Positions 1-64,000 of a stretch of DNA of 64,000 nt are shown here, in pieces. The stretch is from NCBI GenBank assembly GCA_937991435.1, contig CALKPY010000059.1, positions 1-64,000 on the forward strand, written 5' to 3'. Source of the stretch: an uncultured Acidimicrobiales bacterium. Lineage in GTDB: Bacteria; Actinomycetota; Acidimicrobiia; Acidimicrobiales; UBA10347. The notes under the pieces are model-generated. The model was not told the origin of the DNA and searched no databases. It saw only the letters and a list, made by a program, of their open reading frames with translations. Position 1 is the stretch's first letter; every line of letters begins with the position of its first letter. The translations under genes and the position numbers were made by a program.

Positions 1-32
1 CCGTGAAGATCAAGGCCCTTGTCCAGCAGTAA
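1..32 (+). CDS. 3' end of a gene entering from the left edge (partial)
   Basis: An open frame from the window edge ends with residues VKIKALVQQ and a TAA at 30-32. The next gene begins about 85 bases later on the same strand. Only nine codons are visible, so neither family nor function can be given, and the frame could be open by chance. Confidence 0.35.
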   Translation, partial: VKIKALVQQ

Positions 33-116
33 CAACCGCACCTTGCGCTGGGCACCTCAACCATAATCCAGCAAATTTCCAGACAGCCAAATTTCCAAAC
101 TGTGATCGGACCCCCA

Positions 117-1730
117 ATGCGAAACTCCTTGCGCTTCCTCGTGATTGTCGTGTGTGCACTGACCATGATCGCCTTGCCATCAGCCGCCGATGCCAACCAA
201 GGCGGCAAGCAAAATGTCACACAAACCACCGCGGTGCCACAGTCACGAGCTGTTCCCGACGGTGACAGCACAACGGCTGATCCACAGTCCATCATTTTCG
301 GTGAAGACGCACCCTCGGCTGTGCCCTTTCTTGTGTCAATCCAGACCACGGGCTATGCGCGGCCGAGCGCCGGTACCAGCCACCACGAAGCACTGGTGGC
401 GTGGAACGACCAACCACTATTCGGCAGCCTCGACCGACACTCATGCACCGGAACACTGATCGATGCCGAGTGGGTGCTCACCGCCGCGAGTTGTCTCCAC
501 CAGCCCAGGACTTGGTGCACCCCAGACGGCCTGTGCTTCGCCGACGGCTTCTACGAGGTCGAGATCGAAGGTGTAGCCGTCGGGCCGTACGCGCTGAGCG
601 CCATAGCCAGCCAAGACCTGATCAAGGTCGCCGAGACCCACATTCACCCAGACTGGTTCTGGCAGTTCAGCAACCTGGCCGGCGAATCCACGCGAAACAA
701 TCCCAGTCTGAACGACCACGACCTCGCCCTCATTCGGCTCACTCAACCCGTAACCGGAGTCGCGCCCGTGACGTTGGCCGACGCCGACATCGTCATGCCT
801 AACGGCGGCTGGGCTGACATCGTCGGCTGGGGAAATACCTCAAGCCACGGAAACAACGATGTGCTGCAGCAGGCAAGCGTTCCCGTCCACGATGACCAGG
901 CCTGCTTTGACGTGTATGCATGGCTCTCGGGAGACACCACGAGTTCCATCGCCGACATGCCCGAGATCGTCTGCGCTGGTATTTCTTACGACAATGAGGA
1001 ACCCGAACAGGTCCTGCTTCCTTCAGCGCACGACTTGCCCGTCAACGCATGCGGCAGCGATCGCGGTGGCCCGTTGCTGTTGCAAACAGGTTCAGCGGGA
1101 TTTGTACAGTTGGGCGTACACACCGGCGGTTCGTGCTACTACTCGTCTGAGTACACACAGCTGACTGCAGCACGACAAGCGTGGATCCAGGCGACCGTCG
1201 CCAATCCGAACCACACCGATCGGCTGTTCTTCGATGCGTGCCTTGGCGACAGCATGGTGCTCTCAGCAGACGACCCCACGGTGGCGACCTGGGTCCTGTC
1301 TGACGCCTGGAACCCGAACGTGCAAGCAACCTCGGTCATCATCGGCCCGATCACCGCAAAAGGCGGATCCATCTCGATCTTGTCGCCAGATACATGGCGC
1401 TACACACCGCCACACCCAGGATTCGGAGCAGACTGGTTTACCTACACCGTCACAACCAGCGCAGATTCACACAACGGAATTGTCGACCTGAACATCATGA
1501 CTTGCTACCCGGCGTCAACCCCTTGTAATCAGTATCGGAGCGACTCAGCAGATCGCCCAGCACCGACCAAGAGCGGCCCAAGCTCCAAAGGCGAAACCAC
1601 CTTGCGCTTGCAACTCGAGTGCGAAGTAGTTGAGATGGTTGCTCAGCCGCATCATGTACTCATCAACCCCAATCAGGCAGCAGTAAGCCTTGGGGCTCTC
1701 AATCTGCCCGACGGATGGTTGGCGCCCTAG
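117..1730 (+). CDS. secreted trypsin-fold (S1) protein lacking the catalytic triad
   Basis: The protein has 537 residues from the ATG at 117; a GTG at 102 is in frame but would put five extra residues before the signal peptide. Residues 1-25 form a signal peptide. Residues about 60-365 follow the chymotrypsin fold: a cysteine pair around the normal TAAHC site, the Asp motif HDLALIRL, a GWG turn, and a region matching CxGDSGGP. Two of the three catalytic residues are changed. The His position reads TAASC (Ser125, codon AGT at 489-491), and the Ser position reads CGSDRGGP (Arg316, codon CGC at 1062-1064); Asp202 remains. The roughly 150-residue tail contains a DWFTYTVT stretch typical of Ig-like/cadherin-type domains. 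Such pseudoproteases usually bind rather than cut. The frame is intact and codon use normal, so this is not decay. Binding partner unknown. Confidence 0.8.
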   Translation: MRNSLRFLVIVVCALTMIALPSAADANQGGKQNVTQTTAVPQSRAVPDGDSTTADPQSIIFGEDAPSAVPFLVSIQTTGYARPSAGTSHHEALVAWNDQPLFGSLDRHSCTGTLIDAEWVLTAASCLHQPRTWCTPDGLCFADGFYEVEIEGVAVGPYALSAIASQDLIKVAETHIHPDWFWQFSNLAGESTRNNPSLNDHDLALIRLTQPVTGVAPVTLADADIVMPNGGWADIVGWGNTSSHGNNDVLQQASVPVHDDQACFDVYAWLSGDTTSSIADMPEIVCAGISYDNEEPEQVLLPSAHDLPVNACGSDRGGPLLLQTGSAGFVQLGVHTGGSCYYSSEYTQLTAARQAWIQATVANPNHTDRLFFDACLGDSMVLSADDPTVATWVLSDAWNPNVQATSVIIGPITAKGGSISILSPDTWRYTPPHPGFGADWFTYTVTTSADSHNGIVDLNIMTCYPASTPCNQYRSDSADRPAPTKSGPSSKGETTLRLQLECEVVEMVAQPHHVLINPNQAAVSLGALNLPDGWLAP

Positions 1731-1759
1731 CACCTGCCAACAAACCTCGTTGCTCGAAC

Positions 1760-1765
1760 TAGGTT
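1760..1765 (+). promoter_or_regulatory. -10 box TAGGTT placing ridA in a leaderless transcript
   Basis: TAGGTT lies six bases before the ATG at 1772, so transcription should begin at or next to the start codon. No Shine-Dalgarno sequence precedes the gene. The same spacing recurs before many genes in the window. Confidence 0.5.
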
Positions 1766-1771
1766 CGCCAT

Positions 1772-2134
1772 ATGAGTATCGAACGAATTGACCCGGCAGG
1801 GCGCGCGAGCAAGATCGTTGTCAACCGAGGCACTGCCGGCACGGTCTACCTGTCGGGTCAGGTGGCCGAAGACCCCGACGCGGACATTCAGGAGCAGATG
1901 CGATCGACGCTGGCTCGAATTGACGGGCTTCTCGAACGGGCCGGAACCAACAAAGACCACCTGCTTTGCGCAACGATCTATTTGCGCGACATTGACAATC
2001 ATTTCGCACCAATGAACGAGGTTTGGAACGACTGGGTCGTCGACGGCCATCAACCTGCACGAGCGTGCGTCGAGGCGCACATGGCCCGGCCAGCTCTGCT
2101 TGTCGAGATTTCAGCTACCGCTGCCCTGCCTTAA
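1772..2134 (+). CDS. RidA/YjgF/UK114 family protein
   Basis: A 120-residue protein, the usual length of the family. RidA proteins form trimers that hydrolyse reactive enamine/imine intermediates from PLP enzymes in the cytoplasm, sparing other PLP enzymes. Visible family marks are the VYLSGQVA strand, the QMRSTLARIDGLLERAG helix, and the C-terminal block PARACVEAHMARP...LLVEISATAA, which holds the conserved substrate-binding Arg. The TAA stop at 2132-2134 overlaps the stop of the convergent epimerase gene in a shared TTAA. Orthology to E. coli RidA itself, as opposed to another Rid subgroup, cannot be decided here. Confidence 0.88.
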   Translation: MSIERIDPAGRASKIVVNRGTAGTVYLSGQVAEDPDADIQEQMRSTLARIDGLLERAGTNKDHLLCATIYLRDIDNHFAPMNEVWNDWVVDGHQPARACVEAHMARPALLVEISATAALP

Positions 2135-3033
2135 GTCGCTGCGTTTCGTCCGTCGACGAGTTCGCGTATGCCGTGTTTCCAGTTGACGTTGCATGGGCCG
2201 GTGATCTCGTTGCGGCGAGTGGCGTCGCCGGCCGCACCCGGTTGCGACCCGGGAATGTGGTCCAGTTCAATTTCGAAGCTGCGGTCGGACCATTTGGCCA
2301 TCTGTTCGCACCACTGTTCAGCAGTGACGACCTCGTCACCGCACCAATTTACGATCGTTGCGGGTGAGCGGGCGGCATCGAGAAGCGGCCAAACCTGTTC
2401 CGCCATATCGCGATGGTGGATGGGGCTATACGGGGTCGGAGCGGGCGCGCGCAAGCGAACCTTGTTCCCTCGGGTGATCGCCTGAAGGTGGTGGAACGGA
2501 AGCCCGCTTTGATCGCCGTAAGCAACATTGATTCGCGCGATCACGGTGGGAAGTTTGAGCACGCGGGCCATGGTGCGAGCGACCGCTTCCTGTCCGATTT
2601 TGCTCACTGAATAGGTCGGCGCATGTTGAAGCCGAGCTTCACCGAGCGGGTCGGTCTCGACATACTGATGCCAAGGATCGGCGTGGGGGTCATAGACGGA
2701 GAAGGTCGACGCGACCAGGATCGACTTCGCTGCTCGGTAGCGGTGCATGAGCAGACCAGTCGCTTCGGCGTTCATACGAATGGCGGCGTCGTAGTCGCTG
2801 CTGGCCGCCTGATAAGCCGCGAAGTGCAACACGTGATCGACCCGGGCCGGAAGCGCAGAAAGATCGCCACTACCGAGGTCGCAAGCTACAGGGGTTACGC
2901 CGGCTCGTTCCATGGCGCTGCGATCGGCTGGGTCGGCGAATCGGGCGACGCCTACGACCTCGTGTGCCGCCGCAAGGCGAAGTGCAATCGCGTTGCCTAT
3001 CTGCCCGGTAGCGCCGGTGATCAGGAGTCGCAT
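2131..3033 (-). CDS. NAD(P)-dependent epimerase/dehydratase (extended SDR)
   Basis: 300 residues from the ATG at 3033, chosen because the Rossmann motif TGATGQIG begins six residues in and a G-rich ribosome binding site lies just upstream; the longer frame to 3123 adds a non-homologous leader. The N-terminal half is the Rossmann domain. The SDR active site is visible as Ser/Thr in VASTFSVYDP and as YSVSK (Tyr-x-x-x-Lys), followed by the VIARINVAYGDQSG substrate-loop region. It should act on a nucleotide sugar or similar carbonyl/alcohol substrate with NAD(P)H in the cytoplasm. Substrate unknown. The 3' end overlaps ridA by 4 bases (convergent). Confidence 0.85.
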   Translation of the reverse strand: MRLLITGATGQIGNAIALRLAAAHEVVGVARFADPADRSAMERAGVTPVACDLGSGDLSALPARVDHVLHFAAYQAASSDYDAAIRMNAEATGLLMHRYRAAKSILVASTFSVYDPHADPWHQYVETDPLGEARLQHAPTYSVSKIGQEAVARTMARVLKLPTVIARINVAYGDQSGLPFHHLQAITRGNKVRLRAPAPTPYSPIHHRDMAEQVWPLLDAARSPATIVNWCGDEVVTAEQWCEQMAKWSDRSFEIELDHIPGSQPGAAGDATRRNEITGPCNVNWKHGIRELVDGRNAAT

Positions 3034-3172
3034 GCCACAGCCCCCCGGCTCGACCGCTTCGATGAAGAAGCACACGTTAGTAGAGGCTCGTTGTGTCACG
3101 TTCGGTTGGCGTGCTTCGACCAATTGAATCGCGCAATGGCCCGCGACCGCAGTGCCGTCACAAACGGTTGAC

Positions 3173-3178
3173 TACCGT
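3173..3178 (+). promoter_or_regulatory. -10 box TACCGT seven bases before a P-loop kinase gene
   Basis: TACCGT is followed by seven bases and the ATG at 3186. No convincing ribosome binding site is present, which fits a leaderless message. Confidence 0.35.
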
Positions 3179-3185
3179 CGAGTTC

Positions 3186-3737
3186 ATGACTGCTCCTCTT
3201 CTCGTTCTCTCTGGTCCCCCTGGCTCGGGCAAAACAACAGTCGCAGCATTGCTCGCCGACCGTTTCGCCCGCACAGCGCATGTTCTAGGCGACCACTTCT
3301 TCCGCTATATCCGGAGCGACTGGAAAGACCCATCACTTCCCCAAGCCCACGAGCAGAACGGCCACGTAATTCGTATCAGCACCCGAGCGGCTGCCGGCTA
3401 CGCCGCAGCGGGTTACACAACCATTCTCGACGGCATCTACGGGCCCTGGTTCCTCGAAGACGTGCAATCGGCAGCGGGGGAAACAAACGTCCACTACATC
3501 GTGTTGCGGGCTGATCTTGACACCTCGTTGGCCCGAGCCGCCGGCCGCGTTCGGAACGATGCCGGACACCAACGTGACCCAGAAGACCTCGAACGTATGG
3601 TGCGCAAAATGCATGCAGACTTCGACCAGCTCGCCCAATATGAAAAGTACGTCGTTGATACCACCCGATCGACACCCGAAGAAGTTGCGGACACGATCGT
3701 GTACCGGTTCGAGGCTGGCGAGTTACTACTTCCGTGA
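3186..3737 (+). CDS. P-loop NTPase / small-molecule kinase-like protein
   Basis: 183 residues from the ATG at 3186; the Walker A motif GPPGSGKTT follows within ten residues, so the upstream in-frame extension is unlikely to be translated. An aspartate at the end of strand 3 (TTILDGIYGPW) fits the DxD/NMP-binding position of gluconate-kinase and adenylate-kinase-like enzymes. Arg-rich segments (SLARAAGRVRND, LERMVRKMH) resemble the lid that closes on ATP. It probably phosphorylates a small metabolite, or an antibiotic as in chloramphenicol-phosphotransferase-like members. The substrate cannot be inferred from context; the neighbours are on other strands or transcribed separately. Confidence 0.75.
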   Translation: MTAPLLVLSGPPGSGKTTVAALLADRFARTAHVLGDHFFRYIRSDWKDPSLPQAHEQNGHVIRISTRAAAGYAAAGYTTILDGIYGPWFLEDVQSAAGETNVHYIVLRADLDTSLARAAGRVRNDAGHQRDPEDLERMVRKMHADFDQLAQYEKYVVDTTRSTPEEVADTIVYRFEAGELLLP

Positions 3738-3899
3738 CGTCGCATGGCGATCTTTGCTAATGCACCACGCATCGAACAGGCGTGGTAGTCAGCCTGTGCA
3801 GGTCCGTTCGCTGCTGCGCGTAACGCCACCTGTTGGCAGGTTGCAAAAATTCTATTGCTATGAGGGAACCATGATGGGTGCCCGGGAGTGTCTTTCGCA

Positions 3900-4514
3900 A
3901 TGGAAGCAACTCTCACCAACCTACGGGTGCCGTTCGTGACCGAACAGCAACCCGAGATCAGGGCGACTCGGAATCGGGCCGCCGCAATCACCGACATCAG
4001 TGCTGCACCGACGCAAGCTCCCTCGTTCGAAGCGTTCTACGCAGAGCACCATCAACGAGTCGCAAGAGCGTTGGCGTTTACGCTGCGCGACGGCGAACTG
4101 GCGGCTGACGCCGCCAACGAAGCCATGACTCGTGCCTACCAGCGATGGCTAAAGATTTCGAGCTATCGAGATCCTGCCGGATGGGTTTATCGGGTCGGTC
4201 TGAACTGGGCGCTGTCATGGAAACGCCGACGACGCCGAGAGCGCGATCGGCCGGTGCAATTGGCAGCGGCCACCAGTGAGCTCGCGCTGCGCGACGACCG
4301 ACTCGACGACGCACTTTCCCAACTTTCGGTTGATCACCGTGCAGTAGTCGCCTGCCGGATCTACCTCGAATGGTCGGTCGACGAAACAGCTGAGGCCCTC
4401 AAGATCCCGCCGGGAACGGTCAAAAGTCGCCTCGCGAGAGCCACCGCTGCTCTCGAACAACATCTCAATGCCGAATCCCCCGCCGGACAAAACTGGAAGG
4501 AAGCCCAACAATGA
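3900..4514 (+). CDS. ECF-type RNA polymerase sigma factor (SigE-like)
   Basis: About 204 residues. Sigma region 2 covers residues about 45-105 (FEAFYAEHHQRVARALAFTL to the WVYRVGLNWALSW segment that opens the -10), followed by a very basic KRRRRRERDR linker. Region 4 covers about 130-190, with the helix-turn-helix WSVDETAEALKIPPGTVKSRL. ATG at 3900 is preferred because GGGAG at 3884-3888 then sits at a usable distance; GTG at 3888 is the alternative. The stop overlaps the next start (ATGA, 4511-4514), so translation is coupled to the membrane protein that probably restrains it. The promoters it recognises are not known. Confidence 0.9.
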   Translation: MEATLTNLRVPFVTEQQPEIRATRNRAAAITDISAAPTQAPSFEAFYAEHHQRVARALAFTLRDGELAADAANEAMTRAYQRWLKISSYRDPAGWVYRVGLNWALSWKRRRRRERDRPVQLAAATSELALRDDRLDDALSQLSVDHRAVVACRIYLEWSVDETAEALKIPPGTVKSRLARATAALEQHLNAESPAGQNWKEAQQ

Positions 4515-6256
4515 GCCTCAACGAAATGCTGCAATCCACGGTCACCCGCGATGCGGACCAATGGAACCTCGACGGCCTTAGCGACGTCACCGATATCACC
4601 GCATCAGCGGTCAAGCGCACAAATCGAAACCGGGTGCTGATGGGAACCAGCGCAGTGGTGCTCGGGCTTCTCGCTGTTTTCGCCGTGGGTACCAGCGCCG
4701 GCGACAACGCTGACGACCGAATCGTGTTCGCGACGCAGACTGGTACGACCACTGATCCGGTGCCCAACGAAGTCATCGCGACCGACACCGGGTTTGCGGG
4801 TGTGTCGTGGCAGGTAGACGCCGACTCCGACGAATACAAACCCGTTGTGGTGACATCTCGTAACGGTGAGAACTGGCAGGTGGCCAACGACAACGACGTC
4901 TTCCAAGGTTTGACATTTTCCGAGGATTCGTACTCCCACGCGTTCCTGGTGCCTACCGGCAATACTTTTGCTGCAACCGCGCTCGTACCAGTCGACGAGT
5001 TTGATGAGCCGATCGACCGCGATGAAGTCTCAGAGATAGGCCAACGCTGGGCGGTTGCCTATGCCACGTCAGGCGACCTTGAGCAATGGGAAACCACCCT
5101 GCAACCCATCGCCGCCGCTATTCCAGACGATTCGATGCCACAACTCACAGCCGTCGTTGGTGACGCCGGTGGCGTGACGTTGGAACTCGACGTAGTCGGA
5201 AGGGGGTGGCGTATCACTCTGCCGAAAGACCAATGCGGATTCACCGCAGACAACAAGGGCACAAGCTACTTCCGCTCCTGTGGCTCCTCCGACTGGCAAC
5301 CACAACCAGAATTCGACTTCGGACTCTTCGACAAACAAGGTCGAATGCTTCTGCGGGGTGCTCCCGGCGAGAGCTTCATTGAGCTTGAGATTCCACGACG
5401 CATCGCAAGTGTGACTGCGTCTCACAACAGGTCATTTGACGGCGGTATCTATCCAACCGAAAACGGCTTCGGTATCGCTGCCTGGGGAGGCGCCGAATGG
5501 ACCGAATCCGACGGTTGGGCCCTGAGCGACCACCGGTTTACCACCGCCTCGACCGTGGCAGCGTCTGGGCAGGAGCGGGTCGCCATCTCTACAACGCCGG
5601 TGATTCGACAACGGGCGAACACCCCTTTTGCAACGGCCCGGTTCAGCAGCGACGGTGAGAACTGGGACTCGGTCGACCTGACCGAGTTCTTCGACCGGTC
5701 ACTCGGACCAGTGTGGCTCGAGGCGATTGAAGCCACCGAAGATGGCTGGGCAATCACCGCCACCCAGGCTGACGCGCCCAAAATACGACCTGCCGTGGTT
5801 CCTGAATCAGGTCTCGATGCTGATCCGAGAGGCGAAGAGTTCAGCCTGACCAACGAAGACGGTTGGACCTTCACTGGTTGGTCGAGTTGGGGTCCGGCAA
5901 CACTGTTGAATCCTGGCGGCCAGCTGGTAGCTGAGTGGCCGCTATTCGAAGCCCACCGCCCGTCGTGGCAAGAAGCGTCGATTTCTTCTCAGGTGACCCT
6001 CTTTGACCCCGACCCCGACAGTACCCGGGCCGAACTCACCTCGTTCGACGGCCAAGAATGGATCGAAGCTGCGAATATGCACGGCGCCGGAACCAGCTCC
6101 ATCTTGTGGTCGTCAAACGGCACCGACTGGGCACAGGTGTACTCCGGAGGTCGGGCGGTCACAGACATCGCTATCGGTGACGGATCCCTCGTGGCGGTCC
6201 TCCATGCCTTCACCGACGAAACAGTGAAGATCGAGCTTCCGACGACCGGCAACTAG
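4511..6256 (+). CDS. single-pass membrane protein, probable anti-sigma partner with extracytoplasmic repeat domain
   Basis: 581 residues. A roughly 48-residue cytoplasmic N-terminus is followed by one transmembrane helix (VLMGTSAVVLGLLAVFAVGT), then a long outer domain. The outer part repeats a strand-turn motif built on S-x-(N/D)-G-x-x-W (SRNGENW, SSDGENW, SSNGTDW), as in BNR/Asp-box beta-propellers. No zinc-binding HxxxCxxC anti-sigma motif is seen. Coupling by a 4-base overlap to the ECF sigma gene and the one-helix topology make an anti-sigma/sensor role likely: the inside segment would hold the sigma factor while the propeller senses an envelope signal. This is inferred from arrangement, not homology. 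A strong hairpin terminator follows. Confidence 0.7.
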   Translation: MSLNEMLQSTVTRDADQWNLDGLSDVTDITASAVKRTNRNRVLMGTSAVVLGLLAVFAVGTSAGDNADDRIVFATQTGTTTDPVPNEVIATDTGFAGVSWQVDADSDEYKPVVVTSRNGENWQVANDNDVFQGLTFSEDSYSHAFLVPTGNTFAATALVPVDEFDEPIDRDEVSEIGQRWAVAYATSGDLEQWETTLQPIAAAIPDDSMPQLTAVVGDAGGVTLELDVVGRGWRITLPKDQCGFTADNKGTSYFRSCGSSDWQPQPEFDFGLFDKQGRMLLRGAPGESFIELEIPRRIASVTASHNRSFDGGIYPTENGFGIAAWGGAEWTESDGWALSDHRFTTASTVAASGQERVAISTTPVIRQRANTPFATARFSSDGENWDSVDLTEFFDRSLGPVWLEAIEATEDGWAITATQADAPKIRPAVVPESGLDADPRGEEFSLTNEDGWTFTGWSSWGPATLLNPGGQLVAEWPLFEAHRPSWQEASISSQVTLFDPDPDSTRAELTSFDGQEWIEAANMHGAGTSSILWSSNGTDWAQVYSGGRAVTDIAIGDGSLVAVLHAFTDETVKIELPTTGN

Positions 6257-6311
6257 AACCGACATCGAACACGAAGGCTCAATCTCCTGACGAGCAGCCG
6301 CTACAAAGCAG

Positions 6312-6337
6312 AGAAGCCGCCCATGAGGGCGGCTTCT
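6312..6337. terminator. bidirectional intrinsic terminator between convergent genes
   Basis: A perfect 11-bp stem (AGAAGCCGCCC and its complement) closes a 4-base ATGA loop and is followed on the + strand by TCGCTTTTGG. It lies 55 bases after the membrane-protein stop and 25 bases beyond the stop of the minus-strand nitroreductase, so it can serve both transcripts. Confidence 0.85.
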
Positions 6338-6362
6338 TCGCTTTTGGACATCACCCTGATCG

Positions 6363-7535
6363 TCAGCCTGTGGTTTGTAGAGCTTCTTCAACCCCATCGA
6401 TGAGGTTTTGCATGTTCTCGCGAAGCTGGTTGATGCGGCCAAACAAGATGCGCGATTCTTTCTCGGGCATTGCGCTGATCACGCTATTGATTCCCGATGG
6501 GCCGGGACCGAGACGCAGCGAATAGCGCAGCCGAGTCGCGCCGGCTATCGGCTCGATCTGAAACAACCAACGGGCACCCGGATTCTCGGGGTCACTCGTG
6601 CACCAACCAAACTCTTTGCCTTCGACATATCTGTCGATGTAGCACCGAACATCCCATTCGCCCATCGTGGTGTTCACATTGGACCCGACGAATTCGGCGC
6701 CGAGTGCAGGTCCATCAAATCCGTCGGCCCAACGAGCTTTGACAAACTCCTCGCTGAATGGCGCGCCAAAGTTGATGTCACTGATGAGAGCGAAGACGTC
6801 GTCGGGCTTCGCGGCGAGGTCGACTTCGACGACGGTGCCCGGACCGTCGGCCAAACACGGCGGATCGCTTGGACCTGATTCCCAGGTATGGGCATACCGA
6901 TCGACAAACGCTATGTCACGGGCCGGGTAGCGGGGCGCTGGTCGAAAGTCATCGCCGGTGTACCAGGCAACTGGGATCATGGCGATCTGAGTGTTTCCGT
7001 CGGGAACGCCGAGAAGCTCACGCAGTTCAGCGTCTTTGTCCAGAATCGCCGTGGTCCAGGCGGTACCGAGGCCACGAGCGCGCAGCGCCACACAGAAGCT
7101 CCACACCGACTGCACCACCGAATCGAACAAACCAGGCCGACCGCTGCCGTCATGACGGCCCATGATCGTTGGAATCACGATTGCCGGAACCTGCGCAAGA
7201 TGTTCGGCAAGGTGGGCGGCGGAAGTCATCACGCGCTCTTGCGGATGCCCGGTTCCCGCAATCTTGTCACGCGCTCCGATCATGAACTCACCGCCGGTCT
7301 GCATGTACAGCTCTGCGAGCTTCGTCTTGATCCGCGGGTCGGTCACAATGATCCACCGGCGGCTTCCCTGATTGCCGCCAGTCGGTGCCTGCTCTGCAAT
7401 GTCGATGCAGTCGTACACGATGTCGGGGTCGACGGGCCGCTCGAGATCGAGGCGCAACCGAACTGCTCGGGTTGTCGTCAGCGCCTTATCGACCGAGGCG
7501 ACGTCAATACCAGCCGCGGAGGTTGCCTTTGTCAT
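6363..7535 (-). CDS. nitroreductase-family flavoprotein fused to an SRPBCC domain
   Basis: 390 residues. Residues about 15-215 are a nitroreductase/FMN-oxidoreductase domain: the RAVRLRLDLERPV start, the FMN-contacting APTGGNQGSRRWIIV block, a central helix SVVQSVWSFCVALRARGLGTAW, and a C-terminal AMIPVAWYTGDDFRPAPR. Residues about 230-390 form an SRPBCC (polyketide-cyclase/START-like) domain beginning VVEVDLAAKPDDVFALISDI and containing the WDVRCYIDRYVEGKEFGW strands. The first domain should reduce a nitro, quinone or enone substrate with NAD(P)H via FMN; the second has a hydrophobic pocket that may hold the ligand. AGGA lies 8 bases before the ATG. The substrate is unknown; the fusion is discussed as a finding. 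Confidence 0.82.
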   Translation of the reverse strand: MTKATSAAGIDVASVDKALTTTRAVRLRLDLERPVDPDIVYDCIDIAEQAPTGGNQGSRRWIIVTDPRIKTKLAELYMQTGGEFMIGARDKIAGTGHPQERVMTSAAHLAEHLAQVPAIVIPTIMGRHDGSGRPGLFDSVVQSVWSFCVALRARGLGTAWTTAILDKDAELRELLGVPDGNTQIAMIPVAWYTGDDFRPAPRYPARDIAFVDRYAHTWESGPSDPPCLADGPGTVVEVDLAAKPDDVFALISDINFGAPFSEEFVKARWADGFDGPALGAEFVGSNVNTTMGEWDVRCYIDRYVEGKEFGWCTSDPENPGARWLFQIEPIAGATRLRYSLRLGPGPSGINSVISAMPEKESRILFGRINQLRENMQNLIDGVEEALQTTG

Positions 7536-7603
7536 GCATCAGTCCTGAACGTTGGTTGGAAATCCAAACCTAACCCCGCGATCGGTAATTCGGCAATGGC
7601 CGC

Positions 7604-9766
7604 TCAGTCACCATCAATGTTGTTGGCAAGCCCTTGGTCAATTCCCTTCGTAATCTCATTCATAATTCGAATCCAGGTGGCGAAATCAACCTGCCCGTTC
7701 TCAAACCAGAGATTCCAGCCTTCGAACTGCCTGGCATCGGCGAATTCGATCGTCTCCATCGTCACCGGAGACTTGTCACCCACGGTCAGCTGCCAATCAT
7801 CGCCGACCTGTTCCACCGTGACGAGATTGCCCTGTTCATCAATGACGGTGGCCACCTGGATTGCAGTGATCGTGATCGTGGCTGCTATTCCTCGCTCGAT
7901 GGAGAGCGCGTCGGCGAGGTGGTCTTGTAATACGGCAACAATTTTCGGTTGGTCTTTGTCGCTGACCGCTCGAGTCGTCGCGATGCCGGCGCCGCCATAC
8001 TTGATAACTGCTGCGGTAACCGGAGATGCGACACCGGCAGTCAAATACGCGGCCGCCAACGAGCCACCGACGAATACCACCGACGTCACCTTTGCCTTGA
8101 ACGCTGCACTGGCATCTTCGCTTCGCGCGTCGCCGCGCTCAGCAGCGTCGATACGGCCGTTGACTTCGCCGATGAAGACACCGAGATCTGTGAGGTCTGG
8201 GCTTACTACCCCGCTCTCAATCACCGCCAAGGTCTCTGCCTGTATCTGGCGATGCATCATGCCGTCGAGTTTCGACACCCCGCCACTCGCGATCACCCAA
8301 TCGATTGCGTTCAGCAGCATGGCTCGATCTTGCGCCAGAGTTGGCACAAGGCGAGTCGTCAACGCGACACTGATCATGTTCGCGAGCCCGTCCGCGTAGC
8401 GAACGTCATGGAAGCTCGTCTCGCCCTTCGACGTGCTCGCTGTCAACGACTCGAGCACGCTCGCCGTTGCCTGTTTCGACTCGCCAATCTGCGCCATCAC
8501 CCGAACGATTGCGTCATACTCGTGAGCGTCGCTGACAATCTCAGGGGCAACTCCAAGAACCACCGACTGGTTTGACACCAAGGCCATTGGTTGACCGCTC
8601 GCTGCCAATGCAAGTGCAAATTCGGCTCCGGCGCCCGCATTGGCGACACCGTGCAACGCACTGATGCGAGGGTCAATAGCGAGGTGCGGCGGCAAGGCCA
8701 CGTTGCTGTAGAAGCCCCATTGGTTGGGTCGCACCTGCTCGAGTTTGAATGATTCGACTGCCGCGGCGACAACAAAATCGGCGTCGAACACCGCAAGCGC
8801 AAGAAGTATCTCTGCATCGAGCGTCGATTTTTTAGGCAGCTCGTAGTCGATAGCGGCTCGAACAAATTCATCGCCGCTGAACTTCAGGTCTTCGTCGCCT
8901 GACACTGCGGCGAGAGCGTTGGCGAACCCAGCCATCGCTTCTGTGGCGTCTCGCTCGACCAACAGATCTGGCAGCAACGCGGCGCCTCTAGCGCCCATTT
9001 CATTGAAAAATGCCAACGCACTTGAACGGTTTTTGACCAGCAAGTCGGCCAGGTCGACCAACTCATCAGCCGTAAGGTCGTGCACGGACGACGCCAAAAT
9101 CTGAGCAGCGACTTCACCGCTGTCTGACCCGAGCGATGGGACCGCCATGACCGCCGCGAACGCTGGCAGCCTGCCATTACCGTCGAGCCCAAACGAAGCG
9201 CCGACACGATCGCGGTCGCTCTCAAGGTCGTCGATTCGGATAGCGGCGAGCGCGAGTTCGCCGCGGTGAAACATCTGGCCCGCCTCGATCATGCCTGCGA
9301 TCACGGCGTCGTTGAGACGATGCCACTCGACATAAGCACCGGGAAAAAGGTGTTGGTCAATGCCTGCCTCTGTTGGTGACTGACCATTCATCATGGCGTC
9401 GACGACCGCCCGGTAACGGTCATCGGCGTTGTCAAATGACGACTGCCAGTGTCGGTGCCCACCCTTGAGAGGCTTGCGAAGATCGCTCGTGTGCACCTCC
9501 CCACGGTTCTGGCTGCGCAGTCTTCGTTTTGCGACAGGCTGCAATGGAATCTTGAAGCCCCGCACGATGTCTGCAGATCGATCCAACGCATTGTCGGCCC
9601 GCACCGTCAACTCTTCGATTTCGTTCAAAAGGTGGCCGACAGGCACCGCGAACCCGGCCAAGGTGACTGCTTCGAGCACGTCGCCATGGATCTGCCCGGC
9701 CCGCTTGCCCGTCAACCGCAGGCGGTTACCTAGGTCCTCTGCTTCGAGAAGATCAATTCCAACCAT
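7604..9766 (-). CDS. large DUF6571-like protein with a helical, WXG100-like N-terminus
   Basis: 720 residues without a signal peptide. Residues 1-70 form a helical hairpin like the N-terminal domain of type VII/ESX-associated proteins, but without a clear W-x-G turn. Residues about 220-560 repeat patterns such as LTADELVDLADLL and SSALAFFNEMGARGAALLPDLL that I associate with the DUF6571 family of Actinobacteria. A hydrophobic helical stretch at about 590-630 (VVFVGGSLAAAYLTAGV) is followed by a charged tail. It may be an ESX-type or polymorphic-toxin-like carrier, but no toxin domain, immunity gene or EccC-type secretion gene lies nearby. Function unknown. A G-rich ribosome binding site precedes the ATG. 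Confidence 0.65.
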   Translation of the reverse strand: MVGIDLLEAEDLGNRLRLTGKRAGQIHGDVLEAVTLAGFAVPVGHLLNEIEELTVRADNALDRSADIVRGFKIPLQPVAKRRLRSQNRGEVHTSDLRKPLKGGHRHWQSSFDNADDRYRAVVDAMMNGQSPTEAGIDQHLFPGAYVEWHRLNDAVIAGMIEAGQMFHRGELALAAIRIDDLESDRDRVGASFGLDGNGRLPAFAAVMAVPSLGSDSGEVAAQILASSVHDLTADELVDLADLLVKNRSSALAFFNEMGARGAALLPDLLVERDATEAMAGFANALAAVSGDEDLKFSGDEFVRAAIDYELPKKSTLDAEILLALAVFDADFVVAAAVESFKLEQVRPNQWGFYSNVALPPHLAIDPRISALHGVANAGAGAEFALALAASGQPMALVSNQSVVLGVAPEIVSDAHEYDAIVRVMAQIGESKQATASVLESLTASTSKGETSFHDVRYADGLANMISVALTTRLVPTLAQDRAMLLNAIDWVIASGGVSKLDGMMHRQIQAETLAVIESGVVSPDLTDLGVFIGEVNGRIDAAERGDARSEDASAAFKAKVTSVVFVGGSLAAAYLTAGVASPVTAAVIKYGGAGIATTRAVSDKDQPKIVAVLQDHLADALSIERGIAATITITAIQVATVIDEQGNLVTVEQVGDDWQLTVGDKSPVTMETIEFADARQFEGWNLWFENGQVDFATWIRIMNEITKGIDQGLANNIDGD

Positions 9767-9937
9767 GAAGGCCCCCGCGACGTCGTCGCACTGTCATGGG
9801 GAAGCTCGGATCTTGGCATTCTTGGCTGCATCACGCGAGCCAATGAATACTGAAATATATCGTAAGTCTCACCACTGTTCAAGAAGAGCACCCCGGAATG
9901 AGGCCTACAACCCAACGCGGGCTGGCATGCTCGCCCG

Positions 9938-10954
9938 GTGAATCAGCTGGAACAAATCGTCGTTGTGTCACTACGAGCCGACGTCACCGAGATCGAACAC
10001 ACAGTCGTTGCATCGGTGGTGGCTCGAGATGGAACTCCCGTAGTCGCAGCAGGGGATACAGAGCGGATCACACCCGTGCGTTCGTCTGTCAAGTCATTGC
10101 AGGCGCTTCCTCTCGTGCAGTCTGGCGCAGCTGATCGCTACGACGTCTCCCCTCTTGAGCTGGCACTCGCGAGCGCCAGCCACAGCGGCGAGCCTGGCCA
10201 TGCGGCAGCCATCGACGCATGGCTCGAGCGGCTGGGCCTCGACCAGTCACACCTGCTGTGCGGGCAAGCTCGACCAATGGCGGCCGCCCAGAGCCACCTC
10301 ACACCACAGTGGGCGTTTCGTCAGACAGCAGCAAAGCACGATTGCTCGGGCAAGCACTGCGGCTTCTTGACCATTGCATCTCACCTTGGCGCCGACGTAT
10401 CGACCTATCTCGATCCAGACGGTGCGGTCCAAATTCTGGTGCTTGATGCGATGGCCCAACGATTCGATATCGCGCGAACCAAGCTGACGCTCGGTACCGA
10501 TGGCTGCGGGGCGCCGGTGCCATGCGTGCGTGTGAGCACCCTCGCTCGGGGCATGGCCACGATGATCGATCCAGCGCCAGGTAGTTCGGAGCGTCGCATC
10601 ACCGACGCGATCGCTGCAAACCCGTGGCACATCGCCGGCACCGGCCGATTCGACACCGCGGCCACGACCGCCCTCACCGGGCGCGGGTACGTCAAGGTTG
10701 GAGCGGACGGAGTTCGGGTCGCTGTGCTCCACGATCTCGGCATCGCCATCGCGCTCAAGTGCGTGTCCGGAAGCCACCCCGCCACCGCCACAGCCATGGG
10801 CGAAATCCTCATCGGCCTAGGCGAAGTTCAGCGCAGTGCTCTCGCATCGGCGCACGACTTGTCGGTCACCAACAACGCCGGGGTGCCCGTCGGCGAGATC
10901 GTCGCACACGGTGTTGCCGAACTCGTCGCAGCCGTTCCAAAAGCGTCGAAGTAA
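9938..10954 (+). CDS. asparaginase II family (thermolabile, Rhizobium-type) amidohydrolase
   Basis: 338 residues, the expected size for Asparaginase_II (PF06089), a family structurally distinct from E. coli AnsA/AnsB. Conserved blocks are visible: RSSVKSLQALPLV (with the Ser and Lys of the proposed active site), ASASHSGEPGH, the cysteine-containing KHDCSGKHCGFL, and GTDGCGAPVP. It should hydrolyse L-asparagine to aspartate and ammonia in the cytoplasm. GTG at 9938 is the first usable start; CATGCT lies six bases before it, an imperfect -10 at the leaderless spacing. It is divergent from the DUF6571-like gene with a 171-base gap and is transcribed alone. Confidence 0.88.
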   Translation: MNQLEQIVVVSLRADVTEIEHTVVASVVARDGTPVVAAGDTERITPVRSSVKSLQALPLVQSGAADRYDVSPLELALASASHSGEPGHAAAIDAWLERLGLDQSHLLCGQARPMAAAQSHLTPQWAFRQTAAKHDCSGKHCGFLTIASHLGADVSTYLDPDGAVQILVLDAMAQRFDIARTKLTLGTDGCGAPVPCVRVSTLARGMATMIDPAPGSSERRITDAIAANPWHIAGTGRFDTAATTALTGRGYVKVGADGVRVAVLHDLGIAIALKCVSGSHPATATAMGEILIGLGEVQRSALASAHDLSVTNNAGVPVGEIVAHGVAELVAAVPKASK

Positions 10955-11040
10955 TTTCCCCAGGTGAAGGTCGACCAGCGGCCGAATGTGCGCGAAGCTG
11001 AGCGTTCGCTTCCGGCCCAGCCCGAACCTCAGGAGTTGTG

Positions 11041-13353
11041 GTGTCTCTCACAGAAATACCGGCGTTTGCACGCGCAGACGGCCCAGACAAGGTGTCAGGC
11101 CTCGGCCGTTACACCGCTGATCTGACGTTGACCGGCATGGCGCACGCTGCGTTCCGATATGCCGATGTTCCCCATGGGCGAATCGTCGAGCTTGACACCA
11201 GCCCGGCGCGAGCGATGTCCGGCGTGGTCGCAGTCATCACCGATGCCGATGTTCCTGACATCTACCTGAGTGCCGAAATCGCCGACCGCACGTTGTTCGC
11301 TCGCGACGTTGTTCGATACGAGGGCGAAGTCGTGGCTGCCGTCGCCGCCGTGACACCTGAGATCGCTCGTGCCGCTGCGGCCGCGATTGTGGTGCGCTAC
11401 GAAGTGCTTCCCGCGGTGACTGATATCGAAGCAGCACTCGGTGAAAACTCACCACTCGTGCACGAATCCTGGGACTCCTACGCGACGAGTGGTGATGTCG
11501 TTCGCGACCGCAACACCGCGATGCGGTCCGAGCTGCACCGCGGCGACGCTGACGCCGCCATGGCCACCGCGGACGTGGTCGTGTCAGGTCGCTATGTGGC
11601 CGACGCTAGCCACGCCGTACCCATCGAGCCCCGCGCTGTCGTCGCCGAATGGCAGGGCGATCACCTGACCGTGCACACCAGCACCCAAGTGCCCTTCGAT
11701 GCCCGCAGCCGCATCTGTGAGACGCTCGAATTGCCAACCAGCCGGGTACGAGTCATCGTGCCGCACCTCGGCGGCGGATTCGGTGGCAAGTGTGGCGCAC
11801 ACTTCGAGCCCCACATCGCAGCACTCGCCAAGGTCGCGAAGCGCCCGGTCAAGCTTGTGTTCAGCCGCTACGAAGAGTTCATCGCCCCTGATCGTCGACG
11901 CGAAGGCATGATCGTCGACGTCGCGACCGGCGTGAAACATGACGGCACCATCGTGGCTCGCGCCGCGTGGCTCGGTATCGACAACGGCGCCTACATGGCC
12001 GATGCCACGTTCTTCCCCCAGCTGGCCGCCATGCATGTCGCCGGGCCGTACCGAACCGGGTCGCTCAAGATCGAAGCAGACCTGGTCTACACCAACCGGC
12101 AACCGTCAGGCTCAGTGCGGGCCCCAACCGCACCCCAAGCTTGCTGGGCGATCGAGTCGCACACCGACGAGATCGCTGTAGCGCTCGATATGGACCCGAT
12201 CGAGTTCCGCCGGCGCAACCTCGTCGCGACGGGTGACGTTGGCCCTATGGGTCAGGTCTATGACGAGATCGGGGCGCTCGAATGCCTCGAACTCGCCACG
12301 GCGTCGGCCCAGGCAAGCGCCGACCAGAAACCGCTTGGTCCCGACGAGGCACTCGGGGTGTCAATGGGGTGGTGGCCAACGTTCGCCGTGGCCGCCGGCG
12401 CATTTGCCAAGATGCATGCTGACGGCACGGTGCAACTCGTGACAGGCGGCCAAGAGTGCGGCACTGGGGCGGTCATGACGTTGCGTAACCTCGCCGCCGA
12501 CGAACTAGGAATTGATCCCGAACTGATCGAGCTCGTCTACCAAGACACCGCTGTCGCCCCCGAGGGGCCTGGTGCGAGCGGGTCCCAGACGTTGCTCAAC
12601 CATGGGCGAGCTGTCGAGGTCGCATCGCAACAGATCGCAGCACAACTTCGCGAACTCGCAGCGGATCATCTCGAAGCTGCGCCCGAAGACATCGTGCTCG
12701 CCGAGTCCAAGGCATCGGTGGCTGGGGCCCCGGCAGCGTCGGTCGCATTCACTGAGCTCGTCGAACGCGCGGGAGCAGAGCTTCTGGGAACCGCGTCGGT
12801 CGAGATGCCCGAATATCCCGAGCTACCTACGTCATCGACATGCATTGGCGATCAGGGAATGGGCGCCTGGTTGGCGCCACAGTTCTCGTGCCACGTTGCC
12901 CGAGTCGCGGTTGATCGCGACACCGGCGTGGTCCGAGTTTCCGAAGTACACACCGCCCATGACTCGGGAACGATCATCAATCTTATGGGCGCTCACGGAC
13001 AAGTCGAAGGCGGCGTGTTGATGGGCGTTGGGCAAGCGCTCACCGAGGGAACCCGCTACGACGATGAGGGCCGGCAGCGAAATGCGGGCCTGCTCGAATA
13101 CAAGCTGCAGACCATCGCCGACGCACCGTCGATCCACACCCAGTTCGTCGAGATTGCAACACCAAACGCTGGCCCACGTGGAGCCAAGGGACTGGCCGAA
13201 GCACCCAACGTCGCCACTGCCGGGGCCATCGCAAACGCGCTCGCGAAGGTGATCGGCCAGCGGGTACGCGAGCTTCCGATGACTGCCGAACGGGTCTGGC
13301 GTGCCCAGACCGCCGACCAATCGAGCACCACGACCGAACAGGATCAGTCATGA
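11041..13353 (+). CDS. xanthine dehydrogenase-family molybdopterin-binding large subunit
   Basis: 770 residues from the GTG at 11041, which AGGAG at 11031-11035 places at ideal distance (GTG at 11038 is too close). The N-terminal aldehyde oxidase/xanthine dehydrogenase a/b-hammerhead (residues 10-120) is followed by the Mo-cofactor domain. Visible motifs are GGGFGGKCG, SVRAPTAPQACWAIESH, the GGQECGTG loop, GSQTLLNHGRA, and the C-terminal GPRGAKGLAEAP whose Glu (about 720) is the catalytic base. The form I CO dehydrogenase loop VAYxCSFR is absent, so CO oxidation is not supported; hydroxylation of a heterocycle or aldehyde is likelier. It overlaps the FAD subunit gene by ATGA. Confidence 0.9.
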   Translation: MSLTEIPAFARADGPDKVSGLGRYTADLTLTGMAHAAFRYADVPHGRIVELDTSPARAMSGVVAVITDADVPDIYLSAEIADRTLFARDVVRYEGEVVAAVAAVTPEIARAAAAAIVVRYEVLPAVTDIEAALGENSPLVHESWDSYATSGDVVRDRNTAMRSELHRGDADAAMATADVVVSGRYVADASHAVPIEPRAVVAEWQGDHLTVHTSTQVPFDARSRICETLELPTSRVRVIVPHLGGGFGGKCGAHFEPHIAALAKVAKRPVKLVFSRYEEFIAPDRRREGMIVDVATGVKHDGTIVARAAWLGIDNGAYMADATFFPQLAAMHVAGPYRTGSLKIEADLVYTNRQPSGSVRAPTAPQACWAIESHTDEIAVALDMDPIEFRRRNLVATGDVGPMGQVYDEIGALECLELATASAQASADQKPLGPDEALGVSMGWWPTFAVAAGAFAKMHADGTVQLVTGGQECGTGAVMTLRNLAADELGIDPELIELVYQDTAVAPEGPGASGSQTLLNHGRAVEVASQQIAAQLRELAADHLEAAPEDIVLAESKASVAGAPAASVAFTELVERAGAELLGTASVEMPEYPELPTSSTCIGDQGMGAWLAPQFSCHVARVAVDRDTGVVRVSEVHTAHDSGTIINLMGAHGQVEGGVLMGVGQALTEGTRYDDEGRQRNAGLLEYKLQTIADAPSIHTQFVEIATPNAGPRGAKGLAEAPNVATAGAIANALAKVIGQRVRELPMTAERVWRAQTADQSSTTTEQDQS

Positions 13354-14246
13354 CCCTTACGATCGCCACTTCGGTCGACCAAGCGATCGCGCTTCTCGCC
13401 TCGGGTGCTCGCCCCATCGCTGGCGGCACCGACCTCGTCGTGGGCGCACGACAAGGCAAGGCTCCCCTACCGGATCAACTCGTTGCCATCGACCGCATAG
13501 CCGAACTCGCAGAACTGACTTCGACCGATTCCGAAACCCGAATCGGCGCCGGGGTCACCCATGCACGCTTGATGACCGACGGTCTCATCATCGAACGGCA
13601 CACTGCTATTGCTGACGCCGCCGCTCTGGTCGGCAGCCCAGCCACCCGCAATGTGGGCACCCTCGGCGGCAACGTCATGAACGGTTCACCGGCCATGGAT
13701 ACCGGTGCGCCACTGATCGTGATGGGGGCCGAAGCTGAACTTCGGTCAGCCGACGGAACACGCCGGGTCACCATGGGCGACCTCTGGACCGGGCCCGGAC
13801 AGATTTCAGCCCGAGACGACGAGCTGTGCACCTCGCTGGTGATTCCGGCAGGCGGACCCGGCAGCGGTTCTGCCTATGTTCGCCTGGAGTACCGACGGGC
13901 GATGGAAATCGCGGTCGTCGGGGCTGCGGCAGCCGTGACACTTAGCGACGGAGTACTCACCTCGATTCGTGTGGCACTTACCGCTGTTGCGCCGGTCATC
14001 ATTGAAATTGGCGACCTCGACAATCTCATCGGCGGGGCGCCCGACCGCGCTCTCCACGGTGCGGTCGCCGCTGCGGCACGCGACCAGGCAACACCAATTA
14101 GCGACTTGCGAGCCACCGACGAATATCGCCGCCACACGATCGGCGTGATGGCTGCGCGAGCAGTCGACGCGGCAGCTCGCCGAGCTGCAGGAGAACAGAT
14201 CCCGGTACCCGTCAATCGTTCCCTCGGCATCGGAGCAGCCCAATGA
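13350..14246 (+). CDS. molybdenum hydroxylase FAD-binding medium subunit
   Basis: 298 residues, the usual size of the CoxM/XdhB-type subunit. The two FAD loops are seen: AGGTDLVVGARQG (residues about 24-36) and TLGGNVMNGSPAMDT (about 105-120). The CO_deh_flav_C domain follows, with YVRLEYRRAMEIAVVGAAAAV. It passes electrons from the 2Fe-2S subunit to NAD+ or another acceptor. Its start overlaps the large-subunit stop by 4 bases and its stop overlaps the first start of the small subunit. The final bases fall within a tandem 18-bp repeat that continues into the next gene. Confidence 0.9.
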   Translation: MTLTIATSVDQAIALLASGARPIAGGTDLVVGARQGKAPLPDQLVAIDRIAELAELTSTDSETRIGAGVTHARLMTDGLIIERHTAIADAAALVGSPATRNVGTLGGNVMNGSPAMDTGAPLIVMGAEAELRSADGTRRVTMGDLWTGPGQISARDDELCTSLVIPAGGPGSGSAYVRLEYRRAMEIAVVGAAAAVTLSDGVLTSIRVALTAVAPVIIEIGDLDNLIGGAPDRALHGAVAAAARDQATPISDLRATDEYRRHTIGVMAARAVDAAARRAAGEQIPVPVNRSLGIGAAQ

Positions 14247-14287
14247 ACCCCAGCAGCCCAATGAGCCCGAGCAGCCCAATGAGCCAG
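14234..14287 (+). repeat. three tandem 18-bp repeats across a stop/start junction
   Basis: Units at 14234-14251, 14252-14269 and 14270-14287 all begin AGCAGCCCAATGA and differ only in their last bases. Each holds an ATG in the small-subunit frame; the first also contains the medium-subunit stop. The result is a SSPMSP-type N-terminal extension with three possible initiation codons. Confidence 0.95.
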
Positions 14288-14752
14288 CAGATCAATCTCA
14301 CCGTCAACGGTATGACTTGGCCCGTCGCGGTCGAAACCAGCCGCAACCTATGCAGTGTGCTGCGCACCGAAATCGGGCTCACCGGCACCAAAGAAGGCTG
14401 CGACGACTGCGAGTGCGGCGCCTGCATGGTGCTGCTCGATGGTCAGCCCATCAACTCGTGCTCGTACCTGGCTGCTCAGGCAGACGGCCGCGAGATCACG
14501 ACCGTCGAGGGTCTGGCTGATGGCGACGAACTGCATCCTCTTCAGCGCAATATTTTGTCGGCCGGCGGCGTGCAATGCGGGTTCTGCACACCGGGCATGT
14601 TGATGTCTGCTTATGCCTTACTCGACCGCAACCCAGAGCCGTCCATTGAAGAGATCCGTATCGGCTTGTCAGGAAACCTCTGCCGGTGCACGGGCTACGC
14701 CCGCATCTTGACTGCGGTGCACGAGACCGCCGTCGAACTCAACGGCGCCTGA
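14243..14752 (+). CDS. molybdenum hydroxylase 2Fe-2S small subunit
   Basis: 169 residues from the first ATG. Two ferredoxin-like clusters are marked: a plant-type 2Fe-2S site (GCDDCECGACMV and a later Cys in PINSCSY) in the N-terminal domain, and a four-helix 2Fe-2S domain with CGFCTPGM and CRCTGY. It relays electrons from the Mo site to FAD. Known small subunits start close to the QINLTVNG strand, so the MNPSSPMSPSSP stretch is an extension made by the tandem repeat. True initiation could be at 14243, 14261 or 14279. It is the third gene of a tightly coupled operon. Confidence 0.92.
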   Translation: MNPSSPMSPSSPMSQQINLTVNGMTWPVAVETSRNLCSVLRTEIGLTGTKEGCDDCECGACMVLLDGQPINSCSYLAAQADGREITTVEGLADGDELHPLQRNILSAGGVQCGFCTPGMLMSAYALLDRNPEPSIEEIRIGLSGNLCRCTGYARILTAVHETAVELNGA

Positions 14753-14797
14753 CGCGCGATTGATGAGTCCGTTGCCGATGCTGCCTTTGGTCCCGTG

Positions 14798-15271
14798 ATG
14801 GCCGAATCGACCGGCTGGACCGTGATCGGGTTACAGATCGCACCGGCGACTCGACTAGCCATGCGACGTGTCGAGGCAGTCACGGTGCACACTGGAAGCG
14901 GCATTCAGGGCGACCGATACGCAGCGAGCCGGCATCGTCACGTCAGCCTGCAGTCGACGAGCATGCTCGAAGCCGCGGCCGCCAAGCTCGGCGCGGCGAT
15001 CGATCCTCTTTTGACCCGCCGCAACATCACCGTTGCCGGACCTCTGCTTCCGACGCAACCCGGCAGCCGGTTCGTCACTGGCGACGTAGAACTCGAAGTC
15101 GTGCGCCGTGCCGCGCCATGTCGACTTCTCGACGACGCCATTGGGCCAGGCGCTGCCGCGGCAATGCGTGGCCACGGCGGTGTGATCTGTCGAGTGGTGA
15201 AGGGCGGCGGAATCGAGCGTGGAGCGCTCATGGCAACGACTTGCCGAGCCACAGACGATGACCCGATCTGA
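14798..15271 (+). CDS. MOSC domain protein
   Basis: 157 residues from ATG 14798 (GTG at 14795 is equally possible). MOSC domains occur at the C-terminus of molybdenum-cofactor sulfurases and alone in proteins that handle sulfur for Mo enzymes. Family signs are the AVTVHTGSGIQGDRYAASRHRHVSL block, RRNITVAG, and the Cys-containing APCRLLDD strand. The gene lies 45 bases after the 2Fe-2S subunit on the same strand. XDH-family enzymes need a terminal sulfido ligand on Mo, so a role in maturing the upstream hydroxylase is reasonable but inferred. A hairpin follows directly. Confidence 0.82.
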   Translation: MAESTGWTVIGLQIAPATRLAMRRVEAVTVHTGSGIQGDRYAASRHRHVSLQSTSMLEAAAAKLGAAIDPLLTRRNITVAGPLLPTQPGSRFVTGDVELEVVRRAAPCRLLDDAIGPGAAAAMRGHGGVICRVVKGGGIERGALMATTCRATDDDPI

Positions 15272-15276
15272 ACCGA

Positions 15277-15311
15277 CGGCGTCGTCGACTTCGACAACCG
15301 CGACGACGCCG
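15277..15311 (+). terminator. hairpin at the end of the Mo-hydroxylase operon
   Basis: An 11-bp perfect stem (CGGCGTCGTCG and complement) with a 13-base loop starts five bases after the MOSC stop codon. There is no clear T-run, as is common for actinobacterial terminators, so it may only protect the 3' end. Confidence 0.6.
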
Positions 15312-15315
15312 CTGG

Positions 15316-15332
15316 TTCTGCCTTAAGCAGAA
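15316..15332 (+). promoter_or_regulatory. inverted repeat TTCTGC-N5-GCAGAA upstream of clpP1 (candidate ClgR box)
   Basis: A perfect 6-5-6 inverted repeat centred about 48 bases before the clpP1 start. Known ClgR boxes are short palindromes of the form CGC-N5-GCG, often inside TTCGC-N5-GCGAA; this site shares the N5 spacing and TTC/GAA ends but has TGC/GCA arms. The distance suits an activator if transcription starts near the ATG. Assignment to ClgR is inference. Confidence 0.5.
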
Positions 15333-15371
15333 TCGGACCTACAGGCCGCCTCGGCCAGCAATGCTGGCGGC

Positions 15372-15986
15372 ATGAACACACCTGAGGTGAATCCGCTGGA
15401 CCGGTTGATGGACCGACGAGTCTTGATGCTCGGCGAAGAAGTGAACGATGTCAGCGCCAACCGATTGGTCGGCCAACTACTCATGCTGTCTGCCGACGAT
15501 CCCGAGAGCGACATTTGCCTCTTCATCAACTCGCCAGGCGGGTCGGTCGTCGCCGGGCTGGCGGTATACGACACCATGCAACTCATCCCGAATGACGTGG
15601 CAACAGTTGCAGTCGGGTTTGCCGCGAGCATGGGTCAGGTACTGCTCTGCGGCGGAGCGAAAGGCAAGCGGTTCGCACTTCCGCACGCACAAGTCGTCAT
15701 GCACGAGGGATCTGCGGGCGTTGGCGGGTCTGCCGCCGACGTTGAAATCCAGGCGACGAATCTATTGAACACGCTCGACCTGCTTCGCGAGATCATCGCG
15801 AAGCACACCGAGCAATCGATCGATGACGTCATCCGAGACGTTGGCCGGGATCGATGGTTCGATGCGCAGCAAGCGCTCGAGTACGGATTCATCGACCGCG
15901 TCGTGTCGTCGATCGACGAGATCGTTCCGCAACGACCAATCAGACAGATCGGACTCACCCGGTCATCCGCCGGGCGTGCAGCATGA
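15372..15986 (+). CDS. clpP: ATP-dependent Clp protease proteolytic subunit, ClpP1-type
   Basis: 204 residues, typical for ClpP. The whole catalytic triad is present: Ser86 in GFAASMG, His111 in VVMHEG, and Asp160 in GRDRW. The handle and axial parts (FINSPGGSV, YDTMQLIP) are conserved. ClpP forms two stacked heptameric rings that degrade substrates fed by ClpX or ClpC. The next gene is a second clpP overlapping by ATGA, so a mixed ClpP1P2 particle is expected as in mycobacteria and Streptomyces. No clpX is adjacent, so this might be an additional clpP pair. AATGCT lies six bases before the ATG. Confidence 0.95.
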   Translation: MNTPEVNPLDRLMDRRVLMLGEEVNDVSANRLVGQLLMLSADDPESDICLFINSPGGSVVAGLAVYDTMQLIPNDVATVAVGFAASMGQVLLCGGAKGKRFALPHAQVVMHEGSAGVGGSAADVEIQATNLLNTLDLLREIIAKHTEQSIDDVIRDVGRDRWFDAQQALEYGFIDRVVSSIDEIVPQRPIRQIGLTRSSAGRAA

Positions 15987-16642
15987 GCAGCTACACGATC
16001 CCGTCGGTCATCGAACGAACCGAGCGTGGCGAACGGGTGTCGGATGTCTTTAGCCGACTCTTGTCGGAACGCATCGTGTTCGTTGGCACGCCCATCGATG
16101 ATGGCGTGGCCAATGTGGTCGTAGCGCAACTTCTGCATTTGGCGGCCGAGGATCAGAGCGATATTGCCCTGTACATCAACTCGCCTGGCGGAGCATTTAG
16201 TGCCTCGCTCGCGATTTACGACACGATGCAATTCGTGCCGTGCGATGTCGCCACACTCTGCATTGGCCAGGCGGCTTCAACAGCCGCGATTCTGCTCGCA
16301 GGTGGCACTAAGAGTAAGCGAGCGGTGCTTCCGCATGGGCGCGTCGTGCTCCATCAACCTCACACGTCGAGTACCCGTGGCTCCATTAGCGACCTTGCAC
16401 TCGAAGCCGAAGAGCTAGCTCAGACCCGCGCTGAAGCTGATGCCCTCCTCGCCGAGCACCTTGGACGATCGGTCGCAGAGGTGCGGGGTGATACCGACCG
16501 AACGCTCGTGCTGCGTGCCGAAGCCGCAGTTGCCTACGGTGTGGTCGACGAGGTCCTGCGCGGCTCAAGCCGCCAGCATGAACATGCGCTGGCCGCAACT
16601 CGGCCCATCGCTGCAAACGACAGTGCCGTCATGGATTCGTAA
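15983..16642 (+). CDS. clpP: ClpP2-type subunit with a changed catalytic Asp
   Basis: 219 residues from the ATG at 15983, which overlaps the clpP1 stop (ATGA). The N-terminus YTIPSVIERTERGERVSDVFSRLL matches bacterial ClpP. Ser99 (GQAASTA) and His124 (VVLHQP) are kept, but the site equivalent to E. coli Asp185 (precursor numbering) is Thr174 within DTDRTLVL. The Met after the catalytic Ser is also Thr. Listeria ClpP1 also carries an altered triad and works only with its partner, so this subunit may depend on ClpP1 for activity. The last 78 bases overlap the convergent clgR gene. Confidence 0.93.
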   Translation: MSSYTIPSVIERTERGERVSDVFSRLLSERIVFVGTPIDDGVANVVVAQLLHLAAEDQSDIALYINSPGGAFSASLAIYDTMQFVPCDVATLCIGQAASTAAILLAGGTKSKRAVLPHGRVVLHQPHTSSTRGSISDLALEAEELAQTRAEADALLAEHLGRSVAEVRGDTDRTLVLRAEAAVAYGVVDEVLRGSSRQHEHALAATRPIAANDSAVMDS

Positions 16643-16936
16643 TTGGCGAGCGGTGCGTTCGAGCACGTCCGCGATCTCGACCCCAAGGGCGTCGCAGACG
16701 GCCGACAGTAGTTCTGACGACACATCTTTTCGGCCGCGTTCGATCTCGCTGAGGTACGGAAGCGAAACAGCGGCCTCCTCGGCGACATCAGCGAGCGTTC
16801 GTTCTTGATCGTGCCGTTCATCACGCAAAACGTCGCCGACAGCTTCTCGCATCGACTGCCGCGGAGCCGGCGCGCCCACAGAGTCGGGGGCGGTCGGAAA
16901 CGAATGGATCTCCGCGTCGCGTGCTCCGTCATTCAT
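16565..16936 (-). CDS. clgR: ClgR-type XRE-family regulator of clp genes
   Basis: 123 residues from the ATG at 16936; the longer frame to 17056 has no homologous leader. The Cro/C1 helix-turn-helix spans about 47-70 and reads LADVAEEAAVSLPYLSEIER, followed by GRKDVSSELLSAVCDALGV, the hallmark of actinobacterial ClgR. ClgR activates clpP1P2 and other proteolysis genes. The protein ends in MLAA: in Streptomyces, ClgR is itself destroyed by ClpP1P2, and its two terminal alanines are required, so the same feedback is likely here. The gene faces clpP2 with a 78-base 3' overlap. Its start codon sits in a 14-bp palindrome. Confidence 0.88.
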   Translation of the reverse strand: MNDGARDAEIHSFPTAPDSVGAPAPRQSMREAVGDVLRDERHDQERTLADVAEEAAVSLPYLSEIERGRKDVSSELLSAVCDALGVEIADVLERTARQLRIHDGTVVCSDGPSCGQRMFMLAA

Positions 16937-16949
16937 AGTGTCGACACTA
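16936..16949 (-). promoter_or_regulatory. palindrome TAGTGTCGACACTA over the clgR -10 box and start
   Basis: Read on the minus strand, TAGTGT (16949-16944) is a -10 box seven bases before the clgR ATG, so the message should be leaderless. The same 14 bases are a perfect palindrome, well placed for a repressor or for self-binding to block initiation. Confidence 0.5.
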
Positions 16950-17052
16950 GCTGTCGCCGGTGACCCGAGTATCGCGACGTTGAGTAAATCTGAGTCGTGG
17001 CATGCGATGGCACGTGTGGTCACAATCATGGGCGGTGTCGGGCGAGTCCCCT

Positions 17053-19623
17053 TCACCGTGCGAACGATGACACGACGGCGGCGATCTCTTCTCGCGCTTT
17101 TTCGGCAGAAAGCACCATGCCGACCGACGTCACCGACGTGTGGATCTGCCCACGTAGTTCGAGGAGTTGCGCGGGGCTTCCGGCGGCGTTGAGGGCGTTG
17201 GCATAGGCATTGCCCTCGTCGCGCAGCGGATCAAACTCGGCAGTCACTACGAGTGCCTGCGGAAGCCCTGCCAAGCTGTCGGCGCGCAACGGAGCGGCAC
17301 GCGGGTCGCCGCGATCGGCGTCGTCGCAGTAGTGATCCCAGAACCAGGTCATGAGGCTGCGGGTCAGCACATAGCCATCGGCGTTCTCAACGAACGACGT
17401 CCGATTCAGGTCAGAATCTGTTGCGGGGTTGATCAGCATTTGCGCTGCGATCTTGACGTCACCAGCATCGCGCGCTCGTTGCGCAACGACCGCTGCCAGG
17501 TTGGCCCCAGCGCTCCAGCCGCCGACCAAGATGCGATCCGGGTCGCCACCGAAGCCAGCAGCTGCACCCCCGATCCACTGCAAAGCGGCCCACGCATCGT
17601 CGACCGGCGCCGGGAAGCGGGCTTCGGGCGCGTGGCGATAGTTCACCGAAACCACGATGACGTCACCATTCGCGCACAAGTAGCGGCAGAACGGATCATC
17701 GGATTCGGCGCTGCCGAGCACCCATCCGCCACCGTGGAAGTACAACATGACTGCATGCGGACCCGGCGTTGCTGGTCGGTACAGACGATAGTCAAGGTCT
17801 GTCGCCGCGCCCTGGTAGGTGCCGTCAACGATTTCTCCTACCTCTGGGCCTGGCGGGCGGCTTGCCGCCGAGGCGGCCATGAACTCGCGAGCCTGGTCTG
17901 GTGCCATTGAGTCGATCGGCGGCAGCTCGAGTTGCGACATGAAGCCGAGGATCGTCGAAACATCGGGCTGCAACCGATTGACGATCCCATCGTTGCAGCG
18001 CTCGCCACCAGGCCCCGAGCGTCGGAACCCGAGGTAGTCCTGTTCGGTGACGCGGTCACAGGTCTCGCGGTACGTGCTGACACCACCAAGGTATGGCAAC
18101 AGCACGCGAGGCTTGCCGGGAACATTGGCTCCCATGTACCACGAGTCGGCCTGGTTGAACAGAGTGAACTCGGCGCAGTCTGTCGCATGCTGGTTCCAGC
18201 CGTCTCCAGCCGTCTCGGTTGCCTCAATGACATCGAAGCCGTCATCACGGAGCGCTACGAGACAGTCAGCAATCCATTCAACATGCTGCTCGATCGACAC
18301 CATCATGTTCGACAACACCGACGGGCTCTGAGGTCCGGTGATCATGAACAGATTGGGGAACTCGGGAATCGTGAGACCCAAATAGGTTTTTGGACCGTCA
18401 GCCCACACGTCGCGGAGCTCGATGCCGTTTCGCCCCTTGATGTCAACCGCGACGATGGCACCGGTCATTGCATCGAAGCCCGTCGCAAACACGATGTCGT
18501 CGACCTCGAAAGAGCGCTCGCTTGTGTGCACCCCTGATTCGCTTATCGACGAAATGGGTTCCGAGCGCAGGTCAACAAGTCGAACATGGGCGTGATTGAA
18601 GGTCTCGTAGTAATTCGTGTCGAGGCAGAGACGTTTCGTGAAAATCGGGAACTCTTTGGCGCACAGGAGTTCAGCAGTTACCGGATCGGTCACAATGCCG
18701 CGCACCTTGTTGCGTACGAACTCGGCCACAGCTTCGTTGGCTTCAGGGTTCACAGCTATGTCGGTGAAGAGCGCGCTGATTCCCAACAGATGACCGTCTT
18801 GCCAAACCGACTCAAGGCGACGATTCCGTTCATCTACTGGAACATCGAGCACCCGTTCGATCGGCAGGGGCAGGGGCACTCCACCTCGCGACCATCGAGC
18901 TGCTTCTCGGCGTTCGCCATAGTTGGCTTTGACGGCCGCCACCTCGGCGGGGTCAGTTGGTCGATTTCGAGCTGGAATCGAGTAATTGGCTGTGCGTTGA
19001 AACACCGTGACGCTCGAGGCTTGTTCGGCGATCAACGGAATCGCCTGAATGGCCGATGATCCAGTGCCGATGACGGCGACTCGGCGGCCTGTGAAGTCGA
19101 CATCGCTGTGCGGCCAGCGGCCCGTCACATAGGTCGGGCCAGCAAATGAGTCGGCACCGTCAATGTCGATAGCCTTTGGCACTGACAGGCAACCAGTAGC
19201 CATCACGTACCAACGGCAGGTCATTGTGTCGCCAGTCTCGGTTGTCACGTGCCAACGGCGCTCGACGTCGTTCCATTCAGCGTGCGCAACGGCAGTTTCG
19301 AATTGAATATCACGACGCAATTCGAAGCGATCGGCAACGTGTTGGATGTAGCGCAAGATTTCTGGCTGGGTTGCGTAGCGCTCGCTCCACTCCCACTCCT
19401 GCTGCAGCGCTTCGTCGAAGCTGAACGAATAGTCGATGCTCTCGACGTCACATCGGGCTCCGGGGTAGCGATTCCAGTACCACGTGCCGCCAACGTCGTC
19501 GGCAGCTTCAAGAACCGTCGCGGAGAAGCCGAGCTCGCGCATCTTGTGCAGCAGATAGAGTCCCGCCATGCCGGCACCGACTGCGATTACATCGACATCT
19601 ACCGTCGTCGCGTCGTTGTCCAT
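17053..19623 (-). CDS. Baeyer-Villiger monooxygenase fused to an HSL-type esterase
   Basis: 856 residues from ATG 19623, which has a GGGGAGA ribosome binding site; the frame extends to 19680 without homology. Residues 1 to about 535 are a class B flavin monooxygenase: FAD motif VGAGMAGL, the [15 protein letters not shown] signature, and the NADPH motif GTGSSAIQ. The FxGxxxHxxxW fingerprint at 160-170 has Val166 where His is expected. Residues about 545-856 are an alpha/beta hydrolase of the hormone-sensitive-lipase group: HGGGW at 630-634 (oxyanion hole), Ser704 in GWSAG, Asp798 in EFDP and His828 in GQIHT. One chain could turn a ketone into an ester or lactone and then cleave it. The substrate is unknown and the gene appears to be transcribed alone. 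Confidence 0.9.
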
Positions 19624-19713
19624 AGTTCTCCCCCGGCTCTCGCTGTGCGCCATGCACCGCTGTCGACAATAGAGGCTCACACATACACACGAGCGGGCGC
19701 AACGCCACCGCGG

Positions 19714-21210
19714 TCACTCGGTGTCGTCGCTATCACCGCCGGGCTCACCCGAACCGCTCGTCGATGCCCGCGTCGGTGGCGGACTGTCGTTCGTGGTGCC
19801 CTCAGGATTCTTCAAGCGAGAGCGACGCTTTGCACGGAAGCGAGCCAGTGCCCAACGCGCTGGCCAGGCAAGCGCCAGCGCAACGATCAAGAACGGGGCG
19901 AGTCCCACGAGAATCAGACCAGCCCAAGTCACGGTGGCCGTGAGGCCATTCCAACTCGAGCGGAGCGTCTCACCAAACCCTGGTCGGCCGTCGCGTTCGT
20001 CGACAACCAACCGAAGGGTCGACACACCGGTCACCTCATCATCAAGTGCGTTGCCCTGTAGGTCACGGCCTGTTGCCTGCACCTGAATTCGCTCGTTGAG
20101 CGAGTCGCCTGCTTCGATCTCATAGGCGAGAAGCAGTCGATCACCGACGTTGATCGCCGAGGGGTCACCTTCGACCACGATCATGTCGTTCACTTGAGCG
20201 CCGAGCACAGCGTCGACGAATCGCAGATCGGTCAACACCGTGTCGCCAGAGTTACCAATCTCGACACAAAACGTGATTGGATCGCCTTCGACGGCGCGAC
20301 GCCAGGTCGACGTGTTGGTGCATGCGAATCCACCATCGTGTTCTCCGAGTATGCGGGTCGAAAGTTGCAGACGAGGCTGATTACGGATCTCAGAGATCGT
20401 CACCGTGATAGTGGCGAGGTCGACACGACCTTGCACGCTGCGCAGCTGGCCGCGCAGCTGTTCGAGCGCAGTCTCGCGAGCGAGCAGCTGATTTTCGATC
20501 TGAGCGATGTTGTCGATCGTGGCGGCACCGTCGAGAAGATCGCGAAGCCTCGTCACGCTGGCTTCGGCTGTGTTGATTCGGCTTTGTAGATCAACGACTA
20601 ACGCACTGACATCTTCGGCGCTGATCGATTGCGATCGAACCGATCCGAGCGAACCAAGATCATCGAGGGCCGCTTGGAATTGTTCCGGGAAGATCTTGAA
20701 CACCAGCCGACTGGCGCCTCCGACACCGCCAACGGTGTTTTGAGAGAACAAAAAGCCTCCTCGCGACTGAACAGCTTCGACGGCGTCGCGAGTTGCGGCG
20801 CTCAGGTCGGTCGCCGCCAGGTCGATTTGCGCCGTGTAGATGATGTCTCGGCCGATATCGGGCAGCTGCGCGCCGACCGGCACGGCCGAGCCTCCAAACG
20901 CACCTGCTGTGTCGCTGTCGTCTTCGGCCATCTCCGCTTCAGCCATCTCCGCTTCAGCCATCTCGTCGGTGCCCACCCGGGTGGCTGCCGATTCGAAGTC
21001 GATCGCATCGACGCCGACGTCGAATGAGTCCGCAACCGCATCGCCAACGCCCTGGTTAAGCGACGTGGCGGTATCCGCCCGGGACTGGGCGTCGTCGTGC
21101 GAGCCGCACGCCGCTCCGATCAAGCCCAGCAGGCCAAGAACAATGGCGATAGCTCGCATAGGTACCGCGGCCCGGTGGTGTTTGTGATGTGTCTTCTTGC
21201 GCTCGTTCAT
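19714..21210 (-). CDS. DUF4349 domain cell-envelope protein with coiled coil
   Basis: 498 residues. A basic N-terminus and hydrophobic segment (IAIVLGLLGLIGAACGS) look like a signal sequence with a weak lipobox ending at Cys. An acidic linker with tandem MAEAE units follows. Residues about 120-290 match DUF4349: IIYTAQIDLAATD, GGFLFSQN, and a coiled coil ending ISEIRNQP. The next 110 residues look like a DUF11-type beta domain (FCVEIGNSGDTVLTDLRFVD). A transmembrane helix near 440 precedes a basic, Ser/Pro-rich tail. DUF4349 proteins are envelope proteins of unknown role. GAGGGG six bases before the ATG supports this start. It lies downstream of the MMPL gene, separated by a hairpin. Confidence 0.8.
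   Translation of the reverse strand: MNERKKTHHKHHRAAVPMRAIAIVLGLLGLIGAACGSHDDAQSRADTATSLNQGVGDAVADSFDVGVDAIDFESAATRVGTDEMAEAEMAEAEMAEDDSDTAGAFGGSAVPVGAQLPDIGRDIIYTAQIDLAATDLSAATRDAVEAVQSRGGFLFSQNTVGGVGGASRLVFKIFPEQFQAALDDLGSLGSVRSQSISAEDVSALVVDLQSRINTAEASVTRLRDLLDGAATIDNIAQIENQLLARETALEQLRGQLRSVQGRVDLATITVTISEIRNQPRLQLSTRILGEHDGGFACTNTSTWRRAVEGDPITFCVEIGNSGDTVLTDLRFVDAVLGAQVNDMIVVEGDPSAINVGDRLLLAYEIEAGDSLNERIQVQATGRDLQGNALDDEVTGVSTLRLVVDERDGRPGFGETLRSSWNGLTATVTWAGLILVGLAPFLIVALALAWPARWALARFRAKRRSRLKNPEGTTNDSPPPTRASTSGSGEPGGDSDDTE
20927..20964 (-). repeat. 15-bp tandem repeat encoding MAEAE
   Basis: Two exact 15-base copies (20927-20941 and 20942-20956) and a partial third encode an acidic repeat in the linker of the DUF4349 protein. 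The frame is kept. Confidence 0.9.
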
Positions 21211-21221
21211 CTCATGCCCCT

Positions 21222-21256
21222 CAGGTCAGCGTCATCGTTATGACGACGCTGACCTG
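21222..21256 (-). terminator. 12-bp hairpin between mmpL and the DUF4349 gene
   Basis: Arms CAGGTCAGCGTC and GACGCTGACCTG enclose an 11-base loop. It lies 63 bases after the mmpL stop and abuts the ribosome binding site of the next gene. It has no T-run, so it could end or attenuate mmpL transcripts, or limit translation of the DUF4349 gene. Confidence 0.65.
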
Positions 21257-21318
21257 CGACTGGTTCCGCACACCTCGATGTTTTGAAGTGCATGGCCCAG
21301 ACTCCGACGACAAGAACT

Positions 21319-23526
21319 TCAGACGTCGACGAGCACTCGTTCTACATTGCCGTCAGGATTTTCGGTGAGCCCGCGTTGCGAGTAGCTGTTGTCGTCAATC
21401 GATTGATGGCCAGGCCCATGCTCTCCGCTTTCGCTGATGCCGAACCGCTGGTGGAGCCGGCGCAGCGGTGCTGGTGCCCACCAGTTCCACTCGCCCATCA
21501 GACGCATAGTTGCGGGCACGAGCAGCAAGCGAACAATTGTGGCATCGAGAATAACGGCCAGAGCGAGGCCGACACCGAGTGCTTTGATCTCGACAGTGGC
21601 CGCCGTGGCAAACGAGAAGAAGACGATCGCAATCAGGGCTGCAGCAGACGTGATAATCCGCCCCGTGGCGACAAGGCCCCGACGAACGGCTTCGTCGTTT
21701 GCGTGAGGGTGATCTTCGGCAACGAGTTCGTCATGAATCTCGGCGATACGACTGAGCAGGAACACCTCGTAATCCATGCTCAACCCAAAGGCCAGAAAGA
21801 AGATGAGAAACGGCGCCCATAAGGTGAGATATCCCACCTCTTCAAAGCCGAGCAGTCCCGACAATGCCCCGTTCTGGAAGCCCCAGACGAGCACCCCAAA
21901 GGTGGCAGTAAGCGATAAGGCATTCATCACCATCGCCTTGATCGGGATCAGCACTGACCCCGTGAGCAAAAACAACAGCACGAGAGTTGACAGCGCCATT
22001 GCCGCAATCGCAAACGGCAACCGTCCAAACAGAGAATCTTTGCCGTCGACGAGCATTGCTGCGGCACCACCGACGACGACCTCACCAGATGCCGTATCCA
22101 TTGACCTCAGTTTTGCGACAAGAGCTTCGGCACCTGGGCCCTGCGCAGGGCCGTCGGCTACGACGTCAAGGACCAAGTTTCCGGCGGGAGCACCCCGACG
22201 AGGAGCGATAGCTCGCACCCCATCGAGTGCCTCGACCGAAGACTGGACCTGAGCGAGTTCCGCGTCGGTCCCTGTTGCCACGACCACGATTGGGTCGTCA
22301 CCGCCGGCGTCGAATCGGGCTTCGCGAAGATCGAAAAGTTGACGGGTTTCGAGGCTCTCAGGCAGCCCTTCAGCACCCGGAACTTGCAGCCGCGCACCGA
22401 GAAACGGCGACCCGAGTGCGAGCAGAACAACGGTGACTACGACAGCAACAGCGAGCGCTCGTTTTTGGACGAGCGTGGCGATGCGTCCGAACCAGCCCGA
22501 TTCGGCGCTATTCGGTTCAGGGACCGAAAGGCGGTGACCAATTGCAGCGAGTACTGCGGGCAGCAGCGTGATCGCAGCTCCCATTGACAACAGCACGACG
22601 CCAATGCCGCCAATGCCGATCGAGGTGAACACCATATTGTCAAACAACAAGAACCCGAGCAGCGAAACTGCAACCGTTAGACCACTGAACAAGACGGTGC
22701 GCCCCGCCGACTCAACCGTGCGAAGCACTGCGGGCGCAACTGCCAGACCGTCAGAGCGTTCGGTCCGGAAGCGGCTCACGACCAGCAGCGCGTAGTCGAC
22801 TGAAAGACCCAGTCCCAACATGGTGGCAGCATTGAGCGCGAACACCGAGAGTTCGGTGAATTGGGCCGCGATGGTCAACACCACGAGCGTTCCGGGTACA
22901 GCGACTGCGGCCACCATGAGCGGGAGCGAAGCCGCGAGTAGCCCGCCAAAGATCAAGAACAGTACGAAAAGTACGAGGGGTAGTGACAACAGTTCGGCGC
23001 GTTGAAGGTCGCTTTCGTTCTGTTCAACCGATTCAATTTCGAGCAACGCCGCACCCCCGACGAGCACCCTTGGCGCATCGATCTCCCGCACCCGCTCCTC
23101 GGCCGCGTGCACGACGTCATCGGTTTCGCTTTCGTCAAAGCTGGGATCGACCCAGATCGCGATCAACGTGGCTTCGCCGTCAGCAGACGTCAAGCTGTCG
23201 TCTGCCACCGAGAAGCGGTCAACAACCCCGACAACGCCGTCGATTCGACGCAGTTCAGCGGTCGCGGCAGTGACTTGTTGTTGCAGTTGCGGTGACTCAA
23301 CGGAAAGACCATCAACGGCCGCGACGAGTGACGGGTCGGACAAGCCCATCGCTGCCAGTTGCTCGTCGACGCTCTCCGACTCGCTTCCTCGAATGCCACC
23401 CGGGTCGGTGACAAGGTCAGCGGCCACCCCGCCGCCGAGCACGATCGCCGCAACCACGAAGATGCCCCACGCCGCAATCACCGCCCGCCGGCGCTCGATG
23501 ATGAACGTTCCAAGTTTGGTGAGCAT
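21319..23526 (-). CDS. MMPL-family RND transporter
   Basis: 735 residues from ATG 23526, which has GGAGG seven bases upstream. The order is as in MMPL exporters: TM1 (VIAAWGIFVVAAIVLGGGV), an outer domain of about 150 residues, five helices including LGLGLSVDYALLVVSRFRTE, a second outer loop, then six more helices with FGLSMDYEVFLLSRI. The GLS(V/M)DY motifs carry the Asp-Tyr pairs thought to relay protons. Such proteins export lipids or hydrophobic compounds across the membrane using the proton gradient. A TetR gene and a palindromic operator lie directly upstream, suggesting ligand-induced export. It is shorter than mycobacterial MmpL lipid exporters and near the size of YdfJ-type members. 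Confidence 0.92.
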   Translation of the reverse strand: MLTKLGTFIIERRRAVIAAWGIFVVAAIVLGGGVAADLVTDPGGIRGSESESVDEQLAAMGLSDPSLVAAVDGLSVESPQLQQQVTAATAELRRIDGVVGVVDRFSVADDSLTSADGEATLIAIWVDPSFDESETDDVVHAAEERVREIDAPRVLVGGAALLEIESVEQNESDLQRAELLSLPLVLFVLFLIFGGLLAASLPLMVAAVAVPGTLVVLTIAAQFTELSVFALNAATMLGLGLSVDYALLVVSRFRTERSDGLAVAPAVLRTVESAGRTVLFSGLTVAVSLLGFLLFDNMVFTSIGIGGIGVVLLSMGAAITLLPAVLAAIGHRLSVPEPNSAESGWFGRIATLVQKRALAVAVVVTVVLLALGSPFLGARLQVPGAEGLPESLETRQLFDLREARFDAGGDDPIVVVATGTDAELAQVQSSVEALDGVRAIAPRRGAPAGNLVLDVVADGPAQGPGAEALVAKLRSMDTASGEVVVGGAAAMLVDGKDSLFGRLPFAIAAMALSTLVLLFLLTGSVLIPIKAMVMNALSLTATFGVLVWGFQNGALSGLLGFEEVGYLTLWAPFLIFFLAFGLSMDYEVFLLSRIAEIHDELVAEDHPHANDEAVRRGLVATGRIITSAAALIAIVFFSFATAATVEIKALGVGLALAVILDATIVRLLLVPATMRLMGEWNWWAPAPLRRLHQRFGISESGEHGPGHQSIDDNSYSQRGLTENPDGNVERVLVDV

Positions 23527-23567
23527 TACGCAACCTCCGGTTTGATCGGCTCGCCCCAAGGGCAACA

Positions 23568-23597
23568 TACGGTGTATGCCCAAAACCATACACCGTA
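23568..23597 (-). promoter_or_regulatory. operator palindrome (11-8-11) upstream of mmpL
   Basis: TACGGTGTATG at 23568-23578 is perfectly repeated in reverse at 23587-23597 across 8 bases, 42 bases before the mmpL start. A TetR gene lies just upstream. A degenerate half-site, TTACAGTGTTAG, sits at 24408-24419 before that TetR gene, which suggests autoregulation. Confidence 0.75.
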
Positions 23598-23762
23598 AAC
23601 TTACGCTGTCAACCGGCTCCTTCGGTGCACGATGTCGCATGCGTCACAGCCGACACAGGAGTTCGCTCAGGGTGCAGGCACCCACACCTGAACCCGCAGA
23701 AATACGGGTTCAGTTGCGCGCAGAACTAGGCCGCGTCAGCCTCGTGCAATGTTCGTGCTGTC

Positions 23763-24398
23763 TTAGCGGGCGAAGCGACTCTCAAGTCCCGCAATCAAGA
23801 CATCGAGCACGACCTCGAAACGCTCGCCTTCGGTCTGCACAACACACGAGCGACGTAGCTCGATGGCGTTGGCCAACGACGCCGGTGCCACGACGTCTTC
23901 AAATGACAAATCGGCGAGCGCTGCGATCACCGTTGCCTCATGACGCACGTATCCAGTAATCATGCTCGCAGCGGCGCTAAAGGCCAAGGCTGCCTGGTCA
24001 GGATCGTTGGCAACTTTGCCGAAAACGTCGTAGCAAACCTGCAGATACTCGAGGCCACGCAGTGAGTTCAGCGGACGGTCATAGATCAACTCCATTGACC
24101 GCGGGTGACGTTCGCCCGCTGCGCGAAATGACTCGCACAGCTGCCGTACTCCTTGAGCGAAAGGTGTCGACGGTTCTATCGTTGCCTCCGCGAGCAGTTC
24201 ATCGAGAATCACATCTGACGCGGCATCGAGCAGGTCTTCCTTGTTCGATACGTAGTTGTACAGCGACATGGCCTCGACGCTGAGTTCGGCACCCAATTTG
24301 CGCATGCTTAAGCCAGCGATGCCGTTTTCATCGATGAACGCAACCGCGGCAGCGGCGATTCGGTCGCGAGAAAGCGGCTGCCGTTCGGTCTTGACCAT
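23763..24398 (-). CDS. TetR-family regulator (TetR_C_1-like) of the MMPL transporter
   Basis: 211 residues. The N-terminal helix-turn-helix is at about 12-55 (RIAAAAVAFIDENGIAGLSMRKLGAELSV... ending LYNYVSNKEDLLDAA). The C-terminal ligand domain resembles the tetracycline-repressor type (VRHEATVIAALADLSFEDV). It lies upstream of mmpL on the same strand with a 236-base gap that holds the palindromic operator, so it probably represses mmpL and itself until a hydrophobic ligand binds. The inducer is unknown. AGGTGG precedes the ATG. The divergent Nudix gene begins 80 bases away. Confidence 0.9.
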   Translation of the reverse strand: MVKTERQPLSRDRIAAAAVAFIDENGIAGLSMRKLGAELSVEAMSLYNYVSNKEDLLDAASDVILDELLAEATIEPSTPFAQGVRQLCESFRAAGERHPRSMELIYDRPLNSLRGLEYLQVCYDVFGKVANDPDQAALAFSAAASMITGYVRHEATVIAALADLSFEDVVAPASLANAIELRRSCVVQTEGERFEVVLDVLIAGLESRFAR

Positions 24399-24465
24399 GG
24401 CCCCACCTTACAGTGTTAGCCGCTTCGGTTGTTGGCCGCTTACGACTCGTCCTGCAGCCCTGCTC

Positions 24466-24471
24466 TATGAT
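24466..24471 (+). promoter_or_regulatory. -10 box TATGAT giving a leaderless Nudix transcript
   Basis: TATGAT is a near-consensus -10 hexamer exactly six bases before the GTG at 24478. No ribosome binding site is present. Confidence 0.6.
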
Positions 24472-24477
24472 TTCAGC

Positions 24478-24888
24478 GTGGGTACACCACCATGCGACGA
24501 ACCGGCGGTGTCGGTCAAAGCGGCCCTTCGCGCCCCCGGTGGCTGGGTAGTGCTTCGAAACGATCGAAAGCAATGGGAACTGCCTGGCGGACGAATCGAC
24601 GTCACAGACTCATCGCTCAAAGACACGGTTCGCCGAGAATGCCTAGAAGAGCTTGGCGTAAGCGTGGACGTAAAAGAATTGTGCGGTTCATGGTTGTTCG
24701 AGGTCATACCGGGTAGGCGTGTCGTTATTGTTTGCTTTGCTGCAACTGCACATATCGCGATGTCCGACGTGGTCATCAGCGACGAACACGACCGCGTGCG
24801 TATCGCGACCGAGCCCGAGCTTGACGACCTCGACCTGCACATCGGCTATCGACGCGCTGTTGAGATTGCCAAGCGGTACACCGGCTGA
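24478..24888 (+). CDS. Nudix hydrolase
   Basis: 136 residues from the GTG at 24478, selected because the near-consensus -10 lies six bases upstream and the fold begins within ten residues; a longer frame starts inside the divergent TetR start. The Nudix box is recognisable as GGRIDVTDSSLKDTVRRECLEELGV. The REcLEELG metal-binding core is intact, but the first acidic residue is Asp instead of Glu and one residue is inserted between it and the RE pair. It should hydrolyse a nucleoside diphosphate linked to another group, using Mg2+. Substrate unknown. A 12-bp hairpin overlaps the stop codon. Confidence 0.87.
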   Translation: MGTPPCDEPAVSVKAALRAPGGWVVLRNDRKQWELPGGRIDVTDSSLKDTVRRECLEELGVSVDVKELCGSWLFEVIPGRRVVIVCFAATAHIAMSDVVISDEHDRVRIATEPELDDLDLHIGYRRAVEIAKRYTG

Positions 24889-24914
24889 GTCAACCCTCAA
24901 AAAGGGTTGACTCA
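24886..24914. terminator. hairpin overlapping the Nudix stop codon
   Basis: Arms TGAGTCAACCCT and AGGGTTGACTCA form a perfect 12-bp stem with a CAAAA loop, between convergent genes. It ends 25 bases before the stop of the minus-strand surface-protein gene and may serve both. No long T-run follows. Confidence 0.7.
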
Positions 24915-24939
24915 AGCCAACGTTCAGGTCATGTCGAAT

Positions 24940-26592
24940 TCAGCGAGTTTGGCGCCGCGAGATGCGGGCAACGAGGACCAGGCCGCCGCCAACCAGCAAG
25001 AGGCCAAAGCTTGCGGCAGCCAGGCCTTCGATTTCGCTGCCGGTCAATGCAAGCGTGGTCCGACCCGATACTGAACGATCAGTTGTCTGAGCTGCCGGAG
25101 CCCTCGTGCTGGGCGAAGACGAGTAGGGACCGGAGTAGTCGTAGGAGCCTGCGTAAACCGGCGTGCTCGTCGCTGGCGTTGTATTCACCACCGCAGTTAC
25201 GCTGGGCGACACCATCGAAGTCGGACTTGCAGTCGCATTCGGATCCGGCGTCACAGTCGCACCCACCGTCGAAGTCGGACTCGCAGTAACACTCGGATCA
25301 GGCGTCACAGTCGCAACCACCGTCGAAGTCGGACTCGCAGTCACACTTGGACCAGGTGTCACACTCGCGCCGGGGGTCGGAGTCGTCGACGTGAATCCGG
25401 TTCCGAGCTCATTTTCGAACCTCAGAGTGCAAACCTCAGGGTCGAATCGCACGAGAGGACCGGTCGTACACGAATCAACCGTCGATCCGTTTGGCGGAGA
25501 TACCAGGGTCCAACCCTCCGGCACGTCTTCAGTAACCGCACAAGATGTTCCAACAGCCAGGGCGTCGTAGCTCCAGGTTTCACCAGGCCACAACGCAGCT
25601 TCAAACGCCTGACCGTCATCACACGTAATCGTGAACCCAAAAGCTTCATTGGGTTGATCCCCGTCGGCAACATATTTGGTGACAAATACGATCCCAGTGT
25701 CATCTTGTGAGGCTGGTGCGTAGGTGTTCGTGAAGTCCACCACGCACTCGGTCTCGGTGTAGGTCAGGTTGCACACGACGTCATTCGGCGTCGACAGTAC
25801 CCAATCCTCAGACACCACCTCTGAAACAATGCAATCATTGGGTGCGTTCAGCTCATAGTCGGCTGTCCCCGCCCACGCCGGTACTTGAATGACCGCGTCG
25901 TAGTTGTCATTTACGCAGTCGACACTGAAGTCGAACACGATCGGCACATTGTCGATTGAACATGGACCAGCCTCGGGTTCACTTGTCTCCGGAGGGTCAG
26001 GTTCCGAGATCGAGATCGCGTCGTATTCGAGCACCGCTGCTTCGGGCACTGGCGTCGCCGGACCGACCGTAATCACCGGAGTCGGCGTCGACGGCTCGGG
26101 GTCCACAATCACGATGATCACTGTTGGGGTCGCTGTCGGCGGCCCAACCGTGGAAACCTCCACCGGCGTCGCCGGACCGACGGTGATCACCGGAGTCGGC
26201 GTCGATGGCTCGGGGTCCACAATTACGGTGATCTCCGGAGCGGGCGTTGAGGTCGGTGCCACTGGCGTCGCCGGACCGACGGTGATCACCGGAGTCGGCG
26301 TCGACGGCTCGGGGTCCACAATCACGGTGATCTCCGGAGCGGGCGTCGCAGTCGGTGCCACTGCCGTCGCAGTAGGTGGCACCTGCGTTGAGGTCGGTGC
26401 CACTGCCGTCGAAGTCGGCTGTGCTTCGCAACCAGCGATGCCAACCACCGTCTTGTTGATCGTGATCGTGCCGCCGACAAGCGCTATGTCGCCGCCTTGG
26501 CCACTTGCTGGTGGACCGAACGCCATCGCAATGCCAGCGATAAGAGCCAGACCTACGAAAACGACCGTGCAGCAACGTTGTGCTCGAAACAT
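24940..26592 (-). CDS. sortase-anchored (LALTG) surface protein with Thr/Pro repeats and DUF5979-like domains
   Basis: 550 residues. A signal peptide occupies 1-32. Residues about 55-190 are a Pro/Thr/Val-rich stalk with three long repeats around ITVIVDPEPSTPTPVITV. Two cysteine-bearing beta domains follow at about 215-405 (FDFSVDCVND..., GFTITCDDGQAFEA...), like the DUF5979/SpaA-type modules of actinobacterial surface proteins. A second Thr/Ser-rich stalk (SVTASPTSTV repeats) leads to the anchor: LALTG at 514-518, a hydrophobic helix, and RISRRQTR at the end. LAxTG is the signal used by class E sortases. It should be covalently attached to peptidoglycan. No sortase gene is in the window. Confidence 0.85.
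   Translation of the reverse strand: MFRAQRCCTVVFVGLALIAGIAMAFGPPASGQGGDIALVGGTITINKTVVGIAGCEAQPTSTAVAPTSTQVPPTATAVAPTATPAPEITVIVDPEPSTPTPVITVGPATPVAPTSTPAPEITVIVDPEPSTPTPVITVGPATPVEVSTVGPPTATPTVIIVIVDPEPSTPTPVITVGPATPVPEAAVLEYDAISISEPDPPETSEPEAGPCSIDNVPIVFDFSVDCVNDNYDAVIQVPAWAGTADYELNAPNDCIVSEVVSEDWVLSTPNDVVCNLTYTETECVVDFTNTYAPASQDDTGIVFVTKYVADGDQPNEAFGFTITCDDGQAFEAALWPGETWSYDALAVGTSCAVTEDVPEGWTLVSPPNGSTVDSCTTGPLVRFDPEVCTLRFENELGTGFTSTTPTPGASVTPGPSVTASPTSTVVATVTPDPSVTASPTSTVGATVTPDPNATASPTSMVSPSVTAVVNTTPATSTPVYAGSYDYSGPYSSSPSTRAPAAQTTDRSVSGRTTLALTGSEIEGLAAASFGLLLVGGGLVLVARISRRQTR
25216..25370 (-). repeat. 54-bp in-frame tandem repeats in the C-terminal stalk
   Basis: About three copies of a 54-base unit (on the + strand beginning GGCGTCACAGTCGCA) encode SVTASPTSTV-type units. 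Differences are mostly synonymous or conservative. Confidence 0.8.
26047..26360 (-). repeat. three roughly 100-bp in-frame repeats in the N-terminal stalk
   Basis: Copies start near 26047, 26163 and 26263 and share a core (+ strand GGCGTCGCCGGACCGAC). They encode the VDPEPSTPTPVITVGPATPV segment. Copies two and three are almost identical, suggesting recent duplication. Confidence 0.88.
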
Positions 26593-26689
26593 GTTTGGGA
26601 CCTTAAGGTTTCAGGAATTCCATATTTTCAAGCTTGCGTAGATTGTAACCAAGAACACAGAAAGTGAGTGGCTCATAGGCCAAGAGACC

Positions 26690-26695
26690 TAGGCT
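26690..26695 (+). promoter_or_regulatory. -10 box TAGGCT six bases before a methyltransferase start
   Basis: TAGGCT, six bases, then GTG at 26702. It matches the leaderless arrangement before ridA and the Nudix gene. Confidence 0.5.
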
Positions 26696-26701
26696 CGTTT
26701 T

Positions 26702-27457
26702 GTGGCAACGTCTGACGATCTGCACAGTGCAGCGAGCATCGGCTTTCAACGGCAGGCTGATGTCTACGCGGTCTCCCGGCCCACGTATCACCCGGCGATT
26801 GTTGATCGTTGCGTCCGCGAACATGTCGGTGGGTTTGTTGCCGAGCTCGGTGCTGGCACAGGCATCTTGACCGCCCAGTTGGTCGCTGCCGGAGTCGTAC
26901 CAATAGCGATCGAGCCGGTTGCTTCAATGCGCGAAAAACTGCGGGAACGGCTGCCTGGTCTCGACATTCGAGACGGAAACGCCGAATCGACCCATCTCGA
27001 CCCTTCGTCGGTCGACACCTTGATCGTTGGCCAGGCATTCCATTGGTTCGACTACCCCGCGACGCTCGACGAAATCGCTCGCGTGATTCGGCCCGGCGGT
27101 TCCGTCGTCTGCTTGTGGAACGTGCGCGACGAAACTGTTCCTTGGGTGGCGCAGGTCACCAAGGTCTTGGAGCGCCACGCCGGTGATACACCCCGACATC
27201 ACACGATGCAATGGCGACGGGCCATCGAGGCCGACAACCGGTTTGCCTTGGTCGATGACTGGGTCACCCCAAACCCGCAGCCAACCACACCCAGTGGCGT
27301 CGTCGATCGCACGCTTTCAACAAGCTTCATTGCTGCCCTCGACGACCACATTCGAGAGTCAGTACTTCACGAAGTTCGCACCATCGCCGAAGCCGTTGGG
27401 CAGCACTTCGACTACCCCTACCGATCTGAGCTCCAAGCGTGGCGATTCGCGCCATGA
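26702..27457 (+). CDS. class I SAM-dependent methyltransferase
   Basis: 251 residues. The SAM-binding motif I is VAELGAGTGILTAQL at about 45-60; motif II (PIAIEPVASM) and the post-motif FHWFDYPATLDEIARVIRPGGSVV fit the methyltransferase-11 group. The N-terminus GFQRQADVYAVSRPTY resembles small-molecule methyltransferases of that group. Substrate unknown. The stop overlaps the adenosine deaminase start (ATGA, 27454-27457), so the two are co-translated. A methyltransferase makes S-adenosylhomocysteine, whose breakdown yields adenosine, so the pairing may be functional; that is speculative. Confidence 0.87.
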   Translation: MATSDDLHSAASIGFQRQADVYAVSRPTYHPAIVDRCVREHVGGFVAELGAGTGILTAQLVAAGVVPIAIEPVASMREKLRERLPGLDIRDGNAESTHLDPSSVDTLIVGQAFHWFDYPATLDEIARVIRPGGSVVCLWNVRDETVPWVAQVTKVLERHAGDTPRHHTMQWRRAIEADNRFALVDDWVTPNPQPTTPSGVVDRTLSTSFIAALDDHIRESVLHEVRTIAEAVGQHFDYPYRSELQAWRFAP

Positions 27458-28464
27458 CCACTCCAGAATTTCCGCTCGCAGCAGTGCGAGCCATGCCCAA
27501 AGCTGAGCTGCATGTTCACCTTGAGGGCACGGTGGATCCGGCAACCGTGCTTGCTCTCTGCGAGCGTCACGGCGAACCGCCACCGGCCGCCGACGAGGCA
27601 GCCGTCGCGGATTGGTACCGATTTGACGGGTTCCCAATGTTCTTGGAGCGCTACTTCACGGTGCTTGGCCTGCTACGAGACCAAGAAGACTTCGCACTGG
27701 TCGCCGACCGCTATCTGCAATCAGCGCACGACCAGGGGGTCGTGCACGTCGAGTTCCATATCTCTGCGACCGGCCACATTGTCGAGAACAAAAAGGTGTG
27801 GGCTCCAGTCCACGATGCCATCGTCGATGGTTGCTCTCGCGCCGCTGAGCGAACCGGCATTTCCTGGGGACTGATTCCCGATATTTCGCCTCATTTGCCG
27901 GCCGCAGCCTGCGCCGAAGCCATGGATCAGGTCTTTGCACACTCGCTCGACCATGTCGTCGCGATCGGCATGGGTGGGCCCGCAGATACGTGGCGCACCG
28001 ACGACTTCGCTTCCATCTTCGACTGCGCCCGCTCGCATGGGGTTCCTGCTGTGTCGCACGCTGGCGAGCACGGCGGACCTGACGAAGTGCGATGGGCGCT
28101 GGAACATTTCAACGCTGAGCGCATTCAACACGGCATCGGCGCTATGTCGGATCCCGAGGTAGTAGCAATGCTCGTCGAGCGCGGGATTCCGTGCGACGTA
28201 TGCCCTGGGTCGAACCTGGCTCTCAACGCCGTCGCCTCAGCCGAAGCGCATCCGTTGCCCGCAATGCTCGACGCGGGAATCACGGTCACTATTGGCACCG
28301 ACGATCCGCCCATGTTCCAGACCACGCTTCTCGACGACTACCACCGTGCGTGGGACTGGTGCAATCTTGACCTCGCAGGCATCAAACGGCTTGCTCAGAA
28401 CTCGATCCATGCAAGCTACGCGTCGGCCGCCAACAAGGAGCGCTGGTCAGCAGCCGTTGGCTAA
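27454..28464 (+). CDS. add: adenosine deaminase (or adenine deaminase-like)
   Basis: 336 residues from the ATG that overlaps the upstream stop. Metal and catalytic motifs are clear: HVHLEG at His20/His22, the SHAGEHG loop (His and Glu), and IGTDDPP near the C-terminus for the Zn-binding Asp pair. The PKAELHVHLEGT opening is typical of the family. It would deaminate adenosine to inosine with Zn2+ in the cytoplasm. Some relatives prefer adenine or modified purines, so the exact substrate is not certain. Confidence 0.9.
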   Translation: MTTPEFPLAAVRAMPKAELHVHLEGTVDPATVLALCERHGEPPPAADEAAVADWYRFDGFPMFLERYFTVLGLLRDQEDFALVADRYLQSAHDQGVVHVEFHISATGHIVENKKVWAPVHDAIVDGCSRAAERTGISWGLIPDISPHLPAAACAEAMDQVFAHSLDHVVAIGMGGPADTWRTDDFASIFDCARSHGVPAVSHAGEHGGPDEVRWALEHFNAERIQHGIGAMSDPEVVAMLVERGIPCDVCPGSNLALNAVASAEAHPLPAMLDAGITVTIGTDDPPMFQTTLLDDYHRAWDWCNLDLAGIKRLAQNSIHASYASAANKERWSAAVG

Positions 28465-28488
28465 GCACCGCTTGCGATTGCACCGGGT

Positions 28489-29100
28489 TTAGATTCGCCA
28501 ACTCTCGATCAACGCTACGAGCAGCGCGACCTGGCGCTCGAGTTTTGGCTGTGGCATCTGTGCTCGAATTGCCAAGACAATGGCGTAGATCGACAGCGAG
28601 ATCGCGTTGCTGTACACGTCGATCATGGCCGCGTCGATCTCGCCCAATTCGACCGAGCGCCGCAACGGAAAGCTCAGCGCATCGCGAAGTGACGTGTGGA
28701 ACTCATCGATCAAAGAACCAACAAGCGGATTTTCGGGGTCAAGATCAGCTGTGGTGTTTGCGAGAAGGCAGCCGACGTTGCGACCGGGCCCGGTCATGTG
28801 ATCAATGCTGTCCCTCACGAAATCCACGATGTCTGAAAGTCCAGCGGTTCCATGCTCGAGAACCACGAGCACAGTGCTCGATCGCTGCTCCACGTAGTGC
28901 TGAAGCACAAGCTTGAAAAGCTCATCTTTGGAACCGAAGGTGTTGTAGAGAGAAGACCGGTTAATTCCGGTGAGTTCGGTGATGTCTTGCAGAGCGACGC
29001 CCGTGTAGCCCTTGGAGGCAAAGACCTCAACGAGAACTGGCAACAGCTGCTCCGTGGCGAAGGTGCGTGGTCTTCCTCGGGGCTTCCGGCTCGCAGCCAT
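28489..29100 (-). CDS. TetR-family regulator divergent from an MBL-fold hydrolase
   Basis: 203 residues. The DNA-binding domain is at about 10-60 (RTFATEQLLPVLVEVFASKGYTGVALQDI, then the recognition helix INRSSLYNTFGSKDELF). The C-terminal part resembles TetR proteins that end in two packed helices (PLRRSVELGEIDAAM). TAGAAT, read on the minus strand at 29115-29110, stands nine bases before the ATG. The 156-base gap to the divergent hydrolase holds an inverted repeat. Local control of that hydrolase is the likely role. Confidence 0.9.
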   Translation of the reverse strand: MAASRKPRGRPRTFATEQLLPVLVEVFASKGYTGVALQDITELTGINRSSLYNTFGSKDELFKLVLQHYVEQRSSTVLVVLEHGTAGLSDIVDFVRDSIDHMTGPGRNVGCLLANTTADLDPENPLVGSLIDEFHTSLRDALSFPLRRSVELGEIDAAMIDVYSNAISLSIYAIVLAIRAQMPQPKLERQVALLVALIESWRI

Positions 29101-29186
29101 ATGACCATCATTCTACGCATGAGATTTCGAGGTTCTGGCGGCGCCCGTTTCAGCTACCAACGCGCCTGAGTTGCAAAACGACTACC

Positions 29187-29221
29187 GGGTTTGTAATTTT
29201 GAACTGCGTTGTACAAAACCC
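29187..29221. promoter_or_regulatory. imperfect inverted repeat in the TetR/MBL intergenic region
   Basis: GGGTTTGTA (29187-29195) faces TACAAAACCC (29212-29221), differing by one inserted base, in the divergent promoter region. It is a candidate TetR operator. Confidence 0.45.
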
Positions 29222-29256
29222 TCGTTGCGTCCGTCGAACCGCTGGAGCGAAGCACC

Positions 29257-30099
29257 ATGATTGTCCATCATCTCAACTGCGGAAGCTTGTGCCCGCTGTT
29301 CGAAAGACTCATCAGCGGCACCGGGAGTTACGTCAAAAGAGGTCACTTGGTATGTCACTGCCTGCTGATTGAAACCGAACGCGGCCTTGTGCTAGTTGAC
29401 ACAGGAATCGGTCAACACGACATAGACCACCCCGGCCGTTTCGGCAAGGCCTACGACCTATTTAACAAACCCGCATACGACGAACAGCAGACCGCTCTCG
29501 CTCAGATAAAAGCCCTTGGCTTTGACCCGGACGACGTGCGCCACATCGTGCCGACACACCTTGATTTGGACCATGCCGGTGGCATTGCAGACTTCCCAAA
29601 GGCGACAGTGCACGTGCACAAAACTGAATACGAAACAGCAAAAGGGCAGGCAACCGCTGATTCGAAACGTCGATATCGAACCCACCAGTGGAATGACCAC
29701 ATCGCATGGGAACTGTACGAAGAGGCTGGCGAGTCCTGGTTTGACTTCGAAGCAGTTCGATCACTGCGCGGACTTCCCGAAGAGATCCTGCTGGTCCCGC
29801 TCGCAGGCCATACCCCTGGACAATGTGGTGTGGCAGTACAAGGCGAAGGGAACAACTGGCTTCTCCACGCTGGCGACGCCTATTTCCACCGAAGTAGTGT
29901 CGCCACGAATGGCAAAGTCCCACTCGGACTAAAACTGTTTGAGGGCATGGCTGAAGTAGTCAAGGGCCTTAGGCACACCAACCATGATCGGCTCAGGGAA
30001 TTAGCCCTGAAGCACGACAACGTTTCGGTGTTCTGCGCCCACGACCCGGTCGAGTTCGAAGCTTTTTCCAGCGGCGAACAACCGACTTCGTCGAGGTAA
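29257..30099 (+). CDS. metallo-beta-lactamase-fold hydrolase (lactonase-like)
   Basis: 280 residues from ATG 29257, with GGAG nine bases upstream; the TTG at 29209 is less likely. The metal motif reads THLDLDHAGG, where the usual HxHxDH is HxDxDH, a variant seen in a lactonase-like subgroup. Further ligands fit LAGHTPGQ, HAGDAYFH and the late CAHDP. It could hydrolyse a lactone or ester; N-acyl-homoserine-lactone lactonases are in this broad group, but specificity cannot be read from sequence. A divergent TetR gene suggests substrate-responsive control. Confidence 0.83.
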   Translation: MIVHHLNCGSLCPLFERLISGTGSYVKRGHLVCHCLLIETERGLVLVDTGIGQHDIDHPGRFGKAYDLFNKPAYDEQQTALAQIKALGFDPDDVRHIVPTHLDLDHAGGIADFPKATVHVHKTEYETAKGQATADSKRRYRTHQWNDHIAWELYEEAGESWFDFEAVRSLRGLPEEILLVPLAGHTPGQCGVAVQGEGNNWLLHAGDAYFHRSSVATNGKVPLGLKLFEGMAEVVKGLRHTNHDRLRELALKHDNVSVFCAHDPVEFEAFSSGEQPTSSR

Positions 30100-30373
30100 C
30101 TTCAGTCGACTGAGCAGATCTCAACCGCTTGCGGCCAGTCGCAACCTACGGCCAATGCGTTTTTCGGCGTGGCGTGATCGCCGACCTCGACGCCACTGGC
30201 TGACCACACGGTCGTTCGTTCGCCGCCAACCCGGGTCACCACCACTGAGGTTGGCCGAGCCCCCGCCGACGAGGCGGGTAGAGCGACGCTGCCGCCGAGC
30301 TCAACCGATTGAGGCCAGAGCAGTATCCGGCAACAGTTTCGATGCTCACCAAGCCAATCGTAGGGTTGTGTCC
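30100..30373. other. 274-base intergenic region with a palindrome and a doubtful small frame
   Basis: Directly after the hydrolase stop is the perfect 12-bp palindrome TCAGTCGACTGA (30102-30113). A minus-strand frame from about 30330 to 30102 has coding-like third positions and contains WPQSVE and WPQAVE, but it has no recognisable start signal or homology. The -10 of the aminotransferase closes the region. No other feature is evident. Confidence 0.4.
30361..30366 (+). promoter_or_regulatory. -10 box TAGGGT seven bases before a class V aminotransferase
   Basis: TAGGGT, seven bases, then ATG at 30374. No ribosome binding site is seen. Confidence 0.5.
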
Positions 30374-31564
30374 ATGACCGCAATAGATGTCGACCTGGTT
30401 CGTTCGCTGACACCCGGAACCAAGCACGGCACTCACCTGCTCGCGTGTGGCGCTGCCCTGATGCCCCAACCCGTGATCGACGCTGTGACCGACCATCTCA
30501 ACCTCGAAGCAGAAATCGGTGGCTACGAAGCTGCGGCCAGGCAACAAGCAGTGCTCGAAGGTGTCTACGCATCAGTCGCGCAGCTCATCAATGCCCACCC
30601 AACTGAAATCGCATTGCTCGAGCATGCAACCGCCGCGTGGTGCCATGCGTTTTACGCGGTGCCGATGAGACCCGGCGATCGGGTGCTGACCTGCGAGGCC
30701 GACTACGCAGCCAACCATGTTGCGATGCTGCACCGCCAAGATCGCGACGGAATCATTGTTGAGATCGTGCCAAGCGACAGTTCAGGGGCTATCGACCTCG
30801 ACGCTCTGGCATCGATGCTCACGACCCCGGCGCGTCTGGTCGCCCTGACCTGGGTGCCAACCAACGGTGGGCTCGTTAATCCTGCGGCCGAGGTTGGTCG
30901 TCTAGCCAGACAGAACGGAGCTCTTTACCTGCTTGATGCTTGCCAGGCCATTGGCCAGATGCCGGTCGACGTTCACGAATTAGGTTGCGACTTCTTGTCG
31001 GCGACAGGTCGCAAGTTTCTTCGCGGGCCCCGGGGCACTGGCTTTTTGTACGTTCGTCAAGAACTGCTTGAAGACCTACATCCGGCGATGATCGATCACT
31101 TCGGCGCCGAGTGGACCGCACTCGATTCGTACACATTGCGAGGCGACGCCAGACGCTTCGAAACCTGGGAGAACTCCTACGCACTCCGGGCGGGTCTTGG
31201 CGCATCTGTCGATTTCGCGCTCGAACTCGGCCTCGAAGCAATACGCGAGCACACGTGGGGATTGGCCAGCAGACTCCGAGACGGCATACGTGGCATCGAC
31301 GGTGCAGCGGTCTACGACCTTGGCGCCAACCCCTGCGCAATCGTCAGCTTCGCTATCGACGGCGTTGACGGCAGCGATGCCGTGACCTCGCTGCGTGAGT
31401 CAGGGATCAGTATCGGCATGACCGGCCCATCGAGCACGCTCATCGATACGCAACGCCGCCAGCTTCCTCACATGATGCGCGCTGCGCCCCACACCTATAA
31501 CTCAATCGACGAGATCGACCGACTCGTCAACGAACTCGACCGACTCCGACGCGCAAAGGCGTAG
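30374..31564 (+). CDS. class V aminotransferase / cysteine desulfurase-like PLP enzyme
   Basis: 396 residues from ATG 30374; the upstream in-frame extension is low-complexity and lacks homology. The PLP site is visible: ATAAWCHAFYAV (cofactor stacking region), LLDACQAIGQMPVDV (Asp that pairs with the pyridine nitrogen, and Gln), and SATGRKFLRGPRGTGFLYV with the Schiff-base Lys. The C-terminal domain continues through the TWENSYALRAGLGASVDFAL helix. The group includes isopenicillin N epimerase-like and ergothioneine EgtE-like C-S lyases as well as aminotransferases. No egt genes lie nearby, so the reaction is open. It is convergent with the sulfatase fusion. Confidence 0.87.
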   Translation: MTAIDVDLVRSLTPGTKHGTHLLACGAALMPQPVIDAVTDHLNLEAEIGGYEAAARQQAVLEGVYASVAQLINAHPTEIALLEHATAAWCHAFYAVPMRPGDRVLTCEADYAANHVAMLHRQDRDGIIVEIVPSDSSGAIDLDALASMLTTPARLVALTWVPTNGGLVNPAAEVGRLARQNGALYLLDACQAIGQMPVDVHELGCDFLSATGRKFLRGPRGTGFLYVRQELLEDLHPAMIDHFGAEWTALDSYTLRGDARRFETWENSYALRAGLGASVDFALELGLEAIREHTWGLASRLRDGIRGIDGAAVYDLGANPCAIVSFAIDGVDGSDAVTSLRESGISIGMTGPSSTLIDTQRRQLPHMMRAAPHTYNSIDEIDRLVNELDRLRRAKA

Positions 31565-31574
31565 CCTCGCCGCA

Positions 31575-34175
31575 TCACAGCGCCACTACCTTGAGGTTGG
31601 CAGCAGCGAGTTGAAGCATTTCGCGTGCCACCATCGGTGCGGCATTTTGGTTCTGACCTGTGATCAGGTTGCCGTCAACGACCCAGTGGTTGGCCAACGG
31701 ATCACGGAAGCGCGTAGCGCTCTCAAAGAGCGCTCCGGCACGCCGCAGCTCGGTCTCGGGGTGCTTGGGTGTCGATTCGATGCCGAGTTCGCGCACTTGC
31801 TTGTCGGTGACCGCTGTAACTCGTCGCCCGTTGACCAGATCTGACCCGTCGGCTGCCTTGGCACCACACAAACCAAGAGGACCGTGACAGACACCACCGA
31901 TCACCCGATTGAGTTCATTTGCTCTCGTGATCTGCGTGGCAAGGGGCATCGATGTCGCGAAATCAAATGCTGCTCCCCAGCCGCCTGCGAGATAGACAAT
32001 GTCGTATTCGTCGATGACGAGATCGCCGACTGCACGCGACGTGTCTACCTTTGACCGAAATGTCTCGTCGGCAAGAAAACGATCATCGGCAGCGCAACGA
32101 ACTGGTGGGCGCAGCGACTGAGGATCTACGGGAACCAGACCGCCGAGGGGACTGGCCAAGTCGACGGACATTCCTGCATCATCAAATGCGTAATACGGCA
32201 CCGTCATCTCGCTGGCGAACACGCCTGTCGGTTTCCCAATCTCGAGCCACCCGTGATTGGTACACACGACGAGAGCCCGTCGACCAACAAGCGATTCCGA
32301 CACGAAGGTCGAATCATCTTCAGGGTGAAGACCCAGCCGCTGCAAGGCTCGTCGGGCCAACAACGCCGGGGGGCGCGGTTTGACACTTGCCGGACCGGTC
32401 GACGCGACGCGTTCGACGTAAGGCCATGGCTCGTTTCGTTTGGCGATCGATCGATGCCTTTCCGAGTTCAGAACTTTTTGCAGATGGTCAAAGACCGCAA
32501 CGGACGCTGGGTCACGCCAACGGTTGACCGCTTCGATGGGATCATCGTCAAGGTTGTAGAGCTCCCACTCGTCTGGCAGCGGTTCGGTTCGATAGCTCTC
32601 ACCGCTCGGTCCCGTCGCCGCCAAGTGTCGTTGGCCGGGTTGGGTCCAGGTGTCTGGGTCATCGAACGTACGCACGAGCTTCCATAGCTGGCCGCCGCCG
32701 CCGACCGCATCGACTTCGCTGACACGGTTGACAACGCCTTCGAAGTTCGAACCGACGTGGGCAGCAACCTGAATCTTCAGTGGAGTTGGCGGGTTCTTCT
32801 CCCGTCCGAATCGACGTGCCATAGCCGACGCGCCAGAGTCGCCCTCAAGCATGTTGTCACGAGTCATGAGATACACGGCGCGATCACGGTCGGCCTGTGC
32901 AGGGGCAGCGACAACCGGCATAAGGTTTCGCCCCGGAAGCGGGTGGACCTCACTGAAACGCTGGCGCAATCGTGCCCCCACGATTGCTTCGTCGATTCCG
33001 GCGGCACCGAGAAGTGTTGGCACAATGTCGACATGCGACGTCGGCGCATCTGTGACAGTCGCTCCGACCGTCGGATTCGACCCGACGCGCGTAATCGAAA
33101 ACGGCACACGTGTGGCCTCGTCGTACAGGGTGAACCACTTCTGGTGTAGACCACCGTGTGAGCCAAGCAGATCACCGTGATCTGCGGTGCGCACGATGAC
33201 CGCGTCGTGTCCGCTGTTGGTGACTGTGCGCCGAACTAAATCGAGCGGACCGTCGACCTCGGCATGTAACCGGTAGTACAGATCGCGATACTGCTGAAGG
33301 TTGCGCTTGTAGGCCCTGCTCACCGCGGCGGCCAGGCCATAGCCGGTCGGATATGACTCTCGATAGGCGATCTGCGCTGCAGGCTTGCCTCTCAGATCTT
33401 CGTCATCGGTCGGTGACGGAGCAACGGTTGGCGGGTCGAGTGGTGAGGGGCTTTCGACGGGACTTCCGGAACGGACCCATGCCGGAAACAACACGATGTC
33501 GTGTGGGTTGACGAAACTTGCGACCAGGAGAAACGGACGAAGCGCCTCAGCGTCGCCAGCGGCTCGACGCGTGTACCGGTCCGCGAGCCAACGAGTGCAC
33601 TGCTCGGCAATCAGCGGATCTCGCCGTAATCCGCAGTTGGCCATCGCCCCGCCGTGCGGCTCCGGCCCAACCCAGCCATCGAACCCATACGCGTCGAGCG
33701 GGTTCGCCCTGCGATAGGCCTCGACCCCTCGCTCCAAGACGTTGCCTGCGCTGTCGTTGGTGCGCAGGACTTCACCGGAGTCACCATGCAGGTCGGCATG
33801 ACTGATGTGCCACTTGCCGCGATATTGGGTGTCGTAACCGGCTTCCCGAAACCAATGTCCAAGGGTCGGAACTTCACCTTCGGGCAACCACCGCAGACGT
33901 GAATCGTCGGCCATCTTGCCAAGACCATCGGTCTGGGTAACACCGTGAACATCGGGGTATTGACCGGTGAAGATTGTGGGACGACTCGGCACGCAGGCCA
34001 ACGAGCCGGTGTAGTGCCGTGCAAAGTTGACCGCGTTGTCGGTGAACCAACGTTCGGCGGCGAGCGTGCTGCGGCGCCAATCGGTCAAGTCCTGCGATTC
34101 ATAGGTCGGGGCCGCTCGTTCTTCGTCGGTCATGATCACGATGACGTCGGGTTGCATGTCAGCAGATTCAGTCAT
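31575..34175 (-). CDS. sulfatase fused to a DJ-1/PfpI-type domain
   Basis: 866 residues from ATG 34175, which overlaps the upstream SRPBCC stop (ATGA); the frame continues to 34451 without homology. Residues 9 to about 620 are a type I sulfatase: metal site VIVIMTDEER, Cys61 in CVPSRPTIFTG (converted to formylglycine), GKWHISH, and the metal motif RTADHGDLLGSHGG. Residues about 655-866 are a class I glutamine-amidotransferase-like domain of the DJ-1/PfpI/Hsp31 type, with a nucleophile elbow GGVCHGPLG (Cys763, His764) and a preceding IVYLAGGWGAAFD strand. The first part hydrolyses a sulfate ester with Ca2+; the second may be a glyoxalase, deglycase or hydrolase. No signal peptide, so it is cytoplasmic. 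Confidence 0.9.
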   Translation of the reverse strand: MTESADMQPDVIVIMTDEERAAPTYESQDLTDWRRSTLAAERWFTDNAVNFARHYTGSLACVPSRPTIFTGQYPDVHGVTQTDGLGKMADDSRLRWLPEGEVPTLGHWFREAGYDTQYRGKWHISHADLHGDSGEVLRTNDSAGNVLERGVEAYRRANPLDAYGFDGWVGPEPHGGAMANCGLRRDPLIAEQCTRWLADRYTRRAAGDAEALRPFLLVASFVNPHDIVLFPAWVRSGSPVESPSPLDPPTVAPSPTDDEDLRGKPAAQIAYRESYPTGYGLAAAVSRAYKRNLQQYRDLYYRLHAEVDGPLDLVRRTVTNSGHDAVIVRTADHGDLLGSHGGLHQKWFTLYDEATRVPFSITRVGSNPTVGATVTDAPTSHVDIVPTLLGAAGIDEAIVGARLRQRFSEVHPLPGRNLMPVVAAPAQADRDRAVYLMTRDNMLEGDSGASAMARRFGREKNPPTPLKIQVAAHVGSNFEGVVNRVSEVDAVGGGGQLWKLVRTFDDPDTWTQPGQRHLAATGPSGESYRTEPLPDEWELYNLDDDPIEAVNRWRDPASVAVFDHLQKVLNSERHRSIAKRNEPWPYVERVASTGPASVKPRPPALLARRALQRLGLHPEDDSTFVSESLVGRRALVVCTNHGWLEIGKPTGVFASEMTVPYYAFDDAGMSVDLASPLGGLVPVDPQSLRPPVRCAADDRFLADETFRSKVDTSRAVGDLVIDEYDIVYLAGGWGAAFDFATSMPLATQITRANELNRVIGGVCHGPLGLCGAKAADGSDLVNGRRVTAVTDKQVRELGIESTPKHPETELRRAGALFESATRFRDPLANHWVVDGNLITGQNQNAAPMVAREMLQLAAANLKVVAL

Positions 34176-34690
34176 GACGAACCGTCCTTGGTGTCGAAGT
34201 ACGAACTCAGACCAGTCAACATTTCGTCTGATGTGCGGGCTATTCGCCGCGCGACCAGCCGAGCCAACGCAACCTGTGGCGGGCGTGCTCCTGCATCGAC
34301 GGTGGTCGACAGCTCGATGGTTCGACGTCGACCACCATCGGTCACGAGCCAGGCGTTGTGCACCGAGCGCAGCACCGCAGGCAACCCGTGGATCGAATAC
34401 GCCAGACGGGCTTCGAAGGTTGGTCCCAAGCCTGTCGCCGGCGGCGCCCACGCCACGATTGTCTCAACGAGCGCTAGGCGCCCTGATTGGATTCGTCGCT
34501 TAGTCCCGACGCCTACCGGTAGGTGGGTGAGCAAAGTCGAATGATCGACATTTGCTGCCCAAGCCGCGATCTCTCCGAAATCTGCAAGCGTTGCCCAGAC
34601 ATCATCGATCGAGGCTGACGTCGAAATACCGCGCTGCTGACGCTCGCCATGCAGCACCAAGGGCTCGACTCTCGCGAAAGGGGGGTTCAT
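34172..34690 (-). CDS. SRPBCC-family protein
   Basis: 172 residues from ATG 34690, preceded by AGGAAG. The SRPBCC (polyketide cyclase/START-like) pattern is clear: ISTSASIDDVWATLADFGEIAAWAANVDHSTLLT, then VGTKRRIQSGRLALVETIVAW and a long C-terminal helix (ARLVARRIARTSDEMLTGL). It would bind a hydrophobic ligand in a cavity. It is the first gene of a two-gene operon with the sulfatase-DJ-1 fusion and is divergent from a TetR gene, so a shared inducible catabolic role is plausible. Confidence 0.82.
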   Translation of the reverse strand: MNPPFARVEPLVLHGERQQRGISTSASIDDVWATLADFGEIAAWAANVDHSTLLTHLPVGVGTKRRIQSGRLALVETIVAWAPPATGLGPTFEARLAYSIHGLPAVLRSVHNAWLVTDGGRRRTIELSTTVDAGARPPQVALARLVARRIARTSDEMLTGLSSYFDTKDGSS

Positions 34691-34747
34691 GAACTTCCTA
34701 TGCAACTGGGCCTCAAATGACCGACCCGCTCGATGCTAGATTCTGAG

Positions 34748-34763
34748 AGTTGTACTATCAACT
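34748..34763. promoter_or_regulatory. operator-like repeat AGTTG-N6-CAACT over a -10 box
   Basis: The 5-6-5 inverted repeat surrounds TACTAT (34753-34758), a -10 for the TetR gene whose GTG is at 34767. It lies in the 76-base divergent region, so binding could affect both directions. Confidence 0.5.
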
Positions 34764-34766
34764 TCT

Positions 34767-35378
34767 GTGAGGTCGCCCAAACAGCCCGTCGCAGTAGCAG
34801 CTGATGGCAGGCGGGCGCGGCGCGAGCGTGGCCGCGTGGCTGCGCTCGATGCAATGATCGACCTAATCGGCGAAGGGCACGTTCCCCCCAGTTCTGAACA
34901 GGTGGCCGAGCGGGCGCAAGTGTCGGTGGCCTCGCTCTTCCGCTACTTCGACACCGTCGACGACCTGCGGGCACAAGCAGCGGCCTTGGCTCTCGAGCGT
35001 TACGCCGTTGCGTTTGCCATCGAGCCGATTGGCAAAGGAACCGCTTCGGAGCGAATTGCAACGCTGACAGACGCTCGTCTCGCCCAATACGAACAGCTCG
35101 CCCCATTTGGCAGGCTGATTCGAATACGAGCGCCCCATATCGACGCCGCACGAGATCAGCTGGCCCGGTTGCGGGCTACCCAGGTCGATCAGATCCGGGT
35201 GCACTTTGCTCGAGAGCTACAGCTGCGAACCCCAGCGAACGGCGATGATCTGGTTGCCACAATCCACTCGCTGACATCGTTCGAATCGTGGGAACAGTTT
35301 CGCGGCGCACTCGGGCGCAGCCGCTACCAAACACGCCGAGCGTGGAGCGTCGCTCTTGAGGCAATCGTGACGATGTAG
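34767..35378 (+). CDS. TetR-family regulator divergent from the sulfatase-DJ-1 operon
   Basis: 203 residues starting at GTG 34767. The helix-turn-helix at about 20-70 reads RVAALDAMIDLIGEGHVPPSSEQVAERAQVSVASLFRYFDTVDDLR. The C-terminal half is variable and rich in Arg and Leu, as expected for a ligand domain. Its start lies 76 bases from the divergent SRPBCC start, with an inverted repeat across its own -10. It probably controls the divergent operon and perhaps the following acyl-CoA dehydrogenase, 32 bases downstream on the same strand. Confidence 0.88.
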   Translation: MRSPKQPVAVAADGRRARRERGRVAALDAMIDLIGEGHVPPSSEQVAERAQVSVASLFRYFDTVDDLRAQAAALALERYAVAFAIEPIGKGTASERIATLTDARLAQYEQLAPFGRLIRIRAPHIDAARDQLARLRATQVDQIRVHFARELQLRTPANGDDLVATIHSLTSFESWEQFRGALGRSRYQTRRAWSVALEAIVTM

Positions 35379-35410
35379 GTCAGGCACCTTGTGCGGGCCA
35401 TACTGGCGAA

Positions 35411-36610
35411 ATGAGTGATGCTGATCTGACCGTCGTCGAGGCCGCCCTCGACGCTCTTCTCGCCGAACACGATCCCAGTGCCGAGACCTACGAGGAGTTT
35501 CGCGGACATCAATTCGATGCCGGTCTGGCCTGGGTGCAATACCCCAAGGGCAACGGTGGCCTAGAGCTCGCACCTCAGCTGCAACGCGTCGTAAATAAGC
35601 GTCTTGCCGAAGCCGGAGCGGCTCCGATGGACCCCGCTCAATTCTTCATGATGCTCGCCGGCCCAACGATCGTCACCCATGGCGACGATGCGGTGCGTGA
35701 ACGCTTCTTGCGTCCGATGTTCACCGGTGAAGAAAAATGGTGTCAGCTCTTCTCTGAACCGGGCGCCGGGTCTGACTTTGCAGGCTTGGGCACCAAAGCA
35801 CTCAAAGACGGCGATGAGTGGATCGTCAATGGCCAAAAAGTCTGGAACACGCTTGCCCACATCGCCGACTGGGGCATGCTCGTCACCCGCACCGATCCCA
35901 ATGTGCGCAAACACCGCGGCATGACCTACTTCGCGCTCGACATGAAGGCGCCAGGGGTCGATGTGCGTCCGCTACGCCAAATCACAGGCGAGGCCGAGTT
36001 CAACGAGGTCTACATGACCGACGTGCGTGTCCCCGACGCCCATCGCATCGGCGCCGAGGGCGAGGGTTGGCGCGCGGCACTCACAACATTGATGAACGAG
36101 CGCACTGCTATCGGCGGAAGCGGAAGCAGCGGCGGCGGCCCTAAGCGCGGGGCGGGCGCGATCTCCTATCTCGTCGATCTGTACAAGAAGAACGAGAGCT
36201 CGATGACGGCTGTCGACCGCGACGACGTGACACAGCTTTGGATTCGCGCCGAGGTCCTACGCCTTACCAACATGCGCGCCGCGCAACAGGCCAAAGCCGG
36301 CAACCCCGGTCCTGAGGGTTCAGTCGGCAAGGCCATGATGGCATTCGTGAACCAGGACCTTTGGGAAAAGGCGGTCGATGTTCAAGGCATGGCAGGCCAA
36401 CTCGACTATGACTACACCTATCGCCGCCCCGGAACGAGCGACATGATTGGCACTGGCGCTGGCTACGCATTCCTTCGGGCACGCGCCAACACGATCGAGG
36501 GCGGCACCAGCGAAGTCATGAAGAACATTCTCGGCGAGCAAGTCCTCGGGCTTCCCGGCGAACCGAGGGTTGACAAGGACATCCCTTGGATCGACGTGCC
36601 ACGAGGCTGA
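35411..36610 (+). CDS. acyl-CoA dehydrogenase family protein
   Basis: 399 residues, the standard length. The order is an N-terminal helical domain, the FAD/substrate beta domain with QLFSEPGAGSDFAGLGT and WIVNGQKVWNTLAHIADW, and a C-terminal helical domain. The end RARANTIEGGTSEVMKNILGEQVLGLP is the conserved FAD-contacting motif. It should introduce an alpha-beta double bond into an acyl-CoA, passing electrons to ETF. A Gly/Ser-rich insertion (GGSGSSGGGPKRG, about 236-248) is unusual. The chain length or steroid specificity is not clear. CATACT sits six bases before the ATG. Confidence 0.92.
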   Translation: MSDADLTVVEAALDALLAEHDPSAETYEEFRGHQFDAGLAWVQYPKGNGGLELAPQLQRVVNKRLAEAGAAPMDPAQFFMMLAGPTIVTHGDDAVRERFLRPMFTGEEKWCQLFSEPGAGSDFAGLGTKALKDGDEWIVNGQKVWNTLAHIADWGMLVTRTDPNVRKHRGMTYFALDMKAPGVDVRPLRQITGEAEFNEVYMTDVRVPDAHRIGAEGEGWRAALTTLMNERTAIGGSGSSGGGPKRGAGAISYLVDLYKKNESSMTAVDRDDVTQLWIRAEVLRLTNMRAAQQAKAGNPGPEGSVGKAMMAFVNQDLWEKAVDVQGMAGQLDYDYTYRRPGTSDMIGTGAGYAFLRARANTIEGGTSEVMKNILGEQVLGLPGEPRVDKDIPWIDVPRG

Positions 36611-36624
36611 GCCGGCACCGTCCC

Positions 36625-37020
36625 GTGGCTGGTGAGACCGACCTGCAGCAGATGTTGTCGACCATCGCTGTCGATCAACAACCCGGCACCTTCTGCTTTG
36701 TGACCGACGACAGCGACAAACTGGTCGAACAGGCCTACGCGACGGTTCGAGAACCAGAGGGCTTGAGTCTGGTTGTGCCTATCGAAGTCGCTCGTGAGCA
36801 TGGTTTTACCCCCGAGTTCCAGGCATCATGGCTCACCCTGCGGGTGCATTCAGCGCTCGAAGCGGTGGGACTCACCGCGGCCTTTTCTAAAGCGCTCGGC
36901 GAGGCTTCAATACCGTGCAATGTGATTGCCGGTGCGCACCATGACCACGTGCTCGTTCCTGTTGACCGCACTGCCGGTGCAATCGCCGCAATCGAAGCGC
37001 TGAGGTCGCAATCCATCTGA
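36625..37020 (+). CDS. ACT domain protein (ACT_3/PF10000 type)
   Basis: 131 residues from GTG 36625, placed so that the protein starts with the family's conserved AGETDLQQML. The chain has the characteristic blocks AYATVREPEGLSLVVP, WLTLRVHSALEAVGLTAAFSKAL, and PCNVIAGAHHDHVLVPVDR. ACT domains bind amino acids and regulate metabolism; this family has no assigned substrate. It follows the acyl-CoA dehydrogenase by 14 bases on the same strand and may be co-transcribed. Confidence 0.83.
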   Translation: MAGETDLQQMLSTIAVDQQPGTFCFVTDDSDKLVEQAYATVREPEGLSLVVPIEVAREHGFTPEFQASWLTLRVHSALEAVGLTAAFSKALGEASIPCNVIAGAHHDHVLVPVDRTAGAIAAIEALRSQSI

Positions 37021-37074
37021 GGCACCAAAAAACTGATCAACAGTGCCGTCAATTGTCGCTAGCTTGCGCAACAC

Positions 37075-37878
37075 ATGCGCATCGCGACCTGGAATGTCAA
37101 CTCGATCCGATCGCGTATCGATCAACTCGAACACTGGCTGTCTGATCGACAGGTCGACATCGCACTTTTGCAAGAGACGAAATGTGGCGACGACAACTTC
37201 CCGTTCAACCGAATTTCCGATGTGGGCTACGAATGCGCCCATCATGGGGTCGATCACTGGAATGGCGTTGCGATCTTGAGCCGAGTTGGGCTTGACGACG
37301 TCGTGCGCGGTTTTCGCTCAGACCACGGTCCCGCCTGCAACGAGCCACGCATGATCACCGCACGGTGCGGCGGGGTGCAATGTCGCTCGGTGTATGTGCC
37401 AAACGGACGTAGCGTCGACGATCCGCACTTCGATTTCAAGCTGCGGTGGCTCGGCCACCTTGCTGATGAACTGAATGGTGATCGCTCGGTCGACGCCTTG
37501 GCACTAGTGGCGGGTGACTTCAATGTCGGAATGAACGATCTCGACTTTTATGACCCGAAACGCTGGAAGAACAAGAAGCACGCGACAGTCGAAGAACGAT
37601 CGGCTGTGCAGGCGACACTCGATCTGGGATTTATTGATCTCGCAAGGTCGCACTACCCAAGCGACTCGATGTTCACCTGGTGGAACTATTTCGGCACACA
37701 GTTCGCCAAGAACAAGGGTCTACGAATCGACTTGGCACTCGGCTCTCCCTTGCTCGCTGGTCAGGTGACAGATGTGTGGGTCGACCGCCACGCCCGCGAC
37801 CCGCTGGTCGTTGAGCCGGCCAAGCCGTCAGACCACGCTCCGGTGATCATCGATCTGGAAACCAACAGCGTCTTCTAG
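37075..37878 (+). CDS. xthA: exodeoxyribonuclease III (AP endonuclease)
   Basis: 267 residues, typical for ExoIII. Visible catalytic motifs are ATWNVNSIRSR (Asn), LLQETKCGD (metal-binding Glu), GDFNVGMNDLD (Asp and Asn) and SDHAPVIID (final Asp-His pair). It cuts the backbone 5' to abasic sites and has 3' repair activity in base-excision repair. TAGCTT stands nine bases before the ATG, so the leader is very short. It is convergent with the copper operon. Confidence 0.95.
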   Translation: MRIATWNVNSIRSRIDQLEHWLSDRQVDIALLQETKCGDDNFPFNRISDVGYECAHHGVDHWNGVAILSRVGLDDVVRGFRSDHGPACNEPRMITARCGGVQCRSVYVPNGRSVDDPHFDFKLRWLGHLADELNGDRSVDALALVAGDFNVGMNDLDFYDPKRWKNKKHATVEERSAVQATLDLGFIDLARSHYPSDSMFTWWNYFGTQFAKNKGLRIDLALGSPLLAGQVTDVWVDRHARDPLVVEPAKPSDHAPVIIDLETNSVF

Positions 37879-37907
37879 CCCCGGGACCGGGTGACCGGTT
37901 GCAGCAA

Positions 37908-38201
37908 TCAACCTGTGTACTTCTTGGCGGTGATGATGCCGCGACTCGATCTGTTGATTGTGAGCACAGCGGTGAACTCGTTTGAGTAGAGGTAGTAGTT
38001 CTTTCCACGCACCTCAATGTTGTCTACAGGCGTACTCAGGATCACGCGTCGACAATAAGCGACAATTTCATCGTTGGAGAACCCGGATAAGTCGAGGTTT
38101 CTGGCAATTCGCACCAGCCCCATCTCGGTGTTTGTAAACGACTCCGCCAACGAGTCTCGAATCTGGACAGTGACGCATTCAGGCAACATGTCGCGAGGCA
38201 T
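37908..38201 (-). CDS. DUF3781 domain protein at the end of a copper operon
   Basis: 97 residues from ATG 38201, 13 bases after copZ. The domain occupies residues about 25-97: GLVRIARNLDLSG, VVAYC-type helix (IVAYCRRVILSTP), VRGKNYYLYSNEFTAVLTINRSSRGIITAKKY. This pattern matches DUF3781, a small domain of unknown function found mostly in Firmicutes and archaea. The longer frame to 38285 would overlap copZ, so the shorter start is used. Its presence here is unusual, and a link to copper is only by position. Confidence 0.75.
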   Translation of the reverse strand: MPRDMLPECVTVQIRDSLAESFTNTEMGLVRIARNLDLSGFSNDEIVAYCRRVILSTPVDNIEVRGKNYYLYSNEFTAVLTINRSSRGIITAKKYTG

Positions 38202-38214
38202 CGGTGTCGCGACG

Positions 38215-38427
38215 TCAGGCGACGTCGAAGCCAGCTTCGTCGATCGCAGCGAGAACAGCCGCGCGCTCACCGCCTGAGACGGCAACCGTCTGCGCGTCGA
38301 GGTCGACTACAACGCCCGCTACGCCGTCGACCTTGGAAACCTCGGCAGTCACGGCGTCGACGCAGTGCTGACAGTTCATGCCGAGCACCGAAAAGGTTGT
38401 AGGCGGGCTTAGGTCAGATTCGGTCAT
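38215..38427 (-). CDS. copZ: CopZ-like copper chaperone (HMA domain)
   Basis: 70 residues, a single heavy-metal-associated domain. The metal motif is GMNCQHC (MxCxxC), followed by the regular HMA pattern [21 protein letters not shown]. It should carry Cu(I) in the cytoplasm to the ATPase encoded immediately upstream, whose stop it overlaps by 4 bases (ATGA). Confidence 0.92.
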
Positions 38428-40613
38428 GTCGACTCCAGAGCAACTGGTTGCAGTAATTGATCATTACGTGATGGGCTTCGATAGCCAACGAACCGACGCA
38501 AACGCAGGCTGTTCGATACGACGAACAACGAAGAAAGTCCCATGGCCCCCGCCGCGATCATGGGGTTCAACAAGCCACTCGCAGCCAACGGAATTGCCGC
38601 GGCGTTGTACGCAAAGGCCCAAAACAGATTGCCCTTGATCGTTGACAAGGTGCGGCGCGACAACGCAATCGCGTCTGCAACAGCGCGAAGATCGCCGCTG
38701 ACGATCGTGAGGTCAGATGCTTCGATTGCCACGTCAGTACCGGTGCCAACAGCGATGCCGAGGTCTGCTTGCGCGAGGGCTGGAGCGTCGTTGATGCCGT
38801 CACCAACCATCGCGACGCGCTTGCCATTGCGTTGCATCTCGGCCACGAGCGCAGCCTTGTCGCCGGGGAAGACTTCGGCGACGACATGGTCAATACCGAC
38901 CGCGGCGGCGACTGCTTCGGCCGTGCGCCGATTGTCGCCAGTCAACATGGTGACTTCAAGACCCTGATTGCGCAGCGCGTCGATGGCTGCTCTCGATGAT
39001 TCCTTGACCCGATCGGTGAGCACCAGCACGATCTCTGCAGTTGCCGATCGACCTGCAAACACCGCAGTTGCGCCCCGTCGTTCCGCCTCGGCAGCGGCGG
39101 CCTCGACCTGAGGTGAAACGGTGTCGAACAAGCTGCGCCGCCCAACCCGAATTTCTGTGCCATCGACCACCGAGGTCACGCCCGACCCAGGAGTATTCGT
39201 AAAGGTCTGCACTTCGAGCAGGTTCGCGACCGATGCGGCCACCGCAGCAGCGATCGGATGCTCCGAGCGAGCTTCGGCCGACGCTGCCAGTTTGAGCACT
39301 CGGTCTCGGTCAACGACAGACAGATCGGGTCCCTCGACTGAGTCAAGCGACATGTTTCCAGCAGTGATCGTGCCCGTCTTGTCGACAATCACCGCATCGA
39401 CGGCCCTGGTGTCTTCGAGTACCTCGCCGCCTTTGATAATCACACCTAGCTGAGCGGCTCGGCCTGTTCCGACCATGATGCCGAGTGGCGTCGCGAGCCC
39501 CAATGCGCACGGGCACGCGATGATCAGCACGGCAACTGCCGCGGTAAACGCGTCGTTGGTGTCGTCACCGAACACCAGCCATGCCACGAGCGTGAGCGCC
39601 GAAATGATGATGGCTGTAGGCACAAAAATCGCGGACACGCGATCGGCGAGTCGCTGCACTTCGGCGCGGCTCCCCTGGGCCTGATCCACCAAACGAATGA
39701 TCTGTGCCAGTGCTGTATCAGCCCCGACTTTGGTGGCCTCGACCACTAACGAACCGTTGGCGTTGATCGTCGCTCCAATGACGGTGTCGCCGGGGCCGAC
39801 TTCGACTGGAACTGGTTCACCCGTGACCATCGAGGCATCGACTGCCGACAGCCCGTCGATGATCACACCGTCGGTCGCAATCTTTTCCCCAGGCCGCACC
39901 ACGAATTGCATGCCAACCCCGAGGTCGTCAAGTGCGATCTCTCGCCCGTCTGTCAGCGTGGCGGTCTGCGCACCAAGACCAGCGAGCGCACGAATCGCGT
40001 CACCCGAACGACGTTTTGCCCGTCGTTCGAACCACTTGCCCAGCAAGATCAAGGTGACGATGACGGCGCCGGTCTCAAAGTAGATGTGCCCGTCGCCCAC
40101 GTTGCCCAGCAGAACCACCGTCGACCATGCCAGCGCTGCAAGCGAGCCCATCGACACCAGCGTGTCCATATTCGTCGCCCGGTGGCGCAGGTTCTTGAAT
40201 GCAGCCTGATGGAAACGCAACCCCGACCAGAGAATCACGGGTGTGCCAAGCGCGGCGACAACCCATTTCCACCCATCAAAGTGCAGTGCGGGGATCATGG
40301 ACAGAACCATGGCCGGAACAGTGAGCATCGCTCCAACGATCAATCGCTGTTGCAGGTCAGCCTCGCGTCGCTGCTCGGCTTCTTCAGTGGCATCGGCGTC
40401 GATGATCGCGAACCCGAGCGCTTCGACTTCGGAAGCCAACAGAGTGTCGCTGACCGACCCGTCGTGGGTGACCGAGGCTCGGCCCGTGGCGAAATTCACT
40501 TGAGCACCGGCAACACCGTCGAGTCGACCGAGTCGACGTTGAATGCGATTCGCGCACGCCCCGCACGTCATTCCGTCAATGGAGAGCTCCGAGCGAGCCG
40601 CTACTGCAGCCAT
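38424..40613 (-). CDS. copA: P1B-type copper-exporting ATPase
   Basis: 729 residues. A single N-terminal HMA domain has GMTCGAC (Cys17/Cys20). The transmembrane Cu site CPC is in [15 protein letters not shown]; the phosphorylation site is DKTGT; the actuator motif is [10 protein letters not shown]; the ATP-binding domain has SEHPIAAA and [18 protein letters not shown]. The last helices carry [27 protein letters not shown], the usual P1B-1 pattern. It pumps Cu(I) out of the cytoplasm. TACGGT lies six bases before the ATG, so the operon message is probably leaderless. No CsoR gene is seen in the window. Confidence 0.96.
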
Positions 40614-40619
40614 GCAGAC

Positions 40620-40625
40620 ACCGTA
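40620..40625 (-). promoter_or_regulatory. -10 box TACGGT six bases before copA
   Basis: Read on the minus strand, TACGGT is followed by six bases and the copA ATG at 40613. No clear CopY/CsoR palindrome is visible in the 94-base gap. Confidence 0.5.
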
Positions 40626-40707
40626 CCGACTCGTCGCGGTTCAACTCACGCCTACGTCGCGTGTCGATCGGTCACTACGACGTGCCCGGCCAGGACCCAC
40701 TCGGCGA

Positions 40708-42990
40708 CTATTGCCTTGACATCTCGGCCCGTGCCGTCGCTTCGGCGTCGACTGACGACGGGCTACCTCGCTCGATAACGACCTCGTGAATGTCGCCTGC
40801 GAACACGAACTCATCGTTGTACCGCGGCGAAACCTGCGAGCCATGGTCTGACCCGACGCTCGACCCCAACGACGAGATCATGCGCATCATGAACGCGAGC
40901 TCGCCCCTACCCGTCGCAACTCCATCTACCCAAAGCTCGATCCGCCCAGTCGTGCGGCTGGTGCGAAGAACCTTAACTTCAAGCACCGACTCACCGCTGG
41001 GGATCGGCGTGAGCGATTCGACAACCGTGTGATCGTCAAAGGCGTTGTAATCGACCACTAACCGGTCGCCCTGCACGAAGACTGACATGCCCGCACTGGC
41101 GCTTCCGGTAGCCCAGATGACACCTTCATCGCCAACGCTTCGGTGCACCTGTGCGGTGAGGTGCCAAGATCGACCAGATGGCGCAGCCGAAGCCGACGCT
41201 GGAATCGGAGAGATCGGAGGCCGATAGACGTAGCGGCGATCGGGGCGATGCGGTGAATGCTCGTCGAACCGGGCAGCGAACAACTCGATGCCCCGATCGT
41301 CGAGCGGCAGCACGCCATGACGCTCGGCCTCACTCCACCAAAGTCCAATCAACTCTTCGAGCTTGGCAGGCTGGTCTTCGGCTAGATCGTTGCACTCGGA
41401 TGCATCAGCCGTCAGGTCATACAGCTCCCACCGGTCTTCGTCGTACGGCGTGTTCTGCACGTGTCGTGTGACCGCCTTAAACCAGCTTGCGCCATCTTGG
41501 GCAACCAGCGCCCGCGAACCGAACATCTCGAAATACTGAACAGTGTTGGTCGCTGGCGCGTTGGCGTCGTCAAGTAACGACGCAAACGATCGACCCGTAA
41601 TTGCAAGCTGTTCAAGGCCGTTCAGCGTTGCGGGGGCCTGAACTCCAAGCAGCTCATAGATCGTGGGCACGATGTCTGACACGTTGACGAATTGGTTGCG
41701 CTGGGTGCCGTGCTGGCCGTCGGCGATACCCGCTGGCCAATGCATGACCATGGGCACATGGACACCGCCCTCGTGGGTGTTCTGTTTGTACCACTTGAAC
41801 GGGCTGTTGCCGCATTGCGCCCATCCCCATGGGTAGTTCGTGTGGCTGTGCGGGCCGCCGATCTGGTCGATGCGTTGGACAGCCTCGTCGGGCATTTCGA
41901 GAATGCCGTTGAAGAACTTCATTTCGTGCATGACCCCGAACGGCCCGCCCTCTTGCGATGCACCATTGTCGGCCATCACGATCACAATCGTGTTCTCGAG
42001 CTGATCAGCGGCACGCAGCCCGTCGACGAGTCGCCCAATCTGGTCGTCGGTGTGATCGAGAAACGCCGCGAACGCCTCTTGCAGGCGACACGCCAACCGC
42101 TTCTGATTTTCAGGAAGCGTGTCCCACTCATCGACCCCGTCGTTGCGAGGGGCAAGCACAGTTCCGGCCGGAATCACGCCGAGCTCAAGCTGACGCTCGA
42201 ACCAGCGTTGACGAATGACATCCCAGCCTTCGTCAAAGCGACCGCGGTACTTGTCGAGGTAGGGCTGCGGCGCCTGGTGCGGCGCGTGAGTGGCGCCAAA
42301 AGGAAGGTAAGCGAAGAACGGTCGGTCCGGACGCACTGCCTTGGAATCGCGAATCATCAACAGCAACTGATCAACCAGATCTTCGCTGAGGTGGTAACCG
42401 TCTTCGGGGGTCGCCGGCGGGTCGACCTTGTGATTGTCGATCACCAGTTCTGGGTGAAACTGGTCGGTCTCGCCCTCAAGGAATCCGTAGAAGCGGTCAA
42501 AACCCCGGCCGAGCGGCCATTGATCAAACGGCCCGGCCGCCGACGTGTCGAGGGTGGGAGCAAGGTGCCACTTACCCGCGCAAAAAGTGGCGTACCCCTC
42601 GGCCTTGAGCACCTCGGCAATCGTGCCCGCATTGTTCGCAATGTGGCCAAGCTGATGAGGGAAGCCGGTGCGGTGATTCGACACTGACCGCATACCCACC
42701 GCGTGTTGGGATCGGCCGGTCAGCAGCGATGCCCGGGTCGGTGAACACAGCGGCGTCACATGGAAGTTCGTAAACTGCAATCCAGACGCCGCGAGCGCAT
42801 CGACGTTGGGCGTGTCGATGTCTGAGCCGTAGCACCCGAACTGCGCAAAACCCGTGTCGTCGAGTAGCACAACGACGACGTTTGGAGCCCCGTCGGCCGC
42901 GTGAGCCAGCGACTCGAAGTGCGCCTCGGAGTCGGTGAGGGTACGGCCGATCTTGCCTGGGAACGAAGCGATATTGTTGACGTTGGCCAT
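40708..42990 (-). CDS. cytoplasmic arylsulfatase (AtsA-like)
   Basis: 760 residues without signal peptide. Metal site: NVVVVLLDDTGF; formylglycine motif: Cys82 in PLCSPTRASLLTGR; GKWHLAP; IVIVMADNGASQEGG; and THEGGVHVP near the active site. The size and order match Pseudomonas AtsA-type alkyl/aryl sulfatases, followed by a roughly 160-residue C-terminal beta domain (WHLTAQVHRSVGDEGVIWATG...). Such enzymes release sulfate from sulfate esters with Ca2+. The gene lies upstream of copA on the same strand, but a separate -10 before copA argues against an obligatory operon. TAGGGT is eight bases before the ATG. Confidence 0.93.
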   Translation of the reverse strand: MANVNNIASFPGKIGRTLTDSEAHFESLAHAADGAPNVVVVLLDDTGFAQFGCYGSDIDTPNVDALAASGLQFTNFHVTPLCSPTRASLLTGRSQHAVGMRSVSNHRTGFPHQLGHIANNAGTIAEVLKAEGYATFCAGKWHLAPTLDTSAAGPFDQWPLGRGFDRFYGFLEGETDQFHPELVIDNHKVDPPATPEDGYHLSEDLVDQLLLMIRDSKAVRPDRPFFAYLPFGATHAPHQAPQPYLDKYRGRFDEGWDVIRQRWFERQLELGVIPAGTVLAPRNDGVDEWDTLPENQKRLACRLQEAFAAFLDHTDDQIGRLVDGLRAADQLENTIVIVMADNGASQEGGPFGVMHEMKFFNGILEMPDEAVQRIDQIGGPHSHTNYPWGWAQCGNSPFKWYKQNTHEGGVHVPMVMHWPAGIADGQHGTQRNQFVNVSDIVPTIYELLGVQAPATLNGLEQLAITGRSFASLLDDANAPATNTVQYFEMFGSRALVAQDGASWFKAVTRHVQNTPYDEDRWELYDLTADASECNDLAEDQPAKLEELIGLWWSEAERHGVLPLDDRGIELFAARFDEHSPHRPDRRYVYRPPISPIPASASAAPSGRSWHLTAQVHRSVGDEGVIWATGSASAGMSVFVQGDRLVVDYNAFDDHTVVESLTPIPSGESVLEVKVLRTSRTTGRIELWVDGVATGRGELAFMMRMISSLGSSVGSDHGSQVSPRYNDEFVFAGDIHEVVIERGSPSSVDAEATARAEMSRQ

Positions 42991-42998
42991 AGCGGCCG

Positions 42999-43004
42999 AC
43001 CCTA
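42999..43004 (-). promoter_or_regulatory. -10 box TAGGGT before the arylsulfatase gene
   Basis: On the minus strand TAGGGT is followed by eight bases and the ATG at 42990, giving little or no leader. Confidence 0.4.
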
Positions 43005-43051
43005 GTTACTGCGCTCTGCACTGGCAATTGTTCACAGCAGAGCTGGTGACT

Positions 43052-43873
43052 TCAGATCGATATGGTGGTCAGATCATCGCCGATGACAATCTCGCCGTCG
43101 AAGTGCTCAGCAGCGATGGCTGTCCATTCGGGGTACTGATCGGAGGTCGGCGCAGGGACCATGTGCGTCATCGCCAGGCGCTTAGCGCCGACGCGGGCAG
43201 CTGTTTTCGCCGCGTCGCTCACCGATGAGTGATAGTCGTGAATGTCCTGCAACAATTCGTTTGGAATCAGCTCGACAAGGTCGGGCCGGATCACGGTCTG
43301 CACATAGACATCAACGCCACCAGCCAGTTCATCGAGACCCGAGCACGGAATGCTGTCACCCACGATCGCCGCAGTTGAACCAGCGTGTGTAAGGCGAAAA
43401 CCGATGGTTGGGTGAACCGGTGCATGTTCGGTCGCTGCCGTTGTGATCGCGATGTCGTTCACGTCAAATGCGTCGCCCGGTTCGAGTTCGGTGACCTTGA
43501 CCTGCGGACCGACCGCCAACGCATCGTGGTGCTCAAGACGATAAGAGGTATCGGCTTCGAGCGCGCTCAGCTGCCGCTCGACGAATCGAGCAGTTCCGAC
43601 TGGGCCGTAGATGTTGAGCTCGGCGTTGCCGGCGGTCATTACCCAATGTGTGGTGATGACATCGTTGAGTGCACAGACATGATCGCTGTGAAGGTGGGTG
43701 ATCAACACCGCAGACAAAAACCCAGGCATCGAACCCGCAGCAGCCATTCGCATGACTACTCCGCGACCGGCATCGACGAGCAGATGGGTGTCGCCAGCCT
43801 TGATGAGTGTCGACGGCCCCGCTCGGTTCGCGTCTGGCAACGGCGATCCGGTTCCGGTCAATACGACGTCCAT
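43052..43873 (-). CDS. metallo-beta-lactamase-fold hydrolase (RNase Z/arylsulfatase-like group)
   Basis: 273 residues from ATG 43873 (ATG 43879 is also possible). The fold starts VVLTGTGSPLPDANRAGPSTL as in RNase Z-like enzymes. Metal ligands are in THLHSDHVCALND (HxHxDH), with VGDSIPCSGL for the Asp and a late TEHAPVHPT His. Its length and lack of an exosite suit a phosphodiesterase or sulfatase-like hydrolase rather than tRNase Z. The neighbouring arylsulfatase makes a sulfatase-group activity worth noting. A TetR gene lies 72 bases upstream on the same strand. Confidence 0.82.
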   Translation of the reverse strand: MDVVLTGTGSPLPDANRAGPSTLIKAGDTHLLVDAGRGVVMRMAAAGSMPGFLSAVLITHLHSDHVCALNDVITTHWVMTAGNAELNIYGPVGTARFVERQLSALEADTSYRLEHHDALAVGPQVKVTELEPGDAFDVNDIAITTAATEHAPVHPTIGFRLTHAGSTAAIVGDSIPCSGLDELAGGVDVYVQTVIRPDLVELIPNELLQDIHDYHSSVSDAAKTAARVGAKRLAMTHMVPAPTSDQYPEWTAIAAEHFDGEIVIGDDLTTISI

Positions 43874-43945
43874 AGTCATTCTTCTTTCGTTACACGTCGG
43901 CGCGTGGGCCACGTCGGTCAAAATTGTGCGCGTAGCCTAGGCCGA

Positions 43946-44551
43946 TCACGCAAACAACGAAGTAAGTGCTGCGACGAGCATCTGCTCTACCTGCTGAGCC
44001 GACAAGCCGCGATGACGCCGCAGGTAATCGATCGATTCCAGTTGCGTCAAGATGTCTCCTGCAGCAGTCACCGCCTTGCGGTCAACTGCAGACCGTTGCT
44101 CGAGTTCAGGAGCAAACTGCAGCTCAAATTGTGCGAGCATCGCATCGCGCCCAGCGGTGAGTTCCTCAGCGACGCGGTCATGGTGCGCGGCGTTGGCGAG
44201 GGTCGCGCGATACACCGCGCCTATTCCATCGTGAAGCCGGAGTCGCATTGCGATGAAACGTTCGACGCGCAGCAGCAGGCTTCCGTTCCCGATGCCGTGC
44301 AACTGACTAAGTTCGGCACTACGAGCATTGTTGTGTCTGATGACGGCTTCGAGCAGTTCGCCGGGGTCGGCAAAGTAGCGATACACCGAGCGCAGTGAAA
44401 GCCCAGAACGAGTTGCCACCTGCTCAATCGTGGGGAAGAGCGCATCTTCTCCAAACATTTCGAGCACGACCTCGATGACGGTCTCGATGTTTCGCCTACG
44501 ACGCTCCACCCGACCATCAACCGTGGCATGCGCGTCGACCTCAGCGGTCAC
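43946..44551 (-). CDS. TetR-family regulator with a 22-bp operator
   Basis: 201 residues from GTG 44551. The helix-turn-helix lies at about 22-70 (ETVIEVVLEMFGEDALFPTIEQVATRSGLSLRSVYRYFADPGELL). The C-terminal part is helical with no recognised ligand motif. It is divergent from a lipoprotein gene; a perfect 9-4-9 palindrome lies between them and a partial copy precedes the next sulfatase, so it probably represses both. The gene before it on the other side encodes the metallo-hydrolase, which may be co-transcribed. Confidence 0.88.
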   Translation of the reverse strand: MTAEVDAHATVDGRVERRRRNIETVIEVVLEMFGEDALFPTIEQVATRSGLSLRSVYRYFADPGELLEAVIRHNNARSAELSQLHGIGNGSLLLRVERFIAMRLRLHDGIGAVYRATLANAAHHDRVAEELTAGRDAMLAQFELQFAPELEQRSAVDRKAVTAAGDILTQLESIDYLRRHRGLSAQQVEQMLVAALTSLFA

Positions 44552-44674
44552 GAGGCGTTGTTTTGCGAGTGAACATCGGGTTTCAAGCTAGCAACCGATC
44601 CAGCCATTCTCGCAGCGCGATACCTCGACTTGTGTATTCAACTGTGCCCCACGACGTGACCGGTTTCACGCGCC

Positions 44675-44696
44675 ATAACTGAACTCATTCAGTTAT
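44675..44696. promoter_or_regulatory. 22-bp perfect palindrome, probable TetR operator
   Basis: Arms ATAACTGAA and TTCAGTTAT flank CTCA. The right arm overlaps the -10 (TATCGT, 44694-44699) of the lipoprotein gene, whose ATG follows at 44708. It is 124 bases from the divergent TetR start. Confidence 0.8.
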
Positions 44697-44707
44697 CGTC
44701 CACAAAC

Positions 44708-45490
44708 ATGAACCAATTCAGTTTTTGCCCATCGTCTTCCATCCACCCGTCCCGGTACCAGATCTCACGAATCAAAGTCATCTTCGCGGTGGCGTTGTTT
44801 GCGCTCGTTTCGTCGGGCTGCGGTTCCACCAACGACGACTCGCGTGACGAGCAGACGACGGCAGCTGACTCAACCACCCAAGTGCAGCCAACGGTGGCTC
44901 CCGACCCAACCCCTGCTCCCGACCCAACCGTGGCTCCAGATCCGACCCTGGCTCCAGATCCGACCGTGGGCTCCGATTCGGCAATCCGCATCGACGAAGA
45001 CGCGACCTCAACAGCAATTGAATATCGCGAAGACGACTTGTCGTTGTTCGACTCTCCTGACGCGATTGTCGTCGACAAGCAACGGCGCTTCACAACGACC
45101 TGCGAAGCAGTCTTTGCAACCTTTTCAAACGAGGCCTCATGGGAAACATGGGTTCTCGGAGCGGAATTCGATTATCTGGCGGGCCAAACGGAAGGGGTTG
45201 GAACGACCCGAATAGCGCACCTAATGGGATCAAACCTCGAGGAGAAGTTCTTCGTATGGCAACAAGATCAACGAGTTGCGTTCACCGTCGTTCGCGGAGA
45301 TAACCCGCTGTTCCAGTCATTTGTCGAAGACTTGCAACTCACACCCGGCGAAGGCGACATGTGTGATCTGCGCTTTCGCGTCGCGCTCGATCTCGTGGCC
45401 GAGGATGAAGCAAGTCTCGCTGTCGTCAACGACCAGTTCTCGCCTTTCCTCGACGCGTCGCTCGACGCATTCGTCGAGATGTTGAGCTAA
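44708..45490 (+). CDS. lipoprotein with Pro/Asp repeat stalk and SRPBCC-like domain
   Basis: 260 residues. The N-terminus has a signal sequence ending in the lipobox VSSGC, so the protein should be lipid-anchored outside. Residues about 60-95 form four tandem APDPTx units, an extended stalk. The C-terminal half (about 125-260) resembles a START/SRPBCC domain: CEAVFATFSNEASWETWVLGAEFDYLAGQTEGVGTTRIAHLMGS and a final helix LDASLDAFVEM. An extracellular ligand-binding role is suggested. Its promoter overlaps the palindromic operator, so it is likely TetR-controlled. The sulfatase gene follows 71 bases later on the same strand. Confidence 0.75.
   Translation: MNQFSFCPSSSIHPSRYQISRIKVIFAVALFALVSSGCGSTNDDSRDEQTTAADSTTQVQPTVAPDPTPAPDPTVAPDPTLAPDPTVGSDSAIRIDEDATSTAIEYREDDLSLFDSPDAIVVDKQRRFTTTCEAVFATFSNEASWETWVLGAEFDYLAGQTEGVGTTRIAHLMGSNLEEKFFVWQQDQRVAFTVVRGDNPLFQSFVEDLQLTPGEGDMCDLRFRVALDLVAEDEASLAVVNDQFSPFLDASLDAFVEMLS
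44897..44968 (+). repeat. four tandem 18-bp repeats encoding APDPTx
   Basis: Units at 44897, 44915, 44933 and 44951. The first two share codons GCTCCCGACCCAACC, the last two GCTCCAGATCCGACC, indicating two rounds of duplication. Confidence 0.92.
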
Positions 45491-45545
45491 CCCGAAAGTC
45501 CCCATGACGAACAGGGCCGCCGTCAACAGCGCCGATTTGTTTGAA

Positions 45546-45564
45546 GAACTACCATTCAGTAATG
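45546..45564 (+). promoter_or_regulatory. -10 box and operator half-site before the secreted sulfatase
   Basis: TACCAT (45550-45555) stands six bases before the ATG at 45562. The same bases contain GAACT and CATTCAGT, as in the 22-bp palindrome upstream but with two extra bases between them. Confidence 0.45.
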
Positions 45565-47112
45565 GAGCACACACTTCGTTCGATCGTCGTGGCGGTGGCC
45601 ATCGGCGCTCTGCTCGCAACCACAGCGCCTGAGGCGTTTGCCAACGCGGATTCGGTCGCTCAAACCAACGACAGCGAAACGCCGGTTGCGGCTGTCGACC
45701 ACGATGCACCGAACATCATTGTTTTCATGACCGATGATCAAACGGTCGAGCAAATGAGCGGGTTGGCCCTCACCACCGAACTTCTTGTTGATGGTGGGGT
45801 CACCTTTACTCAGTCCGTAGTGAACCTCGCATCGTGCTGCCCAAGCCGAGCGACCTTCCTGACCGGACAGCATGCCGGCAACCATGGCGTCGTGACCAAC
45901 AGCGGTAGGTCCGGTGGTGCTGACTCATTTGAAAACGAAGACACAGCGCTACCGGTTGCGCTACAAAACGCCGGCTACGACACTGTTTTCGTCGGCAAGT
46001 ACCTCAACGGATATGGGTTTATCCGCCGCTACACCCCGCCGGGTTGGACTGACTTCCGTGGGCTCATCAGCCCTACCGAAGTGCTCTACCACTCACCATC
46101 GTTTTGGATCGACGACGAAATGGTTTCGTTCGGCGTCGACGATTACGCGACCGATGTGATCAACGACTTCACACTCGAGGCCATCGACGAGGCAGGCGAC
46201 GACAATCCGATCTTCGCCTGGGTCAGCTATCCAGCTCCACATGCCGAAGCCGGTCAGCCTCTCACCACACTCGATCGCGAGCTTCTGTTCCGGGAAGCCA
46301 GACACACAACCGACGATGTGTACCTGCGACCGCCGGGTGTCGCGCCGCGGCACCAGGGTCTGATCGATGAGGGGCTTCCACCGACGCCGAACCTCAACGA
46401 AGCAGACATCAGCGACAAACCTGAGTTCTTGGCCCGCAAGGTTCGACTTTTCACCGGGCTCGAATCAGCCGAGGTTTTTCACTCGGCACAACTCGGCTCG
46501 TTACTCGCCGTCGACGAATCAGTCGCCGCCATCGTCGAACGCATGCAGCAGTCGGATCGGGACACCTGGTTCATCTTCACCTCAGACAACGGGCTTCTCG
46601 TCGGCGCGCATCGGCATTTCGGGGCCAAGTACTTCCCGTACGAAGAGAACACGCGAGTTCCGCTCATCATCGCTGGGCCTGGCGTTGAACCAGGTACGAC
46701 AAACCCCATGATGAGTTCGAATGTGGACCTGACGCCGACGATTCTTGATCTGGCCAATGCCACTGCCTTGCGTGAACCTGATGGCATCTCATTGGTGCCG
46801 TATGCCACGGGCGAGATCGAGCCTCACGGCCGAGCTGTTCTGCTTGAGGGCTACGAGTGGAGGCCCAAGGTGCCGCCGTTCGTTGGCGTACACACGGGAA
46901 GCTCCGTGTACGTCGAGTGGTTCAATGGCGATCGCGAGCTCTATGACCTCACCGCCGACCCATATCAACTCGAAAACCTCTATGGCGTCGACGGCACCCG
47001 ACGCCTGCTCGGCCGAAACCGAGCGCTACTTCGTCAACTCGAAAGCTGTGAGGGCGAGCCGTGCCGGACCATCGGAGCGGCCCTTCCCGACCCGATCCCG
47101 CCAACGCGATGA
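45562..47112 (+). CDS. secreted sulfatase (type I, CCPSR motif)
   Basis: 516 residues from ATG 45562. Residues 1-28 are a signal peptide. The metal site is IIVFMTDDQTVEQM; the formylglycine motif is Cys92 in SCCPSRATFLTGQ; GKYLNGYG and the late FTSDNGLLVGAHRHFGAK loop are conserved, followed by ENTRVPLIIAGPG. This resembles mucin/glycosaminoglycan-type sulfatases. It would remove sulfate from an external polysaccharide or glycoconjugate. It follows a lipoprotein gene with a shared regulatory motif. No adjacent formylglycine-generating enzyme is seen; one must be encoded elsewhere. Confidence 0.92.
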   Translation: MEHTLRSIVVAVAIGALLATTAPEAFANADSVAQTNDSETPVAAVDHDAPNIIVFMTDDQTVEQMSGLALTTELLVDGGVTFTQSVVNLASCCPSRATFLTGQHAGNHGVVTNSGRSGGADSFENEDTALPVALQNAGYDTVFVGKYLNGYGFIRRYTPPGWTDFRGLISPTEVLYHSPSFWIDDEMVSFGVDDYATDVINDFTLEAIDEAGDDNPIFAWVSYPAPHAEAGQPLTTLDRELLFREARHTTDDVYLRPPGVAPRHQGLIDEGLPPTPNLNEADISDKPEFLARKVRLFTGLESAEVFHSAQLGSLLAVDESVAAIVERMQQSDRDTWFIFTSDNGLLVGAHRHFGAKYFPYEENTRVPLIIAGPGVEPGTTNPMMSSNVDLTPTILDLANATALREPDGISLVPYATGEIEPHGRAVLLEGYEWRPKVPPFVGVHTGSSVYVEWFNGDRELYDLTADPYQLENLYGVDGTRRLLGRNRALLRQLESCEGEPCRTIGAALPDPIPPTR

Positions 47113-47140
47113 GTTCGGCGCCAGCTGCTCTGTCGATAAG

Positions 47141-47878
47141 TCAATACAAACCGCCACGAGGGTCGTGACCTCGCTGCGCGAGCTTGGTCAGACCAACGGT
47201 TGCCGCCGCCTTCACGGCCATGTTCTTGATGAACCACGGCATTGAGCGCATTTGCCTGGCCGCGTTGCGAACTACCCCCGACGTATCGATCGACTGGCGG
47301 CGATACACCGCCATCGACCGCTCACGTTTGACATAAGTCCACTCGCGAGAGAACCACAGCGACCTCATCACCGCCAACGTCACAAAAAACGATGTGTAGA
47401 CATCGTGGATCGCCATGGTCCCACCTGGCACCACCCGATCACCCCAACCATTGATGTCGCTGAGCGCTGGTCGGTACCCGTGCGCTCCATCGACATACAA
47501 CAGGTCGACCGATCCCGGAATCATCAGATGGGCCTTCTGGCTGAACTCGCGTACGTGCGTCACCCGCGAACGCACACCATGGGTTGTCAGATGAGCAATG
47601 AACTGATCGTGATCGGCCTGACCGTCTGCTGCCTCGCCTTGCCACTGCCCTGGCCCGCGATCGTTACCCGCATGCGGGTCAATTGCGTACACGGTCGCCT
47701 TATCGGGCGCCGCGGTTGCGAGAATCACGGTCGACTTGCCGTGGTAGCTGCCGATCTCCACAATTGTCGCACCCGGTTGCAGCGCAGCGGCCTCGGCCCA
47801 GAGCACCGCGGCCTGCTCGCGACGAAGCCATCCCTCGTAGCCAGCGACCTGTTTGTACACGTCATCAAAGGCGTTCAT
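47141..47878 (-). CDS. class I SAM-dependent methyltransferase (methyltransferase-24-like)
   Basis: 245 residues. The SAM site is IVEIGSYHGKSTVIL with the acidic AIDPHAG after strand 2; VDLLYVDGAHGYRPALSDINGWGDRVVPGG is the typical Methyltransf_24/cephalosporin-hydroxylase-like core. The C-terminus has a basic, possibly membrane-associated helix. Its start overlaps the sulfotransferase stop (ATGA), so both act in one pathway, presumably modification of a sugar of the surface glycan made by the neighbouring cluster. Confidence 0.83.
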   Translation of the reverse strand: MNAFDDVYKQVAGYEGWLRREQAAVLWAEAAALQPGATIVEIGSYHGKSTVILATAAPDKATVYAIDPHAGNDRGPGQWQGEAADGQADHDQFIAHLTTHGVRSRVTHVREFSQKAHLMIPGSVDLLYVDGAHGYRPALSDINGWGDRVVPGGTMAIHDVYTSFFVTLAVMRSLWFSREWTYVKRERSMAVYRRQSIDTSGVVRNAARQMRSMPWFIKNMAVKAAATVGLTKLAQRGHDPRGGLY

Positions 47879-48873
47879 GAGTCTTCTCCAGTCGAGGGGA
47901 TCTGATGTCTTGCCAACCGCCTGGTGACCTCCCGTGATTCGGGTGCAGTCGGGCGGTAGCCGTAGTTGCGGGCGATCGCGGCCGACCCGAAACCCGCAGA
48001 CCTAGCAACGCGACCGCCATTGCGACGCCAAACCTCGTCTGCGTGAATCTGCACGGTGCCAGCGTCGAACCGATTCGGGTTTCCCCACGCTATGTGATTG
48101 GGACTGACATTGAATCGGCCGTCTTCAACAGGCATGGTGGTGAGCGGTTCTCCAATAAAGTCTGCGATCTCGGCCAGCGCACGTTCGGGCGAAGCAACGA
48201 AGTCTTCGTATCGCATGAGCCGGTACCGGTCTGATCGTGACCAGATCGCTTCAGCCGCCACGTTCGACACTGTGTAATAGAGCGACGAAGTCAGCGGACC
48301 ACGATTTTCCATGCGACGTACGCCGTCGAGCCCTTTCTCGCGGCGCTGACGACTCCACGAATACGCAACCGCACGCGGGTCGCGCACCAGATGCACGAAG
48401 TACATATCGAGATCGGTCCTGTCTCGCAGTATCCAGCTGTAGTGCGGCTCTTTTGATGAGTCCACGATGACCCGAGACTGCGTCACATCGGCGATGGCCC
48501 GGTACGTCGATTCAACGACGTGCGGGAAGTCACCCAATCGATCGAACATGCGTGCCGCGATACCAGGAAGCGCCATGAGCGGAAGGTGTATCGACCAGCA
48601 ACGCTTGCGGGCCGCCACCATTTGGTCGGCGTCGACTTGGACGTCATTGGCAATAAGCATGGCAAATACTTGGGACCACAATTCGCAGTCGGCCACGCGG
48701 TCGCCGCAGGCGCAACGCCCTTGCTGTTGCAGGCCGTATCGCCACATAAACGCCAGTTCCCCTCCAGCAAACCAACCGGGTACCTCGCCGAGCAGCTTGG
48801 TCAAAAGCGTGCTGCCGGTTCGCCCCGTTCCGCCGATGTACAGCACCTTGGGCCGGTACTGTTCATTTCGCAT
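47875..48873 (-). CDS. sulfotransferase
   Basis: 332 residues from ATG 48873. The 5'-phosphosulfate loop is GGTGRTGSTLLTKLL (14-28) and the 3'-phosphate site is VDSSKEPHYSW plus VHLVRDPRAVAYSW. It transfers sulfate from PAPS to a hydroxyl or amine, probably on a sugar. The Cys-rich GRCACGDRVADCELW stretch is typical of a bacterial sulfotransferase group. It overlaps the methyltransferase downstream (ATGA). Its ATG shares the four bases CATG with the start of the divergent methyltransferase gene; GTG 48897 is the alternative start. Confidence 0.88.
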   Translation of the reverse strand: MRNEQYRPKVLYIGGTGRTGSTLLTKLLGEVPGWFAGGELAFMWRYGLQQQGRCACGDRVADCELWSQVFAMLIANDVQVDADQMVAARKRCWSIHLPLMALPGIAARMFDRLGDFPHVVESTYRAIADVTQSRVIVDSSKEPHYSWILRDRTDLDMYFVHLVRDPRAVAYSWSRQRREKGLDGVRRMENRGPLTSSLYYTVSNVAAEAIWSRSDRYRLMRYEDFVASPERALAEIADFIGEPLTTMPVEDGRFNVSPNHIAWGNPNRFDAGTVQIHADEVWRRNGGRVARSAGFGSAAIARNYGYRPTAPESREVTRRLARHQIPSTGEDS

Positions 48874-49624
48874 GCCAGCGCCCACGTCAGCCACCAATCC
48901 AGCTCGGCCGGCGCGTCTGAGTTCGTTGGAACTTGTGCGCCGGTTCCTTCGTGATCGCGGTGACGATGACTTCGCCCGCGAATTGGCGTTTCGGGCCGTT
49001 GAATCGCTTCCGCCAATCGACGGGCTGCACGTTGCCGATATCGGGTGCGGTCCGGGTTACTACGCAACTGCGATGGAAGACCTCGGGGCAACGGTCAGCA
49101 CTGTCGAGATCGATTTCAGCGAACTTGCAGCAGCGACTCGCCGTCCGGACGCCGCCACATGCGGCGATGCTCGACACCTTCCGTTTCGACACAGCGCATT
49201 TGACGCCGTGTTGTGTTCGAACATGCTCGAACACACGCCAGACCCGCTCGACGTAATCGACGAAATCGGTCGAGTGCTTCGGGTTGGCGGTTGGGCATGG
49301 GTGAGCTGGACCAATTGGCTGTCTCCGTGGGGCGGTCACGCTATTGCACCATTGCACTATTTGGGAGCCGAGCGCGGCCTGCGCGCGTACCGACGGATAC
49401 TCGGTGAACCCAAAGGCAAGAACTTGCCTTTTGACGGCGTTTGGCCGCTGCACATTACGACAGTACTTAACCACCTCAACGACCACGCCACGTTGAACGT
49501 CGAAGCCGTCGAGCCGCGCTATTACCCCGGACTGCGAGCGATCATGCGCGTACCAGGCGTTCGCGAGGTCGTCGCCTGGAACTGCGTGATTCGGTTGCGA
49601 CGTCACGACGATCGTCCTAGTTGA
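48872..49624 (+). CDS. SAM-dependent methyltransferase (methyltransferase-11 type)
   Basis: 250 residues from ATG 48872, which overlaps the divergent sulfotransferase start; a later in-frame start is possible. The SAM motif is VADIGCGPGYYATAM, with VEIDFSELAA, CGDARHLPFRHSAFDAVLCSNMLEHTPDPLDVI and GRVLRVGGWAWVSW. The last third (LSPWGGHAIAPLHYLGAERGL) resembles methyltransferases in glycan clusters. Its 3' end overlaps the flippase gene by 22 bases. Likely an O-methylation of surface-glycan sugars; inferred from context. Confidence 0.85.
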   Translation: MPAPTSATNPARPARLSSLELVRRFLRDRGDDDFARELAFRAVESLPPIDGLHVADIGCGPGYYATAMEDLGATVSTVEIDFSELAAATRRPDAATCGDARHLPFRHSAFDAVLCSNMLEHTPDPLDVIDEIGRVLRVGGWAWVSWTNWLSPWGGHAIAPLHYLGAERGLRAYRRILGEPKGKNLPFDGVWPLHITTVLNHLNDHATLNVEAVEPRYYPGLRAIMRVPGVREVVAWNCVIRLRRHDDRPS

Positions 49625-50868
49625 CGAAACAGCACCGGCACCGCGACAAGCAATGAAGCTGCGCACCCAACCGCCCAACCCGCCGCTGAACCAACCGCCC
49701 CGCCAGCGAGACCACCGAGCGCGACCCCGCTCAGCGCCGTAACGGCACTCCACGCGGCCACAACGAGATTCTCACGGGTCGCTGCTCGACTTCGAGCAAT
49801 GGCGAGGCAAGTACGAGTCAACGCCCACGGAATCGTTCCCGCCATCAGTAGTGGCAACAACGTAGACATTTCGTCGTGCTGGTTGCCATACATAGCCTCG
49901 ATCAGCGGTCCAGCCGGCAAGGACACAATCGTGGCGCCGATCGCGACGGCGAGAGCTATAGCGAGCACCCGGTATGACTGCACATCGAGTGCTGCGCCGG
50001 CGCGGCTTCCTTCGACCAGCAAGGTTCTGCCAAGCAGATGGATCCCGAGATAGACGACCGTCATGATCCCCCACGACAGATAGAACGTCGCATTGTCGGC
50101 GCTTTCGACCGACAAGGCGACAACTAAGGGAGTCACAAACAGCGGCGCCTGAACCGCGAGTTGACTGACATAGTTGACGGCTGAGTATGTCACCACGTAG
50201 CCGTGCGCCTGCCATGATCGATCGGGGTGGCCGCCACCGCGCAGCACAAGCGGCACGTAGGGCAATGCAGTAACGGCGTAGCCGCCAACCGCGACAACAA
50301 ATATCCAAAATCCAGAGTCGTCGCTCACTGCCCATAACAGCGGCGGAATGCGAACAATTGCGATCGCCGAACTACGCGCAAACACCGATTTCCATCGACG
50401 CAGCCCCATGAGCCGAACGTCGACAAGAATCGACACCGCAATCCCGACCGTGAGCGCGATCACCACCAGCCAGCCCGACAGGCTTCCGCGTTGGAACACC
50501 GGCGCCAGGAGGGTCCGAGGGTCCGCAAGCAGGAAGATCGCCGCGCCCATGGCCGACGAAACAATCGACGCCTCGAACGCAAGCCGGAACCGCTGGGCAG
50601 CAAGGTCATCAGAACTCGAGCCGAATCGGGAAATCGCAATCGGCAACCCCAAATTGGTCGCGTAACTCAAGAAGAACACGACGCTGAATAGTCCTGTTGC
50701 GCGCCCGATCGTGTCGGTATCCGCCGATCGAGCGGCGATCAGCCAGAACAGGAAACTTCCGGCTGACACCGCGACCGTTGATGCCAACATCCAGAACGAG
50801 CCAATGACGACCTGGTCGTCAGATGCGACCCGGGATCGCATGCGCTTCATCGCGTGCGCTGAGCTCAT
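49603..50868 (-). CDS. Wzx-like polysaccharide flippase
   Basis: 421 residues from ATG 50868, two bases after the AftD-like gene's stop. About 12-14 hydrophobic helices are spread over the length, beginning IGSFWMLASTVAVSAGSFLFWLIA and ending in a Gly/Ala-rich pair of helices. The layout matches MATE/MOP-superfamily oligosaccharide flippases (Wzx/RfbX). It would move an undecaprenyl-linked glycan to the outer side of the membrane. Helix content and gene context, rather than residue motifs, support the call. It is the last of four minus-strand genes. Confidence 0.82.
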   Translation of the reverse strand: MSSAHAMKRMRSRVASDDQVVIGSFWMLASTVAVSAGSFLFWLIAARSADTDTIGRATGLFSVVFFLSYATNLGLPIAISRFGSSSDDLAAQRFRLAFEASIVSSAMGAAIFLLADPRTLLAPVFQRGSLSGWLVVIALTVGIAVSILVDVRLMGLRRWKSVFARSSAIAIVRIPPLLWAVSDDSGFWIFVVAVGGYAVTALPYVPLVLRGGGHPDRSWQAHGYVVTYSAVNYVSQLAVQAPLFVTPLVVALSVESADNATFYLSWGIMTVVYLGIHLLGRTLLVEGSRAGAALDVQSYRVLAIALAVAIGATIVSLPAGPLIEAMYGNQHDEMSTLLPLLMAGTIPWALTRTCLAIARSRAATRENLVVAAWSAVTALSGVALGGLAGGAVGSAAGWAVGCAASLLVAVPVLFRQLGRSS

Positions 50869-50870
50869 AG

Positions 50871-53800
50871 TCACTCGCTGGGGTGCTCGACCAACGGGGC
50901 GCGGCCCGAAGTACGCCACGCCGCCGCCAACCAGATGACCACGGTCGCAAGACCGAGCTGATGACTCAACGGCCGCTGGAACACAAAGGCGCCAACGAGG
51001 CCAGGATCGAGTTGCCCTTCAACGATCGTCGCTACGGCAATCGCCAATGGAGCAAGCACGGCCAACACGCCAATCAGCCCGGGCGCCCGCTGCGCAAGTG
51101 CGACCATCGCAACCGCCGCGAACATTGCGAACCAGCTACCAATAACGAATCCGAACAACCCAGCACCGACAACGATTCCGAGAATCCCAACTCGACGGGA
51201 ACGACCGCCGCGATCGAAGTCGGGCACGGACTGCCCATCTCGATCAGCGAACAACACGCCAGAAATCCTCACGCGCGTTCGGGTCAGGCGCGGATCGGTG
51301 AGTACGAGGACGAAACAAAGCAGCACGGTGAAACCTGAGATCGCCCAGGCAATTGCATACGTTCGTTGGGGCCGGTATCGAAACGCCAAATCCACCTGAC
51401 CCGGATTCGTGGCCTGCCATGCGACCATGCCGTTGACCGAGATGCGCCTTCCCTGCGCACCTGATGCAGTGACAAGCCAACCTTCGTGATCTGGAATGTC
51501 GCTGACGACGACTTCGAGCGCCGCAACCGTTGCGACGTATCGAGCACTCGTCCTCGACCGGGAAACCACCTGAATCGACCCTTGCGCGGCCGGATCTGCC
51601 AGGCCGCCACCTGGGGTGACGATCAGTCGACTAGCGGCTCCGTCGATAGACCCCCTGGTACGAAGATCATGCCAGCCACTCGATAGACGCACCGGAGCGC
51701 ACGATTCGAATCGCATGCCTGCGGCGAGGGCGTTCGCCGTAAGCGGACCCACCGGGCGCATCGCGACAAGTTGTCCATCAAGTTCGAGGATCTCGTCACA
51801 CCCGAACGAGCTGGTCGCTCCAAACTGTTCGAATGTGTTGACCGTGCGTTGCGGAGTGAACGGCGTGACCCGAACCGTCAGCTCGAGCTCTACGGTTGCG
51901 CCCGGCGACCAGAACCGGCGGGCAATGCCTGGTTCCTCGTATCCCGAATAGCCATGAAGCCGACCGAACAGGTAGTGCATGGTGTCGGGATCAACATTGG
52001 ACGTGATTGCTGCACGCCCAGCTTCATCGTCTGGGCCTGGAACCCGCACAATTCGTCGGGCGTCGAGCGGTCCCTCGGCACCCAGGATCACGAGTTCGGC
52101 GATACCCACCGCACCTCCCACCCGTCGCCCGCGACTCACGGTGAAATCGAGGCGAGTGACAACGCGGCCGCCAAGGGCGAGACTCATAGTCTGTGTGATT
52201 CCGCCCTTCACCATTGCTTCTTGGCTGACGGAGCGGCCGTCTCGTTCGATTGCGATCGTTTCTCTGAACCGAACAGCTGATTCGTCATACGCGACGATCT
52301 CAAGTTCTGCACCCTCGACGTTAAGGGCTTCGAACGTTGGCTGAATGACGAGATTCTCAACTCGTGTGGGTGAGCGGAGCACAACGGTCAGCGTCTGCGG
52401 GTCAAAGAGGTGAGACGTCCATGCTGTACGAGGGTCGCCATCAATCGCTGATCGGGCATGTGCCGTTGGTTCCCACACGCTGAAAACCGAACCGGAGTGC
52501 GTCGCCGTCACCGAAGTCAGATCTCCGTATTCGATGACCGACTGCAACTCGCGCTGGCGGTGTAGCACTTGCACGGGACGCCGGACCTGCTCGGTAACCG
52601 ACAACATGTGCGACGGCGTGCTGCGTGCGCCTCCTACCCGAATGGCGCGTCGCTGGTTGCCGTCGGTCACCACGAGCGCCGACACGTTGCCCAGCGAACT
52701 CTGCCAACCCAGAGAGTCATCGATGTAGGAAATCGGATGCTCAAACCATCCCTCAGCGGCGAGTGTCGGTGACACGTCTGGAGCGCCGACCACTGCGACC
52801 GGGGCAGCAAGAATCTCGGGACCTCGCGTGCTCGCGATTACTTCAAAAATCTCGACCGGAGCAATCGATGCTTCGCGATCGAGAGCAAAGTCGTCGGCCA
52901 TGGTGCCGCCGGTCACTATGTCGCCAGGCGGTCCGAACGATGTTTCGAGACGAAATGCGGGATCAGATCTGATCACGTCATAGGCACTCGGTCGGGGTGC
53001 GTTGATCGCTTGCCAATCAACGTCGTTTTGAATGATCACCCACCGCACGCCCATCTGGCGCAGCATTGGCGCCAAGGTTCCCCGCTCGGCGGCTTGTGAC
53101 GATAGATAGTCGTCGATTGCTTCGGTTTGAGCTGCAAGTACCGGCGTTGACTGCGGAAGCGATCGAGCCTGCACAACGGGCTGGCGCAGGTGGGCATCGA
53201 ACAAGGTGTCGTTGACAAACCCCCACCGATAGGTGGTGCGTGCCAGACCTGGCAAAATAAGAACCCCGTCGTGGTCGTCTTGCTCCTCGAAGAAGTCAAA
53301 GGTGTCTTGCCACCATTTTGGAACTTCGCTGTAGCGCTGATCGTCGTAGAGATTCGCAGTCCAGAACGGAAACGAGGCGACAGCGACGACTCCCGCTGCG
53401 ACGGTGGCGACCACAACGAATGCGAATTTGCTGCGGTCACGCACCCATCGACCGATTCGTGACGCCCCGTATCCGGCCAGCAACGCCACGGCGAACTGCT
53501 GCCCGGTGCCCGCTTTGTACAAGCTGCGAAATCCGCGCAGCATCAGTGACGAATCGAAAGCGTCGGCAACGGCCTGGCCAAGCAAGGTCGGGTTGCGCAC
53601 TGGGTGCATACCGACCATGACGATGACGCTCAACGCGGCAACGATTCCCAGCCCCGCGACCCGTCGGCGAGAGCGATCAGTTTCAGGTTCTACATAGAGT
53701 GCGACGCCCGCGAGCCCGACGATCGCAAAGCCACATGCGATGATCACGGGACTGACGAAGAACTGCGCACTATTTGTCCTGAGCTCGGCACCGCCGAGCC

Positions 53801-54632
53801 GAAAGTACGACAACCAAAGCCCGAGGCCGCGCCAACTCTCCGATGCCGAAGCAGTCGAGGCCACTGCTTGCGGGGTCTCGGTGGTCTCAAGATTGAACCG
53901 AAGCGCAGCGGAGTTCGCAAACAGAACCAGCAGATTTGGAAGGCTCACCATCAGGGTGAGAACAAATGCCTGGACACCCCAGCGCAATGTCGACCGCCAG
54001 CTCGAAACCGCCGACCACTTTTCGATAAGGACTACTGCAATAACTGGCACCATCGCCATCACCAGCGACGAGGTGTTCAACATGCCTACGCAAAAAATGA
54101 GCATCGCGAATAACGCCGCCCACCGCAGTGACGCCTTACTGCGAACGCCTCGAAGAGCAGCCCACGCAAGCCACGGCGCCAACGCGTAGGAGAGAAACAG
54201 GCCCGAAGGCGTCAGATACTGCGACGCGAACGCACCGAAGCCATAGAGCAGTCCGGCGAGCGCCCAGCCGCCACCACCGAGCAGAGAACGAGAAACCACC
54301 GCGATTCCAGACGCAGCGATTGCCAGCATTAGTGAGTGTGTAAGTCGCTCGATAATCCACGCAGGAGCTCCCGTCGTTGCTATTGCGGCCTGCACCGCGC
54401 CGAGTACCGGCGAGAAATACTTCGTCGGGGCCCCCAGGCTTCGACTGTCATCCCATGGGGACACGTGCCGAGCGAGGAACTGTCCTGGTTCGGTGAGGTG
54501 TTCGTACCGAGCGTCGGCGACAACCTCGCCGGGGGCACTCGTCAACGTCGCCGCGAGCGCGATCAACAGATAGGCAGCGCAGACAGCGATGACAGCGCTG
54601 CGAGTCCCCGTGGCGCGATTCGAGCCAGTCAC
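50871..54632 (-). CDS. AftD-like (DUF3367-type) arabinofuranosyltransferase
   Basis: 1253 residues from GTG 54632, overlapping the GT4 stop by GTGA; the frame extends to 54689 without need. The N-terminal 430 residues contain about 11 transmembrane helices with an early extracellular loop (ADARYEHLTEPGQFLARHVSPWDDSRSLG), typical of GT-C enzymes. The large extracytoplasmic middle includes a discoidin/CBM-like segment at about 710-860 (WEPTAHARSAIDGDPRTAWTS). Four or five more helices close the protein. This organisation is that of actinobacterial AftD, which adds alpha-arabinofuranose from decaprenyl-phosphate-arabinose to cell-wall glycan. The sugar used here may differ. Confidence 0.82.
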   Translation of the reverse strand: MTGSNRATGTRSAVIAVCAAYLLIALAATLTSAPGEVVADARYEHLTEPGQFLARHVSPWDDSRSLGAPTKYFSPVLGAVQAAIATTGAPAWIIERLTHSLMLAIAASGIAVVSRSLLGGGGWALAGLLYGFGAFASQYLTPSGLFLSYALAPWLAWAALRGVRSKASLRWAALFAMLIFCVGMLNTSSLVMAMVPVIAVVLIEKWSAVSSWRSTLRWGVQAFVLTLMVSLPNLLVLFANSAALRFNLETTETPQAVASTASASESWRGLGLWLSYFRLGGAELRTNSAQFFVSPVIIACGFAIVGLAGVALYVEPETDRSRRRVAGLGIVAALSVIVMVGMHPVRNPTLLGQAVADAFDSSLMLRGFRSLYKAGTGQQFAVALLAGYGASRIGRWVRDRSKFAFVVVATVAAGVVAVASFPFWTANLYDDQRYSEVPKWWQDTFDFFEEQDDHDGVLILPGLARTTYRWGFVNDTLFDAHLRQPVVQARSLPQSTPVLAAQTEAIDDYLSSQAAERGTLAPMLRQMGVRWVIIQNDVDWQAINAPRPSAYDVIRSDPAFRLETSFGPPGDIVTGGTMADDFALDREASIAPVEIFEVIASTRGPEILAAPVAVVGAPDVSPTLAAEGWFEHPISYIDDSLGWQSSLGNVSALVVTDGNQRRAIRVGGARSTPSHMLSVTEQVRRPVQVLHRQRELQSVIEYGDLTSVTATHSGSVFSVWEPTAHARSAIDGDPRTAWTSHLFDPQTLTVVLRSPTRVENLVIQPTFEALNVEGAELEIVAYDESAVRFRETIAIERDGRSVSQEAMVKGGITQTMSLALGGRVVTRLDFTVSRGRRVGGAVGIAELVILGAEGPLDARRIVRVPGPDDEAGRAAITSNVDPDTMHYLFGRLHGYSGYEEPGIARRFWSPGATVELELTVRVTPFTPQRTVNTFEQFGATSSFGCDEILELDGQLVAMRPVGPLTANALAAGMRFESCAPVRLSSGWHDLRTRGSIDGAASRLIVTPGGGLADPAAQGSIQVVSRSRTSARYVATVAALEVVVSDIPDHEGWLVTASGAQGRRISVNGMVAWQATNPGQVDLAFRYRPQRTYAIAWAISGFTVLLCFVLVLTDPRLTRTRVRISGVLFADRDGQSVPDFDRGGRSRRVGILGIVVGAGLFGFVIGSWFAMFAAVAMVALAQRAPGLIGVLAVLAPLAIAVATIVEGQLDPGLVGAFVFQRPLSHQLGLATVVIWLAAAWRTSGRAPLVEHPSE

Positions 54633-55660
54633 CCGCCGCCACCGACCTCGTCGAACAACTCGAGATATGACGCGACCGTGCGATTCCACGACAGCTCGCG
54701 GGAACGTGCAATCGATGCGGCAGAGCGCTCGCGACGCTGTGCGCTGTCACGAGCGAGTCGCCTGAGGGTTTTCGCCATCGACGTGGGATCGCCCGCTCGA
54801 AAGACAAGACCGGTCGCCTCTGCGACCTCCGCGACGCCTCGAAGATCCGACGCAACCGGCACGCAACCGTGCGCCATGCCTTCGAGCAGCACAATACCAA
54901 ACGCTTCGCTTTCGTTGAGCGCTGGAAGAGCAATCACATCATGGGTGCGGAATAGCTCTTGCACCTGCCTGTGATCAGGCGAAACGACAACGGCCACGTT
55001 GGAACATGTCGCGGCGGCTTGCTCGATGACCGGGCGCAACGGTCCGTCGCCCGCCACCGTAAGCGAAATGTCGCTAGTTCCACGAACGGCTTCGATCGCG
55101 ATCTCATGGCCCTTGTAACGCCGCATCTGCCCGAGCACGAGAACGCGCAGCGGCCCTTCGCCTGCACGAGGCGTCGCAGCATCAACTGCTTCGGTACCCC
55201 ACGGAATGACGTCGACCCGAAGCCCCGATTCGCCCGCGACATGGCGCGCGTACGCGTCGGTCGTTGTGACGACCCGTGTGGCCCGCTGCGCGAGCCGTCT
55301 GATTCCGAAGTCATACGCACCGTAGAGCGGCGCGAGAGCGGGCAACGATCCCGTCACCGTGAAATGATGGGTGTAGATGACCGGCCTGCGTGTTGCGGTC
55401 CGCAACAACGCGACATCAGCGATGCTCGGAGCGGGGCCATGTATGTGCACGAGGTCATGACTGTCTACGAACGACGAAGTCAGCTTGAGGCCGACGGCTG
55501 ACAGCCGAAACTCATCGCGGCGAAACGTCGCTCCGTCGGCCGAAGACCGAGTCGTGACTTCGTGCCCGGCCGCCCGCGCTCCTTCGACGATCGTGTGGGC
55601 CGCAGCCGCGACGCCAGACATGACCGGAGGAAGCTCCGATGCAACAGTAAGAATTCTCAC
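54629..55660 (-). CDS. GT4-family glycosyltransferase
   Basis: 343 residues from a GTG at 55660, nine bases after the GT2 gene. Two Rossmann-like halves: VASELPPVMSGVAAAAHTIVEGARAAG starts the acceptor domain; VLVLGQMRRYKGHEIAIEAVRG and the EX7E-type ESEAFGIVLLEGMAHGCVPVAS mark the nucleotide-sugar domain. It is a retaining GT-B enzyme that would add a sugar from an NDP- or GDP-donor to a lipid-linked glycan at the inner membrane face. Operon position between GT2 and the AftD-like gene supports glycan assembly. Confidence 0.92.
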   Translation of the reverse strand: MRILTVASELPPVMSGVAAAAHTIVEGARAAGHEVTTRSSADGATFRRDEFRLSAVGLKLTSSFVDSHDLVHIHGPAPSIADVALLRTATRRPVIYTHHFTVTGSLPALAPLYGAYDFGIRRLAQRATRVVTTTDAYARHVAGESGLRVDVIPWGTEAVDAATPRAGEGPLRVLVLGQMRRYKGHEIAIEAVRGTSDISLTVAGDGPLRPVIEQAAATCSNVAVVVSPDHRQVQELFRTHDVIALPALNESEAFGIVLLEGMAHGCVPVASDLRGVAEVAEATGLVFRAGDPTSMAKTLRRLARDSAQRRERSAASIARSRELSWNRTVASYLELFDEVGGGG

Positions 55661-55669
55661 GTTGACGGG

Positions 55670-56557
55670 TCAGTCAGCGAGGTCTCGAAGATCGATGTCT
55701 CCGGATAACCGGAAGCGTTCGGGGTCAGCGACCAGCGAGACCGCCCTGAAACGTCTTGAATCTCGGCGCAGCCCGATCAGAGCTCGCATCAAGGTGAATC
55801 CGTCACGCAGGCGCGCCTTCGAAAGTCCACCGAATCGGTCCTCGAAGACGTAGGGGATTTCCGCTATTGCCTCTGGCTTGCACCTGACGAGCACCTCGGG
55901 AAGAAATTTGAATCCAATGATTCGACCGCGACCGGATCGAAAGTCTTCGACTCGGAACGCAAACAGGCCACTCGATAGGTCAGTGCACCGCCGATACTGC
56001 GGGAAAACAGCAACGACCGCCATCCCGCACGCTCGCGACGCCCACCGTCGCCATGGCGTGCGCAACCCGTCAGCTGACCCTGCCGGCACGTAACGCGTGC
56101 CAATAGAGATCTGGGCTTCACCCGCGGCAAGAGGACCGATCATTGAGGCCAGCACCTCAGGGGGATGTTGCAAGTCGGCATCGATAACAACTGCAATTTC
56201 GGCGTCGATTGTTTCGAGCGCCGTGTGTATGGCCCCAGAAATCGAATGACACCGCTCATCGATCTGCCGATGTACGTACCGAACGGGCAACCCACGTTGG
56301 GTCAGGTCATCGATGATGTCGGGAGTGTCGTCATCAGAATCATCTGCAAACACGATCTCCCAATGAATCGGTGTACCCGCAAGCGCTTCGACCGTGCGTT
56401 TGACGAACTCTTCAACGTTTCCACGCTCATTGCGCGTCGGCACAACGATCGCCACGGTTGGTTTGCGCCCAAAACCGCTCGCACCAGCGTCTCGCTTCAG
56501 CGTCGCTGACGTGCTGTGGCTATTGATCTGAAGACCGTTGTCGATCAGCTCACGCAC
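55670..56557 (-). CDS. GT2-family glycosyltransferase (polyprenyl-phosphate type)
   Basis: 295 residues from a GTG at 56557. The GT-A fold begins at about residue 35 with VAIVVPTRNERGNVEEFVKRTV; FADDSDDDTPDII and VVIDADLQHPPEVL carry the nucleotide-binding Asp residues and DxD. The order matches dolichyl/polyprenyl-phosphate mannose or glucose synthases, but there are no C-terminal transmembrane helices. It probably loads a sugar onto a lipid carrier that the GT-C proteins nearby use. It is the first gene of the minus-strand operon. Confidence 0.88.
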   Translation of the reverse strand: MRELIDNGLQINSHSTSATLKRDAGASGFGRKPTVAIVVPTRNERGNVEEFVKRTVEALAGTPIHWEIVFADDSDDDTPDIIDDLTQRGLPVRYVHRQIDERCHSISGAIHTALETIDAEIAVVIDADLQHPPEVLASMIGPLAAGEAQISIGTRYVPAGSADGLRTPWRRWASRACGMAVVAVFPQYRRCTDLSSGLFAFRVEDFRSGRGRIIGFKFLPEVLVRCKPEAIAEIPYVFEDRFGGLSKARLRDGFTLMRALIGLRRDSRRFRAVSLVADPERFRLSGDIDLRDLAD

Positions 56558-56765
56558 CGCACAGCCCGATCGTCGTGGGTGTTTGCGGTCTCAAGCCGAA
56601 GCTTCTGACCAACCATGACGGATCTGATAACGCGTTTTCGTCGTCGATGAACTAACACTTGATGTACCCCCCAGCACATGTAGTCGCATTGTGGGCCACA
56701 TTTGCCACCAGCGCAACTGGTTGCGAATCTGACAAGCTGTGATCCCATCGTCGACCGAGGACAAG

Positions 56766-58433
56766 ATGACACTCACTAGTCGCGCACTTGTCTGGCTCGC
56801 TGGGGTCGCGGCTGGCCTTGCGGCCGTAGGACTTCCGACCGGTAATGACTTCCTGGTCAACCTTGACCTCATCGCTCTCGGTGCACTCGACACACCTGAG
56901 TCTCTGCTCGCTATGGGTCCGGATATTTCACGAGTCGCGCCGTTGCGCGCGATCTTGTCGCTGGCTAGCCCCCCGCTTGCTGCGGCAACAATCATGCGCT
57001 TATGGATGATTGGAATCGTCGCTGTTGCCTGGGTCGGCGTTGTCAGACTTCTCGATCCGCTGAGGTGGTCAGTGCGCGCAGGTGCTGCGACCCTTTTCGC
57101 GTTGAGCCCATTTCTACTCACTCGTCTGGCGGTCGGCCATCTGGGCTTCGCCACCGCTATTGCATTACTGCCCTGGGCCGCTCCAGCCCTGCTCAAGCCA
57201 ACCGACGGCGACCCTCACCTGTCAAATCGGGTGCTCTATTGGTTGGCCGCCTTTGCGCTGACCGGGTACTTCGGCGTCTTGATCGCTGGGCCGACCTTGT
57301 TCATTGGTTTGCTGAGCACCCGTGCACGAGTACGCCCGACCCAAGTGGCGATCGCGATTCTTACGCAGATTCCGTGGCTACTACCTGCGTTGTTCTCTGC
57401 TCGAGCGGGATCCGCCGCCGCTGGCAGTACGGCATTCGCCACTGACGTGCAGTCCGTTGGCGACGCCGCCCATCTTCTTGTCGGATTCGGATTTTGGCGC
57501 CCCTCAAATCAACTGGGAAATCAAGGGCTCATGGCACTCGGTCTCTCCGTGGCGCTCGCCATGTTTGCGACTACAGCTGTTATGCGTCGGTCTTCTGGCT
57601 TCGGCCCAATGCTCGCGCTCGGCGCGTTCGGATACGCGCTCGCGATCATGAGTGCGCTGCCGGGCGTGAGTGACCAATTTGACGCCGTCACGCGGTTTGT
57701 CGCTTTCGCCCCGTTCCGAGAAAGCCAACGACTCGCGGTCCTGGCCGTGTTCGCGGTTTTGTTTCTCGCCGCCTACGGCCTTGACGCTTGGCTGCCCAAC
57801 TCGCGGCGTACCGATGCATCAATTGGTTTTGCCACGGTGCTGATCACCGTGGTGGTCTGCGGTTCGAGCCTCTGGGGTCTTAACGGAGCCGCTACGGGAC
57901 ACCCGACTCCATACGGCTGGGACGATGTTGCGTCGGAGATAGCCGATGACCCCGGCCCGGTCATGGCGCTGCCGTGGCAGCAGTATTTCACTGTTCGTAC
58001 CGCGGCGTTAACGCTAGGCCATCACCCGGTACCGGCTCTTGTTCGCGGCGATGTATTGTACTCGCATGACCTTCGTTTGGAATCGTCTGGCGCGATCGGC
58101 CGCGATCCACGAGAGCGCAGCGCGCAGCTATTCGCCGACGACTTGGAGCGCAATGTCGTGCGCCACGACATCGTCAACGATCTCGGTCTGAAGTGGATCG
58201 TGGCCATGCCCGACCTCGGTCTTGGCCAACAGATCGCTGCGCTGCGTAATGCGGGCTTCGAAGAGCGCATCGCTCTGCCGTCAATGAGTGCGTTTTGGGT
58301 TGATTCGGGCCCGGCCACCCTTGCCGGCCCACGCGGCTGGGGGCCCGTTTCTGCGCTTATTGCGGCAGCCGACACACTGTGGGTTGCGGCTGTTGCTGGG
58401 CTCGGCATTCGCCGCGTGTACACGCCAAGCTAA
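56766..58433 (+). CDS. polytopic membrane protein, possible GT-C type enzyme
   Basis: 555 residues from ATG 56766, with GAGGA placed upstream. About ten transmembrane helices occupy residues 1-390, with a short loop after helix 1 (NDFLVNLDLIALGALDTPESL). The last 150 residues are a soluble domain (WDDVASEIADDPGPVMALPWQQYF...NVVRHDIVNDLGLKWIVAMPDLG) resembling the outer segment of the AftD-like protein. The layout is that of membrane glycosyltransferases, but no catalytic motif can be named. It diverges from the GT2 operon. A role in the same glycan is inferred. Confidence 0.7.
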   Translation: MTLTSRALVWLAGVAAGLAAVGLPTGNDFLVNLDLIALGALDTPESLLAMGPDISRVAPLRAILSLASPPLAAATIMRLWMIGIVAVAWVGVVRLLDPLRWSVRAGAATLFALSPFLLTRLAVGHLGFATAIALLPWAAPALLKPTDGDPHLSNRVLYWLAAFALTGYFGVLIAGPTLFIGLLSTRARVRPTQVAIAILTQIPWLLPALFSARAGSAAAGSTAFATDVQSVGDAAHLLVGFGFWRPSNQLGNQGLMALGLSVALAMFATTAVMRRSSGFGPMLALGAFGYALAIMSALPGVSDQFDAVTRFVAFAPFRESQRLAVLAVFAVLFLAAYGLDAWLPNSRRTDASIGFATVLITVVVCGSSLWGLNGAATGHPTPYGWDDVASEIADDPGPVMALPWQQYFTVRTAALTLGHHPVPALVRGDVLYSHDLRLESSGAIGRDPRERSAQLFADDLERNVVRHDIVNDLGLKWIVAMPDLGLGQQIAALRNAGFEERIALPSMSAFWVDSGPATLAGPRGWGPVSALIAAADTLWVAAVAGLGIRRVYTPS

Positions 58434-58487
58434 ATCTGCAAGAATGGGCGAAACCGCTGTTTTTGCGCGAAGACACTCGATTCGTAC

Positions 58488-58493
58488 TAGCTT
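58488..58493 (+). promoter_or_regulatory. -10 box TAGCTT seven bases before the repeat surface-protein gene
   Basis: TAGCTT, seven bases, then ATG at 58501; no ribosome binding site. It matches other leaderless starts in the window. Confidence 0.5.
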
Positions 58494-58500
58494 TTGTGTC

Positions 58501-59913
58501 ATGCAGCGCACAAGCCAGGTTTTGGTATTCCTTCTCACAGTCGCATTGCTCATCGCCGGCCTCGGCCAATCGGCGAACGGCCAAGACGACGGGCCAACAC
58601 TTGAGATCTCTGGTGACGACATCACGGTGACTGAGACTGACGACGGCGACATCTACACCGTCGAAACGGCCGGTACCTACGACATTGTCGTCGACGGGTC
58701 CGGTTACAGCGTGCCGATTTTTCTGCTTCCGTGCCCCGGCGCCGAAGGTTCGGCAGAGGCCATGATCGATGCTGATGTCACCGCAATGTGTGACATTGGC
58801 AACCTCACGCCTGCCGCTCCAGACGATGACGGCATGTTTACTGTCGAGGTAATGAAAGTCGAAGTCGAAGGTTGCGGTCTGGTCTTTGCCGGTGGCGATG
58901 CAGCAGGCACCGAAGCAGCCGTAGCCGTGATTTCTGTCGCCAATCCAGAAGATGGTCTCGAATGCGAGACTGCAGGCGGCGCCGAAGCCATGACCGACGC
59001 CGAAGATGGTGACGCCGAAGAAGTTTCAGGGCCCACGATCGTGATCTCTGGTGACGACGGCTCAATCGAAGAATACGACGACGGGAACTACTACACCGTC
59101 GCTGAGGCTGGCACCTACGACATCACGGTCGAGGCTTCGGGCTACACGGTTGACGTATTCGTTCTGCCGTGCCCGGGAGCCAATGGCTCGTTGCAAACGC
59201 TCGCAGAGGGCGACGTACTTGCCTTGTGCGATCTCGACAACCTCGCTCCTGGCAGCCCCGACGCTGATGGCCAGTTCACGGTTGCGCTCTCAGGGCTCGA
59301 GGTTGACGGTTGTGGTCTCGCGATCGGTGCAGGCGACGCGGCAGGAACTGAAGTTACCGCCAGCCTCATTCGCATTGCAGGTGCCGCTTGCGACGCAGGC
59401 CAGACCGTCACAATCGGCGGCGATGACATCGTTGTGGGCGACGACGGCAGCTTTGCCGTTGCAGAAGCTGGAACCTACGACATCACACTCACCGGATCTG
59501 GTTACAGCGTCGACGTGTTCGTACTTCCGTGCCCAGGTGCAGCCGGGTCGCTTGTGGCCCTGACCGAGGGCGATGGAACATCATTGTGCGACCTCGGAAG
59601 CCTGACACCTGGTAGCCCTGACGCCGACGGCAACTTCACCGTCGAACTCACAGACGTCGAAATCGACGGCTGCGGATTGGTGTTTGCTGCCGCCGACGCT
59701 GCGCAGACCGAGGCCGGCGCTCAGGTTATTCGGGTGCTCAACCCCGACCCCGACGTCGAATGCGAAGTCAGCGCAGCGTCTGCATCGGCCGGCTACGGCA
59801 ACGACGATCTGGCTCGTACCGGTGTCGGTTCTGCCGAAGTGGCAATCATCGCCATGACGGTCCTACTCGGCGGAGGCATTATCTCCACCGAAGCCCGTCG
59901 CATGCGAGTCTGA
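58501..59913 (+). CDS. sortase-anchored (LARTG) surface protein with three neocarzinostatin-like repeats
   Basis: 470 residues. A signal peptide occupies 1-27. Three homologous domains follow at about 34-150, 178-296 and 302-415. Each has AGTYDI, GSGY(S/T)V(D/P), LPCPGAxGS, a CD(L/I) Cys, PDxDGxFTV and GCGLxxxxxDAAxTE. The all-beta pattern with two cysteine pairs resembles the neocarzinostatin/macromomycin fold, but no chromophore gene is present. Residues 437-441 are LARTG, then a hydrophobic helix and ARRMRV, a class E sortase signal. The protein is very acidic. It should stand on the cell wall; its ligand is unknown. Repeats 2 and 3 are most alike. Confidence 0.8.
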   Translation: MQRTSQVLVFLLTVALLIAGLGQSANGQDDGPTLEISGDDITVTETDDGDIYTVETAGTYDIVVDGSGYSVPIFLLPCPGAEGSAEAMIDADVTAMCDIGNLTPAAPDDDGMFTVEVMKVEVEGCGLVFAGGDAAGTEAAVAVISVANPEDGLECETAGGAEAMTDAEDGDAEEVSGPTIVISGDDGSIEEYDDGNYYTVAEAGTYDITVEASGYTVDVFVLPCPGANGSLQTLAEGDVLALCDLDNLAPGSPDADGQFTVALSGLEVDGCGLAIGAGDAAGTEVTASLIRIAGAACDAGQTVTIGGDDIVVGDDGSFAVAEAGTYDITLTGSGYSVDVFVLPCPGAAGSLVALTEGDGTSLCDLGSLTPGSPDADGNFTVELTDVEIDGCGLVFAAADAAQTEAGAQVIRVLNPDPDVECEVSAASASAGYGNDDLARTGVGSAEVAIIAMTVLLGGGIISTEARRMRV

Positions 59914-59924
59914 GTCACGCAAAC

Positions 59925-60788
59925 ATGACAATCCAGGCCACTGACGTGGCGACTGATTCGTTTCCGGTTCGGCGCGTCTCATTTGCGGATCCGCTCCAGA
60001 ACTTGCCCAAACATTTTGCGCTCGATGAAAATCTCGTACTCAGCCACCTTGCCGTGCAGCTGTCGGCACTCTTCCCGGCTGGTGAGGATTTCTTTGTGCG
60101 GTCGGTCCGGGCTTACCGGTCTGAATTGCACGACCCCGAGTTGAAGAAGCAGGTTTCGAGCTTCATTGGCCAAGAGTCGATACACGGTCGCGAGCATCGC
60201 GAGATGAACGAACGATTCGATGCACTCGGCTATCGAACCAGCGGCATTGACAGTCGGCTCGACAAACGGTTACATCGCATGACCGAACGCCAGCCAGCAA
60301 TTCTCTGCCTGGCTATCACTGCCGCCATTGAACACTTCACTGCGGTGCTTGCCGAAGTCATGCTCGACACCGACGGTCGAACGATGTTGGGCCATCCGGG
60401 TATACAGAGCATCTTTTTGTGGCACGCTCTCGAAGAGTCCGAGCATAAGGCCGTCGCGTTTGATGTGTATCGCACTGTGGGCGGCACCGAGAAGATGCGA
60501 ATCAAGACAATGCGAGCGATCCGTCGCGCGTTTATTGGACGTACTGCCAGCCTCACAGTTTTGTCAATTTTGCGCGATCGTGAAACCTACCGTCGGGGTC
60601 GCCTGCTGCGCGATCTGCGAGCCGCTCGCAAAGCGCCGCTATTTGATCGCACGGTCTGGCGCTCACTGTGCGACTACGACCGTGCCGGATTTCACCCAAA
60701 CGATCACGAGACCAGTCATCTGGTCGAGCGTTGGCGCGAAGAGTTGTTCGGCACAAATGGCACCTTGACTGCCTATGTCGCCACCTGA
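59925..60788 (+). CDS. PF10118-type ferritin-like putative metal-dependent hydrolase
   Basis: 287 residues from ATG 59925, 11 bases after the LARTG gene. The family pattern is clear: VRRVSFADPLQNLPKHFALDENLVLSHL, FPAGEDFFVRSVRAYRSEL, FIGQESIHGREHREMNERFDALGY, and WHALEESEHKAVAFDVYR. The ExxH pairs (QESIHGREH, EESEHKA) suit a di-metal site in a four-helix bundle. Annotated members are only predicted hydrolases, and ferritin-like oxygenase chemistry is equally possible. Substrate unknown. It may be co-transcribed with the surface protein. Confidence 0.82.
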   Translation: MTIQATDVATDSFPVRRVSFADPLQNLPKHFALDENLVLSHLAVQLSALFPAGEDFFVRSVRAYRSELHDPELKKQVSSFIGQESIHGREHREMNERFDALGYRTSGIDSRLDKRLHRMTERQPAILCLAITAAIEHFTAVLAEVMLDTDGRTMLGHPGIQSIFLWHALEESEHKAVAFDVYRTVGGTEKMRIKTMRAIRRAFIGRTASLTVLSILRDRETYRRGRLLRDLRAARKAPLFDRTVWRSLCDYDRAGFHPNDHETSHLVERWREELFGTNGTLTAYVAT

Positions 60789-60845
60789 GCTCTTTGTCGG
60801 CAACGGTGTAATCATCGGCTGATGAGCATCAAGTTCATCGTGGCT

Positions 60846-61313
60846 TCACGACCTGTGCAGGTCGCCAGAGATGTGAGGGCCGGAAGCGCCGGAAGAACGC
60901 TTGGCTCGTTCCGCTGGTAGCGGCGGAGCGTCGAGTTCGGAGAGGATGCCGCAGTCGCCGGTTGCGCCTGACGCGTCGCAGTTTGCTCGCAGTTGACGAA
61001 GGTCTTGTTCCAACCGAGTGAGCTCGACCAACCGATGTGTGACATGGTCGATATGCGCATCGACAACGGAGTCGACGCCGGCACATTCAGCTTGGGGATC
61101 GTCAACGACCAGAAGCAGCTGACGAATCTCATCAAGCGACAGGTCAAGCTCACGACACCTTCGGATGAAGCACAGCCGCTGAACGTGTACCGGCTCGTAT
61201 ATACGGTAGTTGCTCGCTGAGCGAGGAGCCTCGGGAATGAGCCCTTCGCCTTCGTAGTACCTAATTGTTGGCACAGGCGTCGCCGATTGCTCTGCTAACT
61301 CGCCGATCTTCAT
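60846..61313 (-). CDS. MerR-family Cd/Pb/Zn-type regulator
   Basis: 155 residues. The MerR DNA-binding domain is MKIGELAEQSATPVPTIRYYEGEGLIPEAPRS. A long dimerisation helix follows, then metal-binding Cys77, Cys112 and Cys121, spaced as in PbrR/CadR proteins that sense lead and cadmium. It is divergent from a cation efflux gene; the gap has a perfect MerR-type palindrome in a stretched spacer. It should repress without metal and activate with it. Which metal binds cannot be decided. Confidence 0.92.
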   Translation of the reverse strand: MKIGELAEQSATPVPTIRYYEGEGLIPEAPRSASNYRIYEPVHVQRLCFIRRCRELDLSLDEIRQLLLVVDDPQAECAGVDSVVDAHIDHVTHRLVELTRLEQDLRQLRANCDASGATGDCGILSELDAPPLPAERAKRSSGASGPHISGDLHRS

Positions 61314-61341
61314 TGCTACCTAACTAACTTTGCGAATCCGC

Positions 61342-61372
61342 TTGACCCTCAAGTTGCTTGAGGGTTTTAACT
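61342..61372 (+). promoter_or_regulatory. MerR-type operator and promoter of the cation efflux gene
   Basis: -35 TTGACC (61342-61347) and -10 TTAACT (61367-61372) are 19 bp apart, the over-long spacer of MerR promoters. The palindrome ACCCTCAAG-TTG-CTTGAGGGT (61345-61365) fills it, very like PbrR/CadR sites. Confidence 0.9.
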
Positions 61373-61414
61373 ACTGTACATGACCTTGTGTTCCGGCGAT
61401 TTCGAAGCCGCCCT

Positions 61415-62047
61415 GTGAGCCGCTCGTGTAGTGCAACCTGCGAAACGCCGCCGACAAACCCGCTCTATCGGAAGGTGCTGTGGGCTGCGCTGATCATCAA
61501 TGCCGTCATGTTCGGCATTGAGCTGACCGGTGGACTTCGTAGCAATTCGGTGGCGTTGATCGCCGACGCTGCTGACTTCTTCAGCGACGCCACGAACTAT
61601 GCGATTTCGCTGGTCGTCCTAGACATGGCGCTTGCCCAACGCGCTCGCGCCGCCGTCTTCAAGGGGGTCAGCATTGGAGCGCTGGGCACCTTTGTTTTGG
61701 CGAAGACCGCGTGGCACGCATGGTCGGGCCCAGTACCTGAATCAGCCACCATGGGTTCGATAGCGCTGCTTGCGCTCGTTGCCAACCTGGTAGTCGCAAT
61801 CGCACTATTCGCATGGCGTGATGGCGATGCCAACATGAGGTCGGTCTGGCTTTGCAGTCGCAACGATGCCATTGGCAACATCGCGGTGCTCATGGGCGCC
61901 GTTGGAGTCGTCGGCACCGGCAGCCGCTGGCCCGACCTGATCGTCGGCGCAGGCCTAGGGCTGCTCGCCTTGCACACTGCGCAAGTGGTCGTTCGCGACG
62001 GCCTGGCCGAACTCGAACAGGGCTCATCGACAATGCATGTCAGCTGA
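61415..62047 (+). CDS. cation diffusion facilitator-like efflux protein
   Basis: 210 residues from GTG 61415; GTG 61388 is the other candidate, and the exact start is uncertain. Five or six helices: WAALIINAVMFGIELTGGL, then the metal-site helix NSVALIADAADFFSDATNYAISL with spaced Asp residues, and NDAIGNIAVLMGAVGV. A Cys-containing N-terminus (SCSATC) could bind metal. It lacks the usual cytoplasmic C-terminal domain of CDF proteins, as do related short transporters next to MerR genes. It should export a divalent metal against protons. Confidence 0.87.
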   Translation: MSRSCSATCETPPTNPLYRKVLWAALIINAVMFGIELTGGLRSNSVALIADAADFFSDATNYAISLVVLDMALAQRARAAVFKGVSIGALGTFVLAKTAWHAWSGPVPESATMGSIALLALVANLVVAIALFAWRDGDANMRSVWLCSRNDAIGNIAVLMGAVGVVGTGSRWPDLIVGAGLGLLALHTAQVVVRDGLAELEQGSSTMHVS

Positions 62048-62063
62048 CGTCATCTAAAGTCGT

Positions 62064-62210
62064 CTCCAGGACGCCCTCGGGGCCACGCTGATCGCCGAGT
62101 CGACCACTGGCAGTCGCGAGATCGCTGCATCGAAATTTGGTCAGGGCTACCTGACGACAGCAATCACCGCTCAAGAGATCCTGACCGAAGTGCGCTTCCT
62201 CGCAACCGTC
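62064..62210 (+). pseudogene. relic of a molybdenum-hydroxylase FAD-binding subunit
   Basis: The frame starting at 62064 reads ALGATLIAESTTGSREIAAS and then FGQGYLTTAITAQEILTEVRF. This is the central segment of CoxM-type FAD subunits (before and after the domain boundary). There is no upstream FAD-binding half, no start codon and no partner genes; the match fades after about 62205, although the frame stays open to about 62348. It is not a piece of the intact FAD-subunit gene at 13350, whose sequence differs. Confidence 0.6.
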
Positions 62211-62344
62211 GGTGTATGCCATTTGGGAGATCGCTGGCAACGATTGGGGATTCTTGTAACCACGTCCGCTAGTGCCGTCGCAACGGTCCTATATTCCACG
62301 ATGTGTCAACCACGGCACATCATTGATTCGGGGGATCTGTTCGA

Positions 62345-64000
62345 ATGAAATCGTTCCTACGTCCATTTTGGAAGTCAGCACGATGGGGAATCGCAGCGAT
62401 TTCGCTTGCGTTACTCATTCCGCTTCTGGCAGTACCGGCCGATGCTCGCCCAAGCCAGAAAACTGTGTTCGAAATCGAAGACCCAACACTGATGATCGAT
62501 GCGGATCAGGCCATCAGCGGTCACCTCTCGGGCGGGGCCGTCACAGTGTCGTGCGAAAACACTTCCAATCCTTTGTGCCCGCGCCCGGCAACCTGGTGCC
62601 AAATGAACCGGGGCACCGTGCCACCGACCGACCCGCTCTTTGAGCAAAGCGGGCTCGACATTGTCGACGGTGCAATGTTGCCGCCGGCTACGGGAAATAC
62701 AAGCTGGACTTCGGTCGCTGTCGCCGACGAAGAGACCGCCCAGGTGCGCACCAACGCATCTGGCCAAGCAGAGGTGCTTATCTACGCGAACGTCACTCCT
62801 GCGGTGCAGTCCAACGGCGACCCGGTGCCTCCCCTGGCTGAGATTGATGAGTACATGCAGGTCGATGCCCGCGTATACGACGGGCACGGAAGTCTGTTGT
62901 GGGAGTCGATCGACGAGCCCTACATGTGTCCATCTGACACGGCCAATGACGGAATCAGTCCTAGCGATTCCTTGGCATACGTGCGTCTGAAGGTTCCGTA
63001 CTTTGCCGGCGTTACGGTCGTCGAACTCGATGTCTTAGACAAACACGGCCAACGCCATTTCACTGATCGAGTCGCAATGACCTCTGGGCATTCACAACCC
63101 GCAAACGTTCCGTTTGCAGCAGGTATCGGTGCTCGCATTTCGGATGCTGACATTACGACTGTGGCTATGTCGCTGGTGCAACAATTTGCTGGACCGCTTC
63201 CAAGCCAGCTCGAAAGCGATATCGCCAATGCCCTGCCGTTGAACCCAAGTGTCTCGACAAATGTGATAAGCCCCACCGTAGGAGTCACATTTGGCGACGG
63301 TGTAGGGACCATTACCGCGGCGTTTACCGTGGCAGCGACTGCCGACTACGGCATTTGCAAACTGAACCTCAATGGCCCAGTCACAGCATCGTTGAGCTTC
63401 ACCATGTCGGGACTGACGGTGGTGCCCGGCGCTGTGACGCCGAATGTCACCGGTGTGACCGTAAGCGACACGGGCATATGCGATGTCCTTGGCGACATTT
63501 TCACCCTCGGCACACCGGAAAACCAGGTGTTGACTACCATTTTCGGGGTGGTCGCAGGACGACTCGGTCCGGCGTTGACTACTCTCGTCGGCAGTACATC
63601 GCTCAATTTGCCAGCAATCGCGCTAACCGCCCTTGCTGACAGCGCTGGGTCCGGTGGACTCGATATCGCACTCGAAGGAGTCACCTTGGTTCCCGGCGCG
63701 ATGGTCGCAACCGCATCGACGACGATGAGCGGCACTTCGGCGCTGTTCGCATCGCATATCCCGTTCTCATCGGGCACCACCAGCAATATTGGTCCGTCAA
63801 TCGGTACCGGAAGCTCCACAAGCACCGTTGCGGCGTCGTTGGCGACGTTCAACCAAGCGGTTAAGAGCCTGCTGTCGATCAGCCGAGATTGCCTTACCGT
63901 CCCAACGTTGTCCGGCGGCCCCGGAGCTCCAATCCACGATTTAGTAACTGTCGGCGTTCCGATCAGCCTTGGTTTTACTGGCACGGCCCGCCTGACGAGT
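62345..64000 (+). CDS. large secreted protein, running off the right edge
   Basis: At least 552 residues, open to the last base. The ATG at 62345 has a GGGGGA motif about nine bases upstream. Residues 1-35 are a signal peptide (WGIAAISLALLIPLLAVPADA). Then come a Cys-containing beta-rich region (residues 50-230) and a long part of Gly/Thr/Ser-rich alternating segments such as ISPTVGVTFGDGVGTITAAF and GLTVVPGAVTPNVTGVTV. The regular amphipathic strands resemble lipid-binding tubular (TULIP/BPI-like) or parallel-beta proteins, but no family is certain. Function unknown. Confidence 0.7.
   Translation, partial: MKSFLRPFWKSARWGIAAISLALLIPLLAVPADARPSQKTVFEIEDPTLMIDADQAISGHLSGGAVTVSCENTSNPLCPRPATWCQMNRGTVPPTDPLFEQSGLDIVDGAMLPPATGNTSWTSVAVADEETAQVRTNASGQAEVLIYANVTPAVQSNGDPVPPLAEIDEYMQVDARVYDGHGSLLWESIDEPYMCPSDTANDGISPSDSLAYVRLKVPYFAGVTVVELDVLDKHGQRHFTDRVAMTSGHSQPANVPFAAGIGARISDADITTVAMSLVQQFAGPLPSQLESDIANALPLNPSVSTNVISPTVGVTFGDGVGTITAAFTVAATADYGICKLNLNGPVTASLSFTMSGLTVVPGAVTPNVTGVTVSDTGICDVLGDIFTLGTPENQVLTTIFGVVAGRLGPALTTLVGSTSLNLPAIALTALADSAGSGGLDIALEGVTLVPGAMVATASTTMSGTSALFASHIPFSSGTTSNIGPSIGTGSSTSTVAASLATFNQAVKSLLSISRDCLTVPTLSGGPGAPIHDLVTVGVPISLGFTGTARLTS

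Follow-up and report, generated by a model that had tools for sequence, protein, structure and literature searches.

A stretch of 64,000 nucleotides from an uncultured member of the Acidimicrobiales (hereafter the window) encodes a single protein of 866 residues in which a type I sulfatase is joined to an Hsp31-class DJ-1/PfpI domain, a form that recurs, with an SRPBCC gene invariably linked to it, in dozens of aquatic actinobacteria, nearly all of them Acidimicrobiia. The component parts are known kinds of enzymes and the domain architecture is new. We give an even chance to a tandem function, in which the sulfatase desulfates an organic sulfate ester and the DJ-1 domain then processes the electrophilic product.

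The fusion gene (31575..34175, minus strand) runs uninterrupted from an ATG at 34175 to a stop at 31575, and Pfam recognised two domains in its product, Sulfatase (PF00884) at residues 9-394 (E 8e-38, above the curated cut-off) and DJ-1_PfpI (PF01965) at residues 654-855 (E 5.6e-13; 49.5 bits vs. a cut-off of 26.6). The boundary between them lies at about residues 590-630, slightly N-terminal of the residue 640 given in the original prediction. No signal peptide was recognisable by eye at the fusion ATG and the protein is likely cytoplasmic, as had been proposed. In the AF2 model of the fusion (pLDDT 80) the domains are mostly confident, and its pTM of 0.68 makes it too weak to place the two active sites relative to each other. 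A homologue scan with one genome per species yielded 80 loci, and 80 complete fused proteins were gathered from these and from loci found in genome searches of the family and the class; they are complete across both domains, about 57-72% identical to the window protein, and derive from independent assemblies, including isolates and the single-contig genomes G007, G032, G115 and G162; Acidimicrobiia bacterium EGI L10123 (L082) and IMCC26207 (L043) are cultured bacteria with the fusion. The original prediction had allowed that the frame could be a sequencing frameshift or read-through near residue 640, and that homologues with the same fusion could be absent altogether. Such homologues are abundant, and 80 end-to-end proteins of the same length, some from isolates and closed genomes, leave next to no probability that a frameshift, a misassembly or the read-through of two separate genes produced the fusion.

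In the sample drawn from the class, 29 of 296 genomes had a match, and 19 of the 29 were counted as fused. Records named as a planctomycete, a Bifidobacterium MAG and a Frankiales MAG fell among the Acidimicrobiia in the tree, and their binning or labelling may be wrong. On the tree of the sulfatase domain the fused/unfused label changes 2 times, compared to 14.3 with shuffled labels, which fits a single origin of the fusion. At three loci (L062, L091, L093) about 60-70 extra residues are inserted between the sulfatase and the DJ-1 domain. A search of plasmids for a similar fusion gave none, the best matches being unfused proteins from Tistrella and Paenibacillus with 35-38% identity in the sulfatase, nor was one found in the phages searched. 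Candidates for a second, independent fusion elsewhere in the phylum (G481, G556) were rejected, their long frames being antisense read-through and their DJ-1 genes standing alone. A literature search found no report of a sulfatase-PfpI fusion, and within the literature searched neither the architecture and its broad conservation nor the altered Hsp31 site or the constant SRPBCC partner appears to have been described.

By family and motif, the N-terminal half (residues about 8-590; 32406..34154, minus strand) is an intact type I (S1, PF00884) sulfatase domain, presumably active. Among 46 aligned members the invariant residues comprise C61-V-P-S-R65, the motif in which Cys61 had been predicted, together with D17, D332, H333, H225, K121, H123 and K346, and the GKWH motif is likewise invariant in the sulfatase half of fused members; from family knowledge, we take the N-terminal Asp, the DH pair, the His and the Lys residues to bind metal and sulfate. 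The top structural matches in Foldseek were choline sulfatases, phosphonate monoester hydrolases and other S1 sulfatases. The choline sulfatases rank first and are by sequence nearly as close as the phosphonate monoester hydrolases, one of which, 4upk, is among the closest solved relatives (E 4e-15). With this group (6g5z, 6fny, 4upk) the fusion shares the whole sulfatase fold, CxPxR, the DHG metal site and the HxK region, but in the structural alignment identity is as low as about 17%, and the fusion carries the additional C-terminal DJ-1 domain. Its score with the NCBIfam choline sulfatase model TIGR03417 is 84 bits, against a curated equivalog cut-off of 433.

The C-terminal half (residues about 630-857; 31605..32286, minus strand) was assigned to the Hsp31-class DJ-1/PfpI domains by Pfam, alignment and sequence comparison, and the complete DJ-1-like domain with a GVCHG motif anticipated by the original prediction was recovered, with C763, the cysteine of the nucleophile elbow, inside the motif and a full-length Hsp31-class domain (about 630-856). 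Hsp31-class proteins (1u9c, 4p5p, yeast Hsp31 4qyx and C. albicans Glx3 4lru) give full-length matches to the domain and share the active-site Glu and Cys-His; Glu656 and Cys763 occur in 100% of the fused members and His764 in 99%, which fits a chemistry on an electrophilic carbonyl. The domain of the fusion differs from these proteins in being joined to a sulfatase and in carrying GGW for GGH, Val for the triad acid and NQNA for NPxS. When the pocket was compared with that of 13 stand-alone relatives, GGH proved to be replaced by GGW in all fused domains (W733, 100%), the E-E pair by Q793-V794 and NP by NQ843, the position of the triad acid being Val794 in 97% of the fused domains vs. Glu in 13 of 13 relatives, and R693, R699, H805 and N829 were newly fixed. 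In our reading of the sequence alignment V794 aligns with Glu170 of yeast Hsp31, the third member of a cysteine-protease-like triad C138-H139-E170 (PMC4021431); in SAV0551 of Staphylococcus, glyoxalase III activity was slight or absent when the conserved Glu, Cys or His was mutated, and marginal in the mutant of the acid (PMC5691139). With Val794, the fused domain lacks the Cys-His-acid triad by which Hsp31-type glyoxalases III are recognised. With other residues uniformly in place of this acid and of the GGH histidine, the domain would not be a standard glyoxalase III and looks like a specialised enzyme, in which the core for carbonyl chemistry appears to have been kept and the pocket remodelled. 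The uniformity of the changes (W733, Q793, V794, R693, R699, H805, N829) points to a new specific substrate.

Either half could nonetheless have another role. Sulfatase and phosphonate/phosphodiester hydrolase activities are promiscuous in the group to which the N-terminal domain belongs, and the nearness of 4upk by sequence, with phosphonate monoester hydrolases also among the structural matches, argues for a phosphonate monoester or phosphodiester hydrolase of the same superfamily in vivo in place of a sulfatase; the first structural rank of the choline sulfatases, nearly as close by sequence, and the presence of an AtsA-type arylsulfatase and an arylsulfatase-like MBL protein among the neighbours make this rather improbable. 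The DJ-1 domain, for its part, might be a non-catalytic binding or oligomerisation domain, the protein then being a sulfatase with an accessory domain, and the loss of both the Hsp31 triad acid and the GGH histidine is in keeping with such a role. However, Glu656 and Cys763 are invariant and His764 nearly so, and DJ-1-type enzymes naturally lack the third acid, Glu and Cys being the residues essential for activity (PMC4021431, PMC5691139), so that we hold a non-catalytic domain to be quite improbable. The loss of the acid could still mean reduced DJ-1 catalysis, and we count it against the tandem function.

If the DJ-1 domain instead protected or repaired the sulfatase or its formylglycine aldehyde, as a deglycase, a chaperone or a thiol/redox partner, and performed no second catabolic step, this would accord with the chaperone activity that DJ-1-superfamily proteins can display independently of the catalytic cysteine (PMC5691139), and an unusual maturation aid is conceivable because some fusion genomes have no recognisable dedicated formylglycine-generating enzyme (FGE). 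Yet fusion genomes with a true FGE exist (G007, G115, G263, G276), the whole active-site core and the surrounding motifs of the DJ-1 domain are invariant, and close homologues do without the domain. These unfused sulfatases of the same clade (L092 of Mycolicibacterium, L095 and L096 of Ilumatobacter type, L103, L013) are 60-65% identical to the sulfatase domain of the fusion, and their loci, when examined, contained neither DJ-1 remnants nor separate DJ-1 genes, so folding and maturation of the sulfatase do not require the DJ-1 domain; we hold a protective role to be unlikely. By the same token, the sulfatase can do without a second step. The DJ-1 domain as the missing maturation factor of FGE-less genomes was not supported, given that the fusion also occurs in FGE-positive ones. 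As regards maturation in general, the source MAG (G000) is 94% complete and encodes 7 CxPxR sulfatases; neither in it nor in the single-contig genome G162 was a dedicated FGE recognisable or an anSME found above the cut-off, and the sole PF03781 protein of the source MAG is EgtB (L098:1177-2472). The related genomes G007, G115, G263 and G276 harbor a full FGE.

Directly upstream of the fusion lies an SRPBCC gene of the Polyketide_cyc2 family (172 aa; 34172..34690, minus strand; PF10604, E 2.8e-10, 41.1 bits vs. a cut-off of 27.4), and the ATGA at its end contains the start codon of the fusion, in agreement with the operon originally proposed. Across the fused clade, each of the 84 loci with at least 400 bases upstream has this gene immediately before the fusion and in the same orientation, mostly with an overlap of a few bases; a few of these loci end at a contig edge before the DJ-1 domain. 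Among the five close unfused relatives only that of Mycolicibacterium (L092) has an SRPBCC gene upstream, and SRPBCC therefore tracks the fused form. The unfused paralogues at L095:5272-7725 and L096:5300-7722 stand directly behind a gene of the dienelactone-hydrolase family (Pfam on L095 only), not behind SRPBCC. The AF2 model of the window SRPBCC protein (pLDDT 90) has a helix-grip fold, and Foldseek matched it to PYL receptors, START proteins and the ZhuI aromatase/cyclase, folds that have a cavity for a hydrophobic ligand.

Divergently from these two genes runs a putative TetR-type regulator (about 34767..35378, plus strand). It scores 21.1 for TetR_N, short of the Pfam cut-off of 24, and groups with 37 further TetR-like proteins from the fusion loci (cluster 2). 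Between it and SRPBCC an operator-like short palindrome, AGTTGTACTATCAACT (AGTTG-N6-CAACT; 34748..34763, unstranded), occurs where 0.03 would be expected by chance in the 64 kb of the window. The divergent TetR-like gene and the operator-like repeat of the original prediction are both present in the window, but the face-to-face arrangement is not conserved. A palindrome common to the TetR genes of the other loci was looked for and none was shared, and a common operator was rejected. The neighbourhood was assessed at the 42 loci where 5 kb or more of sequence flanks the fusion on each side, by counting genes within 6.5 kb of it; a TetR of the window's type was present in 32 of them.

At the same 42 loci an AtsA-type arylsulfatase (24/42), a subfamily I haloalkane dehalogenase (21/42), an MBL-fold arylsulfatase-like hydrolase (21/42) and a DUF1330-like protein (18/42) recurred. 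The idea of a catabolic sulfate-ester module holds, and the proposed module is larger than was thought, as it also takes in a TetR, a haloalkane dehalogenase and two further sulfatase-type hydrolases. The window has its AtsA-MBL-TetR part 6.5-10 kb from the fusion (40708-44551, all on the minus strand) and comprises an AtsA-type arylsulfatase of 760 aa (40708..42990; 1hdh/4cxk, E about 1e-85), to which, and not to the fusion protein, the AtsA of Pseudomonas aeruginosa (1hdh) is akin, an arylsulfatase/RNase Z-like MBL-fold hydrolase (43052..43921; 8gyg arylsulfatase, E 5e-21) and a second TetR-type regulator that clusters with the one at 34767 (43946..44551). The dehalogenase and the DUF1330-like gene of the source MAG are on another contig than the fusion, and in the closed genomes G007, G032, G115 and G162 no more than about 2 kb separates the fusion from the best dehalogenase match, which is the sole full-length one. 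AtsA, dehalogenase and MBL are all absent nearby at 15 of the 42 well-covered loci, and the wider set is therefore not obligatory. It is also partly independent of the fusion, as nearly all the Acidimicrobiales searched have a dehalogenase, fusion-less genomes included, some of these with AtsA and MBL adjoining; a dehalogenase specific to the fusion was rejected on this ground, and only its position beside the fusion is notable. Other fusion loci contain a Rieske oxygenase, a P450, a carotenoid-cleavage-type oxygenase or a TauD-type dioxygenase, consistent with the catabolism of varied organic compounds. A literature search for Acidimicrobiia with sulfatase and haloalkane dehalogenase together found no report.

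Other features of the surroundings were observed as well. The second TetR of the window faces a second SRPBCC-type gene (44708-45490) followed by a sulfatase with a signal-peptide-like N-terminus (45541-47112), an arrangement (43946-47112) that parallels the fusion locus, and a perfect 9-bp inverted repeat, ATAACTGAA-N4-TTCAGTTAT, lies between this TetR and the second SRPBCC-type gene at 44675-44696. The window's three sulfatases have a sulfotransferase-family gene (47875-48897) nearby. Convergent to the fusion, and ending 11 bases from its stop, are an AttM/AiiA-like MBL lactonase-type gene and a class V aminotransferase of cysteine desulfurase/EgtE-like type (29209-31564). In a marine MedAcidi-like clade (L067, L068, L071, L075, L076, L094) the SRPBCC-fusion pair is in fixed synteny near selA and selB, with no sulfatase/dehalogenase set, and an HTH_67 gene comes after the fusion at L053, L056, L064, L069 and L090, most of these loci having a carotenoid-cleavage/lignostilbene-type oxygenase (RPE65 family) close downstream.

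The conservation of both active sites in the 80 fused homologues counts for the tandem function, since decay would be expected if either domain were inert. In such a scheme, a small organic sulfate ester would enter the cell, the N-terminal formylglycine-type sulfatase would remove its sulfate, and the DJ-1 domain, by means of Cys763 and Glu656, would act on an electrophilic, probably carbonyl-type product, the reactive intermediate staying local in the two-domain protein. The co-translated SRPBCC protein, with its START/PYL-like pocket, may bind or deliver the hydrophobic substrate or product, and the pair would belong to a recurrent catabolic set of the Acidimicrobiia with AtsA, MBL hydrolase, haloalkane dehalogenase and TetR. 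The desulfation step is suggested by family membership and conserved residues, and that at Cys763/Glu656 is one we infer. A more speculative proposal, which we consider very improbable, is that the gene set forms a pathway for sulfated and halogenated algal natural products such as chlorosulfolipids, desulfation and dehalogenation yielding a reactive carbonyl for the altered DJ-1 domain. A literature search on bacterial chlorosulfolipid degradation returned nothing useful, and we know of no earlier pathway of this type; if true, the proposal would provide both the Hsp31-type domain and these dehalogenases with a natural role.

Many activities have been claimed for DJ-1/Hsp31 proteins, with few agreed physiological substrates. 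An altered Hsp31 domain joined to a sulfatase, with both active sites kept across many genera, would tie the DJ-1 reaction to a definite partner reaction, and the substrate of the sulfatase, once found, would show the target of the DJ-1 domain. The fusion also marks a sulfate-ester gene set that is widespread among Acidimicrobiia of freshwater and the sea and has apparently not been described.
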